Shown piece after piece: positions 1 to 64,000 of a stretch of DNA of 64,000 nucleotides. The DNA comes from Archangium primigenium (GTDB lineage: Bacteria; Myxococcota; Myxococcia; Myxococcales; Myxococcaceae), in contig NZ_JADWYI010000001.1 of NCBI RefSeq assembly GCF_016904885.1, forward strand, positions 9,295,224 through 9,359,223. Reading direction: 5' to 3'. The position numbers and the translations under genes are program-made. The notes under the pieces were generated by a model. The model had not been told where the DNA came from, searched no databases, and worked only from the letters and a program-made list of their open reading frames with translations. Position 1 is the stretch's first letter; each line of letters starts with the position of its first letter.

Positions 1-431
1 TCGTGGAGCACCGCGCGGTGCACCTGGCCGAGCGACGCGGCGGCCAGCGGCGTCTGGGAGAACTCGCGGAAGACCTTCTCCGGGGCGTCGCCCAGGTCCG
101 CGCGGATGACCCCCGCCACCTGGGCGTAGGGCATGGGTGGGGCCTCGTTCTGCAGCCGCGCGATGACCTGGCGCACCTCGGGGGAGAACAGCTCCGGGTC
201 CATGGAGACGACCTGGCCGAACTTCATGGCCGCGCCCTTGAGCTCGCCGAGCGTGGACACCAGCTTCTCCGCGGCGGACAGGCTCATGAGGTCCGCCTCC
301 TGGCCCACGAGTTTCCTCGCGCCGCTCTTGAGCACGTCCGCGCCGAGCTGGGCGGACAGCCCCGCGAGCTTGCGGAAGCGGGTGAAACGGCCCTGGGTGG
401 GGAGCTTGTCGTCGTCGGAGTCGGAGGCCAT
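1..431 (-). CDS. ABC1/AarF/UbiB-family atypical kinase, N-terminal part
   Basis: Only the first about 143 residues are inside the window; the gene runs off the left edge. The visible part starts MASDSDDDKLPTQGRFTRFR and carries hallmarks of the ABC1/UbiB family: a KxGQ motif in the stretch GAAMKFGQVVSMDPELFSPE and the alanine-rich loop ending AAASLGQVHRA, which replaces the usual glycine-rich ATP loop. Family members are atypical ATPases/kinases linked to ubiquinone synthesis or lipid homeostasis. The start lies 15 bp downstream of the stop of the Ser/Thr kinase gene on the same strand, so the two are probably co-transcribed. The identity is solid at family level; the substrate cannot be read from the sequence. 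Confidence 0.85.
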   Translation of the reverse strand, partial: MASDSDDDKLPTQGRFTRFRKLAGLSAQLGADVLKSGARKLVGQEADLMSLSAAEKLVSTLGELKGAAMKFGQVVSMDPELFSPEVRQVIARLQNEAPPMPYAQVAGVIRADLGDAPEKVFREFSQTPLAAASLGQVHRAVLH

Positions 432-446
432 GAGAGCCCCGTCATC

Positions 447-2297
447 CTAACGAGGGGAGACGCCCACCGCATCGCCCCGCATCCTCGCCCGCAGGGCATG
501 CCAGCGTTTGAGGGCCTCCAGATGGAGGGGGTCCGCCCGGAGCGCGGCCTCGTAGCAGGCGAGCGCCTCGGGAAAGCGGCTGGCGGACACGAAGGACTCG
601 GCCGAGGCCATGTGCAGCACCGCGTGCCCCTCCGTCTGGGGGTGGCGGGCGAAGTAGCGCTGGCGCGCGGCCTCCATCGCCGTCACGGTGAGCCCCGAGG
701 CCAGGCAGCGCATGACGCCCCGGAGGTTGCCCAGCTCGGCGTCGTACTCCACGCGCCGCTCGGGGTGGCCGAGGATGCCCAGGCTCTCCGTCACCCGGCC
801 GAGCGCGCGCTGCAGGAAGGCGCGCTGCGCGGGGGGGAGCGGGAGCGCGAGCAAGGGCTCGAGCTGCTCGCGGGCCTCGCGGGCCCGCCGGCGGATGCGC
901 TCCAGGTCCGCGTCCCGGGGCACGCCCAGCACGCAGTAGCGGTCCCCCGTCAGGCGCTGGCGGAACTCGGCCACCACCGCGGCCACCCGGGCGTCCTCGG
1001 CGGGCGCGGGCGGGGGCTCCGCGGCGGGCTGGCCCTCGAGCAGCCGGGCGAAGGTCTTCTGGAAGGCGGGCGAGTTGTCGCGCAGCTCCACGCCGAAGCC
1101 GGGCGACATGTTCCAGGCGCGCGCCTGCGCGGGCGTCACGTGGCGCACCACCTGGCCCACGCAGGCGAGCTCGCCGCCGGGCAGCGCGAGCCGCAGGGGC
1201 ACGTCGGACAGCAGCGCGGGCGGCGTGTCCAGGGTGCGCAGGAAGAGGCCCGCGCGGCCCATGGGCTCGCAGAGGTACTCGCGCGAGACGCTGCCCTTGG
1301 GAGACACGAGGCACGCGGAGAAGGTGATGGGCGTGGGCCGGGGCGGCGCGCGGGTGAGCGCGGCCTCCAGGGCGGCGCGCAGCTCGGCGGCGGAGGCGAA
1401 GCGCTCCTCGGGGCGCTTGGCCAGGGCGCGCAGCAGCACGGCGGACAGCGCGGGCGGCACCCCGGGCTGCGCCTCGTGCGCGGGGCGCGGCGCCTGTTGC
1501 AGGTGCGCCACCAGCACCGCCGCGGCGCTCTCCCCGCGGAAGGGGGCCCGGCCGGTGAGCAGCAGGTGGCCCAGGACCCCCACCGCGTACAGGTCCGTGC
1601 GCGCGTCCACCTCGCCCCCGGCGCACTGCTCGGGGGCCATGAACTCCGGGGTGCCCATGATGACGCCGGTGCGCGTGGGCGTGTCCCCGGCCTGGGGCAC
1701 CAGCCGCTTGGCGATGCCGAAGTCGAGCAGCTTCACGCGCTGGCGCCCGTGCGCGCCGGGCACCAGGAAGACGTTGGCGGGCTTGAGGTCGCGGTGGACG
1801 ATGCCCCGCGCGTGCGCCGCGCCGAGCGCGTCACACACCTGGCCGAGCAGCTCCACCACCAGCGCGGGCGGGAGCGGGCCGCGCGCGAAGTCCGCCAGGC
1901 TCTGGCCCTCCAGGTACTCCATGACGAAGTAGGGCAGCCCGTCTCGCAGCTCCAGGTCATAGAGCGTGGCGACGTTCTCGTGCTGGACGAGGCACATGGC
2001 GCGCGCCTCGGCGACCAGGCGCGAGAGCAGCTCCGGCGTCTGGGCCAGGTGGCGGTGGAGCACCTTCACCGCGACGCGCTTGGGGATGAGCACGTGCTCG
2101 GCGAGCAGCACCGTGCCCATGCCGCCGCGGCCCAACTCGCGCAGCACGCGGAAGCTGCCGAAGCGCTGCCCCACGAATTCGTTCTCCCGCGCGGTCGCGG
2201 GCGGCAGCGTGCTCGCGGCATGCACGAGCGTGGGACACGTGCCCCAGCTCTCATGGGGCGTGGAACAGGCGCAGGACTGTGAGGTGGTGGATTCCAA
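447..2297 (-). CDS. Ser/Thr protein kinase with PilZ-like and J-like/TPR C-terminal region
   Basis: 616 residues. A Hanks-type kinase domain spans about residues 42-310, with glycine loop GRGGMGTV, VAVK, catalytic loop HRDLKPANV, DFG and the APEQ substrate loop. Residues about 320-420 resemble the myxobacterial PilZ domain (EPMGRAGLFLRT followed by a beta-rich stretch), a c-di-GMP-type fold, although the canonical RxxxR is not obvious. Residues about 440-530 resemble a J domain (YCVLGVPRDADLERIR, then GHPERRVEYDAELG) but lack the HPD triad. The last part looks like a single TPR. No membrane segment is seen. The start used is TTG 2297 with a GGGGA stretch upstream; GTG 2225 is an alternative closer to the kinase domain. 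It probably heads a two-gene unit with the ABC1 kinase. Confidence 0.9.
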   Translation of the reverse strand: MESTTSQSCACSTPHESWGTCPTLVHAASTLPPATARENEFVGQRFGSFRVLRELGRGGMGTVLLAEHVLIPKRVAVKVLHRHLAQTPELLSRLVAEARAMCLVQHENVATLYDLELRDGLPYFVMEYLEGQSLADFARGPLPPALVVELLGQVCDALGAAHARGIVHRDLKPANVFLVPGAHGRQRVKLLDFGIAKRLVPQAGDTPTRTGVIMGTPEFMAPEQCAGGEVDARTDLYAVGVLGHLLLTGRAPFRGESAAAVLVAHLQQAPRPAHEAQPGVPPALSAVLLRALAKRPEERFASAAELRAALEAALTRAPPRPTPITFSACLVSPKGSVSREYLCEPMGRAGLFLRTLDTPPALLSDVPLRLALPGGELACVGQVVRHVTPAQARAWNMSPGFGVELRDNSPAFQKTFARLLEGQPAAEPPPAPAEDARVAAVVAEFRQRLTGDRYCVLGVPRDADLERIRRRAREAREQLEPLLALPLPPAQRAFLQRALGRVTESLGILGHPERRVEYDAELGNLRGVMRCLASGLTVTAMEAARQRYFARHPQTEGHAVLHMASAESFVSASRFPEALACYEAALRADPLHLEALKRWHALRARMRGDAVGVSPR

Positions 2298-2560
2298 GGC
2301 AACGCTTCCCCTTGCGAGGTTCGTGCCGGATCACCCCGCCCACACACCGCGTGGCAGTCCCCCCCCGAACCCGGCCCGTTGCACGTCCACGGAGTGTCCC
2401 CAGCGAGGGGCCGAGCGTGTAAAGAACGCCGGACCCGGGCTGAAAATCCTGCCGTCCAGGTGCCGGCCGACCCGGGGAGCCCGAACGCGACGCGGGGCCC
2501 CGCCTCGTCCTGGAGAGGACGAAGGGGAGCCCCGGGGAACCTCGGGCCTGGTGGGCGCGC

Positions 2561-2875
2561 TCAGTGCGGATCGTTCGCGCCCATGGCCTCCTCGAAATAG
2601 AAGGGCGCGTCGTGCTCTTCCTGCTCCACGTCGAGCACGAGCACGGTGCGGCACGTCTCGTCCACCTCGTAGAGCAGCACGTAGCCGTCCACCAGGCAGC
2701 GCAGCAGCGGCCGGTCCGTGGCGCCCAGCTTCAGCCAGAGCGGGTTGAGCGGCGGGGCCACCTCGGCCAGTTGAGCGATGCCGTCCAGTCTCCGATGCAG
2801 CTTGTCGACGAGCACCGGCGGCAGCGCCTTGAGGGTGCTCCACAACTCCACGGGAATCTGGACGCGGTAGGCCAT
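2561..2875 (-). CDS. RelE/ParE-fold-like small protein, no antitoxin partner
   Basis: 104 residues. The layout fits the RelE/ParE toxin fold: an N-terminal strand (MAYRVQIPVELW), two helices (LPPVLVDKLHRRLDGIAQLA), then three strands with LRCLVDGYVLLYEVDE and TVLVLDVEQEE, close to the family pattern ending in GxYRxxYxxxxxxxxVxVxxVxxR. The terminal basic residue typical of active toxins is replaced by acidic residues (DVEQEEHD), so ribonuclease or gyrase toxicity is doubtful. No antitoxin-like ORF lies on either side: the Ser/Thr kinase is downstream and a divergent transporter upstream. The fold assignment is inference from pattern, not from a search. Confidence 0.6.
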   Translation of the reverse strand: MAYRVQIPVELWSTLKALPPVLVDKLHRRLDGIAQLAEVAPPLNPLWLKLGATDRPLLRCLVDGYVLLYEVDETCRTVLVLDVEQEEHDAPFYFEEAMGANDPH

Positions 2876-2892
2876 TGGCCATCAGGTGGCCA
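2876..2892. repeat. Two TGGCCA palindromes 11 bp apart at the ParE-like gene start
   Basis: The hexamer TGGCCA, itself a palindrome, occurs at 2876-2881 and again at 2887-2892, one helical turn apart. Both lie immediately upstream of the start codon of the ParE-like gene at 2875. This could be a small autoregulatory operator. In DNA this rich in GC such hexamers also arise by chance, so support is weak. Confidence 0.3.
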
Positions 2893-3132
2893 TTGTCCCC
2901 GAGCCCGCCAAGGGGGGGCCTGCGCATTGCCTGACATGTGGAGACATCCCACCCGTCCGGCGCGTCCGGTGGCCAACGCTTCCGCGCCCGGAGCCGTCGA
3001 TTTTCGTGCACCCGGCAGGGGGAAATGTACGGCGGGCGGCGCTCGGGTTTTCTGGGAAGGGGCCTTAGTCCGTGTTCAGATGTGCTCCAGGGTGGACAGA
3101 CGCCCTCCCCCGTCCCTGGAGCCCTCCGCACC

Positions 3133-4476
3133 GTGGAAACCCTCGTTCGCATCGCGGAGGCGCTCGGACGCTTCTCCGCGCGCTTCGTGCCCAGCTCGTT
3201 CGCCATCGCGGTGCTGCTGTCGCTCTTCACGCTCGGGCTCGCGGTGGGGTGGACGGACACCCCGGCCCCCGCCGTGCTGGACGCGTGGGGCGCGGGCTTC
3301 TGGGAGCTGCTCGGCTTCTCCATGCAGATGGCGCTGGTGATGTTCTCCGGCTACCTGCTCGCGCTCACCCGGCCGGTGCGCGCGCTGCTCGAGTGGCTGG
3401 CGGCGCGGGCCCAGGGCCCCCGGAGCGCGGTGGTGCTCATGGCGGCGGTGTCCATGGGCTTGGCGTACGTGAACTGGGGCCTGTCGCTCGTGGCCAGCGC
3501 CATGCTGGTGCGCTTCGTGGCGCGGCGGCGGCCGGACGTGGACTACCGGCTCCTGGTGGCGTGCGCCTACTTCGGGCTGGGGGCCACGTGGCACGCGGGC
3601 CTGTCCGCCTCGGCGCCGCTCCTGGTGGCCACCCCGGGCCACTTCCTGGAGAAGCAGCTGGGCGTCATCCCCATCGATCGCACCCTCTTCTCGCCCTTCA
3701 ACCTGACGCTCACGCTCGCGGTGGTGGGGGGCCTCACGCTGCTCGCCTGGGCCCTGCACCCGCGCCCCGAGCACACCGTGCGCGTGGACCCGGCGCTCCT
3801 GGAGCAGTTCCGCGACTTCGAGCCGCCCGCGCGCCCCGCGGAGAGGAGCCCCGCGCTGTGGCTGGACCATGCCCCGTGGCTCAACGTGGTGTTCGGGGGC
3901 TTGGGGCTCGTGTGGTTCGCGCGCCTGCTGTGGCTGCACGGCGGCTACCGGGCGCTCAACCTCAACGCGGTGAACTTCCTCTTCCTCACGCTGGCGGTGC
4001 TCCTGCACACCACCCCGGCGCGCCTGCTCAAGGCGAGCGAGGAGGCCGCGAGCGTGCTGCACGGCATCGTGCTGCAGTTCCCCCTGTACGCGGGCATCTA
4101 CGGCATCTTCAAGGCCACGGGCCTCACCGAGCGCATCGGCCAGCTCTTCGTGTCGCTGTCCACCGCCCAGACCTTCCCCGCCATCGTCTACCTCTACAGC
4201 GGCGTGGTGAACTACTTCGTGCCCTCGGGCGGCTCCAAGTGGGCCATCGAGGCGCCCTACCTCCTGGAGGCCGCGCGCACGCTCGGGGTCGCCCCGGAGA
4301 AGGTCGTGCTCGCGTACGCCTGGGGCGACATGGCCACCGACCTCATCCAGCCCTTCTGGGCCCTGCCGCTGCTCGCCGTGGCCCGTCTGGAATTCAAGGA
4401 CATCCTGGGATTCCTGCTGGTGGCCTTCCTCCTGTACCTGCCGCTGGTGACCCTCGCCTTCCTCGTGTGGGGCTGA
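3133..4476 (+). CDS. Short-chain fatty acid transporter, AtoE family
   Basis: 447 residues from GTG 3133, close to E. coli AtoE (about 440). A GGAG ribosome site ends 11 bp upstream. The sequence is membrane protein throughout, with many hydrophobic segments (for example SFAIAVLLSLFTLGLAVG, MALVMFSGYLLALTRP and FLLVAFLLYLPLVTLAFLVW). The family signature near residues 355-370 is present as NYFVPSGGSKWAIEAPYLLEA. AtoE proteins import acetoacetate/short-chain fatty acids across the inner membrane. The open frame extends upstream to 2938, but that part is low-quality coding and would add non-family residues. It stands alone, with divergent and unrelated neighbours. Confidence 0.9.
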   Translation: METLVRIAEALGRFSARFVPSSFAIAVLLSLFTLGLAVGWTDTPAPAVLDAWGAGFWELLGFSMQMALVMFSGYLLALTRPVRALLEWLAARAQGPRSAVVLMAAVSMGLAYVNWGLSLVASAMLVRFVARRRPDVDYRLLVACAYFGLGATWHAGLSASAPLLVATPGHFLEKQLGVIPIDRTLFSPFNLTLTLAVVGGLTLLAWALHPRPEHTVRVDPALLEQFRDFEPPARPAERSPALWLDHAPWLNVVFGGLGLVWFARLLWLHGGYRALNLNAVNFLFLTLAVLLHTTPARLLKASEEAASVLHGIVLQFPLYAGIYGIFKATGLTERIGQLFVSLSTAQTFPAIVYLYSGVVNYFVPSGGSKWAIEAPYLLEAARTLGVAPEKVVLAYAWGDMATDLIQPFWALPLLAVARLEFKDILGFLLVAFLLYLPLVTLAFLVWG

Positions 4477-4571
4477 GCGCCGGAGTGCCGGGAGCGAAGT
4501 GCCCCGCCGTCCGAGGGGTCTGTCTTGTGCTAGACAGCGCCGGCATACCCAAGACGAGGGGGCGGACGAAC

Positions 4572-5075
4572 ATGAAGAACGGTCTGACGAAGCTGATGCT
4601 GTGCGCGGCGATGGTGGTGGGCGGCAACGCGATGGCGCAGGAGGCGGAGGCCCCGGCCCACGAGCCCCAGAAGGTGCCGGACGCCGAGGGCATCAAGGAC
4701 ACCTGGAACTACTTCTACAAGGGCCAGGGCCAGGGCCCGGTGCTGGTGGACGCCAAGCTGTGCACGGAGGTGGGCAAGGAGGGCGCCAACAAGTTCGAGT
4801 GCACCATGGAGGTGCCCGCCGAGGGCATCAAGGCCAACACCCAGGTGATGGTGTGGCAGGCCTACCTCTTGCCCCAGGGGGACTCGGCCGAGGACGTGAT
4901 GATTCAGACGAAGCAGGGCAACGTCGTGCGCGAGACCAAGGACGTCAAGCTCAAGGGCGAGGGCTGGCGCACCCGGCAGTGGACGGGCGTGCGCCTGGGC
5001 AAGGCGGGCGAGTGGACGGTGAGCATCCTGCGCGGGGACAAGGTCCTCAAGACGTTCAACGTGAAGGTTCTCTAA
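4572..5075 (+). CDS. Small secreted protein, unknown function
   Basis: 167 residues starting MKNGLTKLMLCAAMVVGGNAMAQEAE, a clear Sec signal peptide with cleavage expected after AMA. The mature part is charged and beta-rich, has two cysteines (KLCTEV and FECTME) that could pair, and ends in an immunoglobulin-like pattern (GKAGEWTVSILRGDKVLKTFNVKVL). It resembles small periplasmic proteins found in myxobacteria, but I do not recognise a named family. Hairpins directly follow the stop, so it looks monocistronic. Confidence 0.8.
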   Translation: MKNGLTKLMLCAAMVVGGNAMAQEAEAPAHEPQKVPDAEGIKDTWNYFYKGQGQGPVLVDAKLCTEVGKEGANKFECTMEVPAEGIKANTQVMVWQAYLLPQGDSAEDVMIQTKQGNVVRETKDVKLKGEGWRTRQWTGVRLGKAGEWTVSILRGDKVLKTFNVKVL

Positions 5076-5090
5076 AGGCCCTCGAAAGAG

Positions 5091-5151
5091 CCCCTGGACA
5101 ACCCCAGGGCCCGCGAGACCCCTTCCGGGGAATTCGACTTCCCCGGTGGGG
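5091..5151 (+). terminator. Two hairpins after the small secreted protein gene
   Basis: The first hairpin has arms CCCTGG (5092-5097) and CCAGGG (5104-5109). The second is stronger: CCGGGGAA (5125-5132), loop TTCGAC, TTCCCCGG (5139-5146), extended by outer CCCC/GGGG. No clear T-run follows, so termination by the second hairpin is probable rather than certain. The rest of 5152-5349 holds no recognisable gene and must include the promoter of the pyrophosphatase. Confidence 0.5.
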
Positions 5152-5349
5152 ACGTGGTACACGCGGGCCGCCTTCAAGAAGCGTGCTCTCCGTCCTTGAA
5201 GGGCGAGGCCGAGCTGAAGCGTTCGCGAGCGGGGTTTTGTTCGCGGGCGGCCAACCCCTCGACACACCCTCAGCTTCTATCCGTTCTGTGCGCGAGGGCG
5301 AGAGCACCGCGCGCCACGAGATGATGAGTCACCCGAGGAGTTGCACCAC

Positions 5350-7836
5350 ATGATTCCCGCTTCCATCACCGGCAAGGCGGCCAGGGTCCTCGGATTCCTG
5401 GCGCTCCTGGCCAGCTCCACCGCCCGCGCGAGCGAGGCGGACCTCGTCCTGCCGGACTTCCGGCAGGTCACCTTCATGGGCGGCGCGGTCACCGGCACCC
5501 AGCTGCTCATGGCCGGCATCGCCATCTGCGTGGTGGGCCTGGTCTTCGGCTTCCTGCAGTTCGCGGCCCTGCGCAAGCTGCCCGTGCACAAGGCGATGCT
5601 CGAGATCTCCGAGCTCATCTACGCGACGTGTCAGACGTACCTCGTCACCCAGGGCAAGCTCATCCTCATCCTCGAGGTGCTCATCGGCGCGGTGATGGTC
5701 GTCTACTTCGGCTTCCTGCGTCATCTGGAGCCGCTCAAGGTCATCGCCATCCTGGCGGCGAGCCTGTTGGGCATCGCGGGCAGCTACGGCGTGGCCTGGT
5801 TCGGCATCCGGGTGAACACGTTCGCCAACAGCCGCACGTCGTTCGCGTCGCTGCGCGGCAAGCCCTACCCCACCTACGCCATCCCCCTGCAGGCGGGCAT
5901 CTCCATCGGCATGGTGCTCGTGTCCACGGAGCTCCTGCTCATCCTGCTCATCCTCCTGCTGGTGCCGGCGGACTACGCGGGCTCGGTGTTCATCGGCTTC
6001 GCGGTGGGTGAGTCGCTGGGCGCCAGCGTGCTGCGCATCGCGGGCGGCATCTTCACGAAGATCGCCGACATCGGCTCGGACCTGATGAAGATCGTCTTCA
6101 AGATCAAGGAAGACGACGCGCGCAACCCCGGCGTCATCGCGGACTGCGCGGGTGACAACGCGGGTGACTCGGTGGGCCCGTCCGCGGACGGCTTCGAGAC
6201 CTACGGCGTGACGAGCGTGGCGCTCATCACGTTCATCCTCCTGGCGGTGCCCATGCAGTTCCAGGCGCAGTTGCTCATCTGGATCTTCATGATGAGCAGC
6301 GCCATGGTGATCGCGAGCCTGGGCTCGTACTTCATCAACGGGCTCATCCAGGGCGGCATGTACAAGAACGCCGACCAGATGAACTTCGAGAAGCCGCTGA
6401 CGGTGCTCGTGTGGCTCACGTCGCTGGTCTCCGTGGCGGTGACGTTCCTGGTCTCCGCGCTGCTCATCCCGGACCTGGCGGGTGACAACACGCTGTGGCT
6501 GCGGCTGAGCGGCATCGTGACGTGCGGCACGCTGGCGGGCGCCATCATCCCCGAGGCCATCAAGGTCTTCACCTCCACCGAGAGCCGCCACGTGCGCGAG
6601 GTGGTGACGGCGTCGCGCGAGGGTGGCGCGTCCCTCAACGTCATCTCGGGCCTCGTCGCCGGCAACTTCTCCGCCTACTGGATGGGCATCATCATCATGG
6701 TGCTCATGGGCAGCGCGTACTACCTGAGCCTGGGCATCCCGGAGACGCTGATGATCGCCCCGGCGGTGTTCGCCTTCGGCCTGGTGGCCTTCGGCTTCCT
6801 GAGCATGGCGCCGGTCACCATCGCGGTGGACTCGTACGGCCCGGTGACGGACAACGCGCAGAGCGTGTACGAGCTGTCGCTCATCGAGAACATCCCCAAC
6901 GTGAAGGCGGAGATCCAGAAGGACTTCGGCTTCACCCCGGACTTCGACAAGGGCAAGGACTACCTCGAGCAGAACGACGGCGCGGGCAACACGTTCAAGG
7001 CCACGAGCAAGCCGGTGCTCATCGGCACCGCGGTGGTGGGCGCCACGACGCTCATCTTCTCCATCATCGTGCTGCTGGTCGGCATCGTGCAGGGCCCCAA
7101 CGGCCTGCCCATGCTCAACCCGGCCAACACGGACAAGCTGTCGCTCTTGCACGCGCCCTTCCTCCTGGGCCTCATCGCCGGCGGCGCCATCGTGTACTGG
7201 TTCTCGGGCGCCTCCATGCAGGCGGTGTCCACGGGCGCCTACCGCGCGGTGGAGTTCATCAAGGCCAACATCCGGCTGGAGGGCGTGGAGAAGGCGAGCG
7301 TGGAGGACTCCAAGCGCGTGGTGGCCATCTGCACCCAGTACGCGCAGAAGGGCATGATCAACATCTTCCTCGGCGTGTTCTGCAGCACGCTGGCGTTCGC
7401 CTGCTTCGAGTCCTTCTTCTTCGTGGGCTACCTCATCTCCATCGCCATCTTCGGCCTGTACCAGGCGCTCTTCATGGCCAACGCCGGTGGCGCGTGGGAC
7501 AACGCCAAGAAGCTGGTGGAAGTGGAGCTCAAGGCCAAGGGCTCGGAGCTGCACGCGGCCACGGTGGTGGGTGACACGGTGGGCGATCCCTTCAAGGACA
7601 CGTCCTCGGTGGCGCTCAACCCCGTCATCAAGTTCACCACCCTCTTCGGCCTGCTGGCCGTGGAGCTGGCGGTGGAGCTCAAGGCGGCCGGCCAGGGCGC
7701 GCTCACCCAGGGCATCGCGCTGGTGCTCTTCCTGGTGTCCTTCGTGTTCGTCTACCGCTCCTTCTACGGCATGCGCATCGAGACGCCCATGTCCGTGCTG
7801 ACGGGCGACTCCAAGGCCGAGAGCAAGGCGGCCTGA
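5350..7836 (+). CDS. hppA: Membrane-bound ion-pumping pyrophosphatase
   Basis: 828 residues from ATG 5350, preceded by GAGGAG nine bases upstream; an in-frame TTG at 5341 is less likely. This is a vacuolar-type pyrophosphatase that couples PPi hydrolysis to cation export. Substrate-site motifs are present in diverged form: the loop [20 protein letters not shown] and a C-terminal loop [10 protein letters not shown] with [13 protein letters not shown]. The stretch [10 protein letters not shown] has Lys where K+-dependent enzymes have Ala, suggesting a K+-independent proton pump; this is inference from the family rule. The N-terminus (about 30 residues, [13 protein letters not shown]) resembles a signal peptide, giving a longer protein than the usual 660-770. 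Two hairpins follow the stop. Confidence 0.93.
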
Positions 7837-7839
7837 GCC

Positions 7840-7871
7840 CTCCGCCCCCCCTCCTTTCCGGGGGGACGGAG
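7840..7871 (+). terminator. First hairpin after hppA
   Basis: Inverted repeat with arms CTCCGCCCCCC and GGGGGGACGGAG around a short pyrimidine loop, starting four bases after the hppA stop codon. Confidence 0.55.
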
Positions 7872-7877
7872 TGCCTG

Positions 7878-7920
7878 ACGGCGGGAGGCCCCTCACGGGC
7901 TTCCCGCCGTTCGTCTTTTC
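7878..7920. terminator. Strong hairpin with T-rich tail between convergent genes
   Basis: Arms ACGGCGGGAGGCCC (7878-7891) and GGGCTTCCCGCCGT (7897-7910) pair almost perfectly and are followed by TCGTCTTTTC. This is a good intrinsic terminator for hppA and may also serve the convergent Zn-ribbon gene, whose stop is at 7919. Confidence 0.75.
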
Positions 7921-8242
7921 AGCGGATGCGGAAGGCGGGCGGCTCGATGCGCGTGGAGCGGCACGCGGGGCAGGCGCCGGGCCGGGTGAGGCGCTCGCGG
8001 TCGCGGAAGACGAAGCCGCACGCCAGACACTCGGAGGGAATCACCGTGAGCGCCGCGCCTCCGGCGCGCAGGGACTTCGCCAGGTGCGTGAGGTGCCCCG
8101 CCACGTCCTTCTCGGAGATGCCCACGCGCGCGGACAGCTCCCGCGCGGTGAGCCCCTCCTCCGGCGCCGAGGCCAGCTCCGCCTCCAGCGCGCCCCGCAC
8201 GGTGCTCGTGCGGCTGGGGGGAATCGGGTGCTGCTGCGTCAT
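7919..8242 (-). CDS. Predicted HTH transcription regulator fused to Zn ribbon (COG3357 type)
   Basis: 107 residues. The N-terminal half is a winged-helix-like HTH ([45 protein letters not shown]). The C-terminal half is a zinc ribbon with CLACG at about residues 72-76 and CPAC about 19 residues later, giving four cysteine ligands. This matches the COG3357 group of predicted regulators that carry a Zn ribbon. It could bind DNA or act in a metal- or redox-dependent manner; the target is unknown. It is convergent with hppA and divergent from the cold-shock gene. Confidence 0.8.
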
Positions 8243-8342
8243 GCGCCACCTCCCACCGCCAAACTAGCCACGTCCCCCGTCCCCGGCGAGGTGACCACCC
8301 TTGAACACTTCGTCCGACGAGGCCCTCGACTTCCGCCCCCGG

Positions 8343-8366
8343 GCCGGACTAGGTCAGAGGTCCGGC
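8343..8366. repeat. Inverted repeat upstream of the cold-shock gene
   Basis: Arms GCCGGAC (8343-8349) and GTCCGGC (8360-8366) are perfect 7-bp inverted repeats with a 10-bp spacer. A second short hairpin (AGGGG 8384-8388 / CCCCT 8396-8400) lies just before the cold-shock start. One or both may belong to the 5' untranslated region; cold-shock genes are often controlled there. The role is not proven. Confidence 0.4.
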
Positions 8367-8422
8367 TCGAATCAGGGCCGAACAGGGGTAAGACTCCCCT
8401 GGTAACGAAAGAAGACCGACTC

Positions 8423-8626
8423 ATGGCAACCGGTACTGTCAAGTGGTTCAATGACGCGAAGGGCTTTGGCTTCATCACCCAGGACGGCGGTGGCGAGGAC
8501 GTGTTCTGCCACCACACCGCCATCCAGGCGGACGGCTTCCGGACCCTCCAGGAGGGCCAGCGCGTCTCGTTCGAAGTGGCCAAGGGCCCCAAGGGCCTGC
8601 AGGCCCAGAACGTGCGCCCCACGTAA
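8423..8626 (+). CDS. Cold-shock-domain protein (CspA family)
   Basis: 67 residues, a complete single cold-shock domain. RNP1 is KGFGFI and RNP2 is DVFCHH (the usual form is DVFVHH), in the frame [20 protein letters not shown]. These small OB-fold proteins bind single-stranded RNA/DNA and act as RNA chaperones. The ribosome site is weak (AAGAAG region), which fits translational control through the upstream leader. It is a single-gene unit with a terminator following. Myxobacteria usually carry several paralogues, so a specific csp letter cannot be assigned. Confidence 0.95.
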
Positions 8627-8648
8627 GACACCCCGTTTTGGGTGCGCC

Positions 8649-8685
8649 AAGGGCCTGACCTTCCGGGGTCGGGCCCTTCGTTCTT
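8649..8685 (+). terminator. Intrinsic terminator of the cold-shock gene
   Basis: Arms AAGGGCCTGACC (8649-8660) and GGTCGGGCCCTT (8667-8678), one mismatch, followed by CGTTCTT. It lies 22 bases after the stop codon. Confidence 0.75.
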
Positions 8686-8821
8686 CCTGGGCCCCCCTGC
8701 TCGCCTGGAATACGGCCAGGCGGACGAGGGCTTGGGGATTCCAAGAGCGGTGTCACTGGAGCATTCTTCGGCTCGGGCTCTTGAGCGACCGGAGCCCGGA
8801 TGACCCTCCGGAGTCCCCGCT

Positions 8822-10375
8822 TTGCGATCGCCTGCCACGGGCACCGTCCTCAACGTCAACGACACCGAAGCCAGCCGGTACCTCTCCACCGCGACGCTGC
8901 GCCTCGCCGGCCATCAGGTCATCGAGGCCACGGGTGGCCGCGAGGCCCTCGAGCGCGCGGAGGCGGACCAGCCCGACATCGTCCTGCTCGACATCAAGCT
9001 GCCGGACCTGGATGGCTACACGGTGTGCGAGCGCATCAAGGCCAACCCCCGCACCGCGCACATCGCCGTCATCCACACGTCCGCCACGTACGTCACCGCG
9101 GACAAGAAGGTCCGGGGCCTCAAGAGCGGCGCGGACGTGTACCTCACCCAGCCCTTCGATCCCGAGGAGCTCACGGCCACGGTGGCCTCCGTGCTCCGGA
9201 TGCGCGTGCTGGAGCAGGAGGCGCGCCGCCGGGCCCGGCAGCTCGAGGAGCTGGACCGGCGCAAGGACGAGTTCCTCGCCATGCTCGCCCACGAGCTGCG
9301 CAACCCCCTGGCCGCCATCAACACCGCCGTGGCCCTGGTCCGCCAGGGCGACACGCCCGACACCCAGCCCGCGCGCATGCACGACATCATCCAGCGCCAG
9401 ACGCGCCACCTGGTGCGCATGGTGGACGACCTGCTGGAGGTCAGCCGCATCACCCGCGGGCACGTGGAGCTGCGCCGCACCCGCGTGGACCTGGCCGCCC
9501 TGCTCCAGCAGGTGCTCGAGCACACCCGGCCGGTGATGGAGCGCCGGGGCCTCGCCCTGCACGTGCCGCCCCCCCGGGCCCCGCTGTGGATGGAGGGTGA
9601 TGCGCACCGGCTGGAGCAGATCTTCGGCAACCTGCTCGACAACGCGCTCAAGTACACGCGCGCGTCCGGGACCGTGGCGGTGACGCTGGACACCGAGGTG
9701 GCCGAGGGCCGGCGCTGGGCCCGGGTGACGGTGAAGGACAGCGGCGTGGGCATGGAGCGCGACCTGCTGGCGCGCGTCTTCGAGCCCTTCGTCCAGGCGG
9801 ACCGCTCCCTGGACCGGGAGCTGGGCGGACTGGGCATCGGGCTGATGCTGGTGCGCCAGTTCGTGGGCCTGCATGGCGGCGAGGTCACCGCCGCGAGCGA
9901 GGGCCTGGACAAGGGCAGCGCCTTCAGCGTGCGCCTGCCCGTGGACGCCGGGGACGAGGCGCGGGCGGAGTCCGCCCTCCCCGCCCCGGACGCCGCCGCC
10001 CCGGACGCCGAGCCCCGGCGCATCCTCCTGGTGGAGGACAACGCGGACGCCCGGCTCACGCTCAGCGAGATGCTGGAGTTGTGGGGCCATGACGTCGAGG
10101 TGGCGAGCGACGGACTGGAGGGCGTGACCAAGGCCCTGCAGCGCACGGTGCGGCTGGCGGTGGTGGACATTGGCCTGCCCGGACTGGACGGCTACGCGGT
10201 GGCCGAGCGCCTGCGCGCCCAACGGGGCAAGGACATCCGCCTCATCGCGCTCACGGGCTACGGCACGCCCGAGGCCAAGCGGCGCGCGCTCGACGCGGGC
10301 TTCGACGTGCACCTCACCAAGCCCGTCAACCTGGAGGAGCTGGCGCGCCTGCTGCGCGACCTCTCGCCGCCCTGA
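8822..10375 (+). CDS. Hybrid histidine kinase: REC-HisKA-HATPase-REC
   Basis: 517 residues, soluble. Residues about 8-125 are a receiver domain, 145-210 the dimerisation domain with phospho-His H157 in LAHELRNPL, 255-375 the ATPase domain (N box NLLDNALKY, DSGVGM, GLGIGLML), and about 400-515 a second receiver with acceptor D449 and intact LTKP. The first receiver is degenerate: the acidic pair reads NVND and the conserved Lys is Gln (Q110 in LTQPF), although D57 remains. No sensor or membrane segment is present, so input probably comes through the first receiver. Start TTG 8822 has CCGGAG eight bases upstream. It is an orphan with no partner regulator beside it. Confidence 0.92.
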   Translation: MRSPATGTVLNVNDTEASRYLSTATLRLAGHQVIEATGGREALERAEADQPDIVLLDIKLPDLDGYTVCERIKANPRTAHIAVIHTSATYVTADKKVRGLKSGADVYLTQPFDPEELTATVASVLRMRVLEQEARRRARQLEELDRRKDEFLAMLAHELRNPLAAINTAVALVRQGDTPDTQPARMHDIIQRQTRHLVRMVDDLLEVSRITRGHVELRRTRVDLAALLQQVLEHTRPVMERRGLALHVPPPRAPLWMEGDAHRLEQIFGNLLDNALKYTRASGTVAVTLDTEVAEGRRWARVTVKDSGVGMERDLLARVFEPFVQADRSLDRELGGLGIGLMLVRQFVGLHGGEVTAASEGLDKGSAFSVRLPVDAGDEARAESALPAPDAAAPDAEPRRILLVEDNADARLTLSEMLELWGHDVEVASDGLEGVTKALQRTVRLAVVDIGLPGLDGYAVAERLRAQRGKDIRLIALTGYGTPEAKRRALDAGFDVHLTKPVNLEELARLLRDLSPP

Positions 10376-10387
10376 CGCGCGCTGGGG

Positions 10388-10876
10388 CTAGCGGCGCACC
10401 TCGGGCGGTACCTGGGCGAGCCAGCCCACTTCCAGGACGGCCCAGAGCCCCAGGAGCACCGCCTCGGCGGCGTCGTGCTTGAGCGAGGTGGGCCGGGGCG
10501 CGTCGGACCAGTCGATGACCCGGCGCGCGAGCCCGTCGGCCGCCTCCTTGGCGAGGCCTCCCGTGCGCTGCTCCCGGGCATACAAGAGCCGCGCGCGCCA
10601 GTCCTGGGCGGACACGCGCAGCACGGGCAGGGCCCGCCGCGCCGCCTCGCGCTCCCACACCTCGGCGATGGCGCCGCCGCCCTCCACCACCAGCCACGCG
10701 AGCGGCGCGGCGGCGTGCAGCACCGCGGGCACCGCGCGCTTGAGCCGCGACTGGGTGCCGAAGTTCTGCGAGCGGTACCAGCGCAGCCGGCCGTCGGCGC
10801 CATAGCGGGCCAGCCCCGCGCGCAGACCGAGGTCCACCGCGAGCAGGCCCGGCGCCTCGGCCGGCACGTCACTCAC
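10388..10876 (-). CDS. RuvC/RNase H-fold-like protein, unknown role
   Basis: 162 residues. The pattern fits the RuvC-type RNase H fold: strand 1 with acid D15 (LLAVDLGLRAGLA), then hydrophobic strands, E65 at the end of a strand (WLVVEGGG), and a C-terminal helix with H134 D135 xx E138 (KHDAAEAVLLGLWA), comparable to the D/E/DxxD set of RuvC. The start overlaps the stop of the TolC gene by four bases (ATGA), so translation is coupled to an efflux operon with which it has no obvious functional link. It could be an inactive or active nuclease, or a conserved myxobacterial protein of unknown role. The fold is inferred from motifs only. Confidence 0.65.
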   Translation of the reverse strand: MSDVPAEAPGLLAVDLGLRAGLARYGADGRLRWYRSQNFGTQSRLKRAVPAVLHAAAPLAWLVVEGGGAIAEVWEREAARRALPVLRVSAQDWRARLLYAREQRTGGLAKEAADGLARRVIDWSDAPRPTSLKHDAAEAVLLGLWAVLEVGWLAQVPPEVRR

Positions 10877-12273
10877 CGGGGCGTGGACTGCTCGCCCGCG
10901 GGCTCGAGCGACGCGGCGATGCGGCCCGCCGACGCGGCCAGCTCCACGCGGCGCACTTCCAGGGAAGCCCGGGCCTGGGCGGCGTTGCTCGCGGCGAGGA
11001 AGCGCCGGTTGTCCGCGTCCGACATCTCCAGGCTCGTGGCCACGCCGGCCTTGTAGCCGGCCGCCACCTGCTGCTGCACCCGGGCGGCGAGCTGCGCCTG
11101 GGCCTCGGCCTGCGTCAGGGCCGCGCGCGCCGCCTCCAGGTTGGCCTGGGCCGCCACCCAGTTGGCGTGGGCCTTGGCGCGCGTGGACGCGAACTGCGCC
11201 CGGGACTGCTCCAGCCGCGCCTCGTCCTCGCGCAGCGCCGCGTAGCGCTGGCCCCGGTCATACAGGGGCAGGCTCGCCGCCACCGCCAGCTCGTAGGAGG
11301 TGTTGCGCCCGGTGAAGCCCGTGTTGGAGTTGTAGAGGCCCTTGCCCTGCGCCACGAGGCTCGGCAGCCAGGAGAAGCGGTCGAAGCGCACCTTGCCCTC
11401 GCTGGCCTTCACCGCCAGGGCCGCCGCGCGCACCGCGAAGGTGTCCTCCCAGGGCGTCTGGTCCTCGGGGGGAATCACCCAGCGGGGCGTGCCCGCCTCC
11501 TCGAAGACCGTGGGCTGCACGGGCTCGCCCACCAGCGCCCCGAGCAGCGCGAGCAGTTGGGTGTACTGGCCGGACAGCTGCGCGAGCTGCACGCGCGCCT
11601 GGGCCGTCTCCGTCTGGGCGCGCAGGAGCGCCGCCTCCACCGTCATGCCCACCGCGAGCTGGGCCTTGGCCTCGCCCTCGCGCTGCAGCGCCACCGTCTC
11701 CGCCTCGCGCGCCGCGTCCATGAGCTGCAGAATGCCCTGCAAGCCCAGGTACGTGCGCGCCACGCCCAGCAGCACCTGCTCGCGCGCCTCCAGGGCGCCA
11801 AACTCCGCCGCCCGCGCCCCGTCCTTGGCCGGGCCGATGAGGAAGACGCCCGCGGGGGTGAAGAGCGGCTGGGACACCTGCACCGTGGCGTAGCGCGAGT
11901 TCTGCCCGGTGATGACGACGGGGCCGGGGATGGCGCCCGGGTTGACGGGGGCCAGGCCGAACACCCCGCCCACCAGGCCGGTGATGGCGCCCAGGTCGAA
12001 CGTGGCCGGGGCGTTGGTGTGGACGAACTGGGCCCCCAGGGACAGGTCCGGCTGCCACGCCGTCCAGGCGCGGCGCACGCCCGCGGCGGCGATGGCGGCC
12101 TGGGCGCGCGCGGCGGCCACGTCCGGGCTCTGCTTCGCGGCCAGGGACAGCGTCTCCTGGAGCGTCGCCGTGCGACGCGTGCCGGGCGCGGGGGCCTCGG
12201 GCGCCTGGGCGAACCCAGCGGCGGGCGACAGGGCGGCGAGGAGCAACAGGGTGAGGGAGCGGCGAGGCGACAT
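10873..12273 (-). CDS. TolC-family outer membrane efflux channel
   Basis: 466 residues with a signal peptide (MSPRRSLTLLLLAALSPAAGFAQA). The body is the duplicated outer membrane efflux repeat: long alanine/glutamine-rich helices (AALTQAEAQAQLAARVQQQVAAGYKAG and similar) separated by beta segments. TolC trimers form the outer channel of tripartite pumps. It is the fourth gene of a tetR-MFP-RND-TolC unit, 42 bp after the pump gene, and overlaps the RuvC-like gene downstream. Confidence 0.92.
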   Translation of the reverse strand: MSPRRSLTLLLLAALSPAAGFAQAPEAPAPGTRRTATLQETLSLAAKQSPDVAAARAQAAIAAAGVRRAWTAWQPDLSLGAQFVHTNAPATFDLGAITGLVGGVFGLAPVNPGAIPGPVVITGQNSRYATVQVSQPLFTPAGVFLIGPAKDGARAAEFGALEAREQVLLGVARTYLGLQGILQLMDAAREAETVALQREGEAKAQLAVGMTVEAALLRAQTETAQARVQLAQLSGQYTQLLALLGALVGEPVQPTVFEEAGTPRWVIPPEDQTPWEDTFAVRAAALAVKASEGKVRFDRFSWLPSLVAQGKGLYNSNTGFTGRNTSYELAVAASLPLYDRGQRYAALREDEARLEQSRAQFASTRAKAHANWVAAQANLEAARAALTQAEAQAQLAARVQQQVAAGYKAGVATSLEMSDADNRRFLAASNAAQARASLEVRRVELAASAGRIAASLEPAGEQSTPR

Positions 12274-12315
12274 GGGAACGGTCCGGGAGGCGGTGGGGGG
12301 GCCCCCGACGCGCGG

Positions 12316-15300
12316 CTAGGCGGCGCGGTCGGAGGACTGGGACGGGGACACGTCGTCGGAGGCGGGCAGGTGCACCGGAGCGGACCCGGCGGGAGCGGCG
12401 GGCGCGGCCTTGCCGAACAGCCGGCTCAAGGACAGGTGCTCGACGCCCGCGAACACCACCGGCACCACCAGCAGCGTGAGGAAGGTGGAGGTGATGACCC
12501 CGCCGATGACGGCGATGGCCATGGGGGCGCGGAACTCGCTGCCCACGCCCTGACCGATGGCGGTGGGCACCATGCCGATCGCCATGGCGGCGCTCGTCAT
12601 GAGGATGGGGCGCAAGCGGCGCGGACCCGCCTTCATGAGCGCCTCGTCCACCGTGGCGCCCTCGCGCAGGTACTGCAGCGCGCCGTCCACCAGGAGGATG
12701 GCGTTCTTCGTCACCAGGCCCATGAGCAGGATGATGCCGATCATCGCGCCCATGGAGACGTGGAAGCCGCCCAGGGCCAGGCCCAACAGCGCGCCCACGA
12801 GCGCCAGCGGCAGGGACACCATGATGGTGAAGGGGTGCAGCAGCGACTCGAACTGGCTGGCGAGCACCATGTAGATGAAGACGAAGGCCATGAGGAACGC
12901 CACGCCGAAGGCGTCGTTCTGCTCGGTGAGCATCTTCATCTGCCCGTCGTAGATGAGCGAGTAGCCGGGCGGCAGCGGGTGGGCCGCCACCTGGGCGCGG
13001 AACTGGTTGGCCACGTCCCCCAGCGGCGCGTCCTTGAGCTGCGAGTAGATGGCGATCTGCCGCTGGCGGTTCTCGTGCTCGATGACGCTCGGGCCATCGC
13101 GCAGCTCCACCCGGGCCACGTCCGACACCGGCACCATGCCCTTGGGCGTGGCCACCAGCAGCTGGCCCACGCGCTCGGGCGTGTCCCGGTCCTTGGCCGA
13201 CAGGCGCACGCGGATGTCCGTCTCGTCCACGCCCTCGCGCAGCTTGGCGCTCACGTCACCGCCGATGGCCAGGCGCAGCTGCATGGCCAGCGCCGCGGCG
13301 CTCACGCCCAGGTCCTTGGCGCGCGCCCGGTCGATCTCGATCGCCAGCTCGGGCTTGGGCGGGTTGAAGTCCACGCGCACGTCCGAGGTGCCCTTGATGT
13401 CGCGCAGGTAGCCCGCGAGCCGCTCGGACTCCTCGTGGATCTTCGCCAGGTCCGGGCCCGTGACGCGCACGATGATGGGGTAGAAGTCCCCACCCAGGCC
13501 GTCGATGACGGGGGGATCCATCATCATCAGGCGCGTGGCCACCAGCTCCGGCGCGAGCCGCTCACGCGCCTCCTCCTTGATGGCCTGGATGCCCCGGGTG
13601 CGCTCGTGCTTCTGCGTGGTGAGCACCCGGATGCGCGCCTTGTTGACGTCGCCGTTCTCCCCCACGATGGAGTAGATGTCCGTCACCTCGGGGATGCCGC
13701 GCAAGAGCTTCTCCGCCTGGGCCACGCGCGCCCCCGTCTGCTCCAGGTTGGAGGCATCCGGGAGGATGAGCTGCACGAGGAACTGGGAGCGATCCTCGGG
13801 GGACATGAACTCCACGCCCATGCGGCTGGCCACGCCGAAGGACATCACCAGCACCGCCACGGTGACGCCCATGGTGAGCCACTTGTGGTTGAGCGTCGCG
13901 CGCAGGATGCGGGCGTAGACGCGCTCGCTGCCATCCAGGAAGCCGCGGATGGAGCGCGCCAGGGCGTTCTCCTGGTGGTGCTCGCCGGGCTTGCGCTGCT
14001 TGGCCAGACGCGCGGAGAGCATCGGGTCGAGCGTGAAGGAGATGAAGAGCGAGATGAGCACCGCCACCGAGATGGTGATGCCGAACTGCTGGAGGAACTT
14101 GCCCACCATGCCGGGCATGAAGGCCACCGGCACGAACACCGCCACCAGGGCCAGCGTGGTGGCGAGCACCGCCAGGCCCACGTCACTCGTGCCCTTGGAG
14201 GCCGCGGACACCGGATCCTCGCCGTTCTCCAGGCGGTGGGTGATGGCCTCGCGCACCACCACCGCGTCGTCGATGAGCAGACCGATGGCGAGCGACAACG
14301 CCAGGAGCGTCATCTGGTTGAGCGAGTAGTCCAGGGCGTACATCACGAAGAACGTGCCCACCACGGACGTGGGCAGCGCGAGCGACGAGATGAACGTGCC
14401 GCGCGGATCCAGCAGGAACACGAGGATGATGAGCACCGCCATGGCGCCGCCGAAGATGAGCGCCACCCACACCTCGTGCGCGTTCTCCTTGATGGGCACC
14501 GACTGGTCGATGAGCAGCGTGGCCTGGAAGTCGTGGCCCAGCGTGGGCCCGAGCGTCGCCATGGCCTTCTTCACCGCGTCGCTCACGGCCACCGTGTTGG
14601 AGCCGGGCTGCTTGACCACCTCCAGGATGACCGCGTCGTTGCCGTTGAGGCGCGTGGTGGTTCGCCGCTCGGCCGCGCCGTCCGTCACGGTGGCGATCTC
14701 CTCCAGCCGCACCTGGGCGCCCGTGCGGCTCTGGGCCACCGGCAGCTGGCGCAGCTCCTCCACGCTCTTGAACTGGCCGAGCGAGCGCACCGTGAGCTCC
14801 GTGGAGCCCAGCTGCAGCCGGCCCGCGGGCAGGTCCAGGTTCTCCATGCCGATGCGCTGGCCCACCTCGGAGGCGGACACGCCCACCGCGCGCGCCTTGT
14901 CCAGGTCGATGTCCACCTGGATCTCCCGCACGTCACCGCCGTTGATGCGCACGTCCGCCACGCCCTCGAGCTGCGCGAGCGCCGGCTTGAGCTTGTCCTC
15001 GATGAGCTTGCGCACCGTGCGCGAGTCGGCCTGGGCGCTCGCCGCGTACGTCAGCACCGCCACCGCCGAGATGTCCACGCGGCTGACCACCGGCGCGTCC
15101 GCGTCCTGGGGCAGCTTGTTGGCCACGCCGGACACCTTGTCGCGCACCTCCTGCACCGCCCGGTCCAGGTTCGCCGAGAGCTTGAACTGCACCACCACCG
15201 TGCCCACGTTCTCGCGGCTGAAGGAGTGGATCTTCTCCACGCCGCTGATGCCGGCCACGGCATCCTCGAGGGGCTTGATGACCTGGGTCTCGAGCTCTCC

Positions 15301-15468
15301 GGGGCCCGCGCCCTTGTACACGGTGTTGACCACCACCACGGGGATGGCCACGTCCGGGAAGAGGTCCGTGCCCAGGCGGCCGAACCCCATCACCCCGAGG
15401 ACGATGAGGCAGAGGGACATCATGGCCGTGAAGATCGGCCGGCGAATGGAGACGTCGCTGAGGAGCAT
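12316..15468 (-). CDS. RND efflux pump, inner-membrane transporter (HAE/AcrB type)
   Basis: 1050 residues, the normal size for AcrB-type pumps. It starts [17 protein letters not shown], and has the FPDVAIP and pore motifs, two large periplasmic loops, and the TM4 proton-relay aspartates in [16 protein letters not shown]. The C-terminal half repeats the six-helix pattern ([38 protein letters not shown]). It exports hydrophobic compounds driven by the proton gradient. It lies between the membrane fusion protein gene (35 bp gap) and TolC. Substrates cannot be predicted. Confidence 0.95.
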
Positions 15469-15503
15469 GGAGGAAGGCGCTCGGAAGGGGGCGGCGGGAA
15501 GGA

Positions 15504-16607
15504 CTACTTCACGGAGACGCGGGTGCCGTCGGTGAGCGAGGGCATGGGGTACTCGACGACCTTGTCCAGGGGCGCGGCGGCCTTGACGACGACCTCACGC
15601 AGGCCGCGCTCGAGCACCTGCACGTCCACGCGGCGCACCTCGCCGGAAGCGGCCACCACGAGCACGTGGTCTCCCCCCGTGCTGCCCAGGGCGCTCACCG
15701 GCAGGGCCTGCGCCTCCTGGGCCTCGCCGAGCGGCAGCACCACACGCGCCAGGGTGTTGGCCGTGAAGCGCCCGTCCTTGTTGGGCACGAGGATGTCCAC
15801 CGGGATGCGGCGCGTGGCCGCGTCCGCCGAGGGAATCACCGTGCGGATGACGGCCTCGTCGGTGAAGACACCGCCGCCCACCATCTCCACGCGCACGCGG
15901 GTGCCCGGCTTGAGGCGCGAGCGCGAGGACTCGGCCACCGTCGTCTTGAGCAGGAGCGCGCCCAGGTTCTCCACGGTGAAGAGCGACACGCCCGGGCCCA
16001 CGATGGCACCCACCTGCTCGGGCGCGTCGATGATGGTGCCCGCGAAGGGCGCCTTGAGCTCGTGCCGGCGCCGGCCCGCCTGGGCCTGGGCGAGCTGCGC
16101 CTTGGCCGCGAGCAGCTGGGCCTCGGCCTGACGCGCCTGGGTGCTGGCGGTGCGGTTGGCCAGGTCACTCACGTTGCCCTGTTCCTGGAGCTTCGCGTTG
16201 CGGCCGGCCACGTCGGTGGCCATGGCGGCGCTCACCTCGGCGGCGGCCACCGCGGCCTGGGCCTGGGCGAGCTGGGCGTCGGAGATCTCCGGGTTGAGCT
16301 GGGCGAGCACCTGGCCCGCCTGGACCTCCTGGCCCTTCGTCACGCGCACCTTCTCCAGCCGGCCGCCCACCTCGAAGCCCACCTGGAGCGACTGGGCGGG
16401 AAAGAGCGTGCCCGTCACCTCCTCGCGCGGCACGCTGCGCACGGCCCGCGGCGCGGCGAGCGACACCACGGGGGCGCCCTGCTGAGCGGCGGCGGCGGGG
16501 GCCTGGGTGGGCGCGGCTTCCGCGCGGCAGCCGGAGAGGGGAAGCGCGGTGGCGGCGATGCCCACGGCCGCGAGCCCGGCGACGAACGGCGTCCTGGTGA
16601 GTTTCAC
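15504..16607 (-). CDS. RND efflux membrane fusion protein (HlyD/AcrA type), lipoprotein
   Basis: 367 residues. The N-terminus has a lipobox (LPLSGC, Cys27), so it should be anchored to a membrane. It is followed by the split lipoyl domain (VGGRLEKVRVTKGQEVQAGQVLAQL ... APFAGTIIDAPEQVGAIV), a coiled-coil hairpin rich in Ala/Gln (about residues 105-185), a beta-barrel, and a C-terminal membrane-proximal domain. It bridges pump and TolC. The start overlaps the tetR stop by four bases, indicating translational coupling. Confidence 0.93.
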   Translation of the reverse strand: MKLTRTPFVAGLAAVGIAATALPLSGCRAEAAPTQAPAAAAQQGAPVVSLAAPRAVRSVPREEVTGTLFPAQSLQVGFEVGGRLEKVRVTKGQEVQAGQVLAQLNPEISDAQLAQAQAAVAAAEVSAAMATDVAGRNAKLQEQGNVSDLANRTASTQARQAEAQLLAAKAQLAQAQAGRRRHELKAPFAGTIIDAPEQVGAIVGPGVSLFTVENLGALLLKTTVAESSRSRLKPGTRVRVEMVGGGVFTDEAVIRTVIPSADAATRRIPVDILVPNKDGRFTANTLARVVLPLGEAQEAQALPVSALGSTGGDHVLVVAASGEVRRVDVQVLERGLREVVVKAAAPLDKVVEYPMPSLTDGTRVSVK

Positions 16608-17365
16608 GGTCCTGACCTCGGGGTGCTGCGGGTACGGGAAAGCGCGCGGGCCGGGGCCCGGCGGGAAGGGGTCGCCTCCGCGGCGCGCGGGGCGACGGCG
16701 GGGCGGGAAGAAGCGTCACGGGGCACGCAGCCCTCGCGGATGAGCCGGTGGATGGAGCGCGCCCACGCGGCCAGGTCCGGCTTCTCCTCCGTCTGGCACA
16801 TGCGCTGGGCGAGCAGCACGTAGGTGCCCACGATGAGCGAGCCGATGACCTCCGAGGGCACGTCCGTGCGCAGCGCGCCGCGCGACTGCAGGCGCTGGAA
16901 CTCCTGCGACACGTGCTCCACCTCGCGGTCCACGTAGCTCCACATCACCGACTCGAACTCCGTGCCCTGGCTGCCGCGGATGAGCACGTGCATCACGTCG
17001 CGGTAGCTCCACATGAGCTCGAGCGTGCGCAGGTCGCCCTCGGTGCTCACGCGCAGGAGCTGCTCGTAGCGCTCGGAGCCCTCGGCCACGTCGTGGATCT
17101 CCACCGGGCCATGCTCCAGGAAGAAGCATTCCGTCTCGCCGCGCCGCTGCTCGATGATGGTCTGCAGCTCCGCGGAGAAGACCCCCAGCACCTCGCCGAA
17201 GAGCGCCTCCTTGGACTCGAAGTGCAGGTAGAAGGCGCCCTTGGACAGGCCGCACGCGGCGGTGATGTCCTCGATGCGCGCCCCCTTGAGGCCCTTCTTC
17301 ATGAACTCCGCCCGGGCGGCGGACAGCAGCGAGGCGCGAGCGTGGGGGTCTGCGGGGCGGGCCAT
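16604..17365 (-). CDS. TetR-family repressor of the RND operon
   Basis: 253 residues. The N-terminal HTH (about residues 10-55) is typical: AARAEFMKKGLKGARIEDITAACGLSKGAFYLHFESKEALF. The ligand-binding helical domain follows. The last about 45 residues are Arg/Ala/Pro-rich and disordered, an extension beyond the usual 190-220. It is first in the efflux operon and overlaps the next gene, so it probably represses its own promoter. A quasi-palindrome sits 10 bp upstream of its start. Confidence 0.92.
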   Translation of the reverse strand: MARPADPHARASLLSAARAEFMKKGLKGARIEDITAACGLSKGAFYLHFESKEALFGEVLGVFSAELQTIIEQRRGETECFFLEHGPVEIHDVAEGSERYEQLLRVSTEGDLRTLELMWSYRDVMHVLIRGSQGTEFESVMWSYVDREVEHVSQEFQRLQSRGALRTDVPSEVIGSLIVGTYVLLAQRMCQTEEKPDLAAWARSIHRLIREGCVPRDASSRPAVAPRAAEATPSRRAPARALSRTRSTPRSGP

Positions 17366-17374
17366 GAGGCGCCA

Positions 17375-17396
17375 TTTCTAACCCGCTGGTCAGAAA
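17375..17396. promoter_or_regulatory. Candidate TetR operator
   Basis: A 22-bp imperfect palindrome, 18 of 22 positions symmetrical, with outer arms TTTCT and AGAAA and inner ACC/GGT. It lies 10 bp upstream of the tetR start, where an autoregulatory site is expected. A second short palindrome (GGTTCCTGAACC, 17407-17418) follows. Confidence 0.55.
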
Positions 17397-17555
17397 CAGC
17401 CAATCTGGTTCCTGAACCCCGGGTCAACACCCCATTCAATCTATTAATGATATCCACTTATTTTCCTAATCCTGGATTCGGGGTGGGGGAAGGCCCCGGT
17501 TCGCGGTCGGCCCCTGCTAGCGTGGGCCCCTTCTTCTCGTGGGAGTTGCCAACGC
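17397..17555. promoter_or_regulatory. Divergent promoter region, locally AT-rich
   Basis: Between tetR (minus) and the serine hydrolase gene (plus). The stretch 17425-17480 is strikingly AT-rich for this genome (CTATTAATGATATCC and neighbouring bases), which suggests one or both promoters. Exact -10/-35 elements cannot be fixed by eye. Confidence 0.45.
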
Positions 17556-18677
17556 ATGTTCCTGTCTCGCGGGCGCCGCGCCCTCGCCCTCCTCGCCCTG
17601 GTGGCGCCGCTGGCCGCGGGCGCCGAGGAGTGGCCCGGTACCGACTGGCCTCGCGGGGAGATCGCCGCGCCCGCGGAGGCCCTGCGGGCCTTCGAGGCCT
17701 ACGCCTTTCCGCCCCGGGATGACGCCCAATCCAAGGGGGTGCGCACGGACAGCGTGGTGGTCATCGTGGACGGCCACCTCGTCTACGAGCGCTACGCGGG
17801 GGAGAACCGCCCGGAGACGCCCCACCTCACCTGGTCCATCAGCAAGAGCGTGATGGCGACGGTGCTCGGGGTCGCATTCCGGGAGGGGCACTTCCAGCCC
17901 GACGACGCGGTGGCGCGCCACTACCCGCCCTTCGCCCGGCATCCGGACATCCACCTGCGGCACCTGCTGCACTGGGCCTCGGGGCTGGACTGGAGCGAGG
18001 GCTACGAGGCCTCGCCGCTCAAGTCCTCGGTCATCGCCATGCTCTACACGCGGGGGCGCGACGACATGGCGGTCTACACCGCCTCGCGCCCCGCGGTGGT
18101 GCCCCCGGGCACGCGCCACGTCTACTCCAGCGGGGACAGCAACGTGCTGTCGGCCAGCCTCAAGTCCATGGTGGGCGAGGCCTACGCGGACTACCCGTGG
18201 ACGGCGGTGTTCGAGCCGCTCGGCATCACCAGCGCCGTGTGGGAGCGCGACGCGAGCGGCACCTATGTCGGCTCCTCGTACGCGTACATGACGGCGCGCG
18301 ACCTGGCGCGGGTGGGCCTGCTCATGGCGCGCGGGGGACGGTGGAAGGACCAGCAGTTCCTGCCGCCCGCGTGGATGGAGGTGAGCCTCACGCCCTTCGC
18401 GCACTACGTGCCCGACCCGCGGGCCCCCGTCGCCGAGGCGATCCCCGGCGGCCACTGGTGGCTCAACCGCGCCTTCAAGGGCGCGCCCCGGCCGTGGAAG
18501 GACGCGCCCGAGGATACGCTCGCGGCGCTGGGCCACTGGGGGCAGGGCCTGTTCGTGATTCCCTCGGAGAAGATGGTGATCGTCCGCTTCGCGGATGACC
18601 GGGACAGGAGCTTCCGCCAGAACGAGTTCCTCGCGCGGGCGCGGGCGGCGTTCCTGCCGGCGGGAGGTGGACAGTGA
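17556..18677 (+). CDS. Secreted serine hydrolase, beta-lactamase/PBP4-like family
   Basis: 373 residues with a signal peptide (ALALLALVAPLAAGAEE). The class C beta-lactamase-like fold is supported by the SxxK nucleophile motif (WSISKSV), a tyrosine motif (VYSSGDSN) and a C-terminal HWG in place of KTG (GHWGQGLFV). Family members include esterases, D-aminopeptidases and peptidoglycan enzymes; antibiotic hydrolysis is not implied. It overlaps the next small gene by four bases (GTGA), so the two are translated together. Confidence 0.88.
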   Translation: MFLSRGRRALALLALVAPLAAGAEEWPGTDWPRGEIAAPAEALRAFEAYAFPPRDDAQSKGVRTDSVVVIVDGHLVYERYAGENRPETPHLTWSISKSVMATVLGVAFREGHFQPDDAVARHYPPFARHPDIHLRHLLHWASGLDWSEGYEASPLKSSVIAMLYTRGRDDMAVYTASRPAVVPPGTRHVYSSGDSNVLSASLKSMVGEAYADYPWTAVFEPLGITSAVWERDASGTYVGSSYAYMTARDLARVGLLMARGGRWKDQQFLPPAWMEVSLTPFAHYVPDPRAPVAEAIPGGHWWLNRAFKGAPRPWKDAPEDTLAALGHWGQGLFVIPSEKMVIVRFADDRDRSFRQNEFLARARAAFLPAGGGQ

Positions 18678-19009
18678 GCCGCGCGGTGAAGCGGAGCCTC
18701 CTGGCGGTGGGGGCCTTGCTGCTGCTCGGCGGCGGCACGTGGTACGCGGCGAACCGCGAGCACGTGAGCGCGTTCCAGGGCGTGCTGAGCGCGTACACGG
18801 CCAAGGAGTACTGCTCGTGCCGGTTCGTGATGGGCTTCTCGGAGGCGTACTGCCAGGGCTACGCGAAGCAGTACATCCCGCACAGCGGGCTCACGGAGGA
18901 CACTCCGAGCCGCCGGGTCACCGCGCGGGGGCTGGGTCAGTCCAGCACGGCCGTCTGGGTGAGCGCCCGCGAGGGCTGCCGGCTCCTGCCCGCCGCCGGA
19001 CAACCCTGA
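18674..19009 (+). CDS. Small membrane-anchored/secreted cysteine-containing protein
   Basis: 111 residues. An N-terminal hydrophobic segment (LLAVGALLLLGGGTWYAA) anchors or exports it. Four cysteines follow (CSC, YCQG, EGC), probably disulfide-bonded outside the cytoplasm. GTG 18674 overlaps the stop of the serine hydrolase, so it is likely a partner of that enzyme. No family recognised. Confidence 0.72.
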   Translation: MSRAVKRSLLAVGALLLLGGGTWYAANREHVSAFQGVLSAYTAKEYCSCRFVMGFSEAYCQGYAKQYIPHSGLTEDTPSRRVTARGLGQSSTAVWVSAREGCRLLPAAGQP

Positions 19010-19018
19010 CATCCACGC

Positions 19019-19708
19019 TCAGGACTTCGGGAGCAGGCGCGCCAGGGCCGTGCACAGCGGACAGGCCGCCACGGCATGGCCGCCCTCGCGCCGGTGCAGG
19101 TCCAGCACCGCGCGCGACACCTCGGCGAGTTCCCGCCGCACCTCGCGCCGGGCGCCCTTCACCCGCGCGATGCTCATGTCGTCGTACGCCGTGGTCTGGT
19201 GCCGCATCCACGCGATCACCGCCGCCTCCGCCCGGCGCTCGATGGGGATGCGCTCCGTGCGCGCCACCGTGCCGCTGCCCACCGGCGTCGCGTGCGCCGC
19301 CACCGCCACCGCCATCAGCTTGCCGTGGGCCGTGTAGGACGGCGAGAAGCGCAGGAACTGGAGCACCGCGTTGGCGAAGTCCACCTCGTACTCGGCCTGC
19401 TCGCGCTCGCGCCGGCGCACGTCCGCCACGCGGCGTTTGGCATAGGCCGGGGTCGAGCGCTCGGACTCCAGCGCCGCCTGGGCCGCGGTGATGTGGGCCG
19501 CCGGCGCCCACACGCCCTGGGAAAAGGTCTTCCGGCCCTTCTTCTCCACCACCGTCCAGCTCGGCCCCGCCGCCTTCACCCGGCGCGTGAGCCCCGCGTC
19601 ACCCGGAGGGAGCAGCGCCCAGCCCGCGGGCACGGAGAGGATGGAGCCATCGGCCGCGCGCACGCGGCGCGGGTCGCTCGTGGGGGACACCGTCAGGGAA
19701 TCGTTCAT
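19019..19708 (-). CDS. DUF2293 domain protein
   Basis: 229 residues from ATG 19708 (MNDSLTVSPTSDPRR). An in-frame ATG at 19798 would add 30 poor residues and reach the start of the divergent RNase Z gene. The core (about 110-195; FLRFSPSYTAHGKLMAVAVAAHATPVGSGTVARTERI... and IAWMRHQTTAYDDM) matches DUF2293, a conserved basic domain of unknown function found in bacteria and fungi. The C-terminus carries CPLC. No membrane segment. Confidence 0.8.
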   Translation of the reverse strand: MNDSLTVSPTSDPRRVRAADGSILSVPAGWALLPPGDAGLTRRVKAAGPSWTVVEKKGRKTFSQGVWAPAAHITAAQAALESERSTPAYAKRRVADVRRREREQAEYEVDFANAVLQFLRFSPSYTAHGKLMAVAVAAHATPVGSGTVARTERIPIERRAEAAVIAWMRHQTTAYDDMSIARVKGARREVRRELAEVSRAVLDLHRREGGHAVAACPLCTALARLLPKS

Positions 19709-19800
19709 GGGAACGGCGCGCCTCATACCGCACCCCACGGCGGAGGGGAAACCCGTGATACATGAGGGCCCTCCCCGGTCTCGCGCGAAGGAGTCCACCC

Positions 19801-20754
19801 ATGGGCAGCGCCGGCATGTCCATCCTCAGGCTCACCTTCCTCGGCACCTCGGCCGCCCAGCCCACCCTGCACCGCAACCTCTCCGGGCTCGCGGTGAAGG
19901 CCAACGCCGACCTGCTCCTGTTCGACTGCGGCGAGGGCAGTCAGCGGCAGATGGTGCGCTATGGCACCGGCTTCACCGTGGACGCCGTCTTCTTCACCCA
20001 CTTCCACGCGGATCACTACCTGGGCATCATCGGCTTCCTGCGCACGCTCGGGATGATGGGCCGGGACAACCCCGTGCGCCTCTACGGCCCGCCCACCGCG
20101 CGCCGGCTGCTGCACCAGGCCGTGCACCTGGGCGTGGAGTCGCTGTCCTTCCCGGTGGAAATCCACGAGCTGCGCGATGGGGACACCGTGCCCCGGCGCG
20201 GCTACTCCGTGCGGGCGGTGGCGGTGGACCACCGCATCAACGCGCTCGGCTACGTGCTCCAGGAGGAGGAGCGCCCCGGGAAGTTCAACCTGGAGAAGGT
20301 GAAGGCGCTCGGGGTGCCGGCGGGGCCGCTCTACGGCCAGTTGCAGCGCGGCGAGCCCGTGGAGCTGCCGGACGGCCGCGTGGTGCGCCCCGAGGAGGTG
20401 GTGGGCGAGCCCCGGCCCGGCCGTCGCCTGGTCATCTCCGGGGACACCCGGCCGTGCTCCGCGCTGGTGCGCGCCGCCCAGGACGCGGACCTGCTCATCC
20501 ACGAGTCCACGTTCTCGGATGACGAGCAGGCGCGTGCCCTGGAGACGCGGCACTCGACGGCGCGCGAGGCGGCCCAGGTGGCGCGCGAGGCGGGCGCGCG
20601 GCGGCTCATCCTCACCCACCTGTCCAGCCGCCACGACACGGACCCCTCGCGGCTGCTCACCCAGGCGCGCGAGGAGTACAAGGGGCCCGTGGAGGTGGCC
20701 TACGACGGGCTGAGCGTGGAGCTGCCCCTGCGCGACGAGCCGCCCGCTACTTGA
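19801..20754 (+). CDS. rnz: Ribonuclease Z
   Basis: 317 residues. Metallo-beta-lactamase fold with the zinc motif HFHADH (H67, H69, D71, H72), GDTR in SGDTRPC and a late HLSSRH. The long loop with GKFNLEKVKALGVPAGPLYGQLQRGEPV is specific to RNase Z and includes the conserved lysine/glycine region for tRNA handling. The enzyme cuts the 3' trailer of tRNA precursors. Start ATG 19801 has AAGGAG seven bases upstream. Its 3' end overlaps the convergent lipoprotein gene by 8 bp. Confidence 0.95.
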   Translation: MGSAGMSILRLTFLGTSAAQPTLHRNLSGLAVKANADLLLFDCGEGSQRQMVRYGTGFTVDAVFFTHFHADHYLGIIGFLRTLGMMGRDNPVRLYGPPTARRLLHQAVHLGVESLSFPVEIHELRDGDTVPRRGYSVRAVAVDHRINALGYVLQEEERPGKFNLEKVKALGVPAGPLYGQLQRGEPVELPDGRVVRPEEVVGEPRPGRRLVISGDTRPCSALVRAAQDADLLIHESTFSDDEQARALETRHSTAREAAQVAREAGARRLILTHLSSRHDTDPSRLLTQAREEYKGPVEVAYDGLSVELPLRDEPPAT

Positions 20755-21247
20755 TGGTGGCCTCGGCCTCGGCCTTGAGCGCCTTGGCGCCCTCGGGGTC
20801 CACGCGCTGCAGCAGCTCCCACTCCATCTCCCGGTCGCGCGTGCGGTTGACGGAGTCGGTGCCCGTGGTGCGGTTGTTCGCCGTGGCCATGGCGCCCTGG
20901 CCGGACTCCACCCGGTTCTGCCGGAGGATCTCCACCTGGGTCAGGGCGGGGCTGGGCTGGTGGCCGCGCACGAGGTAGCGCACGTAGCTGGTGCCCAGGT
21001 TGGACGCGGCGCCCTGCTGGTGCCAGTCGGTGCTGATTTCATAGGCCCCTTGCGCCTCGCGCACGGGCAGTTCCTTCTCCGCGAGCATCGCGCGCACCTG
21101 GGGCCACACCTCGGCGATGGGCTTGCGGTACACGTAGTCGCTCGCCTTCTCCTGGATGTACATCTCGCGGCGTCCGGACGCGCATCCGGAGCCCAGGGCC
21201 AGCGTGGTGACCAGGAGCAGCGGGACCGACCACTTGTTCGCCTTCAT
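20747..21247 (-). CDS. Outer-membrane-type lipoprotein, unknown function
   Basis: 166 residues. Signal peptide with lipobox LGSGC (Cys22), then EKASDYVYRKPIAEVWPQVRAMLAEKELPVREAQGAYEISTDW, a pattern seen in BamC-like lipoproteins, though I would not name it so. The start ATG 21247 has a strong GGAGGGGG; a longer frame to 21385 is not needed. It is convergent with RNase Z. Confidence 0.8.
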   Translation of the reverse strand: MKANKWSVPLLLVTTLALGSGCASGRREMYIQEKASDYVYRKPIAEVWPQVRAMLAEKELPVREAQGAYEISTDWHQQGAASNLGTSYVRYLVRGHQPSPALTQVEILRQNRVESGQGAMATANNRTTGTDSVNRTRDREMEWELLQRVDPEGAKALKAEAEATIK

Positions 21248-21399
21248 GAACCCCCTCCAACGGTTGAATGAGGGGCCGATTTGAATCACGGCCGCCCCCG
21301 GACGCCAAGCCAGCGCTCCGTCTCGCGCCGGACATCCCCGGGCGGGCGCGACGAAACCCGTGGCCGGGCGGCCCCGCGTGCGCATGATGGAGGCTCGCG

Positions 21400-22161
21400 A
21401 TGATTCCCCTCAGTGACGACAACCCCACGCTGCGCACCCCCGTCATCACCTACCTGCTGCTGGCCGCCATCGCGGCCGTGTGGGTGTGGATTCAAGGGGC
21501 GGGCCTGAGCGAGGTGGCCCTGGCGGCCAGTGTGTGCAACCTGGGGCTCGTGCCCGGGGAGCTGACGCGGCTGGCGCCGGTGGGGCTCGCCGTGCCCATT
21601 GGCGCGGGGCTCGCCTGCGTGGTGGACCGCGAGCCCATCAACGTCCTCACCCCGCTCACCTCCATGTTCCTGCACGGCAGCTGGGGCCACCTCCTCGGCA
21701 ACTGCCTGTTCTTCTGGGTCTTCGGCAACAACGTGGAGGACAGCATGGGGCGCGGGCGCTTCGTCGTCTTCTACCTGGTGTGTGGCCTCGCCGCGGCCCT
21801 GGCCCAGGTGATGGTGGACCCCGCCTCGCCCGTGCCCATGGTGGGGGCCTCGGGCGCCATCTCCGGCATCATGGGCGCCTACCTCGTGCTCTACCCGCGG
21901 GTCCGGGTGAACATGCTCTTCCTGTTCTTCCTGGTGCCCCTGCCCGCCTGGCTGGTGTTGCTGTGGTGGTTCGGCGTCCAGGTGCTCGCCGGCCTGCCCC
22001 AGCTCAACTCCCTGAGCGCCGAGGGAGGCAGCGGTGTGGCGGTGTGGGCCCACGTGGGGGGCTTCGTCGCCGGGGTGGTGCTGGTGAAGCTGTTCGAGAA
22101 TCCCCGGCTCACGTCGCGGCGCTCGGGCTGGCGGCACCGCCTGCATCCCGAGCATCCGTGA
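21400..22161 (+). CDS. Rhomboid-family intramembrane serine protease
   Basis: 253 residues with about six membrane segments. The catalytic dyad is visible: S151 in GASGAISG and H218 in WAHVGGFVAG. The oxyanion-side HGSWGHLLGN motif precedes. Rhomboids cleave membrane proteins within the bilayer. A long extracellular loop with Cys (ASVCNLGLVPGEL, LACVVDREP) lies between TM1 and TM2. GGAGG sits eight bases before the start. Substrates are unknown; MYXO-CTERM processing is ascribed to other protease families, so no link to the sorted proteins here is claimed. Confidence 0.92.
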   Translation: MIPLSDDNPTLRTPVITYLLLAAIAAVWVWIQGAGLSEVALAASVCNLGLVPGELTRLAPVGLAVPIGAGLACVVDREPINVLTPLTSMFLHGSWGHLLGNCLFFWVFGNNVEDSMGRGRFVVFYLVCGLAAALAQVMVDPASPVPMVGASGAISGIMGAYLVLYPRVRVNMLFLFFLVPLPAWLVLLWWFGVQVLAGLPQLNSLSAEGGSGVAVWAHVGGFVAGVVLVKLFENPRLTSRRSGWRHRLHPEHP

Positions 22162-22261
22162 GGACGAGCGACAGTGGCGTCCGGAACGAGACGCGGGCAT
22201 CGTCTGTTTCGCGCACGCGCCAGGGCATGGCCTTTGCTCACTGAAAGCTGATGGCGGTCCG

Positions 22262-22277
22262 GGAGCCTCGCGGCTCC
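22262..22277. repeat. Perfect inverted repeat before the hydrolase gene
   Basis: GGAGCC-TCGC-GGCTCC, a 6-bp perfect stem with a 4-base loop, 30 bp upstream of the start at 22307. It is either a leader hairpin, the terminator of the rhomboid gene or an operator. Confidence 0.35.
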
Positions 22278-22306
22278 TCGAAGACCGCGCACGAGGACGT
22301 TGCACG

Positions 22307-24037
22307 ATGCGTTGGGGAAGACAGGTCCGCTCTTGCATTGCGCGGCACCGGTGGGTGGTGCTGGGGCTGTGCGCCTTGTGGCTGTGGGACTCTCCGCGCG
22401 CCGCGCAGGCGCGCTCGGAGATGGAACCGTTGACCCCCAACCAACCGGGCCCGCTGGTGCTGCGGGTGCCGCCGGCGCAGAGCGTGGACGAGGGCGAGCT
22501 GCTACGCATCACCGTGCAGGTGGAGGGGGGGCGCGCGGGCACGCGGGTGTTCGCGGAGAACATGCCGCCCGGGGCGCGCTGGGACGAGCTCGCGCGCACC
22601 CTCACCTTCCAGCCGGACTTCATCCAGGGCGGCAGCCGGCACGACGTGACGTTCACCGCGACGGACGGCGAGTTCACCGCGCGCGAGCGCATGACGCTCA
22701 CCATCCAGGACACCCGGCAGACGCCCGAGCCGCGCGTGGTGCTGCGCGAGGAGCTGCCCGGCAGCATCCGGCTGACGCTGGAGCAGGTGACGGACGCGTG
22801 GCTGGACAGCCCGGGTTACGCGGGGCGCACCTTCCCGGCGGTGGTGACGGTGCCCTTGGCGGCGCCCTCCGCGGGCCGGCTGCCGGTGACGGTGCGGCTG
22901 CACGGCGTGGGCAACTGGCCGCCCGCGACCCAGACGTCCTCGGAGCGCTTCGTCATCGAGCCGAGTGACCCGCACCTCACCTACTGGTGGGGCTACTCGG
23001 AGAACCTGCCCAAGGGCCCGGCCGTGGAGGGCAGCATCCCGCCCTACACCGCGCGGCGGGTGCTGGCGCTGCTCGAGTGGGTGCTGCGCAGCTACCCCAA
23101 CGCGGACCCGGACCGGGTGTTCGTGGAGGGCGACTCCATGGGCGGCGCGGGCGCGCTGACGCTGGGGCTGCTGGACGCGCGGCACTTCGCGGGGGTGTTC
23201 GCCCGGCACGCGCAGCCGGTGGCGCGCGCGCACCGGCCGTGGCGCCTGGCCCAGCTCGCCTCGCTCTGGGGCATGCCCGAGGAGGAGGTGCCCGAGGAGG
23301 ACGGCCTGGGGGTGTGGAGCCGCCTGGACATGACGCGGGCCCTGCGCGACGACACCGGCGCGCGCTCGCAGTTCCTCTTCCTGGAGCACGGCAAGGACGA
23401 CCCCATCATCCACTTCGGCTCGGTGGTGTGGCCCAGCACCCTGACGGGCGCGTCCTTCTACGAGACGCTGCAATTGCGCCACATCGGCCACGTGGCGGTG
23501 TGGGACGAGGGCGGCCACACCGAGCCGGACCCCTGGCTCGGCGCGCGCTGGTGGGACCGGGGCTGGAATCCGCGCACGGACAGCCGCTCCTTCCTGCGGC
23601 GCGACCAGGCCTTCCCCGCGTTCAGCCGCTCGTCGTGGGACGGCGACCCGGGCCGGGGCGGCAATGGCCGGCAGGCGCGGCGCCTGGACTCCGGCTTCGC
23701 GGGGGACCCCAAGGTGGCGGGGGACACCGGCTGGGACGGGGACGTGGCGGGGATGATCAACCGCTCCTTGCGCTGGGACGCGACGCGGCTGGTGGACTCG
23801 ACCCGGCGCCTGGTGATGCCCTTGCGCGCGGTGCGGGGCGCGGGCGTGGTGGGCGCGCCCGTGGTGGACGTGACGCCCCGGCGCGTGCAGCGCTTCCAGT
23901 GCCTGCCGGGCGAGCGCGTGCGGTGGAGCTTCGGCTCGGCCCACGGCACCGTCATCGCCGCGCCGGACGGGGGCGTCACCATCCCCCGGCTGCGCATGAG
24001 CGACGGCTGGACGCCGCTCGTGCTCGAGCGCTCGTGA
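22307..24037 (+). CDS. Secreted alpha/beta-hydrolase (esterase-like) with N-terminal Ig/cadherin-like domain
   Basis: 576 residues. A signal segment (WVVLGLCALWLWDSPRAAQA) is followed by an Ig/cadherin-like domain (about residues 50-140; PPAQSVDEGELLRITVQVEG ... VTFTATDGEFTARERMTLTIQD). The catalytic region contains a nucleophile elbow GDSMGGAGAL, a DDP acid region (GKDDPIIHFG) and GH late in the sequence (WDEGGHTEP). The arrangement fits PHB-depolymerase/feruloyl-esterase-like secreted hydrolases, but no substrate can be assigned. It is convergent with the DUF4139 gene, 3 bp apart. Confidence 0.75.
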   Translation: MRWGRQVRSCIARHRWVVLGLCALWLWDSPRAAQARSEMEPLTPNQPGPLVLRVPPAQSVDEGELLRITVQVEGGRAGTRVFAENMPPGARWDELARTLTFQPDFIQGGSRHDVTFTATDGEFTARERMTLTIQDTRQTPEPRVVLREELPGSIRLTLEQVTDAWLDSPGYAGRTFPAVVTVPLAAPSAGRLPVTVRLHGVGNWPPATQTSSERFVIEPSDPHLTYWWGYSENLPKGPAVEGSIPPYTARRVLALLEWVLRSYPNADPDRVFVEGDSMGGAGALTLGLLDARHFAGVFARHAQPVARAHRPWRLAQLASLWGMPEEEVPEEDGLGVWSRLDMTRALRDDTGARSQFLFLEHGKDDPIIHFGSVVWPSTLTGASFYETLQLRHIGHVAVWDEGGHTEPDPWLGARWWDRGWNPRTDSRSFLRRDQAFPAFSRSSWDGDPGRGGNGRQARRLDSGFAGDPKVAGDTGWDGDVAGMINRSLRWDATRLVDSTRRLVMPLRAVRGAGVVGAPVVDVTPRRVQRFQCLPGERVRWSFGSAHGTVIAAPDGGVTIPRLRMSDGWTPLVLERS

Positions 24038-24040
24038 GCC

Positions 24041-26047
24041 TCAGCCGCGGGGCGCGTCCAGCTCCGCGCGGAAGGACAGGGTCTGCAGGGTCTGGTGCAG
24101 CGCCTCCTGCGCCTCGCGCTTGCCCTGCTCCACCCGCCCGAGCTCCCGGGTGATGACCTCCAGCCGGTCCTCCTGCTCGTTGAGCCGGGCCACGAAGCGG
24201 TCGGACAGCTCGCGCTGGGGGCCGCCGCTCTTGAGCGAGTCGATGTTGGCGCGGATGCGCTTCTGATCCTCGAAGAGCCGCGCGCGCTCCTCGTGGAAGC
24301 GCCGCTCCTCGTCCATGAGCTGGTGCAGCTTGCCCCGGAGCGCCGCCACCTCGCGCAGGCCCTGGGCGACGCGCTCGTCGATGAAGCCCGAGCTGAGGAA
24401 GTAGCCCACCTGGTCGAGCGAGGCGTCGAGCATGTACGTCTGCTGGCCGGGCGAGGTCTCCGTGACGGTGAAGTCCACGTGGGCGCCGGGCTCCAGCTCG
24501 TGCAGGAAGCGCCAGAAGTTGTCCGTGGTCTCGTCGGGGGCGCGCGTGTCGCGCAGGCGCCAGTCCGTGCGCGGGTGCTCCAGGTAGAGCGTCTGCGCGC
24601 GCCGGGACTTGTTGCGCAGCACGTAGTGGGTGCGGCGCAGGAAGAAGAACTCCACCGTCAGCAGGCCCCGGGCCACCACGGCGCGCGTCACCGGGCCCTG
24701 CTCGGACGTGTCGTCCACGGACACCGCGCACCCGAGCTCCACCGCGTAGGGCACGAATCGCCGGTCCTCGGGCTTGAGGGTGTCCAGCATGGCCTCGCCC
24801 ACGTAGGTGTCCGCGTCCATCACCGTCACCGGGCCGCCCTCCAGCGTGAGGCCCGTGGTGTTCTTCAGCTCGATGCACGCCATGGGGTTCTTCTCGCGCG
24901 TGGCGCGGTTGTAGAGCAGCACGCGCCGGCCCTCGAAGGGGCGGTGGAGGATGGGCACCAGCGCGCTCTGGTTGCGGTGCACCGTCACCGGGTGGTCCAC
25001 GCGGTACTCGAACAGGTCCCCCACCTCCTTGGTCACCGTCTTCACGTCCGCGCTGCGCCCGAGCGCCTCGCGCCGCACGAGGCCCCCGCCCCCCATGGCG
25101 CGCATGGGCATGGCCGCGGGGGCCGCCATCACGGGCGCCGCCGCCATCTCCGCCTCCATCCCATCGTCCATCATCGGCTCGGCCGGGGGCGCCTCGGCCA
25201 GGGCGCCGAAGCTCTCCTCGGGGATGACGGGGGCGGCGGCGGCCTCGGTGCGCACCTCCACCACGGGGCGCCGGAGGTAGCGCGGGCTGTACAGGTCGTG
25301 CACGAAGGACACCGGCAGCCCGGCGATGAGCGCCAGGTCCACCTGCTCCCAGTCCTCGTCCCCGGTGTTGTCCACCACCGCCCAGCCCTGCAGCAGGGGC
25401 TTCTCCCCCTCCTCCAGGAGGATGCGGTAGCTCGTCTTCCACACCGGCGCCTCCAGCACGTAGGAGACGAACAGGTCGCGCGGGCCCTCGCCCGAGGTGA
25501 GCACCGACACCCGCTTGGTGTCCTTCTTGTACGAGGAGAGCACCGTGGCCAGGTAGAACTCCAGGTCCGCGCGCACCGCGTCATCCAGGAAGGTGAGCTC
25601 GGCCACGTCCAGCACGTCGAAGGTGCGCAGGCTCGCGCCCACGAGCAGCGTGAGGAAGGGCCGCTCCACGGCCACCTTGCCCTCGGTGAGCGGCAGGCGC
25701 TCCAGGCCCACGATGGCGCCCTCCACGTGCTGCTCCTTGCCCACGCGCACCCGCACCCGCGCGCCGCGCACCTGGGCGAGCAGCGCCGTGAGGCCCCCGT
25801 CCTCGGGGATGCGCACGGTGGCCTCCTGGAGCAGTTGCTCCAAGGGTTTGGTGGAGTCGTAGCTCACCGCGGACACCGAGCCGCCCGACAGGTCCAGCAC
25901 CGTCATGGACTTGAGCACGTCGTTCATGTCCCGGGCCTTGAAGTCCAGGTGCAGGGTGTCGTGGCCCTCCACCTTTCCTTGACGCTCGAAGTAGCCCACC
26001 CCGTGCTTGTAGAGGACGACGCGGCGGATGGGCAGGGAGGAGGGCAT
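24041..26047 (-). CDS. DUF4139 domain protein (COG5316 type)
   Basis: 668 residues from ATG 26047 (MPSSLPIRRVVLYKHGVGYFER), the usual start of this family; the frame extends to 26482 but collides with the divergent lipoprotein gene. It has an N-terminal beta domain, a central DUF4139 beta-sandwich (FVSYVLEAPVWKTSYRILLE, WAVVDNTGDEDWEQVDLALIAGLPVSF), a Met/Ala/Pro-rich linker (about 285-345), and a C-terminal coiled coil (about 560-660). No signal peptide is visible. The function of the family is unknown. Confidence 0.82.
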   Translation of the reverse strand: MPSSLPIRRVVLYKHGVGYFERQGKVEGHDTLHLDFKARDMNDVLKSMTVLDLSGGSVSAVSYDSTKPLEQLLQEATVRIPEDGGLTALLAQVRGARVRVRVGKEQHVEGAIVGLERLPLTEGKVAVERPFLTLLVGASLRTFDVLDVAELTFLDDAVRADLEFYLATVLSSYKKDTKRVSVLTSGEGPRDLFVSYVLEAPVWKTSYRILLEEGEKPLLQGWAVVDNTGDEDWEQVDLALIAGLPVSFVHDLYSPRYLRRPVVEVRTEAAAAPVIPEESFGALAEAPPAEPMMDDGMEAEMAAAPVMAAPAAMPMRAMGGGGLVRREALGRSADVKTVTKEVGDLFEYRVDHPVTVHRNQSALVPILHRPFEGRRVLLYNRATREKNPMACIELKNTTGLTLEGGPVTVMDADTYVGEAMLDTLKPEDRRFVPYAVELGCAVSVDDTSEQGPVTRAVVARGLLTVEFFFLRRTHYVLRNKSRRAQTLYLEHPRTDWRLRDTRAPDETTDNFWRFLHELEPGAHVDFTVTETSPGQQTYMLDASLDQVGYFLSSGFIDERVAQGLREVAALRGKLHQLMDEERRFHEERARLFEDQKRIRANIDSLKSGGPQRELSDRFVARLNEQEDRLEVITRELGRVEQGKREAQEALHQTLQTLSFRAELDAPRG

Positions 26048-26104
26048 GCGCGGGGCTCCAGCGAAAGATGGGACGGCCGACACTCCCGGTGTATCAAGTC
26101 CCCC

Positions 26105-27274
26105 ATGCGAATGCGCCCTCCGATGCCCCTCCCTCGCGCGCTGTTCGGCGCGGCCCTGTTGTTCCTGCTGCCCGGTTGCACGGCCTCCACCGCCAGTGGC
26201 CCGTCCCCGAGCGGCTCCGCGCAGTCGGCGAAGAACACGGACAACGGCTGGCGCCGCGCCCGCGTGGGCGACCGCGTCACCTATGCCTTCTCCGCGCGGC
26301 AGGGCTCGGCCGAGCGCGGCACCCCGCGCACGCTCTCCGGCCGCGTGACGCTCAGCGTGACGGCGGTGAAGCAGCCCTGGGTGTGGCTCACCCTCGCCTT
26401 CCAGGACGCCTCCGGCCAGCCCCTGCCCCAGGCGCGGCTCGCGCGCGAGCTGGTGCTGCCCGTGCGCGCCGAGGAGACGCACCCCATCGAGGTGGCGCCC
26501 CTGGGCGAGCCCCAGGCCGAGCGCGTGTCGCTGGCGCAGAAGGACTGGGAGGCCCTGCGCTACGTGAAGGACGACCGGCCGGTGGATGGCAACCTCGTCA
26601 ACCGGCTGTACGCGAAGCAGCCGGGGCCCCTCTACCTCACGCGCGGCCTGCTGCAGGCCATCACCGAGTCCGCGGGCTTCCGCGTGCCGGGCGGCCTCAC
26701 GCTGGACCTGGTGGACTCCGCCGAGGGCAAGGACGGGGCGGGCGAGGTGCCCGCGCTGGATCGGCCCCTGGGGCCCGGCACCTGGTACGACCGGCGCGTG
26801 GATCTGGAGCCCGCGCCCACGCTGCAGCGGGTGTGCTTCGGCGCCGAGCGCGGCTACCTCCTGCGCACCGAGCGCCCCATCGACACCCAGGCGGCGCCGT
26901 GCGCGGACCTGGCCGAGGCCGAGGCCGAGCCGCTCGAGGAGGTGCTCATGGGCCTGGCGTGGGAGGCGCTGACGACGGGCGACTGGCCGCCCCCCTCGGT
27001 GCAGGGCGGCACCCAGGACACCTTCCGCGTGGAGAAGCAGGAGGTGCCCGCGCTCACCGTGCGGCGCACGCAGAAGGAGGAGGGCGCCGAGCGCGTCTAC
27101 ACGGAGACGGTGGCGGCGGACCCCTGGGGCCCCACCCTGTCGGGGCTCGCCCGCGAGGCCCGCTTCCAGCCGCTCGCCGAGGGCACCGAGCGCGTGGGCC
27201 CCGGCGGCAAGAACCAGCCCGAGGGCGGCTCGCGGCTCGTGCGCTGGGGCACCTGGCTCGACGGGGCGAAGTGA
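26105..27274 (+). CDS. Lipoprotein, unknown function
   Basis: 389 residues. Signal peptide with lipobox LLPGC (Cys25), then a Ser-rich linker and a soluble beta-rich domain (WRRARVGDRVTYAFSARQGS ... LSGRVTLSVTAVKQPWVWLTLAF). Two later cysteines (RVCFG, PCADL) could pair. The pattern resembles periplasmic DUF6068-like lipoproteins of myxobacteria, but this is not certain. It is divergent from the DUF4139 gene with 57 bp between starts, so the two may share a control region. Confidence 0.75.
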   Translation: MRMRPPMPLPRALFGAALLFLLPGCTASTASGPSPSGSAQSAKNTDNGWRRARVGDRVTYAFSARQGSAERGTPRTLSGRVTLSVTAVKQPWVWLTLAFQDASGQPLPQARLARELVLPVRAEETHPIEVAPLGEPQAERVSLAQKDWEALRYVKDDRPVDGNLVNRLYAKQPGPLYLTRGLLQAITESAGFRVPGGLTLDLVDSAEGKDGAGEVPALDRPLGPGTWYDRRVDLEPAPTLQRVCFGAERGYLLRTERPIDTQAAPCADLAEAEAEPLEEVLMGLAWEALTTGDWPPPSVQGGTQDTFRVEKQEVPALTVRRTQKEEGAERVYTETVAADPWGPTLSGLAREARFQPLAEGTERVGPGGKNQPEGGSRLVRWGTWLDGAK

Positions 27275-27304
27275 CCCTCGCCCACCGGCGCGAAGTCGCG
27301 CGCG

Positions 27305-28165
27305 CTACTTCCAGCTCGCGGCGTGCTTCTTCGCGAACTCGGCGAAGGTCGTGGGCGCGCGGCCGGTGATCTTCTGGACGGTGTCCGTCACCCGGGCCGC
27401 GTGGCCCGCCTTGATGAGGCCGTAGAGCTGCAGCATCGCGTCCGCCGACCACCCGGGCATGCCCGCGCCGACCATGCCCTGGCGCGCGGCCTCCTCGGGC
27501 ACGTCCACGTACTTCACCGGACGGCCCGCGACGCTCGCGATCTGCTCGGCCACCTGGGCGACGGTGAGCGCCTCGGGCCCCACCAGGTCATACGCCTGGC
27601 CCTCGTGGCCCGGCGTGGTCAGCGCGGCGGCGGCCACCGCGGCGATGTCCGCGCCCGCGATGAAGCTGCATCCCGCCTGACCGAACGGCAGGTAGATGTT
27701 GCCGTCCTTGCCCGGGGGGTTGAAGTGGATGAAGTTCTCCATGAAGTTGGTGGGCCGCAGGAACGTGTGCGCGAGGCCCGAGCCCTCCAGGTAGCGCTCG
27801 ACGATGCGGTGCCAGCGCCCCAGGTCGATGCCCGGCACGTACTCGCACCCGAGCGCCGACAGCTTCACCACGTGCCGCACCCCGGCCTCCTTGGCCAGGT
27901 CGATGAACTTCGTGGCGTGCTCCACCTGCTCGGCCGTGAAGGGCACCACCAGGAAGACCTTCTCCACGCCGGTGAGGGCCTTCTTGATGAGCTCGGGCTT
28001 GGTGAACTCGAAGTCCACCGGCACCACGCCGCCGCCGCGCAGGGCATCCGCCTTGGCGGCGCTGCGCACGGCCGCGCGCACCTTCACGTCCTCGCGCCCC
28101 TTGAGGGCGGCCACCACCTGCGAACCGATGGTGCCCGTGGCACCCGTCACCAGAACCGTCGTCAT
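27305..28165 (-). CDS. NmrA-type NAD(P)-binding oxidoreductase (atypical SDR)
   Basis: 286 residues. Rossmann motif TGATGTIGS at residues 7-15, then VRAAVRS for cofactor phosphate, and the atypical-SDR features FLRPTNFMENF and a C-terminal substrate region. The family includes quinone-type reductases (QOR2-like) and regulators that sense NADP. The longer upstream frame (to 29182) is read-through antisense to nothing real. Monocistronic. Confidence 0.9.
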   Translation of the reverse strand: MTTVLVTGATGTIGSQVVAALKGREDVKVRAAVRSAAKADALRGGGVVPVDFEFTKPELIKKALTGVEKVFLVVPFTAEQVEHATKFIDLAKEAGVRHVVKLSALGCEYVPGIDLGRWHRIVERYLEGSGLAHTFLRPTNFMENFIHFNPPGKDGNIYLPFGQAGCSFIAGADIAAVAAAALTTPGHEGQAYDLVGPEALTVAQVAEQIASVAGRPVKYVDVPEEAARQGMVGAGMPGWSADAMLQLYGLIKAGHAARVTDTVQKITGRAPTTFAEFAKKHAASWK

Positions 28166-28227
28166 CGTCTGCGCTCCCGCGACCGCGAATGGAACCCGGG
28201 CGCCGACGCTAGCCTGAAACCGTCCCG

Positions 28228-29427
28228 CTAGCCGCGCCCGCGCGCCTGACGGCCCTTGGTGAGGTGCGCCACCGCCTCCCCCAGCCCCTCCAGCGTCAGG
28301 GGAAACATGTCGAACACCCGACGAACGGCCTCGATGGTGTTGCCCCGCCACGTCTGCATGGGCTCGGGGTTGAGCCAGGCGCTGCGCTCGAAGTGGCGCG
28401 CCAGGTCCATGAGCCACGACAGGCCCTCCTTGCCGTCCTCGCCCGCGTAGTAGCCCTCGGTGTTGGTGCGCATCGTCAGCTCGTAGGGCGCCATCAAGGC
28501 GTCCCCCACCAGCACGAGCTTGTAGTGCCGGCCCACCTGCCCGACGAGGTCCGGCACGCTGATGCCGCCCTTGAGCAGCGACGACTCGAACACGCGGCCG
28601 TAGACGCAGTTGTGGAAGTAGTAGGTGCGCAGCTCCTTGAAGTGCGTGGCCTGCCTGGCCACGGAGAACAGCCGGCTGACCAGGTGGGCGTAGGGGTCCA
28701 TGGAGCCGCCCACGTCCATGAGCAGCACCACGCGCGTGTTGGAGCGGCGCGGCGGACGCGTCACCACCTCCAGCTCGCCCGCGTTCTTCGCCGTGGCGGC
28801 GATGGAGCCCTCCACGTCCAGCTCCTCCTCGGCGCCCTCGCGCGAGAAGGCCCGGAGCTTGCGCAGCGCCACCGCCATCTGCCGCGTGTCCAGCACCACG
28901 TCGCCCCGGTAGCCCTGGTACGCGCGCCCCCCCGCGAGCTTCATCGCGCTCTTGCCGCCCCCGCCCTCGCCACCCACGCGGAAGCCCTCGCGCGGCAGGC
29001 CCGAGTGCCCGAAGGGCGACGCGCCCCCCGTGCCCACCCACTTCGCGCCGCCATCGTGGCGCTCGCGCTGCTCCTCCAGGCGCTTCTGGAAGAGCGTCTC
29101 CAGCTCCTCCGCGTTGAAGCGCTCGAGCAGCGCCCGCTCCTCGGGGGTGAGCTCGCGCCGCTCGCGCGCGTCCCGGAGCCATTCGAGCAGCTCGTCGGTG
29201 AGCTGCTGGCCCGCGGCCTCCACGCCCTTGAAGTGCGCGAGGAAGGCCTGGTCGAAGGCGTCCAGGTGCGTCTCCGCGTGCACGAGCAGCGCGCGCGCCA
29301 CGTGGTAGAAGCCATCCAGCGAGCTGTCGTGCAGGCCGGCCTTGAGCGCGCCCGCGAGCGCGATGGCCTCCTGGGCCCCCACGGGCACCCCGCGCCGCCG
29401 CAATTCATAGAGGAAGGGCAGGAACAT
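28228..29427 (-). CDS. VWA-domain protein, CoxE-like (COG3825)
   Basis: 399 residues. The C-terminal half is a von Willebrand A domain with MIDAS sequence DVGGSMDPY (in place of DxSxS it reads DxGxS) and the later TxxxG/D elements (VLVGDALM). The N-terminal half is helical and charged (LTPEERALLERFNAEELETLFQKRLEEQRERH), with a Gly-rich linker. Such proteins work with MoxR-type AAA+ ATPases in assembling or inserting metals into protein complexes. The MoxR gene lies 16 bp upstream on the same strand. Confidence 0.88.
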   Translation of the reverse strand: MFLPFLYELRRRGVPVGAQEAIALAGALKAGLHDSSLDGFYHVARALLVHAETHLDAFDQAFLAHFKGVEAAGQQLTDELLEWLRDARERRELTPEERALLERFNAEELETLFQKRLEEQRERHDGGAKWVGTGGASPFGHSGLPREGFRVGGEGGGGKSAMKLAGGRAYQGYRGDVVLDTRQMAVALRKLRAFSREGAEEELDVEGSIAATAKNAGELEVVTRPPRRSNTRVVLLMDVGGSMDPYAHLVSRLFSVARQATHFKELRTYYFHNCVYGRVFESSLLKGGISVPDLVGQVGRHYKLVLVGDALMAPYELTMRTNTEGYYAGEDGKEGLSWLMDLARHFERSAWLNPEPMQTWRGNTIEAVRRVFDMFPLTLEGLGEAVAHLTKGRQARGRG

Positions 29428-29443
29428 GGCGCGCCCTCGTCCC

Positions 29444-30286
29444 TCAGGCCTTGTTCCGACGGCCGCGCCCGAAGGCCTCCGCCACCGCCATCAGGTCCTG
29501 CTCGCGCTTGAGCAGGGCGCCCAGGAAGGGCAGCTGCTCGTCGAGCTTCACCTGGGCGACGCCGTTGGCCTTGAGCACGGCGATCCAATCCACCAGCTCG
29601 CTCGTGGAGGGGCGCTTGCGCAGGCGGGTGAAGTTGCGCAGCTCGTAGAAGACCCGGAGCGCCTGCTCCGTGAGCGCCGTGTCCAGCCCCGGGTGGTGCA
29701 CCTCCACGATGCGCCGCATGAGCTCCGCGTCCGGGAAGTCGATGAAGTGGAAGACGCACCGGCGCAGGAACGCGTCCGGCAGCTCCTTCTCGTTGTTGCT
29801 GGTGATGATGACCACCGGGCGGTGCGTGGCCACCACGTCCTCGTTGGTCTCCGTGATGCGAAAGCGCATCCGGTCCAGCTCGTGGAGCAAGTCATTGGGG
29901 AACTCCACGTCCGCCTTGTCCACCTCGTCGAGCAGGAGCACCACGCGCTCCTTCGCGGCGAACGCCTCGCCCAGCGGCCCCAGGCGGATGTAGTGGCGGA
30001 TGTCGCGCACGTCCCCCTCGCCAAAGCGCGAGTCGTACAAGCGCTGCACGGTGTCGTAGACGTACAGCCCGTCCTGGGCGCGCGTGGTGCTCTTCACGTG
30101 CCAGGTGAGCAGGCGCAGGCCCAGGCTCTGCGCGACGGCCTCGGCCAGCAGGGTCTTGCCCGTGCCCGGCTCACCGCGCACCAGGAGCGGACGCTGCAGC
30201 GTCAGCGCGCAGTTGACGGCGGCCTGGAGGCCTTCACTGGAGAGGTAGCTTTCGGTTCCGTGGAAACGGGGGGCGGTGGACGTCAT
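29444..30286 (-). CDS. MoxR-family AAA+ ATPase
   Basis: 280 residues. Walker A GEPGTGKT, Walker B VLLLDEVDKAD, sensor 1 VIITSNNEKELPDAFLRR (with the arginine finger). MoxR ATPases act as chaperones with VWA partners; the next gene downstream encodes one. A two-gene operon is likely. The target complex is not in the window: no CO-dehydrogenase or methanol-dehydrogenase-type genes are nearby. Confidence 0.92.
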   Translation of the reverse strand: MTSTAPRFHGTESYLSSEGLQAAVNCALTLQRPLLVRGEPGTGKTLLAEAVAQSLGLRLLTWHVKSTTRAQDGLYVYDTVQRLYDSRFGEGDVRDIRHYIRLGPLGEAFAAKERVVLLLDEVDKADVEFPNDLLHELDRMRFRITETNEDVVATHRPVVIITSNNEKELPDAFLRRCVFHFIDFPDAELMRRIVEVHHPGLDTALTEQALRVFYELRNFTRLRKRPSTSELVDWIAVLKANGVAQVKLDEQLPFLGALLKREQDLMAVAEAFGRGRRNKA

Positions 30287-30451
30287 GATGTGCCTCCTCC
30301 TTTAACACCCCCCCGGCCGGGCGGCCCGCGAGGGCTTGAAATTCCCCGCGCCCGTGACACTTCCCCGCCCGTCCCCCCTCCCCGCCGTCCGGCCCCCTCC
30401 TTACCTTTGCCCCGACCTCTCGCCTTTCTCGCGGCCCGAGGGATGACGACT

Positions 30452-31453
30452 ATGGACGCGAACCCTCTGAGAATCGTCAGTTACAACGTCCGCTACTTCG
30501 GACACGCCCTGCGCGGGCTCGCCAGCACGCTCGGCCCCAAGCGCCGCGTCGCCGCCGCCCTCGCCGCGCTGGAGCCCCTGCCGGACATCCTCTGCCTGCA
30601 AGAGGTGGAGACGCAGTCGTTTCGCAGCAACGTGGCCCACCGGCGCGCCCACCCCGGCGAGACCCAGCTGGAGGCCTTCATGGGCCGCATGGAGGAGACG
30701 TTCGCGCTGCTCAAGCGGCCCATGCCCTACGAGGCCTTCTACTTCCGCGCCCACCGCTACGCCGTGGGGGACTTCTCCCTGTACACCACGGGGCTCGCCA
30801 TCCTGGTGAACACCCAGCGGCTCACCGTGGACACGCACAACGTGGACGCGCCCCACCCCATCACCCACCACCACGTGCGGCTGCTGCGCGAGCGCAAGCA
30901 GAGCCGCATCTGCGCCCACATGCGCCTGGTGCGCAAGGACGACGGGCGCGCGCTGCACGTGTTCAACACGCACCTGAGCCTGCCCACGCCCTTCGCCCGC
31001 GCCTTCTGGAACACCCGCGACAAGATGGGCAACGGCATCAACCAGCTGCACGAGGCGCGCACGCTCGCGGACATGGTGCGCAAGCACTGCCCCGAGGAGC
31101 CCTTCGTCATCTGCGGGGACTTCAACTCACCGCCCGCCTCGCCCGTCTTCCAGTTCTTCTGCGACGAGGCCCGCTTCACCAGCGCCCAGGTGGCCGTGGG
31201 GCAGATCGACCCGAGCGCCTCCCGGGGCTTCTCCACCGCGGGCTTCATGCACCTGCGCATGCACCTGGACCACATCTTCTCCAGCCCGGGCATCCAGTGG
31301 CTGGACACCGAGGGCACCCTCGCCTTCGGCGACACCCGCAGCCTCTTTCACGGCCTGTCGGACCACATGCCCCTCATCGCGCGCTTCCACCTGCCGCCCT
31401 CCCTGCCGCTCACCGGGCCCCGGCCCGTGCAGGCCTCGGCGGGGCGCTCCTAG
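30452..31453 (+). CDS. Endonuclease/exonuclease/phosphatase (EEP) family hydrolase
   Basis: 333 residues from ATG 30452, with GAGGG nine bases upstream; ATG 30443 is also in frame but sits on that ribosome site. EEP motifs are in order: SYNVRYFG, LCLQEVETQ, FNTHLSLP, CGDFNSPP and GLSDHMPLIARF, giving the Asn, Glu, Asp/Asn and His needed for metal-dependent phosphodiester hydrolysis. No signal peptide. The substrate could be lipid head groups or nucleic acid; it is not readable. Monocistronic. Confidence 0.88.
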   Translation: MDANPLRIVSYNVRYFGHALRGLASTLGPKRRVAAALAALEPLPDILCLQEVETQSFRSNVAHRRAHPGETQLEAFMGRMEETFALLKRPMPYEAFYFRAHRYAVGDFSLYTTGLAILVNTQRLTVDTHNVDAPHPITHHHVRLLRERKQSRICAHMRLVRKDDGRALHVFNTHLSLPTPFARAFWNTRDKMGNGINQLHEARTLADMVRKHCPEEPFVICGDFNSPPASPVFQFFCDEARFTSAQVAVGQIDPSASRGFSTAGFMHLRMHLDHIFSSPGIQWLDTEGTLAFGDTRSLFHGLSDHMPLIARFHLPPSLPLTGPRPVQASAGRS

Positions 31454-31591
31454 CCTGCCCGCCCGCTCCTCGGACGAGGACTCGACCCTCCCCTCACGCC
31501 CTCCCGAGGGCTCACGGGTTGGCCCCGGCATCGCCAACGTTGTCGGGTACCAGATTCGGGTGCCGGAGGCCGTCACTCCAGAGGAGGTGGC

Positions 31592-33112
31592 ATGTCTGGA
31601 GACGAATCGAGACAATGGATGGATGCCATGGTGGATGCGCTCGTGGCCTGTGATGCCACCGAGTCCATCCGCTATGTGAATCCCGCGGCGGAGCGCCTGC
31701 TCGGCTGGACGCGGGAGCAACTGCTGGGGCGCCCCTTCGCGCTGCTGCTCCCGGTGCGTCTGCGCACCTGGGGCGAGGCGTCCTTCCTGGGCCACCTGCG
31801 CTCGCGCGTCTGGGAGCGGGGCGGCGCGGCCGTGCGCACCCGGGTGCAGCCCCGCGAGGGCGCCGAGCGCGAGGTGGAGGTGACGGTGGGGGCCTCGGGC
31901 GCTCCGGGCGAGGAGCGGCTCACCGTGGTGCTGCGGCGCACCGAGGTGGACGAGGCCCAGGCCGAGCCGCCCGCGGCCCCGCCCGGCGTGGGGGAGCGCG
32001 CCTACCGGCTCGTCTTCGAGAACGCGCCCCTGGGCCTGCTCCACTTCGACGCCACGCCCACGCTGCTCGCCTGCAACGACTCCTTCGTGCGCCTGGTCGG
32101 CGTGTCCCGGCGGCGCCTGGTGGGGCTCAACCTGCTGACCCTGCGCGACGACGCCATCGCCCGGTGCGTGCGCGACGTGCTCGAGGGCCGTCACGCCTAC
32201 TACGAGGGCGACTACCAGCCGCTCGCCTCGGGCAAGACGGTGCCCGTGCGCGTGCACTTCGCGCCCTGCATCGCGGAGAACGGCGACGTGCAGGGCGGCG
32301 TGGGCATCGTCGAGGACATCACCGAGCAGCGCACCGCCGAGGCCGAGCGCTCGCGCCTGTTCCGCGAGGCCCAGGAGGCCATCCGCGTGCGCGACGACTT
32401 CCTCACCATCGCCTCGCACGAGCTCAAGACGCCCCTCACGCCCCTGTCCCTGCGCCTGGCCAGCCTCGAGCGCCGGCTGGAGCGCCAGGAGCCCGTGGAT
32501 CCCACCCTGCTGCGCCACGCCCGCCAGCACCTGCTGCGGCTCACCGCGCTCATCAATGACTTGCTGGACGCCTCGCGCATCGAGGCCGGGCGACTCGCCC
32601 TGCACTTCGAGCCCACGCGCGTGGACTCGCTGGTGGAGCGGGCGCTCGCGGGCATGGACGCCGAGAAGGGCCAGCACCGCATCGACTACACCCACCCGCT
32701 CGAGCCCGTGCGCATTCGGGGCGACGCCTACCGGCTCGAGCAGGTCATCGCCAACCTGCTGGAGAACGCCCTCAAGTACAGCCCGGGCACGAGCACCGTG
32801 CGCGTCACCCTGGACGTGCGCGGGGACTTCGCCCTGCTGTCCGTGGCGGACGAGGGCATCGGCATCCCGAGGGACCAACAGGAGCAGCTCTTCGAGCGCT
32901 ACTTCCGCGCGCGCAACGTCTCCGTCACGTCTTACGGGGGGCTCGGCCTGGGGCTCTACATCAGCCGCGACATCGTGGAGCGGCACGGGGGCCGCATCTG
33001 GGTGGAGAGCGAGCTGGGCCGGGGCGCCACCTTCTACGTGGCCCTGCCCCTGCTGTCCGCAGTGAACCCCCGGCCGCCCGAGCCCCACGTCCTGTCCCAG
33101 CACATGCACTGA
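31592..33112 (+). CDS. PAS-PAS sensor histidine kinase
   Basis: 506 residues, soluble. Two PAS domains (about residues 8-115 and 135-255, the second with a PAC-like end VGIVEDITEQRTAEAER), HisKA with H276 in IASHELKTPL, and HATPase (NLLENALKYS, DEGIGIP, GLGLGLYI). The start ATG has GAGGAGG. No response regulator is adjacent, the common orphan arrangement in myxobacteria. The 138 bp upstream are free for its promoter. A strong terminator follows. Confidence 0.93.
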   Translation: MSGDESRQWMDAMVDALVACDATESIRYVNPAAERLLGWTREQLLGRPFALLLPVRLRTWGEASFLGHLRSRVWERGGAAVRTRVQPREGAEREVEVTVGASGAPGEERLTVVLRRTEVDEAQAEPPAAPPGVGERAYRLVFENAPLGLLHFDATPTLLACNDSFVRLVGVSRRRLVGLNLLTLRDDAIARCVRDVLEGRHAYYEGDYQPLASGKTVPVRVHFAPCIAENGDVQGGVGIVEDITEQRTAEAERSRLFREAQEAIRVRDDFLTIASHELKTPLTPLSLRLASLERRLERQEPVDPTLLRHARQHLLRLTALINDLLDASRIEAGRLALHFEPTRVDSLVERALAGMDAEKGQHRIDYTHPLEPVRIRGDAYRLEQVIANLLENALKYSPGTSTVRVTLDVRGDFALLSVADEGIGIPRDQQEQLFERYFRARNVSVTSYGGLGLGLYISRDIVERHGGRIWVESELGRGATFYVALPLLSAVNPRPPEPHVLSQHMH

Positions 33113-33118
33113 AACGGC

Positions 33119-33164
33119 GAGGGCCGGGCCTCCCTCCCCACGTGGGGAGGAAGACCCGGCCCTC
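33119..33164. terminator. Long two-step hairpin between convergent genes
   Basis: Perfect 10-bp arms GAGGGCCGGG (33119-33128) and CCCGGCCCTC (33155-33164) enclose a second stem CTCCCC-ACGT-GGGGAG-like. It lies between the histidine kinase stop and the stop of the 1702-residue protein and can serve both strands. Confidence 0.8.
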
Positions 33165-33194
33165 TCGACCGCCTACCGCCTCACCGCTCCGGAA

Positions 33195-36100
33195 TCAGCT
33201 CCGGCGGCGGCGACGCGCCAGCGTCATCAGCGTGCCCAGGCTCAGCAGCACGAGCGAGGCGTCCCCCCCCGTGGCCGCGCAGCCGAAGCCACCGCCCAGG
33301 AAGGCGACATCCGCCTCGTCGCCCGTGGGCGAGCCCACCACCCACGTGCGGGTGGCCGGCTCGGACACGTTCCCCGCCGAGTCCCGCGTGCGCACCTGGA
33401 AGGTGTGCTCACCCGGCGCCAGGCCCGTGTAGTCCTGAGGCGAGGTACACGCGGTGAACGGGGCCCCGTCCAGGCTGCACTCGTACGTCACGCCCGGCTG
33501 GGTGGTGCCGAACTCGAACCGCGCGTCGCGGCTCGTCGTGGTGCCCTCGGGGCCCGAGGTGATGACGGGCGCGGGGACCACCGTCGTGGGGCCGCCCGGC
33601 ACGGTGAAGCCCGTGGAGGGCGAGTCCGCGCCCGTGTTGCCCGCCGCGTCCGTGGCCCGCGCCGACACCGAGTGGGCGCCGGGCGTGAGCTCCGTGGTGG
33701 TCGGGAACGTCCAGTTGCCCGCGGCGTCCGTCACCGTGGTGCCCACCACCGTGCCGTCGATGATGACCGTCACGGTGCTGCCCGGCTCGGCGGTGCCGCT
33801 GATGACGGGCGTGGAGGACGTCTCCTCGTCCTTGACGGGCGACACCACCACCGGGGCCGCCGGAGGCGTGCGGTCCACCACCCAGGTGTGGACCTCGGGC
33901 GAGGGATCCTTCCGGCCCCGCGAGTCCACCGCGACCACCGTGAGCGTGTGCGAGCCCTCGGACAGGTTGTCGAGCACCAGCGTGTCCGGGCAGATAGCCA
34001 GGGGCTGGGTGTCGAGCGTGCACTCGTACGTCACGGGCTTCCAGTCGGTGATGGCGTCAAAGGTGAAGGTGGCCTTGTCGCTGTTGGTGAGCACCGGCGG
34101 CTTGGTCACGATGACGGTGGTCGGCAGCGAGGTGTCCACCGTGAACGTGTTGGCCACGGACACGGTGCTGGTGTTGCCCGCCAGGTCCACCTGGCTCGCG
34201 CGGACATCATGCGTGCCCGCCACCAGATCGGCGACGCCCAAGGGGAGCGGGAGGCTCCAGTTGCCCGCGGCATCGGCCACCACGGTTCCCACGGCGACAC
34301 CATCCACGAAGACCGTCACCGTCGCGCCAGGCTCCGCCGTGCCGCGGAAGGTCGGCCGGGCGGACTCCGTGGCGCCATTGGCGGGCGCCGTCACCACCGG
34401 CGGCGCCGGGGCGAGGGAGTCGATGATGAACGTGTTCGTGTTGGAGTCCACGCTCACGTTGCCCGCCACGTCCGTGGACGTGACCTTCACCGTGTGCGAG
34501 CCCTGGGTGAGGTCCGTCGCGGGCGTGAAGGTCCAGTTGCCCGAGGCATCGGCCGTGACCGTGACCGGCTGGGCCACGCCGTCGAGGTACACCGTCACCG
34601 TGGTGTTGGCCTCGGCGGTGCCCGTGATGACCGGACGCGCCGTCGTCACGTACGTGTTGTTGGCGGGCGTCACCACCACCGGGGCCACCGGGCGGATGGA
34701 GTCCACGGTGAACGTATTGGTGTTGGACGCGGGGCTCGGGTTGCCCGCGGCGTCCGTGGCCGAGGCCGACACCGTGTGCGAGCCCTGGGTGAGGTCCGTC
34801 TGGGGCGTGTAGCTCCAGTTGCCCGAGGCGTCGACCATGACCGGATCCGGCTGGGCCACGCCATCGATGTACACCGTCACCGTGCTGCCCGGCTCACCCG
34901 TGCCGGTGATGACCGGACGCGGCGTCGTCGCGTAGGAGCCGTCGGCCGGGGCCACCACCACCGGAGCCAACGGGGCGATGGTGTCGATGATGAACGTGTT
35001 GGTGTTGGAGTCCACGCTCACGTTGCCCGCCGCGTCGCGCGACGTGGCCTTCACCGTGTGCGAGCCCTGGGTCAGGTCCGCCGAGGGCGTGAAGGACCAG
35101 TTGCCCGAGGCATCGGCCGTGACCGTGGTCGGCTGGGCCACGCCATCGATGTAGACCGTCACGCGGCTGTTGGCCTCGGCCGTACCGGTGATGACCGGAC
35201 GCAGCGTCGTGGTCACGTACGAGCCGTTGGCGGGCGCCACCACCACCGGCGCGGGGGGTGCGATGGAGTCGATGATGAACGTGTTGGTGTTGGAGTCCAC
35301 GCTCACGTTGCCCGCAGCGTCACGCGACGTGACCTTCACCGTGTGCGAGCCCTGGGTCAGGTCCGCCGAGGGCGTGAAGGTCCAGTTGCCCGAGGCGTCG
35401 GCCGTGACCGTGGTCGGCTGGGCCGCGCCATCGATGTACACCGTCACCGTGCTGTTGGCCTCGGCCGTACCGGTGATGACCGGACGCACCGTGGTCACGT
35501 ACGAGCCGTTGGCGGGCGTCACCACCACCGGCGCCGGGGGCGCGATGGAGTCGATGATGAACGTGTTGGTGTTGGAGTCCACGCTCACGTTGCCCGCCGC
35601 GTCACGCGACGTGGCCTTCACCGTGTGCGAGCCCTGGGTCAGGTCCGCCGAGGGCGTGAAGGTCCAGTTGCCCGCGGCGTTGGCCGTGACCGTGGTCGGC
35701 TGGGCCACGCCGTCGAGGTAGACCGTCACCGTGCTGTTGGCCTCGGCGGTGCCGGTGATGACCGGACGCACCGTGGTCACGTACGAGCCGTTGGCGGGCG
35801 TCACCACCACCGGCGCGGGGGGCGCGATGGAGTCGATGATGAAGGTGTTGGTGTTGGAGTCCACGCTCACGTTGCCCGCCGCGTCACGCGACGTGGCCTT
35901 CACCGTGTGCGAGCCCTGGGTCAGGTCCGCCGAGGGCGTGAAGGTCCAGTTGCCCGCGGCGTTGGCCGTGACCGTGGTCGGCTGGGCCACGCCGTCGATG
36001 TAAACCGTCACTGTGCTGTTGGCCTCGGCCGTGCCCGTGATGGCCGGGCGCACCACCGTCACGTACGAGCCGTTGGCGGGCGCCACCACCACCGGCGCGG

Positions 36101-38303
36101 GGGGCGCGATGGTGTCCACGATGAAGGTGTTGGTGTTGGAGTCCACGCTCACGTTGCCCGCGGCATCCGCCGAGCGGGCCTTCACCGTGTGCGAGCCCTG
36201 GGAGAGGTCCGTCGCGGGCGTGAAGGTCCAGTTGCCCGCGGCATCGGCCTTGACCGTGGTCGGCTGGGCCACGCCGTCGAGGTAGACCGTCACCGTGCTG
36301 TTGGCCTCGGCCGTGCCCGTGATGGGAGGCCGCACCACCGTCACGTACGAGCCATTGGCCGGCGCCACCACCACCGGCGCCGGGGGCGCGATGGAGTCCA
36401 GGATGAACGTGTTGGTGTTGGAGTCCACGCTCACGTTGCCCGCCGCGTCACGCGACGTGGCCTTCACCGTGTGCGAGCCCTGCGAGAGATCCGCCGCGGG
36501 CGTGAAGGTCCAGTTGCCCGAGGCATTGGCCGTGACCGTGGTCGGCTGAGCCACGCCATCGATGTACACCGTCACCGTGCTGCCCGGCTCGGCGGTGCCC
36601 GTGATGGGAGGCCGCACCACCGTCACGTACGAGCCGTTGGCCGGAGCCACCACCACCGGCGCCGCCGGAGGCGTCGTGTCGACGGTGAAGGTGTTGGTCG
36701 CGCTCTTGGGGCTCTGGATGGCCTCCACTTCCGCCACCGCGTACACGGTGTGCGGCCCCTGGGCCAGGGGCGAGGAGAGCAGCAGCAGGTAGTTGCCCGC
36801 CCCATTGGAGGTGGTGCGACCCACTTCCACGCCGTCGATGTAGATGACCACCGGGGTGTTGGGCGCGGCCGTGCCCGTGATGTTGGGCAGGGGATTGTTG
36901 GTGAACGAGCCGTTGGCCGGCGTGGTCACCGTGGGCGCGGCGGGAATCACCAAGCCGCCCGTCACCGTGGTGACGTTGCCGATGGCACCCGCCTTCGCGC
37001 CGTAGGAAGGATCGGGGATGCCGGAGTTCTGCTGCGTTCCTGGGTTGCCGCCGCCCGAGGTCACCGGGCAGGTGCCGCCCGTGGCCGCCTGGTACAGCAC
37101 CCGGCCGCCACCACCACCACCGCCCGGGCCCACCTGATCACCGTTGGAGCTGCCACCCACGCCACCGGCGACGTTCACGGAACCGCACGCGGCCGTGCCC
37201 ACCAGGCGCAGGTAGATGGAACCACCCGCGCCGCCGCCGCTGCCCGCGTCCAGGGAGGTGCTAGACGCCAGGGCGCCCGAGGCATTAATGGAGCCCGTGC
37301 CCGTGAGCTGGCTGGCGCGGATGAAGATGGCACCACCGCCCCGCCCGCCCGCCTGACCCGTGCCGTCCGCGCTGTGGCCCGCGCCACCGCCACCGCCCAG
37401 GGACAGGCGACGCAGCAGTGAGTAGGTCAGCGCCGAGCCGCCTTGGCCGCCCACGTTCCGGCCGCCATCTCCAGCATCCGAGAGGCCACCCAGGCCGCCC
37501 GCGCCGAAGTTACCGCCGCCGCCGCCGCCCGACTTGTAGCAGACGCCGCCGCCACCGCCGTTGGCCACGTTGCCGCGGCCACCAAACGTCGCGCCAAAGC
37601 GCACGTTGGCGATGCCCTCGCCCTTCTGGCTACCCGAGGGCGGCGCCTCGTCCAGGCCCGTGCAGCCGAGGTTGCCGCTGTCGTCATCCAGGAACGCACC
37701 GCCCCGGAAGCCCAGCGAGCCGGCGTTGATCTGCCCGGCGTTGCTCACCGCGCCCGTGGCCAGGAAGGCGACCACGCCACCCGCGCCGCCGTTCCACGCC
37801 GCGGGGACGATCCGACCCGCCGGGCCCGTGATGGTCACCGTGGTGTACTCCGGCACGCGGATGACCTGGGTCACGTTCGCCGCGTAGGAGTTCACGAGCG
37901 CCGCCGTCAACGTCAGCGAGGAGCTCGACACCGCCGACAGCCGCGCGAACTCCCAGCGGCCCACGGCGTCATTGGAGAGGTCGATGGGCGTGGTGCCGCC
38001 CGAGCCGGGCACCGGCACGATGCCCGTGGTCTGCAGCACCATCACCAGGTCGCCCACCTTGAAGCCGGCGGCGTTGCCGATGACCGTGCCGATCGTGAGG
38101 GACGTGTCACCCGTGGCCAGCGGCGCCGTCACCGGCGCGTAGCTGTTGACGACGGTTCCAGACGCGGTGACCGACAGCGCGAGGTCACGCCCGGAGCCCA
38201 GGCCGAAGGAATCCGGCTCGGCCAGGGCCGCGGTCGAGCCCAGCAGCACGCACAGCGCGGCCGCGAGCCACTTCTTGAGGAGTCCAATCTTCATGTTCTT
38301 CAT
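33195..38303 (-). CDS. Giant Ig-repeat cell-surface protein with MYXO-CTERM anchor, AgmC-like
   Basis: 1702 residues. Signal peptide (KKWLAAALCVLLGSTAALAEP), a beta-helix/Gly-rich region to about residue 460 (many GGGGG runs), then about 13 Ig-like modules: eleven of one bacterial-Ig type (PPAPVVVAPANGSYV ... GTAE ... VYIDG ... AAGNWTFTP ... LTQGSHTV ... DAAGNVS) and two with a YEC...C disulfide (modules 11 and 13). The C-terminus is a MYXO-CTERM signal: GGGFGCAAT, hydrophobic helix, RRRRRS, so it should be processed at the Cys and surface-anchored. It resembles proteins annotated as AgmC (adventurous gliding) in myxobacteria; the name is from memory and uncertain. The OmpA/TSP3 gene lies directly upstream, 13 bp away, on the same strand. 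Confidence 0.88.
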   Translation of the reverse strand: MKNMKIGLLKKWLAAALCVLLGSTAALAEPDSFGLGSGRDLALSVTASGTVVNSYAPVTAPLATGDTSLTIGTVIGNAAGFKVGDLVMVLQTTGIVPVPGSGGTTPIDLSNDAVGRWEFARLSAVSSSSLTLTAALVNSYAANVTQVIRVPEYTTVTITGPAGRIVPAAWNGGAGGVVAFLATGAVSNAGQINAGSLGFRGGAFLDDDSGNLGCTGLDEAPPSGSQKGEGIANVRFGATFGGRGNVANGGGGGVCYKSGGGGGGNFGAGGLGGLSDAGDGGRNVGGQGGSALTYSLLRRLSLGGGGGAGHSADGTGQAGGRGGGAIFIRASQLTGTGSINASGALASSTSLDAGSGGGAGGSIYLRLVGTAACGSVNVAGGVGGSSNGDQVGPGGGGGGGRVLYQAATGGTCPVTSGGGNPGTQQNSGIPDPSYGAKAGAIGNVTTVTGGLVIPAAPTVTTPANGSFTNNPLPNITGTAAPNTPVVIYIDGVEVGRTTSNGAGNYLLLLSSPLAQGPHTVYAVAEVEAIQSPKSATNTFTVDTTPPAAPVVVAPANGSYVTVVRPPITGTAEPGSTVTVYIDGVAQPTTVTANASGNWTFTPAADLSQGSHTVKATSRDAAGNVSVDSNTNTFILDSIAPPAPVVVAPANGSYVTVVRPPITGTAEANSTVTVYLDGVAQPTTVKADAAGNWTFTPATDLSQGSHTVKARSADAAGNVSVDSNTNTFIVDTIAPPAPVVVAPANGSYVTVVRPAITGTAEANSTVTVYIDGVAQPTTVTANAAGNWTFTPSADLTQGSHTVKATSRDAAGNVSVDSNTNTFIIDSIAPPAPVVVTPANGSYVTTVRPVITGTAEANSTVTVYLDGVAQPTTVTANAAGNWTFTPSADLTQGSHTVKATSRDAAGNVSVDSNTNTFIIDSIAPPAPVVVTPANGSYVTTVRPVITGTAEANSTVTVYIDGAAQPTTVTADASGNWTFTPSADLTQGSHTVKVTSRDAAGNVSVDSNTNTFIIDSIAPPAPVVVAPANGSYVTTTLRPVITGTAEANSRVTVYIDGVAQPTTVTADASGNWSFTPSADLTQGSHTVKATSRDAAGNVSVDSNTNTFIIDTIAPLAPVVVAPADGSYATTPRPVITGTGEPGSTVTVYIDGVAQPDPVMVDASGNWSYTPQTDLTQGSHTVSASATDAAGNPSPASNTNTFTVDSIRPVAPVVVTPANNTYVTTARPVITGTAEANTTVTVYLDGVAQPVTVTADASGNWTFTPATDLTQGSHTVKVTSTDVAGNVSVDSNTNTFIIDSLAPAPPVVTAPANGATESARPTFRGTAEPGATVTVFVDGVAVGTVVADAAGNWSLPLPLGVADLVAGTHDVRASQVDLAGNTSTVSVANTFTVDTSLPTTVIVTKPPVLTNSDKATFTFDAITDWKPVTYECTLDTQPLAICPDTLVLDNLSEGSHTLTVVAVDSRGRKDPSPEVHTWVVDRTPPAAPVVVSPVKDEETSSTPVISGTAEPGSTVTVIIDGTVVGTTVTDAAGNWTFPTTTELTPGAHSVSARATDAAGNTGADSPSTGFTVPGGPTTVVPAPVITSGPEGTTTSRDARFEFGTTQPGVTYECSLDGAPFTACTSPQDYTGLAPGEHTFQVRTRDSAGNVSEPATRTWVVGSPTGDEADVAFLGGGFGCAATGGDASLVLLSLGTLMTLARRRRRS
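34400..36660 (-). repeat. Tandem 282-bp coding repeats of Ig modules
   Basis: The same 16-base anchor (ACGTACGAGCCGTTGG, or one base different) recurs at 35215, 35497, 35779, 36061, 36343 and 36625, exactly 282 bp (94 codons) apart. Flanking units (down to about 34400) are more diverged. The near-identical DNA between neighbouring units shows recent expansion or homogenisation, so copy number probably differs between strains and assemblies may collapse here. Confidence 0.9.
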
Positions 38304-38316
38304 TTCCTCGTCCGGC

Positions 38317-40209
38317 CTACTTCAGCTCTCGCTCGGGGGTCACGATGATGAAATCCACGCGCCGGTTGGCCGCGCGGCCCTGTTCCGTCTTGTTCGATTC
38401 GATGGGGCGGTCGGGCCCGAAGCCCTCGGCCTTGAGGCGAGAGGGGGTCACGCCCTTGCCGACGAGGTAGGTCTTCACCGCCTCGGCGCGCGCCAGCGAC
38501 AGCTTGCGGTTGGCCTCGGCGTTGCCGCGGTCATCGGTGTGTCCCTCGATGACCATCTGGTCCACCTCGGTGTGCTGGTTGAGGATCTGCGCCACCTGGT
38601 CGAGCATCTTGAAGGAGCGCGGCTGGATGACGGCCTTGCCGGTGGCGAAGAACACCTGCTCCTTGATCTCCAGCTTGCCCAGCTGGATGGCCACCAGCTG
38701 CTTCTTCTGCGCCGGGCAGCCCTGGTTGGCCGCGTCGCCCTTCTCCGCGGGGCAGTTGTCCACGTGGTCCGCCACGCCATCGCCATCCGAGTCCTTCACC
38801 GGGCAGCCGCGCAGCTCCGCCACGCCGGGCTCGGTGGGGCACTTGTCCGCCTCGTCGGGGATGCCGTCCTTGTCCGTGTCCTTCACCGGGCAGCCCTGAC
38901 GCTCGGCGGGGCCGGGCTCGGTGGGGCACTTGTCCGCCTCGTCGGGGATGCCGTCCTTGTCCGTGTCCTTCACCGGGCAGCCCTGGCGCGCGGCCGGGCC
39001 GGGCTCGGTGGGGCACTTGTCCGCCTCGTCGGGGATGCCGTCCTTGTCCGTGTCCTTCACCGGGCAGCCCAGACGCTCGGCGGGGCCGGGCTCGGTGGGG
39101 CACTTGTCCGCGTCGTCCGCGATGCCGTCCTTGTCCGTGTCCTTCACCGGGCAGCCCTGGCGCGAGGCCGGGCCGGGCTCGGTGGGGCACGTGTCCTGGC
39201 TGTCCAGGACGCCGTCGCCATCCGTGTCGCGCTCGGCGCTCGCCGGACGCTCGTCCGCGCCGCCCACGGCCACGCCCAGCAACAGGCGGAAGGTGGGGGT
39301 GCCCGGCGCGTTGCCGAAGCCGGGGCCGCCCAGGACGAAGCCCTCCACCGAGCGGCTCAGCGGCAGGCGCAGGCCCGCGAGCACCTCGAGCGCCTTGGAC
39401 TCGCGCGCGGACATCGGCAGGAAGCCGCGCACGTTGAGCTCCCCGCGCAGGCCCTCGCCCTGGGTGGCGAGCACCGCGCCCAGGCGCAGCTCGTTGCCCA
39501 GCTCGTCCTGCACCGTGGTGGGGTCCCCGAGCACCACCGAGGGGCGCACCAGCACGGCCGCCTCGGCCGCCGCGCGCAGCCAGCCGAAGCCGCGGCCCAC
39601 CATCAGCTTGGGGGTGATGCGCACGATGCCGTCGCGCGACAGCGCGTCCGCGCTGCCCACCGGCAGGCCCACGCCCAACTCGAGCGCCAGGTCCACCGGG
39701 GCGTCGCGCCGCTGGGCCAGCAGGCCGAGCCGCACGTGCGCCGAGGGCGTGCTCAGGCCGAAGCTGGCTGGCCGGCCCACGCCGTACGCCGACAGGTCAT
39801 CGCCGCGCTGCCACGCGACCAGCGGCAGCTGCGCGCCCACCTCCAACCACCGCATGGGCGCCCACGCCACCAACAGGTGCGCCATGGCCCGGTTGGACAC
39901 CACCCCGCCCAGTCGCGTGTCGTCGCGGTACAGGGAGAGGGGGTTGCGCTCGTAGTGGCCGAGCAAGGACAGCTTCACGCTCCCCTGGGGCAGGAGCTCG
40001 CCCGTGCCGAGCACCAGGGACCCCCGGCCGTTTGGATTGAGGTCCAATCGCTCCAGCTCGAACGAGGCCAGGCCCGCGGGCTGGGCGGAGACGGTGGAGG
40101 CGAGCAGCGTCGAAGCGGCGACGAGCAGGCCTTTCCAGGCCATCGCTCCTCGCGAGATACGTGCGCTGCGCATCGTCTCCCGGCAGGGAGACGCCTTGGT
40201 GTGGCTCAT
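38317..40209 (-). CDS. OmpA-family protein with thrombospondin type 3 repeats
   Basis: 630 residues from ATG 40209 (GGAG five bases upstream). ATG 40173 and ATG 40143 are alternatives; the last gives the cleanest signal peptide (MAWKGLLVAASTLLASTVSAQP) but its ribosome site is too close. A beta-barrel-like N-terminal part (about 45-330) is followed by six calcium-binding TSP3 repeats of 29 residues (DTDKDGIPDEADKCPTEPG pattern), then an OmpA peptidoglycan-binding domain (EGHTDDRGNAEANRKLSLARAEAV, ANRRVDFII). It should sit in the outer membrane and bind the cell wall. It is upstream of, and probably co-transcribed with, the Ig-repeat protein. Confidence 0.88.
   Translation of the reverse strand: MSHTKASPCRETMRSARISRGAMAWKGLLVAASTLLASTVSAQPAGLASFELERLDLNPNGRGSLVLGTGELLPQGSVKLSLLGHYERNPLSLYRDDTRLGGVVSNRAMAHLLVAWAPMRWLEVGAQLPLVAWQRGDDLSAYGVGRPASFGLSTPSAHVRLGLLAQRRDAPVDLALELGVGLPVGSADALSRDGIVRITPKLMVGRGFGWLRAAAEAAVLVRPSVVLGDPTTVQDELGNELRLGAVLATQGEGLRGELNVRGFLPMSARESKALEVLAGLRLPLSRSVEGFVLGGPGFGNAPGTPTFRLLLGVAVGGADERPASAERDTDGDGVLDSQDTCPTEPGPASRQGCPVKDTDKDGIADDADKCPTEPGPAERLGCPVKDTDKDGIPDEADKCPTEPGPAARQGCPVKDTDKDGIPDEADKCPTEPGPAERQGCPVKDTDKDGIPDEADKCPTEPGVAELRGCPVKDSDGDGVADHVDNCPAEKGDAANQGCPAQKKQLVAIQLGKLEIKEQVFFATGKAVIQPRSFKMLDQVAQILNQHTEVDQMVIEGHTDDRGNAEANRKLSLARAEAVKTYLVGKGVTPSRLKAEGFGPDRPIESNKTEQGRAANRRVDFIIVTPERELK
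38707..39228 (-). repeat. Six tandem 87-bp TSP3 coding repeats
   Basis: Six units of 87 bp encode DTDxDGxxDxxDxC...GCPVK. The middle units are nearly identical at DNA level; for instance CTTGTCCGCCTCGTCGGGG occurs at 38842 and 38929. Each unit carries a Ca2+-binding aspartate run and two cysteines. Repeat number is likely to vary. Confidence 0.9.
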
Positions 40210-40545
40210 GTGTTCTCCAGAAAGGGGTGCCCACGGATTCCCAACGACGGAATCCCCCCATGACGCGACGGGCAAGGAGTTGGGAAGGGAAATCGGCCCC
40301 GGTTCCCGGAAGAAGCGGGCCGTCAACACCCGGGCGCGGCGGAAGAATCCGCGCACCGACGGTGAGGCGTGCCCGCTCTCCCGCCCCTCGGAAGGACGAG
40401 GGCCGGAAGCAGACACCTCGTGAGGAACGTGGGGGAATGGGGCCTGGCTGCTCATTCGCTCAGCTGCAACCTCCTAATGCCCCGGAGAAGCGGAGGCAAA
40501 AGAATCGTTGCCAGCGGGGGCCGGGGGTGAGCACCCTGGGCGCGG
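40210..40545. promoter_or_regulatory. Divergent intergenic region with an inverted repeat
   Basis: 336 bp between the OmpA/TSP3 gene (minus) and a histidine kinase (plus), with no gene visible. A perfect 7-7-7 inverted repeat, GGATTCC-CAACGAC-GGAATCC (40235-40255), lies 26 bp from the OmpA-side start and is a candidate regulator site. No clear promoter can be named; the region must drive both genes. Confidence 0.5.
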
Positions 40546-42840
40546 ATGAAACTCGCGGGGCGAATCGGGTGCGGCGCGGCGCTCGGGCTGCTCGGGTGGG
40601 CGGTGAACCTGGCGGCCCTCGAGGTGCTGCCGGGCGTGCACCTGCTGCTCGGCCCGCTCATGGTGCTCGCGGCGGCCGTGCTGCTGGGCCCCTGGGCCGG
40701 AGGCGTGGCGGGCGCGGTGTCCGGCCTGCGCACGCTCGCCCTCTGGCAGCACCCCTGGGGGTGGTTGAACATCAGTCTGGAGGGCATGTTCGTGGGGGCG
40801 CTGCGCCGGCGCCTCACGCCGCTGATGGCGGACCTGCTCTACTGGTCCCTCAGCCCCCTGTACTTCGCCCTCACCTACTGGTTCGTGGAGGACATCCCCG
40901 TGCGGGGCGTGCTGGTGTCGGCGCTCAAGCAGGCGGTCAACGGGCTCCTGGCGGTGCTCACCCTCCAGGTGGTGTTGCTCGTGCCCGGCGTGCGCGGCCG
41001 GCTGCGGCCCCTCTTGCCGCCGCCGCTCGCGGAGGTGTCCGTGGGCCGCGCGTTCGGCACGGCGCTCACCCTGGGCGCGGTGGTGCCCATGCTGGTGCTC
41101 GGCGGGGCCGAGGGGCGCGAGCGCTACGAGTCCCAGTTGCGGCAGATGGACGACGGCAACCTGCACACCGCGCGCCTGGTGGCCAACGAGGTGGAGAGCA
41201 GCGTCGGGCACGTGACCCACGGGGTGAACCAGCTGGCGCGCACGCTCACCGCGGGCCTGTCCGCCACGGGGCAACTGCCCGGCGCGCGCTACCTCGAGGG
41301 CGAGCTGGACGCGCTCGTCACCTACTCGCCCGAGGTGCTCAGCGCCTACGTGGGCAGCCCCGAGGGCATCGCGCTCGCCTTCTCCCCGCGCAACGACCTG
41401 GCGGGCCAGCCGCTCGCGGGCCAGGACTTCTCGGACCGGCCCTACGTGGTCCGGGTGCGCCACGCCTCCCGGCCCCTGGTGAGCGACGTGCAGGAGGGGC
41501 GCGGGCGCCTCGCGGGGACGCTGGTGGTGGCGCTCGCCCCCATCCGCAACGCGGAGCGCTACGCGGGCTACGTGCTCGCCTCCATGGACCTGCCGCGGCT
41601 GCGCCAGTACGCGCGCGCGCAGGTGACGGACACCCTGCAGCGCATCCGCGTGCTCGACTCGCGCGGCGGCGTGGTGTTCGACTCGGCGCTCAAGGAGGAC
41701 ACGTCCTCGGGGCAGGCCGTCATCGACGCGGCGCTCGCGCGCGAGCAGAAGCGCGTGCCCAGCGGCGCCACGGGCACCTACGCGGCCGAGCACGACGCGG
41801 TGACCGCGGTGCGCGTGGGCACGCTGCACCACTTCGCCGTGGTGGAGGTGCCCTCGCTGGGCTGGCGCGTGCTGGTGGAGCAGCCCGGCGCGCGGCTGCA
41901 GAGCGAGGTGGAGCACGCCTACTTCAGCCTCCTGGGCACCATGGCGCTGGCCACGGCGTGCGCGGTGGCGCTGGCGTTCGCCTTCTCGCGCACCATCGTC
42001 GCCCCGGTGCAGGGCGTGTCCCACGCGGCGGCGCGGCAGGTGGCGGGGGACCGGGCGGCGCGCGCCACCGAGGCCGCCCTCAACGCGCCGCGCGAGCTGC
42101 GCCAGCTCGCCGAGACGTTCGACCAGATGACGGGCCAGCTCGCGCGGCAGCTGGAGGCCATCGAGCGCACCAGCCGGGAGAAGGACGCCTTTTTGTCCAT
42201 CGCCAGCCACGAGCTCAAGACGCCGCTCACCGCGCTCAAGGCCCACGTGCAGATGCTGCGGCGCAAGCTGGACGGCGCGCACGGCGAGCGCCTGGACAAC
42301 GTGAGCCGGCAGGTGGACCGGGTGACGCGCCTGGTGAACCAGATGCTGGACGCCTCGCAACTGGGCCTGGAGCAGTTGCCCCTGCACATGAGCCGCCTGG
42401 ACCTGAGCGAGGTGGTGCGCCATGTCGCCGAGACGCTCGTGGCCGCCTCGCCCCTGCACACGCTCCAGCTCACCCTGGAGCCCCTGGTGGGCGACTTCGA
42501 CGAGCTGCGCCTGGAGCAGGTGGTGCACAACCTGGTCTCCAACGCCATCAAGTACAGCCCCACCGGCGGCCTCATCGAGGTGCACACCCGCGCGCGCGAC
42601 GGCCAGGCCGAGCTGAGCGTGGCCGACCGGGGCCTGGGCCTGCGCGTGGAGGACGAGGAGCAGCTCTTCGGCCGCTTCAAGCGCGGCGACCGGCGCGAGG
42701 TGACGGGCATCTCCGGCCTGGGCGTGGGGCTGTACGTCTCGCGGGAGATCATCCGCCTGCACTCGGGCCGCATCACCCTGCGCTCGCGCGAGGGCGGCGG
42801 CGCCGTGGCCACCGTGTGGCTCCCCCTCCCCCCGCCGTGA
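40546..42840 (+). CDS. Membrane sensor histidine kinase: multi-TM, extracytoplasmic sensor, HisKA-HATPase
   Basis: 764 residues. About five to six N-terminal membrane helices (residues 1-150) resemble the 5TM receptor module of the LytS type (LGPLMVLAAAVLLGPWAGGVAGAVSGL, WLNISLEGMFVGALRRRL). A TM near 180 leads into a Cache-like periplasmic domain (about 200-460, with RNDLAGQPLAGQDFSDRPYV typical of dCache), a TM at about 465-485 and a HAMP-like segment. HisKA follows with H555 (IASHELKTPL), then HATPase (NLVSNAIKYS, DRGLGL, GLGVGLYV). It transduces an outside signal; the ligand is unknown and no response regulator is adjacent. Confidence 0.9.
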   Translation: MKLAGRIGCGAALGLLGWAVNLAALEVLPGVHLLLGPLMVLAAAVLLGPWAGGVAGAVSGLRTLALWQHPWGWLNISLEGMFVGALRRRLTPLMADLLYWSLSPLYFALTYWFVEDIPVRGVLVSALKQAVNGLLAVLTLQVVLLVPGVRGRLRPLLPPPLAEVSVGRAFGTALTLGAVVPMLVLGGAEGRERYESQLRQMDDGNLHTARLVANEVESSVGHVTHGVNQLARTLTAGLSATGQLPGARYLEGELDALVTYSPEVLSAYVGSPEGIALAFSPRNDLAGQPLAGQDFSDRPYVVRVRHASRPLVSDVQEGRGRLAGTLVVALAPIRNAERYAGYVLASMDLPRLRQYARAQVTDTLQRIRVLDSRGGVVFDSALKEDTSSGQAVIDAALAREQKRVPSGATGTYAAEHDAVTAVRVGTLHHFAVVEVPSLGWRVLVEQPGARLQSEVEHAYFSLLGTMALATACAVALAFAFSRTIVAPVQGVSHAAARQVAGDRAARATEAALNAPRELRQLAETFDQMTGQLARQLEAIERTSREKDAFLSIASHELKTPLTALKAHVQMLRRKLDGAHGERLDNVSRQVDRVTRLVNQMLDASQLGLEQLPLHMSRLDLSEVVRHVAETLVAASPLHTLQLTLEPLVGDFDELRLEQVVHNLVSNAIKYSPTGGLIEVHTRARDGQAELSVADRGLGLRVEDEEQLFGRFKRGDRREVTGISGLGVGLYVSREIIRLHSGRITLRSREGGGAVATVWLPLPPP

Positions 42841-42871
42841 GCCCCGTCCCCCCGCCGGGGATGGCGCTCTT

Positions 42872-42890
42872 GATTCTGATATTCATTCTC
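42872..42890. promoter_or_regulatory. Fur box upstream of the HmuY-like gene
   Basis: GATTCTGATATTCATTCTC matches the classical 19-bp Fur consensus GATAATGATAATCATTATC at 15 of 19 positions. It stands out as an AT-rich island in this DNA, 30 bp upstream of the lipoprotein start. Iron-dependent repression of the downstream pair is the natural reading. Confidence 0.72.
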
Positions 42891-42920
42891 AACTACAACC
42901 CACCGCCCGGAGGGTGACAC

Positions 42921-43700
42921 ATGAAGCAGGGCAACGAGAAGCGGCGGGTGTGGCGGGGCGGACTGCGGCTGGTGGGCGTGCTGGCGCTGGGCGCGTGTGG
43001 GCCGGCGGAGGAGCCGAAGCAGGAGGAGCCGGTGCCCGCGGCGCGGTGCGAGAAGCGACAGACGGTGGCGTGCGCGGAGCAGGGCATCGACCGGCTGAGC
43101 CTGCGCACGGTGGCGTCCGCGGGCGAGGTGCGCGAGGTGGGCACGACGGCGGGCGAGTTCCACACGTACGTGGACGGCCGGGCCGGGGGCACTGACGCAC
43201 CCCAGTCCTATACCTACGCGCGCTTCACGCCCCAAGGCCTGGAGCGGCTGAACCTGGACGATCAGGCGGCGCTCGGCTCGGGGGACTGGGACATCGCGCT
43301 GCGCCGCTTCGTCATCCGCACCAACGGCGGCGTGTCCGGCCCGTCCTGCACCACGGTGGCCCAGACGCCCGAGGGCACGACGTTCGAGTCGGTGAAGGCG
43401 GTGGACGGGGCCTGGGCGTTCAAGGCCGAGGACTACTACTCCGAGAGCTGCGCGTTCACGGGAGACGCGTGGGGCCTGGGCTCTCCGGCCACGCGCCTGG
43501 GCTCGTTCTGGGACTACCAGAGCTGCCTGGCCATGACGGGCCACGTCTACGTGCTGCGGCTGGCGGATGGCCGGCACGTGAAGCTGCAGGTGACGGAGTA
43601 CTACGAGCCGGAGCCCCAGCGCGCGTGCAACGAGACGGGCAAGGTGACCCAGCCCAGCGGCGCGGCGCAGTTCCGGGTGCGGTGGACGTTCCTGCCTTGA
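42921..43700 (+). CDS. HmuY-family haem-binding-type lipoprotein
   Basis: 259 residues. Lipobox LALGAC (Cys26) gives a membrane-anchored lipoprotein. The HmuY-like core includes DWDIALRRFVIRTNGGVSGPSC, WAFKAEDYYSESC and HVYVLRLADGRHVKLQVTEYY. HmuY proteins capture haem outside the cell; the haem ligands cannot be confirmed by eye. The ribosome site GGAGGG is seven bases from ATG 42921, and a Fur box lies just upstream. The stop overlaps the TTG start of the next gene. No TonB receptor is in the window. Confidence 0.82.
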   Translation: MKQGNEKRRVWRGGLRLVGVLALGACGPAEEPKQEEPVPAARCEKRQTVACAEQGIDRLSLRTVASAGEVREVGTTAGEFHTYVDGRAGGTDAPQSYTYARFTPQGLERLNLDDQAALGSGDWDIALRRFVIRTNGGVSGPSCTTVAQTPEGTTFESVKAVDGAWAFKAEDYYSESCAFTGDAWGLGSPATRLGSFWDYQSCLAMTGHVYVLRLADGRHVKLQVTEYYEPEPQRACNETGKVTQPSGAAQFRVRWTFLP

Positions 43701-45133
43701 GCTGGGCGGCCTGGCTGCTGCTCGGGAGCCTGGGCGGCGCGCCCCACCACGCGCCCCCGGACACGCGGGCCTGGGGGCTCGTCCAGGGCGGGCGGCCCAC
43801 GGAGCCCGCCGCGCCCCTGCCCCGCTTCGCGCCCGAGGAGCGGGTGGAGTCCGTGGTGTCGCCCGGCGGGCGCTTCCGCGTCCACTACACCCTCCAGGGC
43901 CCCAACGCGGTGAAGGACCTGGAGGCCGTGCACACCGTGGCGCGCGCGTACGACGCGGTGGCCGACGTCTACGCGGGGCTCGGCTACCGCCTGCCTCCGG
44001 AGGACGATGTCCTGCCCGGCGAGCACGGGGAGGACGGGCGCTTCGACGTGTACCTCCTGGACTTCGCGGGCCGGGCGGACGGGGCCTACCGCCTGCAGGG
44101 CTGCCTCGACGGCGAGACGCGCTGCGCGGGCTACATGCTCCAGGAGAACGACTTCGCGGGCCTGGCGTATGCCTCGTATGCCCAGGCGGTGGACATCGTG
44201 GCCAGCCACGAGTTCTTCCACGCGGTGCAGGCCGCCTACCACCCCGGGCTGGGCGGCGTGGCGGCCGAGGGCAGCGCCGTCTGGGCCACGGAGCGCTTCC
44301 AGCCCGCGCTGGACGACCTGGAGCGCTTCTCGCGCGCGTACCTCACGCAGACGGACCGGAGCCTGGTGCTGGACCCCGACGGGCCGGCACAGGCCTTCGC
44401 CTACGGGGCGGGGCTCTTCTTCCAGTACCTCGACGAGCGCTACGGCCCGGACGTGGTGCGCGCGCTGTGGGAGCAGGCCGCGCGCGCGCCCGGCGAGTCA
44501 TGGCCGGAGCTGCTCGACACCGTGCTCCAGCGCGACCGGCGCACGGACTTCGACGCCGCGTTCACCGGCTTCGCCCAGTGGAACCTGTCCACGGGGGCGC
44601 GCGCGGGCCCGGGTGCCTACGCGCGGGGCGCGGGCTACACGGGCCTCGCGCCCCCAGCGCGCGAGTTGCCCCTGGACGAGCCCAACGTGCGGGTGACGGC
44701 CGCCTCCACGCGCTACTTCCAGGTGGAGGGCGGACAGGAGACCGTCTCGGTGTCCTATACGCCCCGCGAGGACGCGCCCGCCGGCCCGCCGCCCCACCTG
44801 CTCGTGGCGGCGGTGACACCGGACGCGGTGCTCCGGGTCTCCCGCGCGGAGGGCCTGGGGGTGACGCGGGTGTCCGCCCGGGACGCCACGCACGTGGTGG
44901 TGGCGCTGGTGGACGGCCGCCTCGAGGGCACGGGCCGCTACGGCCGGCTGTGCATCACCGGCACGGCCACGGACGACCCCTGTGCCCGCGACGTGGCTCC
45001 AGCGGCGCCCGACGACACGGGCTGCCACGCCGCTCCCGGCGCGACGGGGGCCGGGGTGCTGCTCGGCCTCGGGGCCCTCTTCCGCGGGGGGAGAAGACGG
45101 CGCGCGGCTCAGCCCAGCACGCCCAGGGCGTGA
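43697..45133 (+). CDS. Secreted zinc-metalloprotease-like protein with MYXO-CTERM anchor
   Basis: 478 residues from TTG 43697, overlapping the HmuY stop (TTGA). A signal segment (SWAAWLLLGSLGGAP) is followed by a catalytic region with HEFFH at 171-175 (VASHEFFHAVQAAYHPG) and a downstream Glu (EGSAVWATE), the gluzincin-like pattern of myxobacterial metalloproteases. A beta domain follows. The C-terminus is MYXO-CTERM: DDTGCHAAPG, hydrophobic helix, RGGRRRR. It is thus predicted to be sorted to the surface together with the HmuY lipoprotein and regulated by the same Fur site. Its last 25 bp overlap the convergent methyltransferase gene. Confidence 0.85.
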   Translation: MSWAAWLLLGSLGGAPHHAPPDTRAWGLVQGGRPTEPAAPLPRFAPEERVESVVSPGGRFRVHYTLQGPNAVKDLEAVHTVARAYDAVADVYAGLGYRLPPEDDVLPGEHGEDGRFDVYLLDFAGRADGAYRLQGCLDGETRCAGYMLQENDFAGLAYASYAQAVDIVASHEFFHAVQAAYHPGLGGVAAEGSAVWATERFQPALDDLERFSRAYLTQTDRSLVLDPDGPAQAFAYGAGLFFQYLDERYGPDVVRALWEQAARAPGESWPELLDTVLQRDRRTDFDAAFTGFAQWNLSTGARAGPGAYARGAGYTGLAPPARELPLDEPNVRVTAASTRYFQVEGGQETVSVSYTPREDAPAGPPPHLLVAAVTPDAVLRVSRAEGLGVTRVSARDATHVVVALVDGRLEGTGRYGRLCITGTATDDPCARDVAPAAPDDTGCHAAPGATGAGVLLGLGALFRGGRRRRAAQPSTPRA

Positions 45134-47340
45134 GCCAGGCGCCAGGCCACCACCAGCAGGTGCGCGTCGGCCACGGTGTCCAGCCCCTCGAGGAGCGCGG
45201 TCAGGGGCAGCCAGCGCAGCCGGGCGTCGTGGGCCGTGGAGGCCTCCACCTCCACGGCGAAGGGCCAGACGAGCTCGGGCGTCACCCCCGGCGTGGTGTG
45301 GTACGAGCCGCCCAGCTCCCAGGCCCGGCGCGAGGTGAGGCCGAACTCCTCGCGCAGCCGCTCGGCGATGAGCGCGGGCACCTCCCCCGGGTGGGTGAAG
45401 GCCCGCGGCAGCCGCCAGGCGGGCACCACCACGAGCCCCGCGCTTCCGGTGAAGTGCTGCACTGCGGGCAGCTCCCGGTGCTCCAGGCCCACCCAGTAGC
45501 CCTCGGCGGTGCGCACCACGGGCAGCGCCACCGCCGTGTCCCGGCCCGCCTCGCGCGGCACCAGGTACTCGCGCGGCACGCTCGCCAGCACCCGTCCGTC
45601 CGCGGCGCGCTCGGAGAACGTCCCGGTGCGCGGCTCCAGGTAGCCCGTGGCGCCCTCCTCGTGCACGGAGAAGGGGGCCCGGCGCGCGGGCGTCAGCGCG
45701 TCCGGGGCGCGCGGGGGCGCCTCCGCCTGGACCGGGAACACGAGCGGCGCGCCGATCCACGGCCCCGGTGAGGCGCCGAGCCGACGCAGCAGCCGGTGGA
45801 TGTTGAGCTCCAGGCGCGCATCCACCATGCCGCCCACGTGGCAGGCGCGCAGCACCTGGCGCGCATCCAGCTCGCGCACCGAGCCGGCGCTGGTGAAGGG
45901 GCCGTAGTCGGGCGCGGGCAGGGCGGCGTTCTTCTCCGGGCCCGAGGCGGGCGCCACGCGCACGAGGTAGGCCGACACGCGCTCGTTCACGCCGCCGGGC
46001 GAGGTGAAGTAGCGCACGGGCTCGCCCACCTCCAACAGCCGCTCCGGGCCGAGCCCCGCGCGCTCGTGCAGGATGCGCGCGATGGCGCGTGCCGGGGCCT
46101 CGCCCACCTGGGTGATGGCGGCCAGGGGCTCGGTGATGTAGCCGGACAGCGTGGCGCCACCCAGGTGCGGCCGGTCCGCGCACGCGTTGACGATGGGCCG
46201 GGGGAAGCCCTTCTTGGCGAGCACGAACACCTGCCCGTCCTCCTGGAACCAGGGCAGCACGTCCAGCGTCCGCCCGGGCCGCTCCACCAGCTCGTAGAGC
46301 TGACCGGAGGCCTCGTGCCGCCAGGTGCTCAGCGACAGGAAGCGCGGCGTGGTGAGCGGCTCGCCGTGCTCCTCGCGCAGGACCACGCCCGCGCCCGGCG
46401 GCACCTTCTCGCCCACGATGAGGTAGTTGGTGGGCGGAAACGGCAGCGGCCGGCCCTCCAGGTCCGACAGGTGGAAGCGCCCCTCGTACCGGTTCGCGAG
46501 GATCCACGGGTTGCGGATGGGCATGGAGCTGAGGATGCGCAGGCCGCGCGAGCGGAAGGCCTCCTCGAACTGGCCCTGGGAGAAGTAGGTGTACTCCTCG
46601 AGCAGCTCCACGTCCCAGTGCTCGCGGTAGTCCTTGCGCAGGATGAACTCGTTGGCGGCGCGCAGGGTGAGCCGATAGCGCGCGTGGCCCGGGTGGGGCG
46701 AGGCGTGGCGCGTATGGGGCACGGGCCCGGTGCGGTGGACACTGCAACGGAAGTCGCGCGCGAAGCGCTCGAAGAGCGCGGCGGTGGACAGCGCGGGCAC
46801 CTCGCCCTCGGCGGCCCCGTCCGTCTCGGGCAGGTCGAGCCACACGTGCTCGGGCCCGTCGGGGATGACGAAGTCGCGGATGATGATGACGCCGCCGGTG
46901 CGCAAGGCGCGCACCTGGTTGTCCAGACACGTCTCCAGCCGCGCGAGCGAGAAGTCGTTGAAGCTGGTGACGTGGTGGAGCACGGACGAGTCGAGCACGC
47001 CATCCAGGGACTCGGGTGGGAAGACGGGGTCGGCGATGTCCCCGGCGACGAAGCGCAGGTTGGGCCGCCGCCACGTCTGGCCCGCCATGTCCACGGACAC
47101 GGGATTGATGTCCACGCCCACCAGTTCCAGGCCCTGGTAGAGGCAGGCGAGGTCATGCGTCCCCCGCCCCGAGCCGCTGCCCATGTCCGCCACCCGGCCG
47201 CGCGTGGGGAAGTGGGCGGTGGTGAGGGCCACCTTCTGCTGCATGGAGGCATCCATGCCGGCGAAGTAGCTGGCGTAGTCGTCCGCGCTGCCCCGGTGCT
47301 GGGAGGCGTAGACGTCGGCTTGAGAGGGGGAACGGGCCAT
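45109..47340 (-). CDS. Methyltransferase fused to two Nudix-like domains
   Basis: 743 residues. Residues about 30-240 are a class I SAM methyltransferase (VADMGSGSGRGTHDLA, VGVDINPVSV, VLDSSVLHHV). Two Nudix-like segments follow: about 375-480 (FVLAKKGFPRPIVNACAD ... QVGEAPARAIARILHERAGL) and about 625-715 (LVVVPAWRLPRAFTHPGEVPALIAERLREEFGLTS). In both, the Nudix box is recognisable but degenerate, so hydrolysis is doubtful; they may bind nucleotide. I know no named family with this order. The 3' end is convergent with the metalloprotease gene. Product unknown. Confidence 0.72.
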   Translation of the reverse strand: MARSPSQADVYASQHRGSADDYASYFAGMDASMQQKVALTTAHFPTRGRVADMGSGSGRGTHDLACLYQGLELVGVDINPVSVDMAGQTWRRPNLRFVAGDIADPVFPPESLDGVLDSSVLHHVTSFNDFSLARLETCLDNQVRALRTGGVIIIRDFVIPDGPEHVWLDLPETDGAAEGEVPALSTAALFERFARDFRCSVHRTGPVPHTRHASPHPGHARYRLTLRAANEFILRKDYREHWDVELLEEYTYFSQGQFEEAFRSRGLRILSSMPIRNPWILANRYEGRFHLSDLEGRPLPFPPTNYLIVGEKVPPGAGVVLREEHGEPLTTPRFLSLSTWRHEASGQLYELVERPGRTLDVLPWFQEDGQVFVLAKKGFPRPIVNACADRPHLGGATLSGYITEPLAAITQVGEAPARAIARILHERAGLGPERLLEVGEPVRYFTSPGGVNERVSAYLVRVAPASGPEKNAALPAPDYGPFTSAGSVRELDARQVLRACHVGGMVDARLELNIHRLLRRLGASPGPWIGAPLVFPVQAEAPPRAPDALTPARRAPFSVHEEGATGYLEPRTGTFSERAADGRVLASVPREYLVPREAGRDTAVALPVVRTAEGYWVGLEHRELPAVQHFTGSAGLVVVPAWRLPRAFTHPGEVPALIAERLREEFGLTSRRAWELGGSYHTTPGVTPELVWPFAVEVEASTAHDARLRWLPLTALLEGLDTVADAHLLVVAWRLAHALGVLG

Positions 47341-47399
47341 GGGCCCGAGTCTACCCCCCTGTCCGGGAATAGACGGAGCCGTGGTAGATTCCCTCTGAC

Positions 47400-48200
47400 A
47401 TGCGACCGCTGCCCGAGCCGCCCCCCATGTCGACCCGCGCCCTGGTGGCGTGCCTCGTGCTCGCCGGGGTGGTGAGCGTGTTCCTCTGGCAGTCGCCCTG
47501 GCTCTATCCGTTCCGGCTGCTCGTCACGCTGATGCACGAGAGCGGGCATGCCATCACGGGCTGGGCGCTGGGCATGAGCGTCACGAGCGTCACCATCAGC
47601 CCGGCGACGGGAGGCCTCACCCACTACGTGGGGTACGCCACGCTGTGGAAGCAGCTGCTCATTTCCTCGGGCGGGTACATGGGCTCGTCCGTGGCCGGGG
47701 CGCTCCTGCTGGTGGCGGCGGGGCGGATGCGCAGTGGCCGGCTGCTGATGTGGGGCCTGGTGGCGTGGATGGTGACCGTGGCGGTCATCTGGGTGCCGCT
47801 GCTGCCGCCGGACCCCGGGGCCGTCCACGCGCGCTTCACGGGCTCGTCGCAGGGCGATGGCCTGTTCACGCTCGGCTTCATCGCGCTGATGGGCTCGGTG
47901 ATGGCGCTGGTGGCGTGGAAGGGGCCGGTGTGGATGCGGCGGGGCTTCATCGTGTGGATCGCCACGCTCTCGTGCCTCATGGCCTTGCAGGACATCAAGG
48001 GCCTGCTCGGCTTCGGCCTGGAGACGGGCGTCTCGGACGCGAGCAACATGGCGCGCCTCACCTATCTGCCCGCGCCCTTCTGGGCGGCGGTGTGGATGGT
48101 GATGTCGCTGGGCGCCATGTGGATTGGCCTGCGCTCCATCCTGCGCCGGCGCGAGCGCCCGGGGCTGCGCATGCCCATGGGCCGCCTGTCCCCGCGGTAG
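47400..48200 (+). CDS. M50-like membrane metalloprotease
   Basis: 266 residues with about six to seven membrane helices. The zinc motif HESGH (H46-E47-xx-H50) sits in the second helix (LVTLMHESGHAITGWALGM), as in the M50B-like group. A conserved Asp in LMALQDIKGLLGFG may be the third ligand. Possible starts are ATG 47400 and ATG 47427; neither has a good ribosome site, and 47400 is used. It is divergent from the methyltransferase gene, 59 bp away. Confidence 0.8.
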   Translation: MRPLPEPPPMSTRALVACLVLAGVVSVFLWQSPWLYPFRLLVTLMHESGHAITGWALGMSVTSVTISPATGGLTHYVGYATLWKQLLISSGGYMGSSVAGALLLVAAGRMRSGRLLMWGLVAWMVTVAVIWVPLLPPDPGAVHARFTGSSQGDGLFTLGFIALMGSVMALVAWKGPVWMRRGFIVWIATLSCLMALQDIKGLLGFGLETGVSDASNMARLTYLPAPFWAAVWMVMSLGAMWIGLRSILRRRERPGLRMPMGRLSPR

Positions 48201-48261
48201 ACGCGCCTCGGCTGAAGACAAAGGCCGCGCCCGCCGGAAACCAGCGGCTAGATTCGGGGCC

Positions 48262-49308
48262 GTGAGCCCCTTTCCCGCCACCCTGCCCCCGCCCGATGTC
48301 ATCCCCTTGCGCGGCGGTCCCGTGCTGCGCTGGGGCGTGCTCGCCCCTGGTCGCATCGCCGGGGGGTTCGTCTGGGCGCTCCACCAGCACACCGATCAGC
48401 GCGTCCACGCCGTCGCCTCGCGTGACCCCGAGCGCGCCCGACAGTTCGCCTCCTCCTACGGCGTCCCCCGCGTCCACGCCTCCTACGAGCAGCTCGTCGC
48501 CGATCCGGACATCGACATCGTCTACGTGGCCTCGCCCCACAGCGAGCACAAGCGCCAGGCCCTGCTCGCCATCGCCGCCGGCAAGCACGTGCTCGTGGAG
48601 AAGCCCCTCGCGCTCAACGCCCACGAAGCGCGGGACATCGCCCACGCCGCGCGCGCCGCGGGCGTCTTCGCCATGGAGGCCCTCTGGTCGCGCTTCCTGC
48701 CGCAGACCCTGCTCGTCGACCGGCTCCTGCGCGAGGGCATCCTCGGAGACATCCGGCTCGTCACCGCGGACTTCGGCGCCCGCTTCGACTTCGATCCCCA
48801 GGGCCGCATCTTCAACCCCGCGCTCGGCGGCGGCGCCCTGCTCGACATCGGCATCTACCCCATCTGGCTCGCACACTTCGTGCTCGGCCCGCCCCAGCGC
48901 GTGCTCGCCACCGGCTCACTCGCCCAGACCGGAGTCGATGGGCAGGTCGCCCTCGTGCTCACCCACGCCTCGGACGCCCAGGCGCTGCTGCACACGACCC
49001 TGTTCGCCGAGACCCCCCAGGAGGCCGCCATCACGGGCACCCACGCGCGGCTCCAGATCGACGGCCGCTTCTTCTCTCCCAGTGGCCTCACGCTGACGTC
49101 CCCGGATGGCGCGCACCGCGTGCGTTGGACGGACACGTCCGGGCTCCAGGGCAGCGAGGGTCTCGCCCATCAGGCCGCCGCCGTCGCGCGGCACATCGCG
49201 GAGGGGCTCACCGAGTCTCCCCTGCATCCGCTCGAGCGCAGCATCGCCCTGCTGGAGACCATCGACGCGGCGCGCGGCCAGCTCGGCGCGGCCTCCCCCG
49301 TCGGCTAA
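48262..49308 (+). CDS. Gfo/Idh/MocA-family oxidoreductase
   Basis: 348 residues from GTG 48262. The N-terminal Rossmann domain has RWGVLAPGRIAGGF, the family motif is EKPLALN, and the C-terminal half is the Gfo/Idh/MocA sheet (GGALLDIGIYPIWLAHFVLG). The sequence resembles dihydrodiol dehydrogenase-like enzymes that use NAD(P) on sugars or diols. The open frame extends 46 codons upstream but overlaps the previous gene in another frame and is not needed. Substrate unknown. Confidence 0.9.
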   Translation: MSPFPATLPPPDVIPLRGGPVLRWGVLAPGRIAGGFVWALHQHTDQRVHAVASRDPERARQFASSYGVPRVHASYEQLVADPDIDIVYVASPHSEHKRQALLAIAAGKHVLVEKPLALNAHEARDIAHAARAAGVFAMEALWSRFLPQTLLVDRLLREGILGDIRLVTADFGARFDFDPQGRIFNPALGGGALLDIGIYPIWLAHFVLGPPQRVLATGSLAQTGVDGQVALVLTHASDAQALLHTTLFAETPQEAAITGTHARLQIDGRFFSPSGLTLTSPDGAHRVRWTDTSGLQGSEGLAHQAAAVARHIAEGLTESPLHPLERSIALLETIDAARGQLGAASPVG

Positions 49309-49387
49309 AGCGAAAAGGCCCCGACCGCGTGCTCCTGGCGATCGAGGCCTCAGCTCCCAAGCAACCCGACGCGCCCAGGCGCCAGAC

Positions 49388-49561
49388 CTAGCCGTGGTGG
49401 GCGCTGTTGGCCGGGTTGGCCTGCGGCTTGGACGCGCTGCCCTTCTTCTTGTCCGTCCGCGAGACCTTGGGCACCTTGTTGCGGCCCTTGACGTTGCGGT
49501 CGGTCGCCTTGGACGCGGCGTTCTGCATCTTGTCTGCCTTCGATTTGCGAACTCCAGACAT
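49388..49561 (-). CDS. Small Lys-rich basic protein
   Basis: 57 residues from ATG 49561 (MSGVRKSKADKMQNAASK), with GGG-rich bases upstream; ATG 49576 is an alternative. It is strongly basic and low in complexity (KATDRNVKGRNKVPKVSRTDKKKGS), suggesting nucleic-acid contact or a disordered stress protein. No family recognised. Codon use is less GC-extreme than that of its neighbours. Confidence 0.6.
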   Translation of the reverse strand: MSGVRKSKADKMQNAASKATDRNVKGRNKVPKVSRTDKKKGSASKPQANPANSAHHG

Positions 49562-49673
49562 GTCCCTGACCCCCATCTCATCGATGTCGACTGCTCTTCA
49601 ACAGTAGGGAGGGGCGGGGCCCGGCGACATGAACCGCGGGCCCATGCCCCCTGGATGCTCGCTCCCGGGGCGG

Positions 49674-50210
49674 CTAGCTCCGGGGATTGCGGCGGACGAT
49701 CTCCTCGTTGAGCGCGCTGGCGAAGCCCACCCACGCGAGGTAGGGCACCATCATCCACGCGGCGCCCCGGTCCACCTTGCGCGCCAGGCCCGTGTACGCG
49801 GCCAGGCTCGCCCCCAAGGCCGCGATGTCCACCAGCGCCGTGCGGGGCCGGTGCGCGCCGAAGAAGAGCGGCGACCACAGGGCGTTGAAGCCCAACTGCA
49901 CGCCCCAGAGCGCCAGCGCCCAGGAGCGCTTGGGGCCCGCGGGCCGGTTCCACACGCGCCACGCCGACACGGACATGAGGCCGTAGAGCACCGTCCACAC
50001 CGGGGCGAACACCCACGAGGGCGGCTGGAAGGGTGGCTTGCGCAGCTTGCGGTACCAGGGTTGGCTGGCGCTGGTGACGCTGGCGCCCCACGCGGCCGCC
50101 CCCGCCGAGAGCGCTCCGAAGGCGCCCAGCGCCGCGAGGGACTCGGTCCGTAGGGACGGGTTGCGAAGCGTGGTCAGCGATGGGCTGTTGAGTGCGTAGC
50201 GATCCGTCAT
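49674..50210 (-). CDS. TspO/MBR-family membrane protein
   Basis: 178 residues from ATG 50210 (GGAGGG upstream). Five membrane helices and the family signature WYRKLRKPPFQPPSWVFAPVWTVLYGLMSVSAWRVW. TspO proteins bind tetrapyrroles such as haem or porphyrin and work in stress responses. The longer frame to 50273 is unlikely because it runs into the divergent DUF924 promoter. Confidence 0.93.
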   Translation of the reverse strand: MTDRYALNSPSLTTLRNPSLRTESLAALGAFGALSAGAAAWGASVTSASQPWYRKLRKPPFQPPSWVFAPVWTVLYGLMSVSAWRVWNRPAGPKRSWALALWGVQLGFNALWSPLFFGAHRPRTALVDIAALGASLAAYTGLARKVDRGAAWMMVPYLAWVGFASALNEEIVRRNPRS

Positions 50211-50317
50211 CGTCCCTCCAATGGACAGTGCCGCACAAAGGTGCGGACGCGCCCGCCCGCCGGCCACCCCCACCGGCCCGCCCGGGTGCTAGAACGCCCT
50301 CTCTTCCAGGAGCGCCC

Positions 50318-50896
50318 ATGATCCGTCCGGATGACGTCCTCTCCTTCTGGTTCGGCCCCGCGTCGGACCCCGAGGCCCACCAGCCCCGGGACCATTGGTT
50401 CCAGCGCGACGAGGCCTTCGATGCCGCGTGCGCCCAGCGCCTCACCGAGGCACACGAGCAGGCGGCCAAGGGCCAGCTCGACACCTGGAAGGACGAGCCC
50501 CGGAGTGCCCTGGCCCTGGTGCTCCTGTTGGACCAGGTGCCGCGCAACCTCTACCGCGACACGGCGCGGGCCTATGCCACGGATGCCCAGGCGCGCGCGG
50601 TGGCCCGGCACGCGCTGGCGCGGGGACTCGACGTGCCGCTGCCCCCCGTGTGGCGGTGGTTCTTCTACCTGCCCTTCGAGCACAGCGAGGACCTGAACGA
50701 TCAGCGGCTCTCGGTGTCCCTCTTCGAGCTGCCCGGCCGGAGCGACGCGGTCCACACCCAGACGGCGGCGTATGCCCGGCGGCACCGGGACATCATCGAG
50801 CGCTTCGGACGCTTTCCCCACCGCAACGGGGCGCTCGGCCGGGAGTCGACTCCGGAGGAAGTGGCCTTCCTCCAGGAGCCGAACTCCTCGTTCTAG
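50318..50896 (+). CDS. DUF924 family protein
   Basis: 192 residues, ATG 50318 with CAGGAG upstream. Family pattern throughout: VLSFWFGPAS, HWFQRDEAFDAA, LALVLLLDQVPRNLYRDTARAYATDAQARAVA, FYLPFEHSEDLNDQ. It is an all-helical TPR-like soluble protein; the function is unknown. It is convergent with the ferritin-like gene, 3 bp away. Confidence 0.9.
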   Translation: MIRPDDVLSFWFGPASDPEAHQPRDHWFQRDEAFDAACAQRLTEAHEQAAKGQLDTWKDEPRSALALVLLLDQVPRNLYRDTARAYATDAQARAVARHALARGLDVPLPPVWRWFFYLPFEHSEDLNDQRLSVSLFELPGRSDAVHTQTAAYARRHRDIIERFGRFPHRNGALGRESTPEEVAFLQEPNSSF

Positions 50897-50899
50897 GGC

Positions 50900-51658
50900 T
50901 CAGGCGGGGGCGCCCGCGGCCTCCTCGCCCACCCGCGCCTCCAGCATCGTGCCCGTCTCGAACCAGCCGCGCACGGTCACCAAGTGGTCCGCCTCGGCCA
51001 CCAGCGCGGCGTGGAACTCCTCCGCCAGGGTGGCGTGGCCCAGCTCACGCGCCAGCGAGATGAGCAGGTCCCAGCTCGCGTTGTCCGTGAGCTCGATCAT
51101 CAGCAGGCCCTGCACGCACTGCAGCAGGTTGACGTGCGGATCCGACAGCGTGCGGGGCACGCCCATGGACAGGTTGGACGCCAGCTCCGCCGAGGGCGTG
51201 AGCGCCGTGGAGTCCCCGCCGAGCTGCTCGATGGTCCGCACGAGCAGCGCGAAGTGCGCCAGCTCGTCGCGGCGGATGCTCTCCAGCTCCTCGCGCGTCG
51301 GACCGCCTTCCCAGGTGCCGAACACGTCCAGCTTGGACAGGACGGCCTCGTAGATGCGCACGCCCGTGCGCTCGAACCCGGCGCGCTCGGCCAGCTTGTC
51401 GATGAACACCGAGGCGCGGCCCCCCTTGAGCAGGTCCACCGCCGTCTTGGCCATGCCCTTGAGCCCCACCGGCGGCGGCACCGAGCCCAGGCCCGGCACC
51501 TCGGCGGCGAACTCCGCGCGCACCTGGCCCATGGCCGAGGCGTCCCCCGGACTGCTCGGAAGGGATTGCTCCGAGGCCTCGACGATCTCCTTGCCCTGCA
51601 CCGGCGACGTCTTGATGCCCGTGCGGTTCAACCCCAGCTCACTCGTCTTGCGTTCCAT
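50900..51658 (-). CDS. Ferritin-like domain protein (second of a pair)
   Basis: 252 residues. An N-terminal about 75-residue tail precedes a four-helix bundle. Putative metal ligands: E in FERTGVRIYEAVL, E/H in REELESIRRDELAHFALL (ExxH), E in MIELTDNASWDLL, and ExxH in LAEEFHAALVAEADHLVTV. This fits the ferritin-like (DUF892-like) superfamily. ATG 51658 overlaps the upstream stop by one base (TAATG), so it is made together with the larger ferritin-like protein. Confidence 0.72.
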   Translation of the reverse strand: MERKTSELGLNRTGIKTSPVQGKEIVEASEQSLPSSPGDASAMGQVRAEFAAEVPGLGSVPPPVGLKGMAKTAVDLLKGGRASVFIDKLAERAGFERTGVRIYEAVLSKLDVFGTWEGGPTREELESIRRDELAHFALLVRTIEQLGGDSTALTPSAELASNLSMGVPRTLSDPHVNLLQCVQGLLMIELTDNASWDLLISLARELGHATLAEEFHAALVAEADHLVTVRGWFETGTMLEARVGEEAAGAPA

Positions 51659-52857
51659 TACTGGATCCTCCCGCCGTCCAGGGTGTCGTCCAGGCGCGCG
51701 GCCTGCTCGGTCAGCTCCGTGCCCGGGCGCCACCGGTAGCCCGCGGCCACCGTCTCGCTCGGCGAGCCCTCGGCGTTGAGCTCCTCGCGGTAGCGCCGCG
51801 TGCGATCGGACTCCTGGGCGCGCGGCACGAACTCGGTGACGTTGGCGCTCAGCTCCAGCTCGCGCCGGAGCGTGTCGCGCACGAACTCGCGGTGGCTCTC
51901 GAAGCGGATGGGCTCGGGCAGCTCCGCGGGCAGGAGCTCGCTCGCGTCGCGCCGCGTGTGCTCCTCGTAGAGGCCGCGCACGTAGTGCAGGTGGCCCAGC
52001 TCGTAGTCCACGAAGCGCTGCCACACGTCCTTGATGCGCGGGTTGGTCTCGTACGCGAGGCAGCTGTAGTAGCAGTACACCTCCATGGCCTCGTGCAGCA
52101 GCCACTTCTCCAGCCACGACTCGTCCGGATCGCTCAGCGACTCGTACTGGGTGACGTGCTGCTCCTCGATGGAGGCGATCTCCGCGTAGAGCATGCGCGC
52201 CACGGGGTCCGTGAACGTGGGCCCGATGTTCATGTAGTAGTCGTGCGTCTGGTGCTCGGACGCGGTGATGAGCAGCGCGTGGATCTTGCTCAGCGGGGCC
52301 GCGGTGCGCCGGTCATACGGGCGGCGCACGTCGTCCAGCGGGTGGCGGTGCTCGATGGAGGTGGGCCGACCCGGGATGATGTCCGAGTAGCTCTGCACGA
52401 GCAGGTTCGGATCCTTGCCCTCCAGGCGGTCGTACAGGGCCGCGTAGCGGTAGAGGTGGTCGAAGTCCTCCAGCATGCCGAAGCGGTAGGCCTGGGCGAG
52501 GTAGGGGTCCGGCTCGTGGATGGCCACGCTGGCCGTCACCTCGATGGCCACCTGCTCGAAGCCCACGGTGGTCTCCAGCGGGGACTGGTTGCCGGGGTTC
52601 ATCCAGTTGATGAGCGTCTGCTGGTGGTGCTCCACGCGGCGCACGAGGGCCAGGGACTCGCGCAGCTCGCGGTTCATCCGCGCGAACGAGTGGCTGAAGC
52701 GCACGGCCTCGGCCTCGATGCCGTTCATGAGGATGACGCGCACCCGGGTGAAGGCGTCGTCGTCCAGCTTGCCGTAGGTCCGGCGGGTGAGGTCCTTCCA
52801 GGTGAACTTCTGGCGATCCAGCGGAACGCCCTTCTCCCTCAAGAGATCCAAGCCCAC
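51658..52857 (-). CDS. Large protein with two ferritin-like bundles
   Basis: 399 residues from GTG 52857, with AAGGAG six bases upstream. Two sets of acidic/histidine helices are visible: IEAEAVRFSHSFARM, RRVEHHQQTL, FEQVAIEVTASVAIHE and MLEDFDHLYRYA, then ITASEHQTHDYYMN, EIASIEEQHVTQYESL, LHEAMEVYCYYSC and YELGHLHYVRGLYEEH. This suggests a duplicated di-metal four-helix bundle. Iron storage, oxidation or a radical-type reaction are possible; none is proven. It is the first gene of the coupled pair. Confidence 0.68.
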   Translation of the reverse strand: MGLDLLREKGVPLDRQKFTWKDLTRRTYGKLDDDAFTRVRVILMNGIEAEAVRFSHSFARMNRELRESLALVRRVEHHQQTLINWMNPGNQSPLETTVGFEQVAIEVTASVAIHEPDPYLAQAYRFGMLEDFDHLYRYAALYDRLEGKDPNLLVQSYSDIIPGRPTSIEHRHPLDDVRRPYDRRTAAPLSKIHALLITASEHQTHDYYMNIGPTFTDPVARMLYAEIASIEEQHVTQYESLSDPDESWLEKWLLHEAMEVYCYYSCLAYETNPRIKDVWQRFVDYELGHLHYVRGLYEEHTRRDASELLPAELPEPIRFESHREFVRDTLRRELELSANVTEFVPRAQESDRTRRYREELNAEGSPSETVAAGYRWRPGTELTEQAARLDDTLDGGRIQ

Positions 52858-53007
52858 GTCCGGCTCCTTCGCGCACCGGCACCACGGAGGGCCGAAAGGG
52901 CCCCCCGCACCGAGCGCGTGTCGCCGCACAAATTCGGGACAGCAAGCATCTCCGGCAACGTGGACTCCGGACCCATGACGACAGGCCGCCTGCCCGGTAC
53001 GGCGGGC

Positions 53008-54108
53008 CTAGCGCGCGACGGCGTGGCTCAGGGCGCGGTGCACGGCCTCGAGCGCCTTGCGGGCCTCGAGCAGCTCGGCGCGCTCGGCGGTCAGCGAGGC
53101 GACCTGCTGGGCGAGCACGTCGCGCTCACCCTGGAGGGTGTCCACGGTGCGGCGCAGGGTGGCGGTCTCCTCCTGCACGATCTCCAGCTCCCCGGCGAGC
53201 CGCTCCTCCTCGGAGAGGCTGTCGGCGAGGGCCTTCTTGGCCTCGACCACGGCGCTCTCCAGGGTGGCGCGCTCCTCGGCGGCGGCCTGCATGGCCTGAC
53301 GCGCCTCCTGCAGGGACAGGAGGGCCTCGTCGCGCTCGCCCTCCAGCGAGGACAATTCGCGCTCCAGGTCGGCCAGGAGCTTCACCCGGCCCTCCACCTC
53401 GCTGGCCAGGCGCCGCGCCTCGTCCATGCGCAGGCGGGCCTCCTCGGTGGCCTTCTCCGACTGGCGCCGAGTGACTTCCAGGTCCTGGGTGAGCGAGAGG
53501 TTGAGGGCCTTGAAGCGGGTGAGCTCGGCCTGGAGGGTGGAGATGCGCTCCACGGCGCGCAGGCCCGCCTCGGCGACGCTGGCCGGCAGGGGCTCGGGGC
53601 GGGGGTTCTCGCGCACCGCCTTGAGGCGCTCCTTGAGGCGCTCGCGCCGGGCGTGCGTGTCCATCTCCTCGCGGGCCGGGACCGGGGCGGGCGGCGCGGG
53701 CGTCTGCACCTCCACCTCGTGCACGGGGGGCTCGGCGCGGGCCACGGGGGCGGCGGCCGGAGCGGCGGCCGGAACCGAGGCGACCGAGGCCACGGCCGAC
53801 ACGTCCGCGTCACGCGCCTGCTGCTCGGCGGAGGCGCGCAGGGCGGCGTCCAGCACCTCGGAGGCCGTGGGCCGCGGGGCGCGCGAGCGCTCGATGCGGG
53901 CGCGCACCTCGGCGGACAGGTCCTGGGCGGCCGTGCTCGGGGCGTCGTCCGCCTCGGGGAGGCGCGGCTCGGCGAGGGCCTCCGGCTCCCGGGCCGACTC
54001 GGCCTCCGAGGCCTCCTCGGACGCCGCGGGGTCCACGACACCGGTGAAGGCGCCCAGCCGCAGGCGCGGCTTGGCACGGGACACGTTCTGCTCGAAGGCC
54101 TTCTTCAT
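53008..54108 (-). CDS. pomX: PomX, scaffold of the Pom division-site system
   Basis: 366 residues. It begins MKKAFEQNVSRAKPRLRLGA, the conserved N-terminal peptide that stimulates the PomZ ATPase in Myxococcus xanthus; K13 and R15, the key basic residues there, are both present. An Ala/Pro-rich linker (about 90-165) is followed by a long coiled coil (about 180-360; LTRFKALNLSLTQDLEVTRRQSEKATEE). PomX polymers nucleate the PomXYZ cluster that marks mid-cell for FtsZ. It is shorter than the M. xanthus protein (about 400, from memory). It lies directly after pomZ on the same strand (36 bp). Confidence 0.93.
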   Translation of the reverse strand: MKKAFEQNVSRAKPRLRLGAFTGVVDPAASEEASEAESAREPEALAEPRLPEADDAPSTAAQDLSAEVRARIERSRAPRPTASEVLDAALRASAEQQARDADVSAVASVASVPAAAPAAAPVARAEPPVHEVEVQTPAPPAPVPAREEMDTHARRERLKERLKAVRENPRPEPLPASVAEAGLRAVERISTLQAELTRFKALNLSLTQDLEVTRRQSEKATEEARLRMDEARRLASEVEGRVKLLADLERELSSLEGERDEALLSLQEARQAMQAAAEERATLESAVVEAKKALADSLSEEERLAGELEIVQEETATLRRTVDTLQGERDVLAQQVASLTAERAELLEARKALEAVHRALSHAVAR

Positions 54109-54144
54109 TGGACGGACTTGATAGCGGAAGGGGTGTGGGGGTCG

Positions 54145-55104
54145 TCAACCGGCCTGCTTCGCATCCGTACCGCTACCGGGTGTCGCGCCCGCCCGCAAGC
54201 GCGGAAGCACATGCTGGATGAGGGCCTCGATGTCCGTGGCCCCCTTGGAGCCGGGGTCCGCCACGAAGATGGGGCGGCCCTCGCTGGCGGCCTGGGCGAA
54301 CTTCGTGCACTGCCGGATGATGGTGGGCAGCAGGAACTCCGGGTAGTGCGTCTGCAGCGCCTCCAGGGCCTCCTTGGCCAGCCGGAAGGTGGCGTTGAAG
54401 GAGTTGACCACGATGAACACGTGGTCCAGCACGTGGTTCAAGTCCTCGTCCAGGCCCTGCACCGTCTCGAAGAGCAGCTTGAGGCCGTGAAAGGACAGGA
54501 AGTCGGCCAACACGGGGACGAACAGGTCGTTGGCCGCCATGAGGGCGTTGAGGTTGAGCAGGCCGAAGGAGGGCGGCGCGTCGAAGACGATGACGTCGTA
54601 GCGGCCCTCCACTTCCTTGAGGGCGTTTCTCAGCTTGAACTCGCGCCCCGCCATGGGCATGAGCGCCAGGTCCACCGTGGACATGGTGAGGTTGGAGGGC
54701 ACGAAGTCCAGGTTGGGCAGGCTCGTCTTCTGGATGACCTCGGACAGGGGCGCCTTGCGCACCAGGACGTTGAGCAGCGTCTGGTCGAAGTCCTCGCCCT
54801 CGTAGCCCAGGCACTTGGTGGCGTGGCCCTGGCTGTCCAGGTCGATGATGAGCACCGAGTAGCCCAGCTCCGCCAGCCGCCACGCGTAGGACGTGGACAG
54901 GGACGTCTTGCCCGTGCCGCCCTTGAAGTTGAGGAAGAGCTGCTTTCTGCGGCCCATGGGCTCCGGGAAGCGCCCGTGCTGCTCGCGCAGCGCCCACACC
55001 TCGGCCCCCGTGTAGCTGTCCTGCTTGAGCGCCGGAGTGATGGACTTCAGCGGCAGGCCGAGCAGCTCGGCGACCTGCTTGGGACTGTACGTCGGCGCAT
55101 CCAT
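54145..55104 (-). CDS. pomZ: PomZ, ParA/MinD-type ATPase of division positioning
   Basis: 319 residues, the same length as M. xanthus PomZ as I recall it. The deviant Walker A is FKGGTGKTS with K66, the catalytic Asp is D90 (IIDLDSQGHATK), and switch II follows (VIVFDAPPSFG). These are exactly the residue numbers used for mutants of M. xanthus PomZ, formerly called AgmE. An N-terminal HTH-like segment (YSPKQVAELLGLPLKSITPALKQ) precedes. ATP-bound dimers bind the nucleoid and carry the PomXY cluster to mid-cell. It lies between pomY and pomX. Confidence 0.96.
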   Translation of the reverse strand: MDAPTYSPKQVAELLGLPLKSITPALKQDSYTGAEVWALREQHGRFPEPMGRRKQLFLNFKGGTGKTSLSTSYAWRLAELGYSVLIIDLDSQGHATKCLGYEGEDFDQTLLNVLVRKAPLSEVIQKTSLPNLDFVPSNLTMSTVDLALMPMAGREFKLRNALKEVEGRYDVIVFDAPPSFGLLNLNALMAANDLFVPVLADFLSFHGLKLLFETVQGLDEDLNHVLDHVFIVVNSFNATFRLAKEALEALQTHYPEFLLPTIIRQCTKFAQAASEGRPIFVADPGSKGATDIEALIQHVLPRLRAGATPGSGTDAKQAG

Positions 55105-55156
55105 GAGAACCCTTCAAGAACCCTTCGCCAACCTGGGACGGGGGTCATACCTTGCC

Positions 55157-56809
55157 TCAAGAGGCGAAGTATTTGTGACCTCTGCGCACGACCGAGCCCC
55201 TGGCCACCAACAGGGCGAGCGCCTCCTGGGCCAATTCGGGCGTGGACCGGATGCTGGTGGCCAGTTCTCCCAGGGACCGCCCCCGGATGGCCACGCGGAT
55301 TTCCGCCAACAGGGGAGCACACAACGCTTCCACGGGCGAGGGGGCGGCGCGCACGGTGGGACGGGGTGCGACCGCGGCGGCCGGGGTAGGCACGGGGGCG
55401 GCCTTGGGTGGGGCGACCGGAGCCGGTGCAGGTGCCGGGGCGAGCGCGACGGCGCGCGGGGGCGCCACCCGGGGCGTGAGCGTGGCCCGCACGGGGTGCA
55501 CGGGCAGCGTGGCGAGCCGGCGGATCTCCCGGCGGCGGCGGCCCTCGTCCAGCTCCACCACCGCGGACACGTCCTGGCCGAGGATGCGGCCCAGGCTCTG
55601 CGCGGCGGCGCGGCGCACGCGCACCTCGGAGTCCTTGAGGGCCTCGAGCAGCAGGGTGCGCGCGGACTCGCCGCTGCCCGCGCCGAGCGCCAGGGCGGCG
55701 AGGCTGCGCACCTCGACGTCCGGGTCGTGGATGGCCTCCTCGCCCAGGCGCCGCGAGTTCTCCCCCTCCAGGCCGAGCGCCAGGAGCGAGGCGCGCCGGC
55801 GCACGCCCCGGTCCGGGTCCTTCACCGCCTGGGCCAGGTGCGGCGCGGCCTCCTGGGGCGAGAGCGACAGCAGCGCCTTGAGCGCGGCGATGCGCACCTC
55901 GGGCACCCGCGAGGAGAGCAGCGGGGACACCACCGAGGCGCCCTGCTCCTTGCCCACCTCGGCGAAGGCCGCCAGGAGCGCCACCTGCACGCTGGGCGTG
56001 TCCTCGGCGTGCAGGGCGCTGGCCAGGGCGGGCGCGGCGGCCGGCTGGCCCAGGGCCTTGAGCCGCTCGGCGGCGCGCACGCGCGAGGTGGCGTCCGGCG
56101 CGGACAGCTCGCGCACGGAGAAGCCGAACAGCGACTCGTCCCCGGCGCCCGTGCCGGACAGCTCCGCGAGCTGCCCGGCGCTCACCGCGAGCCGCCCCTC
56201 CTGCTGCAGCCGCCACGCGTGCTGCACCACGGACGAGGCCGACGCCCCGGCCGCCGGCGCGCCCACCGTGGCCAGCGCGGGCACCGCCACGGGCACGGGG
56301 ACGGGCACCGGCACCGGCGCGGCGACCCCCTCGGCCGCCGCCGGAGCGCGCGCCGCCTCCACCGCCGAGGGCCAGGGGTACTTGGGCCCGGGCCCCGACT
56401 GTCCGGGCCGCTCGAGCACCTCGCTGCGCAGCTGGGAGATGAAGGACGCCAGGTCGATCCCCAGCCCGTCCTCGTCGTCTTCGTCCCGCTCGGGCCGCCC
56501 CGAGGCGCGGATGCGGCTGGCCTCCAGGAGCTTGCCGAGCAGCTGGCCGCGCTCGGTGCGCAAGGCCTGGTTGACGCGGGTGAGCTCCTCGCGCTCGGTG
56601 CCCACGCGGCCCATGCGCACCTCCATCTGCGCCAGCTCGCTGCGCAGCTCCAGCTCGCGCTGCTCGGACAGCGCCACCTCGCGCTTGAGGTGCTCCAGCT
56701 CCGCGCGCGTGGACGTCAGCTCGTGATGGAGCTGTTCCGCACGGGCCTCGAAATAGACAATCTTCTCGAGTGCGCTTCTGAGCAGCGCGTCCGGACGCTC
56801 GTCACTCAC
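55157..56809 (-). CDS. pomY: PomY, HEAT-repeat partner of the Pom system
   Basis: 550 residues from GTG 56809. N-terminal coiled coil (about 15-105; RAEQLHHELTSTRAELEHLKREV), a Pro/Val linker (about 160-190), HEAT repeats (about 225-405; VRAAERLKALG, VRIAALKALLSLSP, VRRRASLLALGLEG, VRSLAALALGAG, VRRAAAQSLGRIL), a second Pro/Ala-rich linker and a small C-terminal domain. This is the PomY architecture. PomY condenses on PomX and recruits FtsZ. It is shorter than the M. xanthus protein (about 680, from memory). It is first in the pomY-pomZ-pomX order. Confidence 0.93.
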   Translation of the reverse strand: MSDERPDALLRSALEKIVYFEARAEQLHHELTSTRAELEHLKREVALSEQRELELRSELAQMEVRMGRVGTEREELTRVNQALRTERGQLLGKLLEASRIRASGRPERDEDDEDGLGIDLASFISQLRSEVLERPGQSGPGPKYPWPSAVEAARAPAAAEGVAAPVPVPVPVPVAVPALATVGAPAAGASASSVVQHAWRLQQEGRLAVSAGQLAELSGTGAGDESLFGFSVRELSAPDATSRVRAAERLKALGQPAAAPALASALHAEDTPSVQVALLAAFAEVGKEQGASVVSPLLSSRVPEVRIAALKALLSLSPQEAAPHLAQAVKDPDRGVRRRASLLALGLEGENSRRLGEEAIHDPDVEVRSLAALALGAGSGESARTLLLEALKDSEVRVRRAAAQSLGRILGQDVSAVVELDEGRRRREIRRLATLPVHPVRATLTPRVAPPRAVALAPAPAPAPVAPPKAAPVPTPAAAVAPRPTVRAAPSPVEALCAPLLAEIRVAIRGRSLGELATSIRSTPELAQEALALLVARGSVVRRGHKYFAS

Positions 56810-57046
56810 GGCCTGAAATGCCCTCCCTCGTCACTGCGGGGCCCCTCGGTGGGCCGTGCGTGCCTGGGAAACACGCGCGGCGCCGGGTCCCGAGCGGATA
56901 ACCCCCGGGAGGGCGCACCCTATGCCACAATTTCGAGCGAGGTAAACCCCTGAAATGGTTGAGACTTTCCCCCGAGCCAGGGTCCACGGGGGATTGACAA
57001 CGGCGCCGGGGCCGAATTCTCGGCCTCGGCGCATGTCCCGCGCGGA

Positions 57047-57631
57047 CTACCAGGGGCTGTTGCCGCTCAGCTCCGCCGGGGTCGGCGTGGAGAGCTTGGG
57101 GCTGCTCAGACCCTGGAGCAGGGACATGCCCGTGCCGCCGAAGGTGTTCACGCCCGCGCCGAAGGACTCCATCATGCCCTGGCCCACCTTGCCGTGCCGG
57201 AAGCTCTGGAAGGCGTCCTGGGCGAAGGTGCCCGCCTCGTTGAAGTGCGCGGTGCCCTGCGACATCTGGCCCGAGCTCACCTGCTGCAGGTTGTTCATCA
57301 CGCTGTGGTGCGAGGCGGGCGAGATGCCGAAGCCCGTGCGCTGCAGGGCGTTGTTCACGCCGCCCACCAGCGAGCCGTAGAAGCTCGGGTTCTGCTGCGC
57401 CTGCTGGGAGATCTGCGGCCGCATCTGGCCGGCGAGCGACGGGTTGGCCAGGTGCGGGTTGACCGTCCGGGGCGAGAAGGACGAGGCGCCGGGGCTGAAC
57501 CCGCCCGGCTTGTTCGTCGGGAGGAGGTCGGCCTTGGGGGCCGTCAGGGTCTGCGTGGGCGACTTGGGGGCGTCGAGGGAGGAACCAGACTTGGGGGAGA
57601 TCGGCGAGGAGGAGAAGCCCTTGATCTTCAT
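57047..57631 (-). CDS. Protein of unknown function, Ser/Pro/Gln-rich
   Basis: 194 residues from ATG 57631 (MKIKGFSSSPISPK), with AAGGA eight bases upstream; the frame is open further (to 57865), but that part overlaps the divergent gene region. The N-terminal 110 residues are disordered and Pro/Ser-rich; the rest is Gly/Gln/Asn-rich with small helical pieces (SFYGSLVGGVNNALQRTGFGIS). No signal peptide, no family recognised. Similar short disordered proteins occur in myxobacteria. Confidence 0.65.
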   Translation of the reverse strand: MKIKGFSSSPISPKSGSSLDAPKSPTQTLTAPKADLLPTNKPGGFSPGASSFSPRTVNPHLANPSLAGQMRPQISQQAQQNPSFYGSLVGGVNNALQRTGFGISPASHHSVMNNLQQVSSGQMSQGTAHFNEAGTFAQDAFQSFRHGKVGQGMMESFGAGVNTFGGTGMSLLQGLSSPKLSTPTPAELSGNSPW

Positions 57632-57863
57632 GGTCGTGTCCTTTGCGGGAAGCGCGGTGGGGTTCCGCCCTTGCGATGACAGGGGAGACTGCACCGCCCG
57701 TGCCAGCCCCACCGCCCCCTCGGTCCCCGCGTCCTCCTCGTGATTCCGGGGGTTTACGAAGCGGTGGCCCGCACTCCGGGTGGTGACAACAGTCATCGCC
57801 TGGTGACGTGCGTCCCCATCCTCCGGGTGACGGACCCCCCGGGACTGCGCTTCACTGCGGGGC

Positions 57864-58241
57864 ATGACTCCTCAAGATGCCCAGCGGGTCCTCTCCGAGA
57901 CGGACGTGGTGCCGTGCCGGGAGCTGCCCCTCGCCGACGCCCGACGCCTCGTGGACACGTGCCTCGCCGAGGGCCTGCCCGCGCTCGTCCACCGCGAGGC
58001 GTGCAGCAAGCCCTCCTGCTCTCCGAAGTTCCAGGTGCTCGTGCGCCCCGAGGACGCGCCCCGGGTGGAGGCCCTGCTCCAGCGCCACTGGCGCGACAGC
58101 CTCGCGCGCGAGGGCCTGGTGCCCGCGGGGGCCGCGCTGCTCGCGGTGCCCGACGAGGGGGAGCTGCCCTGCCCCGCCTGTGGCACGGCCGCGCCCCTCC
58201 AGGAAGGCGCCTGCTCCGACTGCGGCCTGCAACTCGAATGA
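57864..58241 (+). CDS. Small protein with C-terminal zinc ribbon
   Basis: 125 residues. The N-terminal 90 residues form an alpha/beta domain (LADARRLVDTCLAEGLPALVHREACSK ... FQVLVRPEDAPRVEALLQRHW) reminiscent of DUF2007-type signal-transducing modules. The C-terminus has two CxxC pairs (CPACG, CSDCG), a zinc ribbon. The stop overlaps the start of the membrane protein gene (ATGA), so they form one unit. Confidence 0.75.
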   Translation: MTPQDAQRVLSETDVVPCRELPLADARRLVDTCLAEGLPALVHREACSKPSCSPKFQVLVRPEDAPRVEALLQRHWRDSLAREGLVPAGAALLAVPDEGELPCPACGTAAPLQEGACSDCGLQLE

Positions 58242-58993
58242 CCCCGCCCCGGCTCCTGGCCTTCCTCCTGTCGCTGCCCCTCTGGCTGGCGTTCACGCTG
58301 CGCCTCATCCTGTTCTTCAACGGCGACCTGGCGTACGCGCTCATGAACGGCCCGGACGGCCCGGCGCTGCTGCGGCTGCTCTTCGTGGCGGGCCTCACGC
58401 TGCTCGTCCTGCTCGGCGGGTACGTGCTCGTCTATTACGCGCGAGGACAGCGGGCCCACGTGGCCGCGTTCACCGTGCGCGGCCGGACCCATGTCACGCT
58501 CAACGACCTGAGCCCCGCGGTCATCGGCTGGAGCATCACGTGCACCAGCGCGCTCGTGCTGCACTCCCTCGTGGGCGCCGCCACGGGCTTCGCGCCCGGC
58601 TTTCCCCTCGCGCTCGGCTGCTGGCTCGTCACGCTCGGCGCGGGAACCCTCTTCACCTGGCGGGCGGAGGCCCGCATGCGCTCGGGCGGCCTGGATCTCA
58701 TCCTCGATGGGCACACCCGGCGGCTGTCCCTGCCGCCCATCCGCAACGCCGAGGGCATCTTCGAGCGGGGCCACCGGCTGGAGCTCGACTGCGCCCGCAT
58801 CCAGCGCATCACCCTGGAGCGACACATCCACCGGGATGCCGAGGGTCACCCCTCCACGCGCCACCGGCCCACGATCACCTACCTGGACGAGCGCGGCGAG
58901 CCCCGCCAGGAAACCATCGTGGACTGGGGCTTGGAGGAGCGCGCGAGCGCCCTGGTCCTCTGGCTACAGAAGCGGCTGGACGCCCGATCTTGA
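58238..58993 (+). CDS. Membrane protein with C-terminal cytoplasmic domain
   Basis: 251 residues, ATG 58238 overlapping the previous stop. Four hydrophobic helices (FLLSLPLWLAFTLRLILFF, LLRLLFVAGLTLLVLLGGYVLVYY, AVIGWSITCTSALVLHSLV, FPLALGCWLVTLGAGTLF) precede a soluble domain of about 100 residues resembling a PH-like or DUF-type beta fold (LDLILDGHTRRLSLPPIRNAEG). No family recognised. It works with the zinc-ribbon protein if coupling means anything. Confidence 0.72.
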   Translation: MTPPRLLAFLLSLPLWLAFTLRLILFFNGDLAYALMNGPDGPALLRLLFVAGLTLLVLLGGYVLVYYARGQRAHVAAFTVRGRTHVTLNDLSPAVIGWSITCTSALVLHSLVGAATGFAPGFPLALGCWLVTLGAGTLFTWRAEARMRSGGLDLILDGHTRRLSLPPIRNAEGIFERGHRLELDCARIQRITLERHIHRDAEGHPSTRHRPTITYLDERGEPRQETIVDWGLEERASALVLWLQKRLDARS

Positions 58994-59104
58994 TGTCTCG
59001 GGTTCTACCTGGAGTCATTTTCCCCTGACACTTGGCGCGCGGTCCCAGGGCTCGGACTCCAAGAAAGCCCACGCGCGTCGGGCCACGGGGCTATGGTCCT
59101 CGCC

Positions 59105-59692
59105 ATGACGCAACCGAGCCGTTCCGCCTCCACCTACGTCCTCATCGATGCGGAGAACATCGATTGGGCCGTGTCCAACGTCGTGGGACGCAAGCCGGAG
59201 CCCCAGGATCGCGTGCAGTTCGATCGCCTGGTGGCGTTCTGCGAGTCGCGCTTCCCCACCCCCGCGCGCTGCATCGTGGTGCTCAACGCCCGGGGCGAGC
59301 AGCTGCCGGACGTGATGATCGGCTTCGTGCGCGCGCTCAAGACCGCGGGCTGCGAGGTCGTGCTGCTGCACGGCCGCCCCGAGCAGAAGGTGGTGGACAT
59401 CGGCATCCTGAAGTTGCTGGAGGCCATCCGCACCACCAAGCCGGGCGCCCACGTGGTGCTCGCCAGCCACGACGGCAGCGACTTCGCCGCCGCCCTGCGC
59501 CCGCTCCTGGACGAGAAGCGCAAGGTGACGCTGCTGGGTCTGCGCGAGTACGTGAGCCAGCGCTTCCGCGAGTTCGTGCCCGCGGGCCTGGAGATCCTCG
59601 ACCTGGAGATGGACGCCAAGGTCTTCCAGCGTCCCCTGCCCCGGCTGCTGCCCATCCGCGTGGACGACTTCGACGCGGCCGGCTTCCTCTAA
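59105..59692 (+). CDS. NYN-domain protein (LabA/Limkain-type PIN-like)
   Basis: 195 residues from ATG 59105; ATG 59093 is an alternative and neither has a good ribosome site. The PIN-like NYN fold is supported by the acidic set D20 (YVLIDAENIDWAV), ExxxD-like QKVVDIGILKLLEAI and SHDGSDFAAAL (D in the SxDxDF pattern). NYN proteins are predicted RNases. It ends 8 bp before the kinase-like gene, so the two probably form a transcript. Confidence 0.85.
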   Translation: MTQPSRSASTYVLIDAENIDWAVSNVVGRKPEPQDRVQFDRLVAFCESRFPTPARCIVVLNARGEQLPDVMIGFVRALKTAGCEVVLLHGRPEQKVVDIGILKLLEAIRTTKPGAHVVLASHDGSDFAAALRPLLDEKRKVTLLGLREYVSQRFREFVPAGLEILDLEMDAKVFQRPLPRLLPIRVDDFDAAGFL

Positions 59693-59700
59693 GAGGTCCC

Positions 59701-60414
59701 ATGGGCGACACGCCCCGGTGGAATGGAGGCAAGCTCGGCCCCTACCACGTGGGCCGCCGCTACCGGCGCGTGCCGCCTGACCTGGGCCGCGTCTACGAGG
59801 CCCACCACGTGGAGACGGGCGCCTCGGCGCTCGTGGTCGTGCCCGACAAGGACGAGTCGTGGGCCCCCACCCGGGACTGGCGGGTGAGCGCCCAGGGCTC
59901 GCACTCGCCCCCGTTCCTCGCCGCCGAGGTGGAGCGCGCCCCCGAGGCCAGCCCCGAGTCCGCCGCGGAATTGACGCTGCTGTTCCACCGGCTCGCGGGC
60001 GTGTTCGCCGCCTTCGAGGGCCGCCCGGACGCCCTGCACCACCTCACCGGCACCCTGCCCCGCGACGCGCGCCACCTCGCCCGCTGGCGCCCCCGCCTGC
60101 GCCGACTCGGCCACGCCGTCTGCGCCCTCGCGCTCGCGGTGCTCTTCTGGCCGGGCAGCGCCTCACACGAGCAACACCTCACCGCCGAGCGGCACTTCGC
60201 TCGGACACAGCTCGCCGACCCCCTGCCCTCCAAGCCCTATCCGGACCAGGCGAAGCCCCCCTGCAAGTCGGAGTGGGCCGAGGTGGAGATCCAGGGCGGC
60301 TGCTGGGTGGAGCTCTCCAGGCGCCCGCCTTGCGGCAAGACGACGGAGCACGCGGGCAAGTGTTACCTGCCCTCCAAGGCCGAGCCCCGGCCGCCCCAGT
60401 CCCTCACCCCGTGA
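59701..60414 (+). CDS. Pseudokinase-like membrane protein with Cys-rich tail
   Basis: 237 residues. The N-terminal 110 residues resemble a Ser/Thr kinase N-lobe in outline (LGPYHVGRRYRRVPPDLGRVYEAHHVETGASALVVVP) but lack the glycine loop and the lysine of VAVK, and the catalytic loop and DFG are absent. One membrane helix follows (HAVCALALAVLFWPGSA). The C-terminal 75 residues hold the pattern PCKSE ... GGCWVEL ... PPCGK ... GKCYLP, four cysteines typical of tails found on myxobacterial kinase-related proteins. It cannot be an active kinase; an adaptor role is possible. It follows the NYN gene by 8 bp. Confidence 0.72.
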   Translation: MGDTPRWNGGKLGPYHVGRRYRRVPPDLGRVYEAHHVETGASALVVVPDKDESWAPTRDWRVSAQGSHSPPFLAAEVERAPEASPESAAELTLLFHRLAGVFAAFEGRPDALHHLTGTLPRDARHLARWRPRLRRLGHAVCALALAVLFWPGSASHEQHLTAERHFARTQLADPLPSKPYPDQAKPPCKSEWAEVEIQGGCWVELSRRPPCGKTTEHAGKCYLPSKAEPRPPQSLTP

Positions 60415-60418
60415 CGGG

Positions 60419-60436
60419 CATCGCCTTGCGGCGATG
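60419..60436 (+). terminator. Hairpin after the kinase-like gene
   Basis: Perfect 7-bp stem CATCGCC-TTGC-GGCGATG just after the stop. No T-run follows; it ends 2 bp before the first operator-like repeat. Confidence 0.45.
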
Positions 60437-60438
60437 TG

Positions 60439-60682
60439 ACCTCCGTGGTGAGATGACCTCTAAAGTCAGATTCACGGATCGCGCCGACTGCCAGCGGTGC
60501 CCCTCCGTGCCCCCCTGAGAACGGGGTGCCGTGCTCGTGCGCGGCGCCCACTCTCGGCGATGCCCTCCAAGGTGCCTGGCAGCCCTTGGGGGGCATTGTT
60601 TTTCGCCGAGTCACGCGCGCGGGGACTACTTCGGAAGTTTCCCGCTGACATATTACCTCCGAAGTCATATAACTCCGGAGGT
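60439..60682. promoter_or_regulatory. Array of five 11-bp operator-like repeats before the XRE gene
   Basis: Five related 11-mers of the pattern ACYTC-N-GARGT: ACCTCCGTGGT (60439), ACCTCTAAAGT (60456), ACTTCGGAAGT (60628, perfect inverted repeat), ACCTCCGAAGT (60655) and ACTCCGGAGGT (60672). Members one and two, and four and five, start exactly 17 bp apart. The last pair together forms a 28-bp palindrome with 24 of 28 positions symmetrical, 21 bp upstream of the XRE start. The gap 60467-60627 holds no gene. This looks like the binding region of the XRE protein. Confidence 0.7.
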
Positions 60683-60703
60683 TGGACCGGAGGTGGAAGC
60701 AGC

Positions 60704-61111
60704 ATGGTGCCGAAGAGGGTGGTGGCCCCCCGAGGGAAGCACGAGAGCAAGCAGAAGCTGGCCCGAGCGCTGGGCGACACGGCCCGGGGCGCGCGCAAGC
60801 GCGAGGCGCTGACCCAGGCCGACGTGGCCGAGCGCATTGGACTGGCGACCGAGGTGTATGGACGACTGGAGCGGGGCCTGCTCATGCCGAGCGTGCCCAC
60901 GCTGCGCCGGTTGTGCCTGGCGCTGCGGCTGCCGGCGGACGCGCTTCTGTCGCTCGACATGGCCCGTCCGCCCGCGTGGACGGAGGCCCCCGCGCCGCCC
61001 GAGGAGGAGGGCCCCGAGATGCGGCGGCTGATGCGGCATGTCCGCAAGCTCACTGCTGAACAACTCAAGGCCCTGGCCCTCGTGGCCGCCACCCTGCGGC
61101 GGGAGGAGTGA
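60704..61111 (+). CDS. XRE-family HTH transcription regulator
   Basis: 135 residues from ATG 60704 (GGAGG about ten bases upstream). The HTH spans about residues 28-80 (LGDTARGARKREALTQADVAERIGLATEVYGRLERGLLMPSVPTLRRLCLAL). A short helical C-terminus (about 95-135; EMRRLMRHVRKLTAEQLKALALVAATL) probably dimerises. It is the first gene of a three-gene cassette with an AraC-type regulator and a Ser/Thr kinase, and the repeat array upstream suggests strong autoregulation. Confidence 0.9.
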   Translation: MVPKRVVAPRGKHESKQKLARALGDTARGARKREALTQADVAERIGLATEVYGRLERGLLMPSVPTLRRLCLALRLPADALLSLDMARPPAWTEAPAPPEEEGPEMRRLMRHVRKLTAEQLKALALVAATLRREE

Positions 61112-61125
61112 ACCGCCGCCGGGTC

Positions 61126-61150
61126 GCCCTCCCCCCTCAGGAGGGAGGGC
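61126..61150 (+). terminator. Hairpin between the XRE and AraC genes
   Basis: Perfect 8-bp stem GCCCTCCC (61126-61133) and GGGAGGGC (61143-61150). With no T-tract it may attenuate rather than stop transcription into the AraC gene. Its presence argues that the AraC gene starts at 61171, not at GTG 61108. Confidence 0.45.
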
Positions 61151-61170
61151 TCCAGGGCGCGGGGGAGGCT

Positions 61171-62001
61171 ATGCTCCGGTCCGTGCGCCCCGCGGATGGA
61201 CTGGACGACTACCTTCAAGAGCCCTTCGGCCGGTATCTGGCCGGAGAGAACTTCATCCACTGGTACGCCTCACCCGAGCTGTGCGGCTTCACGGTCTGGG
61301 GTCGGCCCGGCGAGGCGCAGATCTCCCGGCTCACCTCGGTGCTGGACGTGGAGCTGGCCCCGGCCCAGCCGCACGTGTCGCTCGTGGATGCGCGGCGCAT
61401 CGAGGCGCCAGACCCCAGCGGGCTGTCCGTGCTGGTGAAGTACATGGCCCCGCGCATCTCCGGCTTCGCCCAGACGGTGCGCAAGCAGGCCCTGGTGCGC
61501 CCCGAGGGGCTGGCGGGCGCGGTGGTGGGCGGCTTCTACAGCCTGGTGAGTTCCAGCTATCCCACCCGTGCCTTCGCCGACCCCCTGGAGGGCCTGAGCT
61601 GGCTGGGCCGCACCGAGACCGAGGCGCGCGGGCTGCTCTCGGAGCTGGACGCGCTGGTGCTCCAGCAACAGGGCCAGTCGCCGCTCATCGGCGAGCTGCA
61701 CCGGGTGATGCGCCCCAAGCTGTGCGAGGAGCTCAACCTGGCGGACGTGGCGCGGGAGATGGGCATGTCCGAGCGCACGCTCCAGCGCCGCCTGCGCGAC
61801 ACGGGCACGTCCTTCCAGGCCGAGTTCAACATGGTGCAGGTGCGCACCGCCCAGTCCCTGCTGCTGGCGAGCGACGCCAAGCTCACGGCGGTGGCCGCCG
61901 AGGTGGGCTGCGCCTCGCTGCAACACTTCAGCAGCCTGTTTCGCAAGTACACCGGCGAGTCCCCCAGCGTCTGGCGCGCCAAGAACAAGCCCGGGGCCTG
62001 A
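61171..62001 (+). CDS. AraC-family transcription regulator
   Basis: 276 residues from ATG 61171 (GGGAGG just upstream); GTG 61108 would add 21 residues across a hairpin. The C-terminal 100 residues are the double HTH of AraC (CEELNLADVAREMGMSERTLQRRLRDTGTSFQAEFN ... VAAEVGCASLQHFSSLFRKYTGESPSVWR). The N-terminal domain (about 1-165) is not the usual cupin and gives no ligand clue. It lies 60 bp after the XRE gene and 5 bp before the kinase gene. Confidence 0.9.
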   Translation: MLRSVRPADGLDDYLQEPFGRYLAGENFIHWYASPELCGFTVWGRPGEAQISRLTSVLDVELAPAQPHVSLVDARRIEAPDPSGLSVLVKYMAPRISGFAQTVRKQALVRPEGLAGAVVGGFYSLVSSSYPTRAFADPLEGLSWLGRTETEARGLLSELDALVLQQQGQSPLIGELHRVMRPKLCEELNLADVAREMGMSERTLQRRLRDTGTSFQAEFNMVQVRTAQSLLLASDAKLTAVAAEVGCASLQHFSSLFRKYTGESPSVWRAKNKPGA

Positions 62002-62006
62002 GCGCG

Positions 62007-64000
62007 GTGGACGGGACGCATGACTCGGGACCACCGGGCGCCCCCACGGTCGATCCCCACTCGCCCCCCCGTACGTCTTCCTCCTCCGCCACGCCGGTGT
62101 TTCCCGTGCCGGGCTGGGAGCGCTACCAGGGCCTGCGCCTGCTGGGCCAGGGTGGCATGGGCCAGGTGTTCCTCGCCTACGATCCGCGCCTGCGCCGGCA
62201 CGTGGCCATCAAGTTCGTCAAGGGCGAGGACGGCGACCTGTCGCGCCGCTTCCTGTCCGAGGCGCGCGCCCAGGCCCGCGTCGCCCACGAGAGCGTCTGC
62301 CAGGTGCACGAGGTGGCCGAGGTGGACGGCCGCCCCTACATCGCCATGCAGTTCATCGACGGCGTGCCGCTCGGGCAGCTCGTGGGCCAGCTCACCGTGG
62401 AGCAGACGGTCCAGGTGATGCGCGACGCCTGCCGGGGCGTGCACGCCGCCCACCGCGCCGGGCTCATCCACCGCGACCTCAAGCCGGGCAACATCCTGGT
62501 CGAGCGCACCGAGGACGGCCGGCTCAAGGCCTACGTCATGGACTTCGGCCTGGCCCATGACGGCACGGCCACCGGCGCCACCGCCACCGGCTCCGTGCTG
62601 GGCACGCCGCAGTACATGTCCCCCGAGCAGGCCCGGGGCGAGGTGGGCCGCCTGGATCGCCGCGCGGACGTCTACAGCCTGGGCGCCACGCTCTACCAAC
62701 TGCTCACCGGCCACGTCCCCATCTCCGGCGACAACGGGCTGGAGGTGCTCAGCCGCATCCCCACCGTGGAGCCCCGCCCGCCCCGCGCGCTCGCGCCCGG
62801 CCTGCCCGAGGACCTGGAGGCCATCGTCCTCACGTGCCTGGAGAAGGACCGCGCGGCCCGGTACGACTCGGCCCACGCGCTCGCCGAGGACCTGGAGCGC
62901 TTCCTCGTGGGCGAGCCCGTCCGTGCGCGCGCCCCTGGCTGGGCCTACCGGCTGCGCAAGCACGTGCGCCGGCACCGGGTGGCCGTGGGCGCGGCGGCGG
63001 TGGCGCTCGTGGCGGTGACGGGCGCCCTGGGCTGGACCGCGGTGGCTCGCCAGCGCGCCGCCGCGCGCGAGCGGCTCATCCGCCACTTCACCGAGCGCGT
63101 GGAGCACATCGAGGCCCAGGCCCGTTACTCCGCCCTGTCGCGCCTGCACGACGTGCGCGCCGATCGCGCCGAGCTGCGCCGCGCCATGGCCTCGCTGGAG
63201 GAGGAGATCCACCGGGCGGACGACACCGTCCAGGCCGCGGGCCACTACGCGCTCGGACGCGGCGCGCTGGCGCTCGGCGACCCGCACCAGGCCCGCGAGC
63301 GACTGGAGCGCGCGTGGGCCCAGGGCTTCCACGAACCGCGCGTCGCCTGGACCCTGGCCCTGGTGCTCGGGGGGCTCTACCGCGAACAGCTCCTGGAGGC
63401 GGAGAACCTCCCCTCGCCCGAGCGGCGCGAGTCGGCCCGGCGCGCGCTCCAGGAGCGCTACCGCGCGCCCGCCCTGGAGTGGTCACGGCGCGGCGCGGGC
63501 GCCGAGGTGCCCTCGGCCGGGTACATGGCGGCGCTGTTGGACTTCCACGAGGAGCGGCTCGACGAGGCCCTGCGCCGGCTCGACGCGGAGGGCCCCGGAC
63601 GCCCCTGGTTCCACGAGGGGCTCCAGCTCCGGGGCGATCTGCTCATGCTCCGGGCCCGGCACCGCTGGAACCGGGGCGACACGGACGGGGCCCGCGCGGA
63701 CCTCACGGCCGGCCGGGAGGCCCTGCGCGCCGCCGCCGCCACCGCCGAGAGCCTGCCTGCGGTGCACGAGTCCCTGGCGCGGCTCGAGTACACCGAGCTG
63801 GTCCTGGAGCTCTACAGCCGGGGCGACATCCTCCCCGCCTATACGCGCGGCCTGGAGGCCGTGGCGCGCATGGCCGCGGTGGCGCCGGACTCGCCCGAGG
63901 CGCGCTTTCGCGAGGCGCGCTTCCACAACCGGCTGGCGGAGTTCCGGCTCAACCAGGGCGCCGACGCGGAGGCCCCGCTCGACCAGGCCCTCACCGCCGC
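62007..64000 (+). CDS. Ser/Thr protein kinase with TM and TPR-like region, truncated by window end
   Basis: 664 residues are visible from GTG 62007 (six bases after the AraC stop); no stop before the edge. The kinase domain (about residues 38-300) has GQGGMGQVF, VAIKFV, HRDLKPGNILV, DFG and SPEQ motifs. A membrane helix follows (VAVGAAAVALVAVTGALGWTAVA, about 330-350), then a TPR-like helical sensor region (ALGRGALALGDPHQARERLERAWAQG and further). The kinase lies in the cytoplasm and the repeats outside. Co-transcription with the AraC gene suggests a linked signalling unit. Confidence 0.92.
   Translation, partial: MDGTHDSGPPGAPTVDPHSPPRTSSSSATPVFPVPGWERYQGLRLLGQGGMGQVFLAYDPRLRRHVAIKFVKGEDGDLSRRFLSEARAQARVAHESVCQVHEVAEVDGRPYIAMQFIDGVPLGQLVGQLTVEQTVQVMRDACRGVHAAHRAGLIHRDLKPGNILVERTEDGRLKAYVMDFGLAHDGTATGATATGSVLGTPQYMSPEQARGEVGRLDRRADVYSLGATLYQLLTGHVPISGDNGLEVLSRIPTVEPRPPRALAPGLPEDLEAIVLTCLEKDRAARYDSAHALAEDLERFLVGEPVRARAPGWAYRLRKHVRRHRVAVGAAAVALVAVTGALGWTAVARQRAAARERLIRHFTERVEHIEAQARYSALSRLHDVRADRAELRRAMASLEEEIHRADDTVQAAGHYALGRGALALGDPHQARERLERAWAQGFHEPRVAWTLALVLGGLYREQLLEAENLPSPERRESARRALQERYRAPALEWSRRGAGAEVPSAGYMAALLDFHEERLDEALRRLDAEGPGRPWFHEGLQLRGDLLMLRARHRWNRGDTDGARADLTAGREALRAAAATAESLPAVHESLARLEYTELVLELYSRGDILPAYTRGLEAVARMAAVAPDSPEARFREARFHNRLAEFRLNQGADAEAPLDQALTA

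Follow-up and report, generated by a model that had tools for sequence, protein, structure and literature searches.

Conserved dyads at the putative promoter of an XRE regulator gene beside pomXYZ-like genes in Archangium primigenium, and recurrence of the dyad upstream of dnaE2

What do five related 11-mers upstream of a small XRE regulator gene do? They lie in a 64,000-nucleotide stretch of the Archangium primigenium genome (the window), where the original prediction read them as a five-site operator array feeding a cassette of XRE, AraC, and Ser/Thr kinase genes, comparable with the controller (C) proteins of restriction-modification systems. From sequence comparisons, we consider it likely that a dimer of the XRE protein binds RACYYNNNRRGTY dyads to control the promoter of its own gene, by negative autoregulation, with dnaE2 as a predicted target.

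Dyads around the putative promoter of the XRE gene

All five 11-mers are present at the predicted positions, with both pairs at 17-bp spacing (Table 1); from sites 1 to 5, the start-to-start distances are 17, 172, 27, and 17 bp. Two further details of the prediction held: the last pair forms a palindrome ahead of the XRE gene (sites 4 and 5 make a 28-mer in which 24 of 28 positions agree with its own reverse complement), and one member, site 3, is a perfect inverted repeat around its central base. The motif itself had to be replaced. The predicted form, ACYTC-N-GARGT, is perfect only at sites 3 and 4 and one base off at sites 1, 2, and 5, and relatives keep just an AC followed by two pyrimidines, then three free bases, and two purines ahead of GT. 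We therefore use the motif that the relatives back, RACYYNNNRRGTY, with the core ACYYNNNRRGT and dyads of the form RACYY-N3-RRGTY; sites 2 to 5 fit this core perfectly and site 1 with one mismatch. The window contains nine perfect matches to the core, four of them inside 227 bp at the array. From the density outside the array, 0.019 matches are expected per 244 bp, and the Poisson probability of four or more is 5.5e-9, an optimistic figure since the motif was tuned on the array sites and their relatives.

Sites 3 to 5 are placed around the -35 and -10 hexamers of a promoter of sigma70-like form, CTGACA-N17-TATAAC, from which transcription would start near 60680. The XRE open reading frame opens with an ATG at 60704, and GGAGG is found at 60689-60693.

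Table 1. Coordinates of the dyads, promoter elements, and genes in the window
Feature	Position	Strand	Remarks
pomX-, pomZ- (ParA-type), and pomY-like (HEAT repeat) genes	53008-56809	-	Define the identity of the locus
Site 1, ACCTCCGTGGT	60439-60449	.	ACYYNNNRRGT with one mismatch; only in the window genome
Site 2, ACCTCTAAAGT	60456-60466	.	Perfect dyad, 17 bp from site 1; only in the window genome
Site 3, ACTTCGGAAGT	60628-60638	.	Perfect dyad just upstream of -35; kept in 6/6 relatives and 2/2 held-out relatives
-35-like hexamer, CTGACA	60645-60650	+	Putative promoter element (consensus and conservation); GCTGACA in 7/7 loci
Site 4, ACCTCCGAAGT	60655-60665	.	Perfect dyad within the 17-bp promoter spacer; kept in 6/6 relatives and 2/2 held-out relatives
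-10-like hexamer, TATAAC	60668-60673	+	Putative promoter element (consensus and conservation)
Site 5, ACTCCGGAGGT	60672-60682	.	Perfect dyad covering the -10 end and the putative start; perfect in 6/6 relatives
XRE (HTH_3) regulator gene, 135 aa	60704-61111	+	At the position of M. xanthus ddiA, pomXYZ locus
AraC-family regulator gene	61171-62001	+	Starts 59 nt past the XRE stop; a neighbor in relatives
Ser/Thr kinase gene	62007-64000, runs off the window	+	GTG 5 nt past the AraC stop; absent from this position in relatives

The XRE protein has relatives of 66 to 78% identity in six other genomes, and we compared 700 bp upstream of their genes (loci L053 to L058) with the window locus (L052), leaving out L079 as an independent relative because it is the same record as L058. 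The GCTGACA-N17-TATAAC block and sites 3 to 5 lie at identical offsets in all seven loci. Conservation in relatives, which the original prediction expected of a true array, thus extends to sites 3 to 5 with their 27/17-bp spacing, where 21/21 dyads fit ACYYNNNRRGT. Beyond these, the six relatives have no further perfect match in their 700-bp upstream regions, and no counterpart of sites 1 and 2. An operator array of conserved, dimer-type sites 3 to 5 therefore stands; the five-site design does not, since sites 1 and 2 occur only here. Across the seven loci, none of the 12 AC/GT core columns varies, 8 of the 12 arm columns vary without a transversion, and 8 of the 9 center columns vary, 7 of them with transversions. 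Such behavior is expected of a dyad, though the comparison is partly circular, as the motif was derived from the same sites. Two relatives found later, Archangium lansinium (L078) and A. violaceum (L083), served as held-out loci. Both keep sites 3 and 4, and two of the three dyads are perfect in each; site 5 has a 2-nt center in A. lansinium and is not recognizable in A. violaceum, where the spacing from site 3 to site 4 is 26. We count the loss or alteration of site 5 in both against our reading.

The original prediction also proposed a genome scan at 17-bp spacing. In the window genome, a double dyad at this spacing has a single perfect match, sites 4 and 5, and seven one-mismatch matches, including sites 1 and 2 and dnaE2. 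These last two lie outside mechanically called open reading frames, and the other five one-mismatch tandems are all inside them (5/5). The total of 8 equals the 8 matches of a reversed-pattern control (at most one mismatch), so the array is marked by place and perfection only, not by number. Tandem and reversed-control counts, at the same threshold, were 14 and 18 in G001, 14 and 9 in G002, 12 and 11 in G003, 15 and 14 in G010, 10 and 11 in G030, 7 and 20 in G060, and 4 and 4 in G059. Over these eight genomes the counts are overall no higher than the controls, and we rejected a genome-wide regulon defined by the 17-bp tandem. Among the matches listed, the pom-locus tandem is also perfect in 5/6 Archangium/Cystobacter-type genomes, and a second tandem recurs, perfect in G001, G002, G010, G030, and G060 and with one mismatch in G003; it is probably coding, since one frame reads SLGVLTYE.

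Could the repeats be due to chance, or be functionless? The equality of tandem and control counts and the lack of conservation of sites 1 and 2 would fit. However, sites 3 to 5 are conserved around a variable center, and the dyad is enriched before paralogs and recurs at dnaE2, as described below, so we give a chance origin almost no credence.

We infer binding, its dimer mode, and the sign of regulation from the placement and conservation of the sites around the promoter-like hexamers. The XRE protein would bind the RACYYNNNRRGTY dyads of its own promoter as a dimer. Because site 4 lies within the spacer and site 5 covers the -10 end and the putative start, the two, once occupied, would shut out RNA polymerase and produce negative autoregulation. 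Site 3 may strengthen binding, make it cooperative, or activate the promoter when occupancy is low, and sites 1 and 2 may be a lineage-specific auxiliary pair. Simple dimers bound side by side are not implied, since neither 17 nor 27 bp is a whole number of helical turns.

The XRE protein, its paralogs, and known systems

Pfam found only a helix-turn-helix (HTH) in the XRE protein, an HTH_3 domain above the curated cutoff (E 1.4e-9). Its structural model matches XRE structures and has C-terminal helices beyond the HTH. The HTH domain is closest to the controller proteins C.BclI (Z 10.7) and C.AhdI (Z 10.6), but others score equally well (ClgR, an M. smegmatis XRE protein, P22 c2, and ImmR; Z 10.2 to 10.5), so the likeness to controller proteins is one of general fold only. 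The C proteins of type II restriction-modification systems share with the window system this fold, tandem dyads at their own promoter, and GAC...GTC-like half-sites (PMC3758141, PMC4824078). The C-box is GACT-N3-AGTC (PMC4824078), and other C-box classes exist. In contrast, the window dyads, where both ends fit, read GACT-N5-AGTC, with half-sites two bases further apart, and the window protein is longer, at 135 aa with its C-terminal helices. In agreement with the original prediction, no restriction or methylase gene was recognized among the neighbors tested (HEAT, ParA, NYN, AraC, kinase, and two genes that Pfam did not match). The comparison with C proteins thus survives for the HTH fold and fails for half-site spacing, protein length, and neighbors. 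We rejected membership among the controller proteins on neighbors and half-site spacing, and kept it as a rival mode of action. The promoter would then be a concentration switch, with site 3 filled first and activating, sites 4 and 5 filled later and repressing, and a cooperative tetramer on sites 4 and 5. The position of site 3 just upstream of the -35, where an activator would sit, the 24/28 palindrome of sites 4 and 5, and the closest fold matches would all suit such a switch. We nevertheless find it improbable, given the tied folds, the dyad spacer and protein length unlike those of C proteins, and the lack of recognized restriction genes; moreover, with hexamers this close to consensus, the promoter has no obvious need of activation.

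Autoregulated XRE regulators such as DdrO and ImmR provide a more general comparison. They have a dimer-type palindrome upstream of their own gene, and the study that describes such regulators comprises 223 clusters (PMC12565409). The window system likewise combines an XRE-type HTH with conserved palindromes in its own promoter; it differs in having multi-site arrays of fixed spacing, common to a paralog family. The site of the Escherichia coli antitoxin and autoregulator MqsA, AACCT-N3-AGGTT (PMC4894380), is a special case of RACYYNNNRRGTY. It is compatible with the pattern of the dyads, and no site here has exactly those letters. Unlike MqsA, the window protein has no toxin partner recognized by Pfam, NCBIfam, or PADLOC in the neighbors tested, and it matches the MqsA structure only weakly in sequence (E 0.73).

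The XRE protein belongs to a large family. The window genome has 20 matches to it, itself included, 17 of them with E < 1e-9, and the recognition-helix region is near-invariant across 21 diverse family members. The dyad recurs before these genes: 50 family upstream regions hold 49 perfect dyads against 3.19 expected, 25 at the seven pom-locus loci and 24 at the 43 other regions, and 79 family upstream regions from named genomes (L099 was dropped because its upstream was too short) hold 127 dyads against 5.62 expected from shuffles, with at least one dyad in 58/79. Neither count is of independent events, because genomes are shared and include close relatives, and some of the matches fall in coding N-termini (L055, L056, L057, and one in L083). 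As a control, 484 other genes of such loci have 61 dyads upstream, or 0.126 per 300 bp; single dyads are thus frequent, which counts against our preferred explanation. Other subfamilies have array spacings of their own, 28/27 and 23/28 (compared with 27/17 at the pom locus), and a layout in which a dyad is directly followed by CATAT recurs in one other subfamily. An 'Xre' class reported in Myxococcaceae is one per genome and counted among response regulators (PMC7694542), and that count has no bearing on the DdiA-like family discussed here.

The motif is open to about 20 paralogs and so does not identify its binder; the dyads might be operators of one or several paralogous XRE proteins, instead of or besides the product of the adjacent gene, in a cross-regulated network. 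The number of paralogs, their near-invariant recognition helix, and the same dyad before many of them are all compatible with such a network. Against it, array number and spacing vary by subfamily, and the 17-bp tandem is particular to the pom locus and dnaE2 among the promoters seen, which suggests some specificity. We regard the network as unlikely and attribute the pom-locus dyads tentatively to the product of the adjacent XRE gene.

DdiA and dnaE2

The pom locus gives the window gene a studied counterpart. In Myxococcus xanthus, ddiA adjoins pomXYZ and is damage-induced, and its product DdiA (MXAN_0633) activates dnaE2, the gene of an error-prone DNA-repair polymerase, directly or indirectly, and is reported not to be an autoregulator (PMC12288472). 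In M. xanthus AM003 (L170) and Myxococcus sp. RHSTA-1-4 (L093), homologs of the pom genes adjoin an XRE gene of DdiA type, so the window XRE gene is a positional counterpart of ddiA. By place and length, the M. xanthus AM003 protein at the pom locus (119 aa, as the published coordinates imply) would be DdiA. In the window, the corresponding genes encode a coiled-coil, a ParA-type, and a HEAT-repeat protein; we provisionally take them to be pomX, pomZ, and pomY, in view of the published adjacency of ddiA and pomXYZ. The window protein and DdiA are about 53 to 57% identical and share family membership and, in the models, an XRE HTH with two C-terminal helices. Their relation is poorly resolved in a quick tree of few columns, and an AU test against one clade with DdiA (p-AU 0.0245, quick tree of 75 rows) speaks mildly against strict orthology, so that the pom-locus gene may have been replaced by a paralog.

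The promoters of the two genes differ. Unlike the window gene, ddiA has no dyad in its proximal promoter, which carries a TGTCAGAC-N8-TAATCT block instead. In 18 ddiA-type promoters of Myxococcus/Corallococcus type (L093, L095-L098, L101-L104, L106-L111, L114, L116, and L131), no dyad occurs within 230 bp (0/18), in keeping with the published lack of autoregulation; five of these loci have one dyad further out, about 311 to 322 bp ahead of the match start and well away from the conserved block. The block, in the form TGTCAGAC-N8-TA...T (TGTCAG-N10-TA...T), is present in 18/18, about 120 bp before the start codon, and in none of eight pom-locus XRE genes of the Archangium/Cystobacter clade (400 bp upstream). 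It resembles the actinobacterial PafBC/RecA-NDp promoter and might account for the induction of ddiA by damage. M. xanthus has PafBC homologs, and in strain AM003 TAATCT lies 13 to 8 bases before the published ddiA transcription start, the -10 position (PMC12288472). Might a different regulator of the damage response, LexA or a PafBC-like WYL protein, control the window promoter instead, with the dyads incidental? The damage induction of the ddiA counterpart (PMC12288472) and the 18/18 block are in its favor, but the block is missing upstream of all eight clade pom-locus XRE genes, which keep the dyads, and we judge such control very improbable. Autoregulation through the dyads is still our preferred reading for the window gene, even though, by analogy, the non-autoregulation of DdiA, its closest functionally studied counterpart, argues against it.

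Does the dyad also mark a target? Upstream of dnaE2, a perfect dyad is found in 25/30 genomes at lineage-fixed positions: 94 bp before the dnaE2 YAEL codon in 7/10 genomes of Archangium/Cystobacter/Hyalangium type, and 81 to 82 bp before it in 18/20 genomes of Myxococcus/Corallococcus/Pyxidicoccus/Citreicoccus type. In the Archangium/Cystobacter type, an imperfect second dyad lies 17 bp downstream of the first in 7/7 genomes searched, which places dnaE2 among the one-mismatch tandem matches in those seven. Against our reading, a perfect dyad is lacking at 5/30 dnaE2 promoters: L225 and L229 miss it by one mismatch each, and the others are L235 (Hyalangium), L236 (A. violaceum), and L237 (SZUA-606). 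As a control, dnaE1 has no dyad in the 300 bp upstream of mechanically called starts (0/8). We rejected recX, the other DdiA-dependent gene tested, as a target, because its dyad is not conserved; 1/16 recX-family loci from eight genomes, that of A. lansinium (L180), has one a short way ahead of the called start.

The dnaE2 dyad, part of a 17-bp-spaced pair in the clade of the window, is a predicted binding place, and the shared tandem suggests that dnaE2 may be a target of the window XRE protein there. In Myxococcus, at least one XRE family member controls dnaE2. CTGAACGGCTGCTCAG, or a variant, lies downstream of the dnaE2 dyad and by eye resembles an SOS box (L207-L214 and L220-L242); the position of the dyad upstream of this LexA-box-like sequence would suit activation. 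The M. xanthus SOS box is CTRHAMRYBYGTTCAGS, with full matches only at recA2 and lexA (PMC9705874). As a separate observation, the LexA-box-like CTGAACGGCTGCTCAG suggests joint control of dnaE2 by LexA and an XRE protein.

It is tempting to generalize. RACYYNNNRRGTY may be the operator code of the whole family of about 20 paralogs per genome, with the pom promoter rewired by lineage and dnaE2, and with it the mutation rate, under direct control; we rate the chances of this broader scheme as about even. Myxococcus and Corallococcus would have a damage-type pom-locus promoter free of dyads, Archangium and Cystobacter a three-dyad autoregulatory one, and both a site at dnaE2. A dyad at dnaE2 in both lineages and none at proximal ddiA promoters agrees with both published results on DdiA. 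The 2025 DdiA paper left open whether DdiA acts directly on dnaE2, and its available text has no mention of a palindrome or binding site (PMC12288472); in the available text of PMC12565409, DdiA appears only in the introduction and references. We found no DdiA binding site in the literature searched, and the dnaE2 dyad offers a base-resolved candidate for this open question. If the scheme is true, a regulator directly sets dnaE2 and, through it, the mutation rate; a large, almost unstudied family of myxobacterial regulators gains a ready operator code; and promoter rewiring at one locus becomes testable with a few reporters. The pom-locus position shared with ddiA and the recurrence of the dyad before paralogs and dnaE2 had not been seen in the original prediction.

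Neighboring genes

The predicted cassette holds for the AraC gene and not for the kinase. AraC follows the XRE gene in 7/7 loci (L052 to L058) and is also found about 1 kb away in L078, L083, and L093; the Corallococcus locus L171 has no AraC match, and the M. xanthus contig ends before the AraC position could be read. A kinase directly after AraC is found only in the window among L052 to L058. In L053 to L057 the best kinase matches are kilobases off at 37 to 39% identity, and L058 has no kinase match at the locus. With no close kinase after AraC in six relatives, we ruled out the kinase as a cassette member. A PLDc-domain gene is nearby in 6/6 of L053 to L058.

The kinase domain matches the PADLOC PD-T4-6 kinase models (E 1.1e-77), which implies no defense function, as many Ser/Thr kinases would match. 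Between the NYN and XRE genes of the window is an open reading frame of 241 aa (59689-60414) without a Pfam match, with sites 1 and 2 just past it; in L055 to L057, the NYN gene is directly upstream of the XRE gene. Elsewhere, catalytic motifs of Ser/Thr kinases occur no more than about 1 kb from XRE paralogs in L042 (17789-18716) and in L128, L140, and L157 (around 4335-5001), on opposite strands in the latter three, an arrangement that is recurrent, not general. Finally, three records titled Comamonas sp. KCTC 72670 (L090, L111, and L145) carry XRE family genes of myxobacterial kind, which the tree places among Myxococcus sequences, and this genome is probably misnamed.
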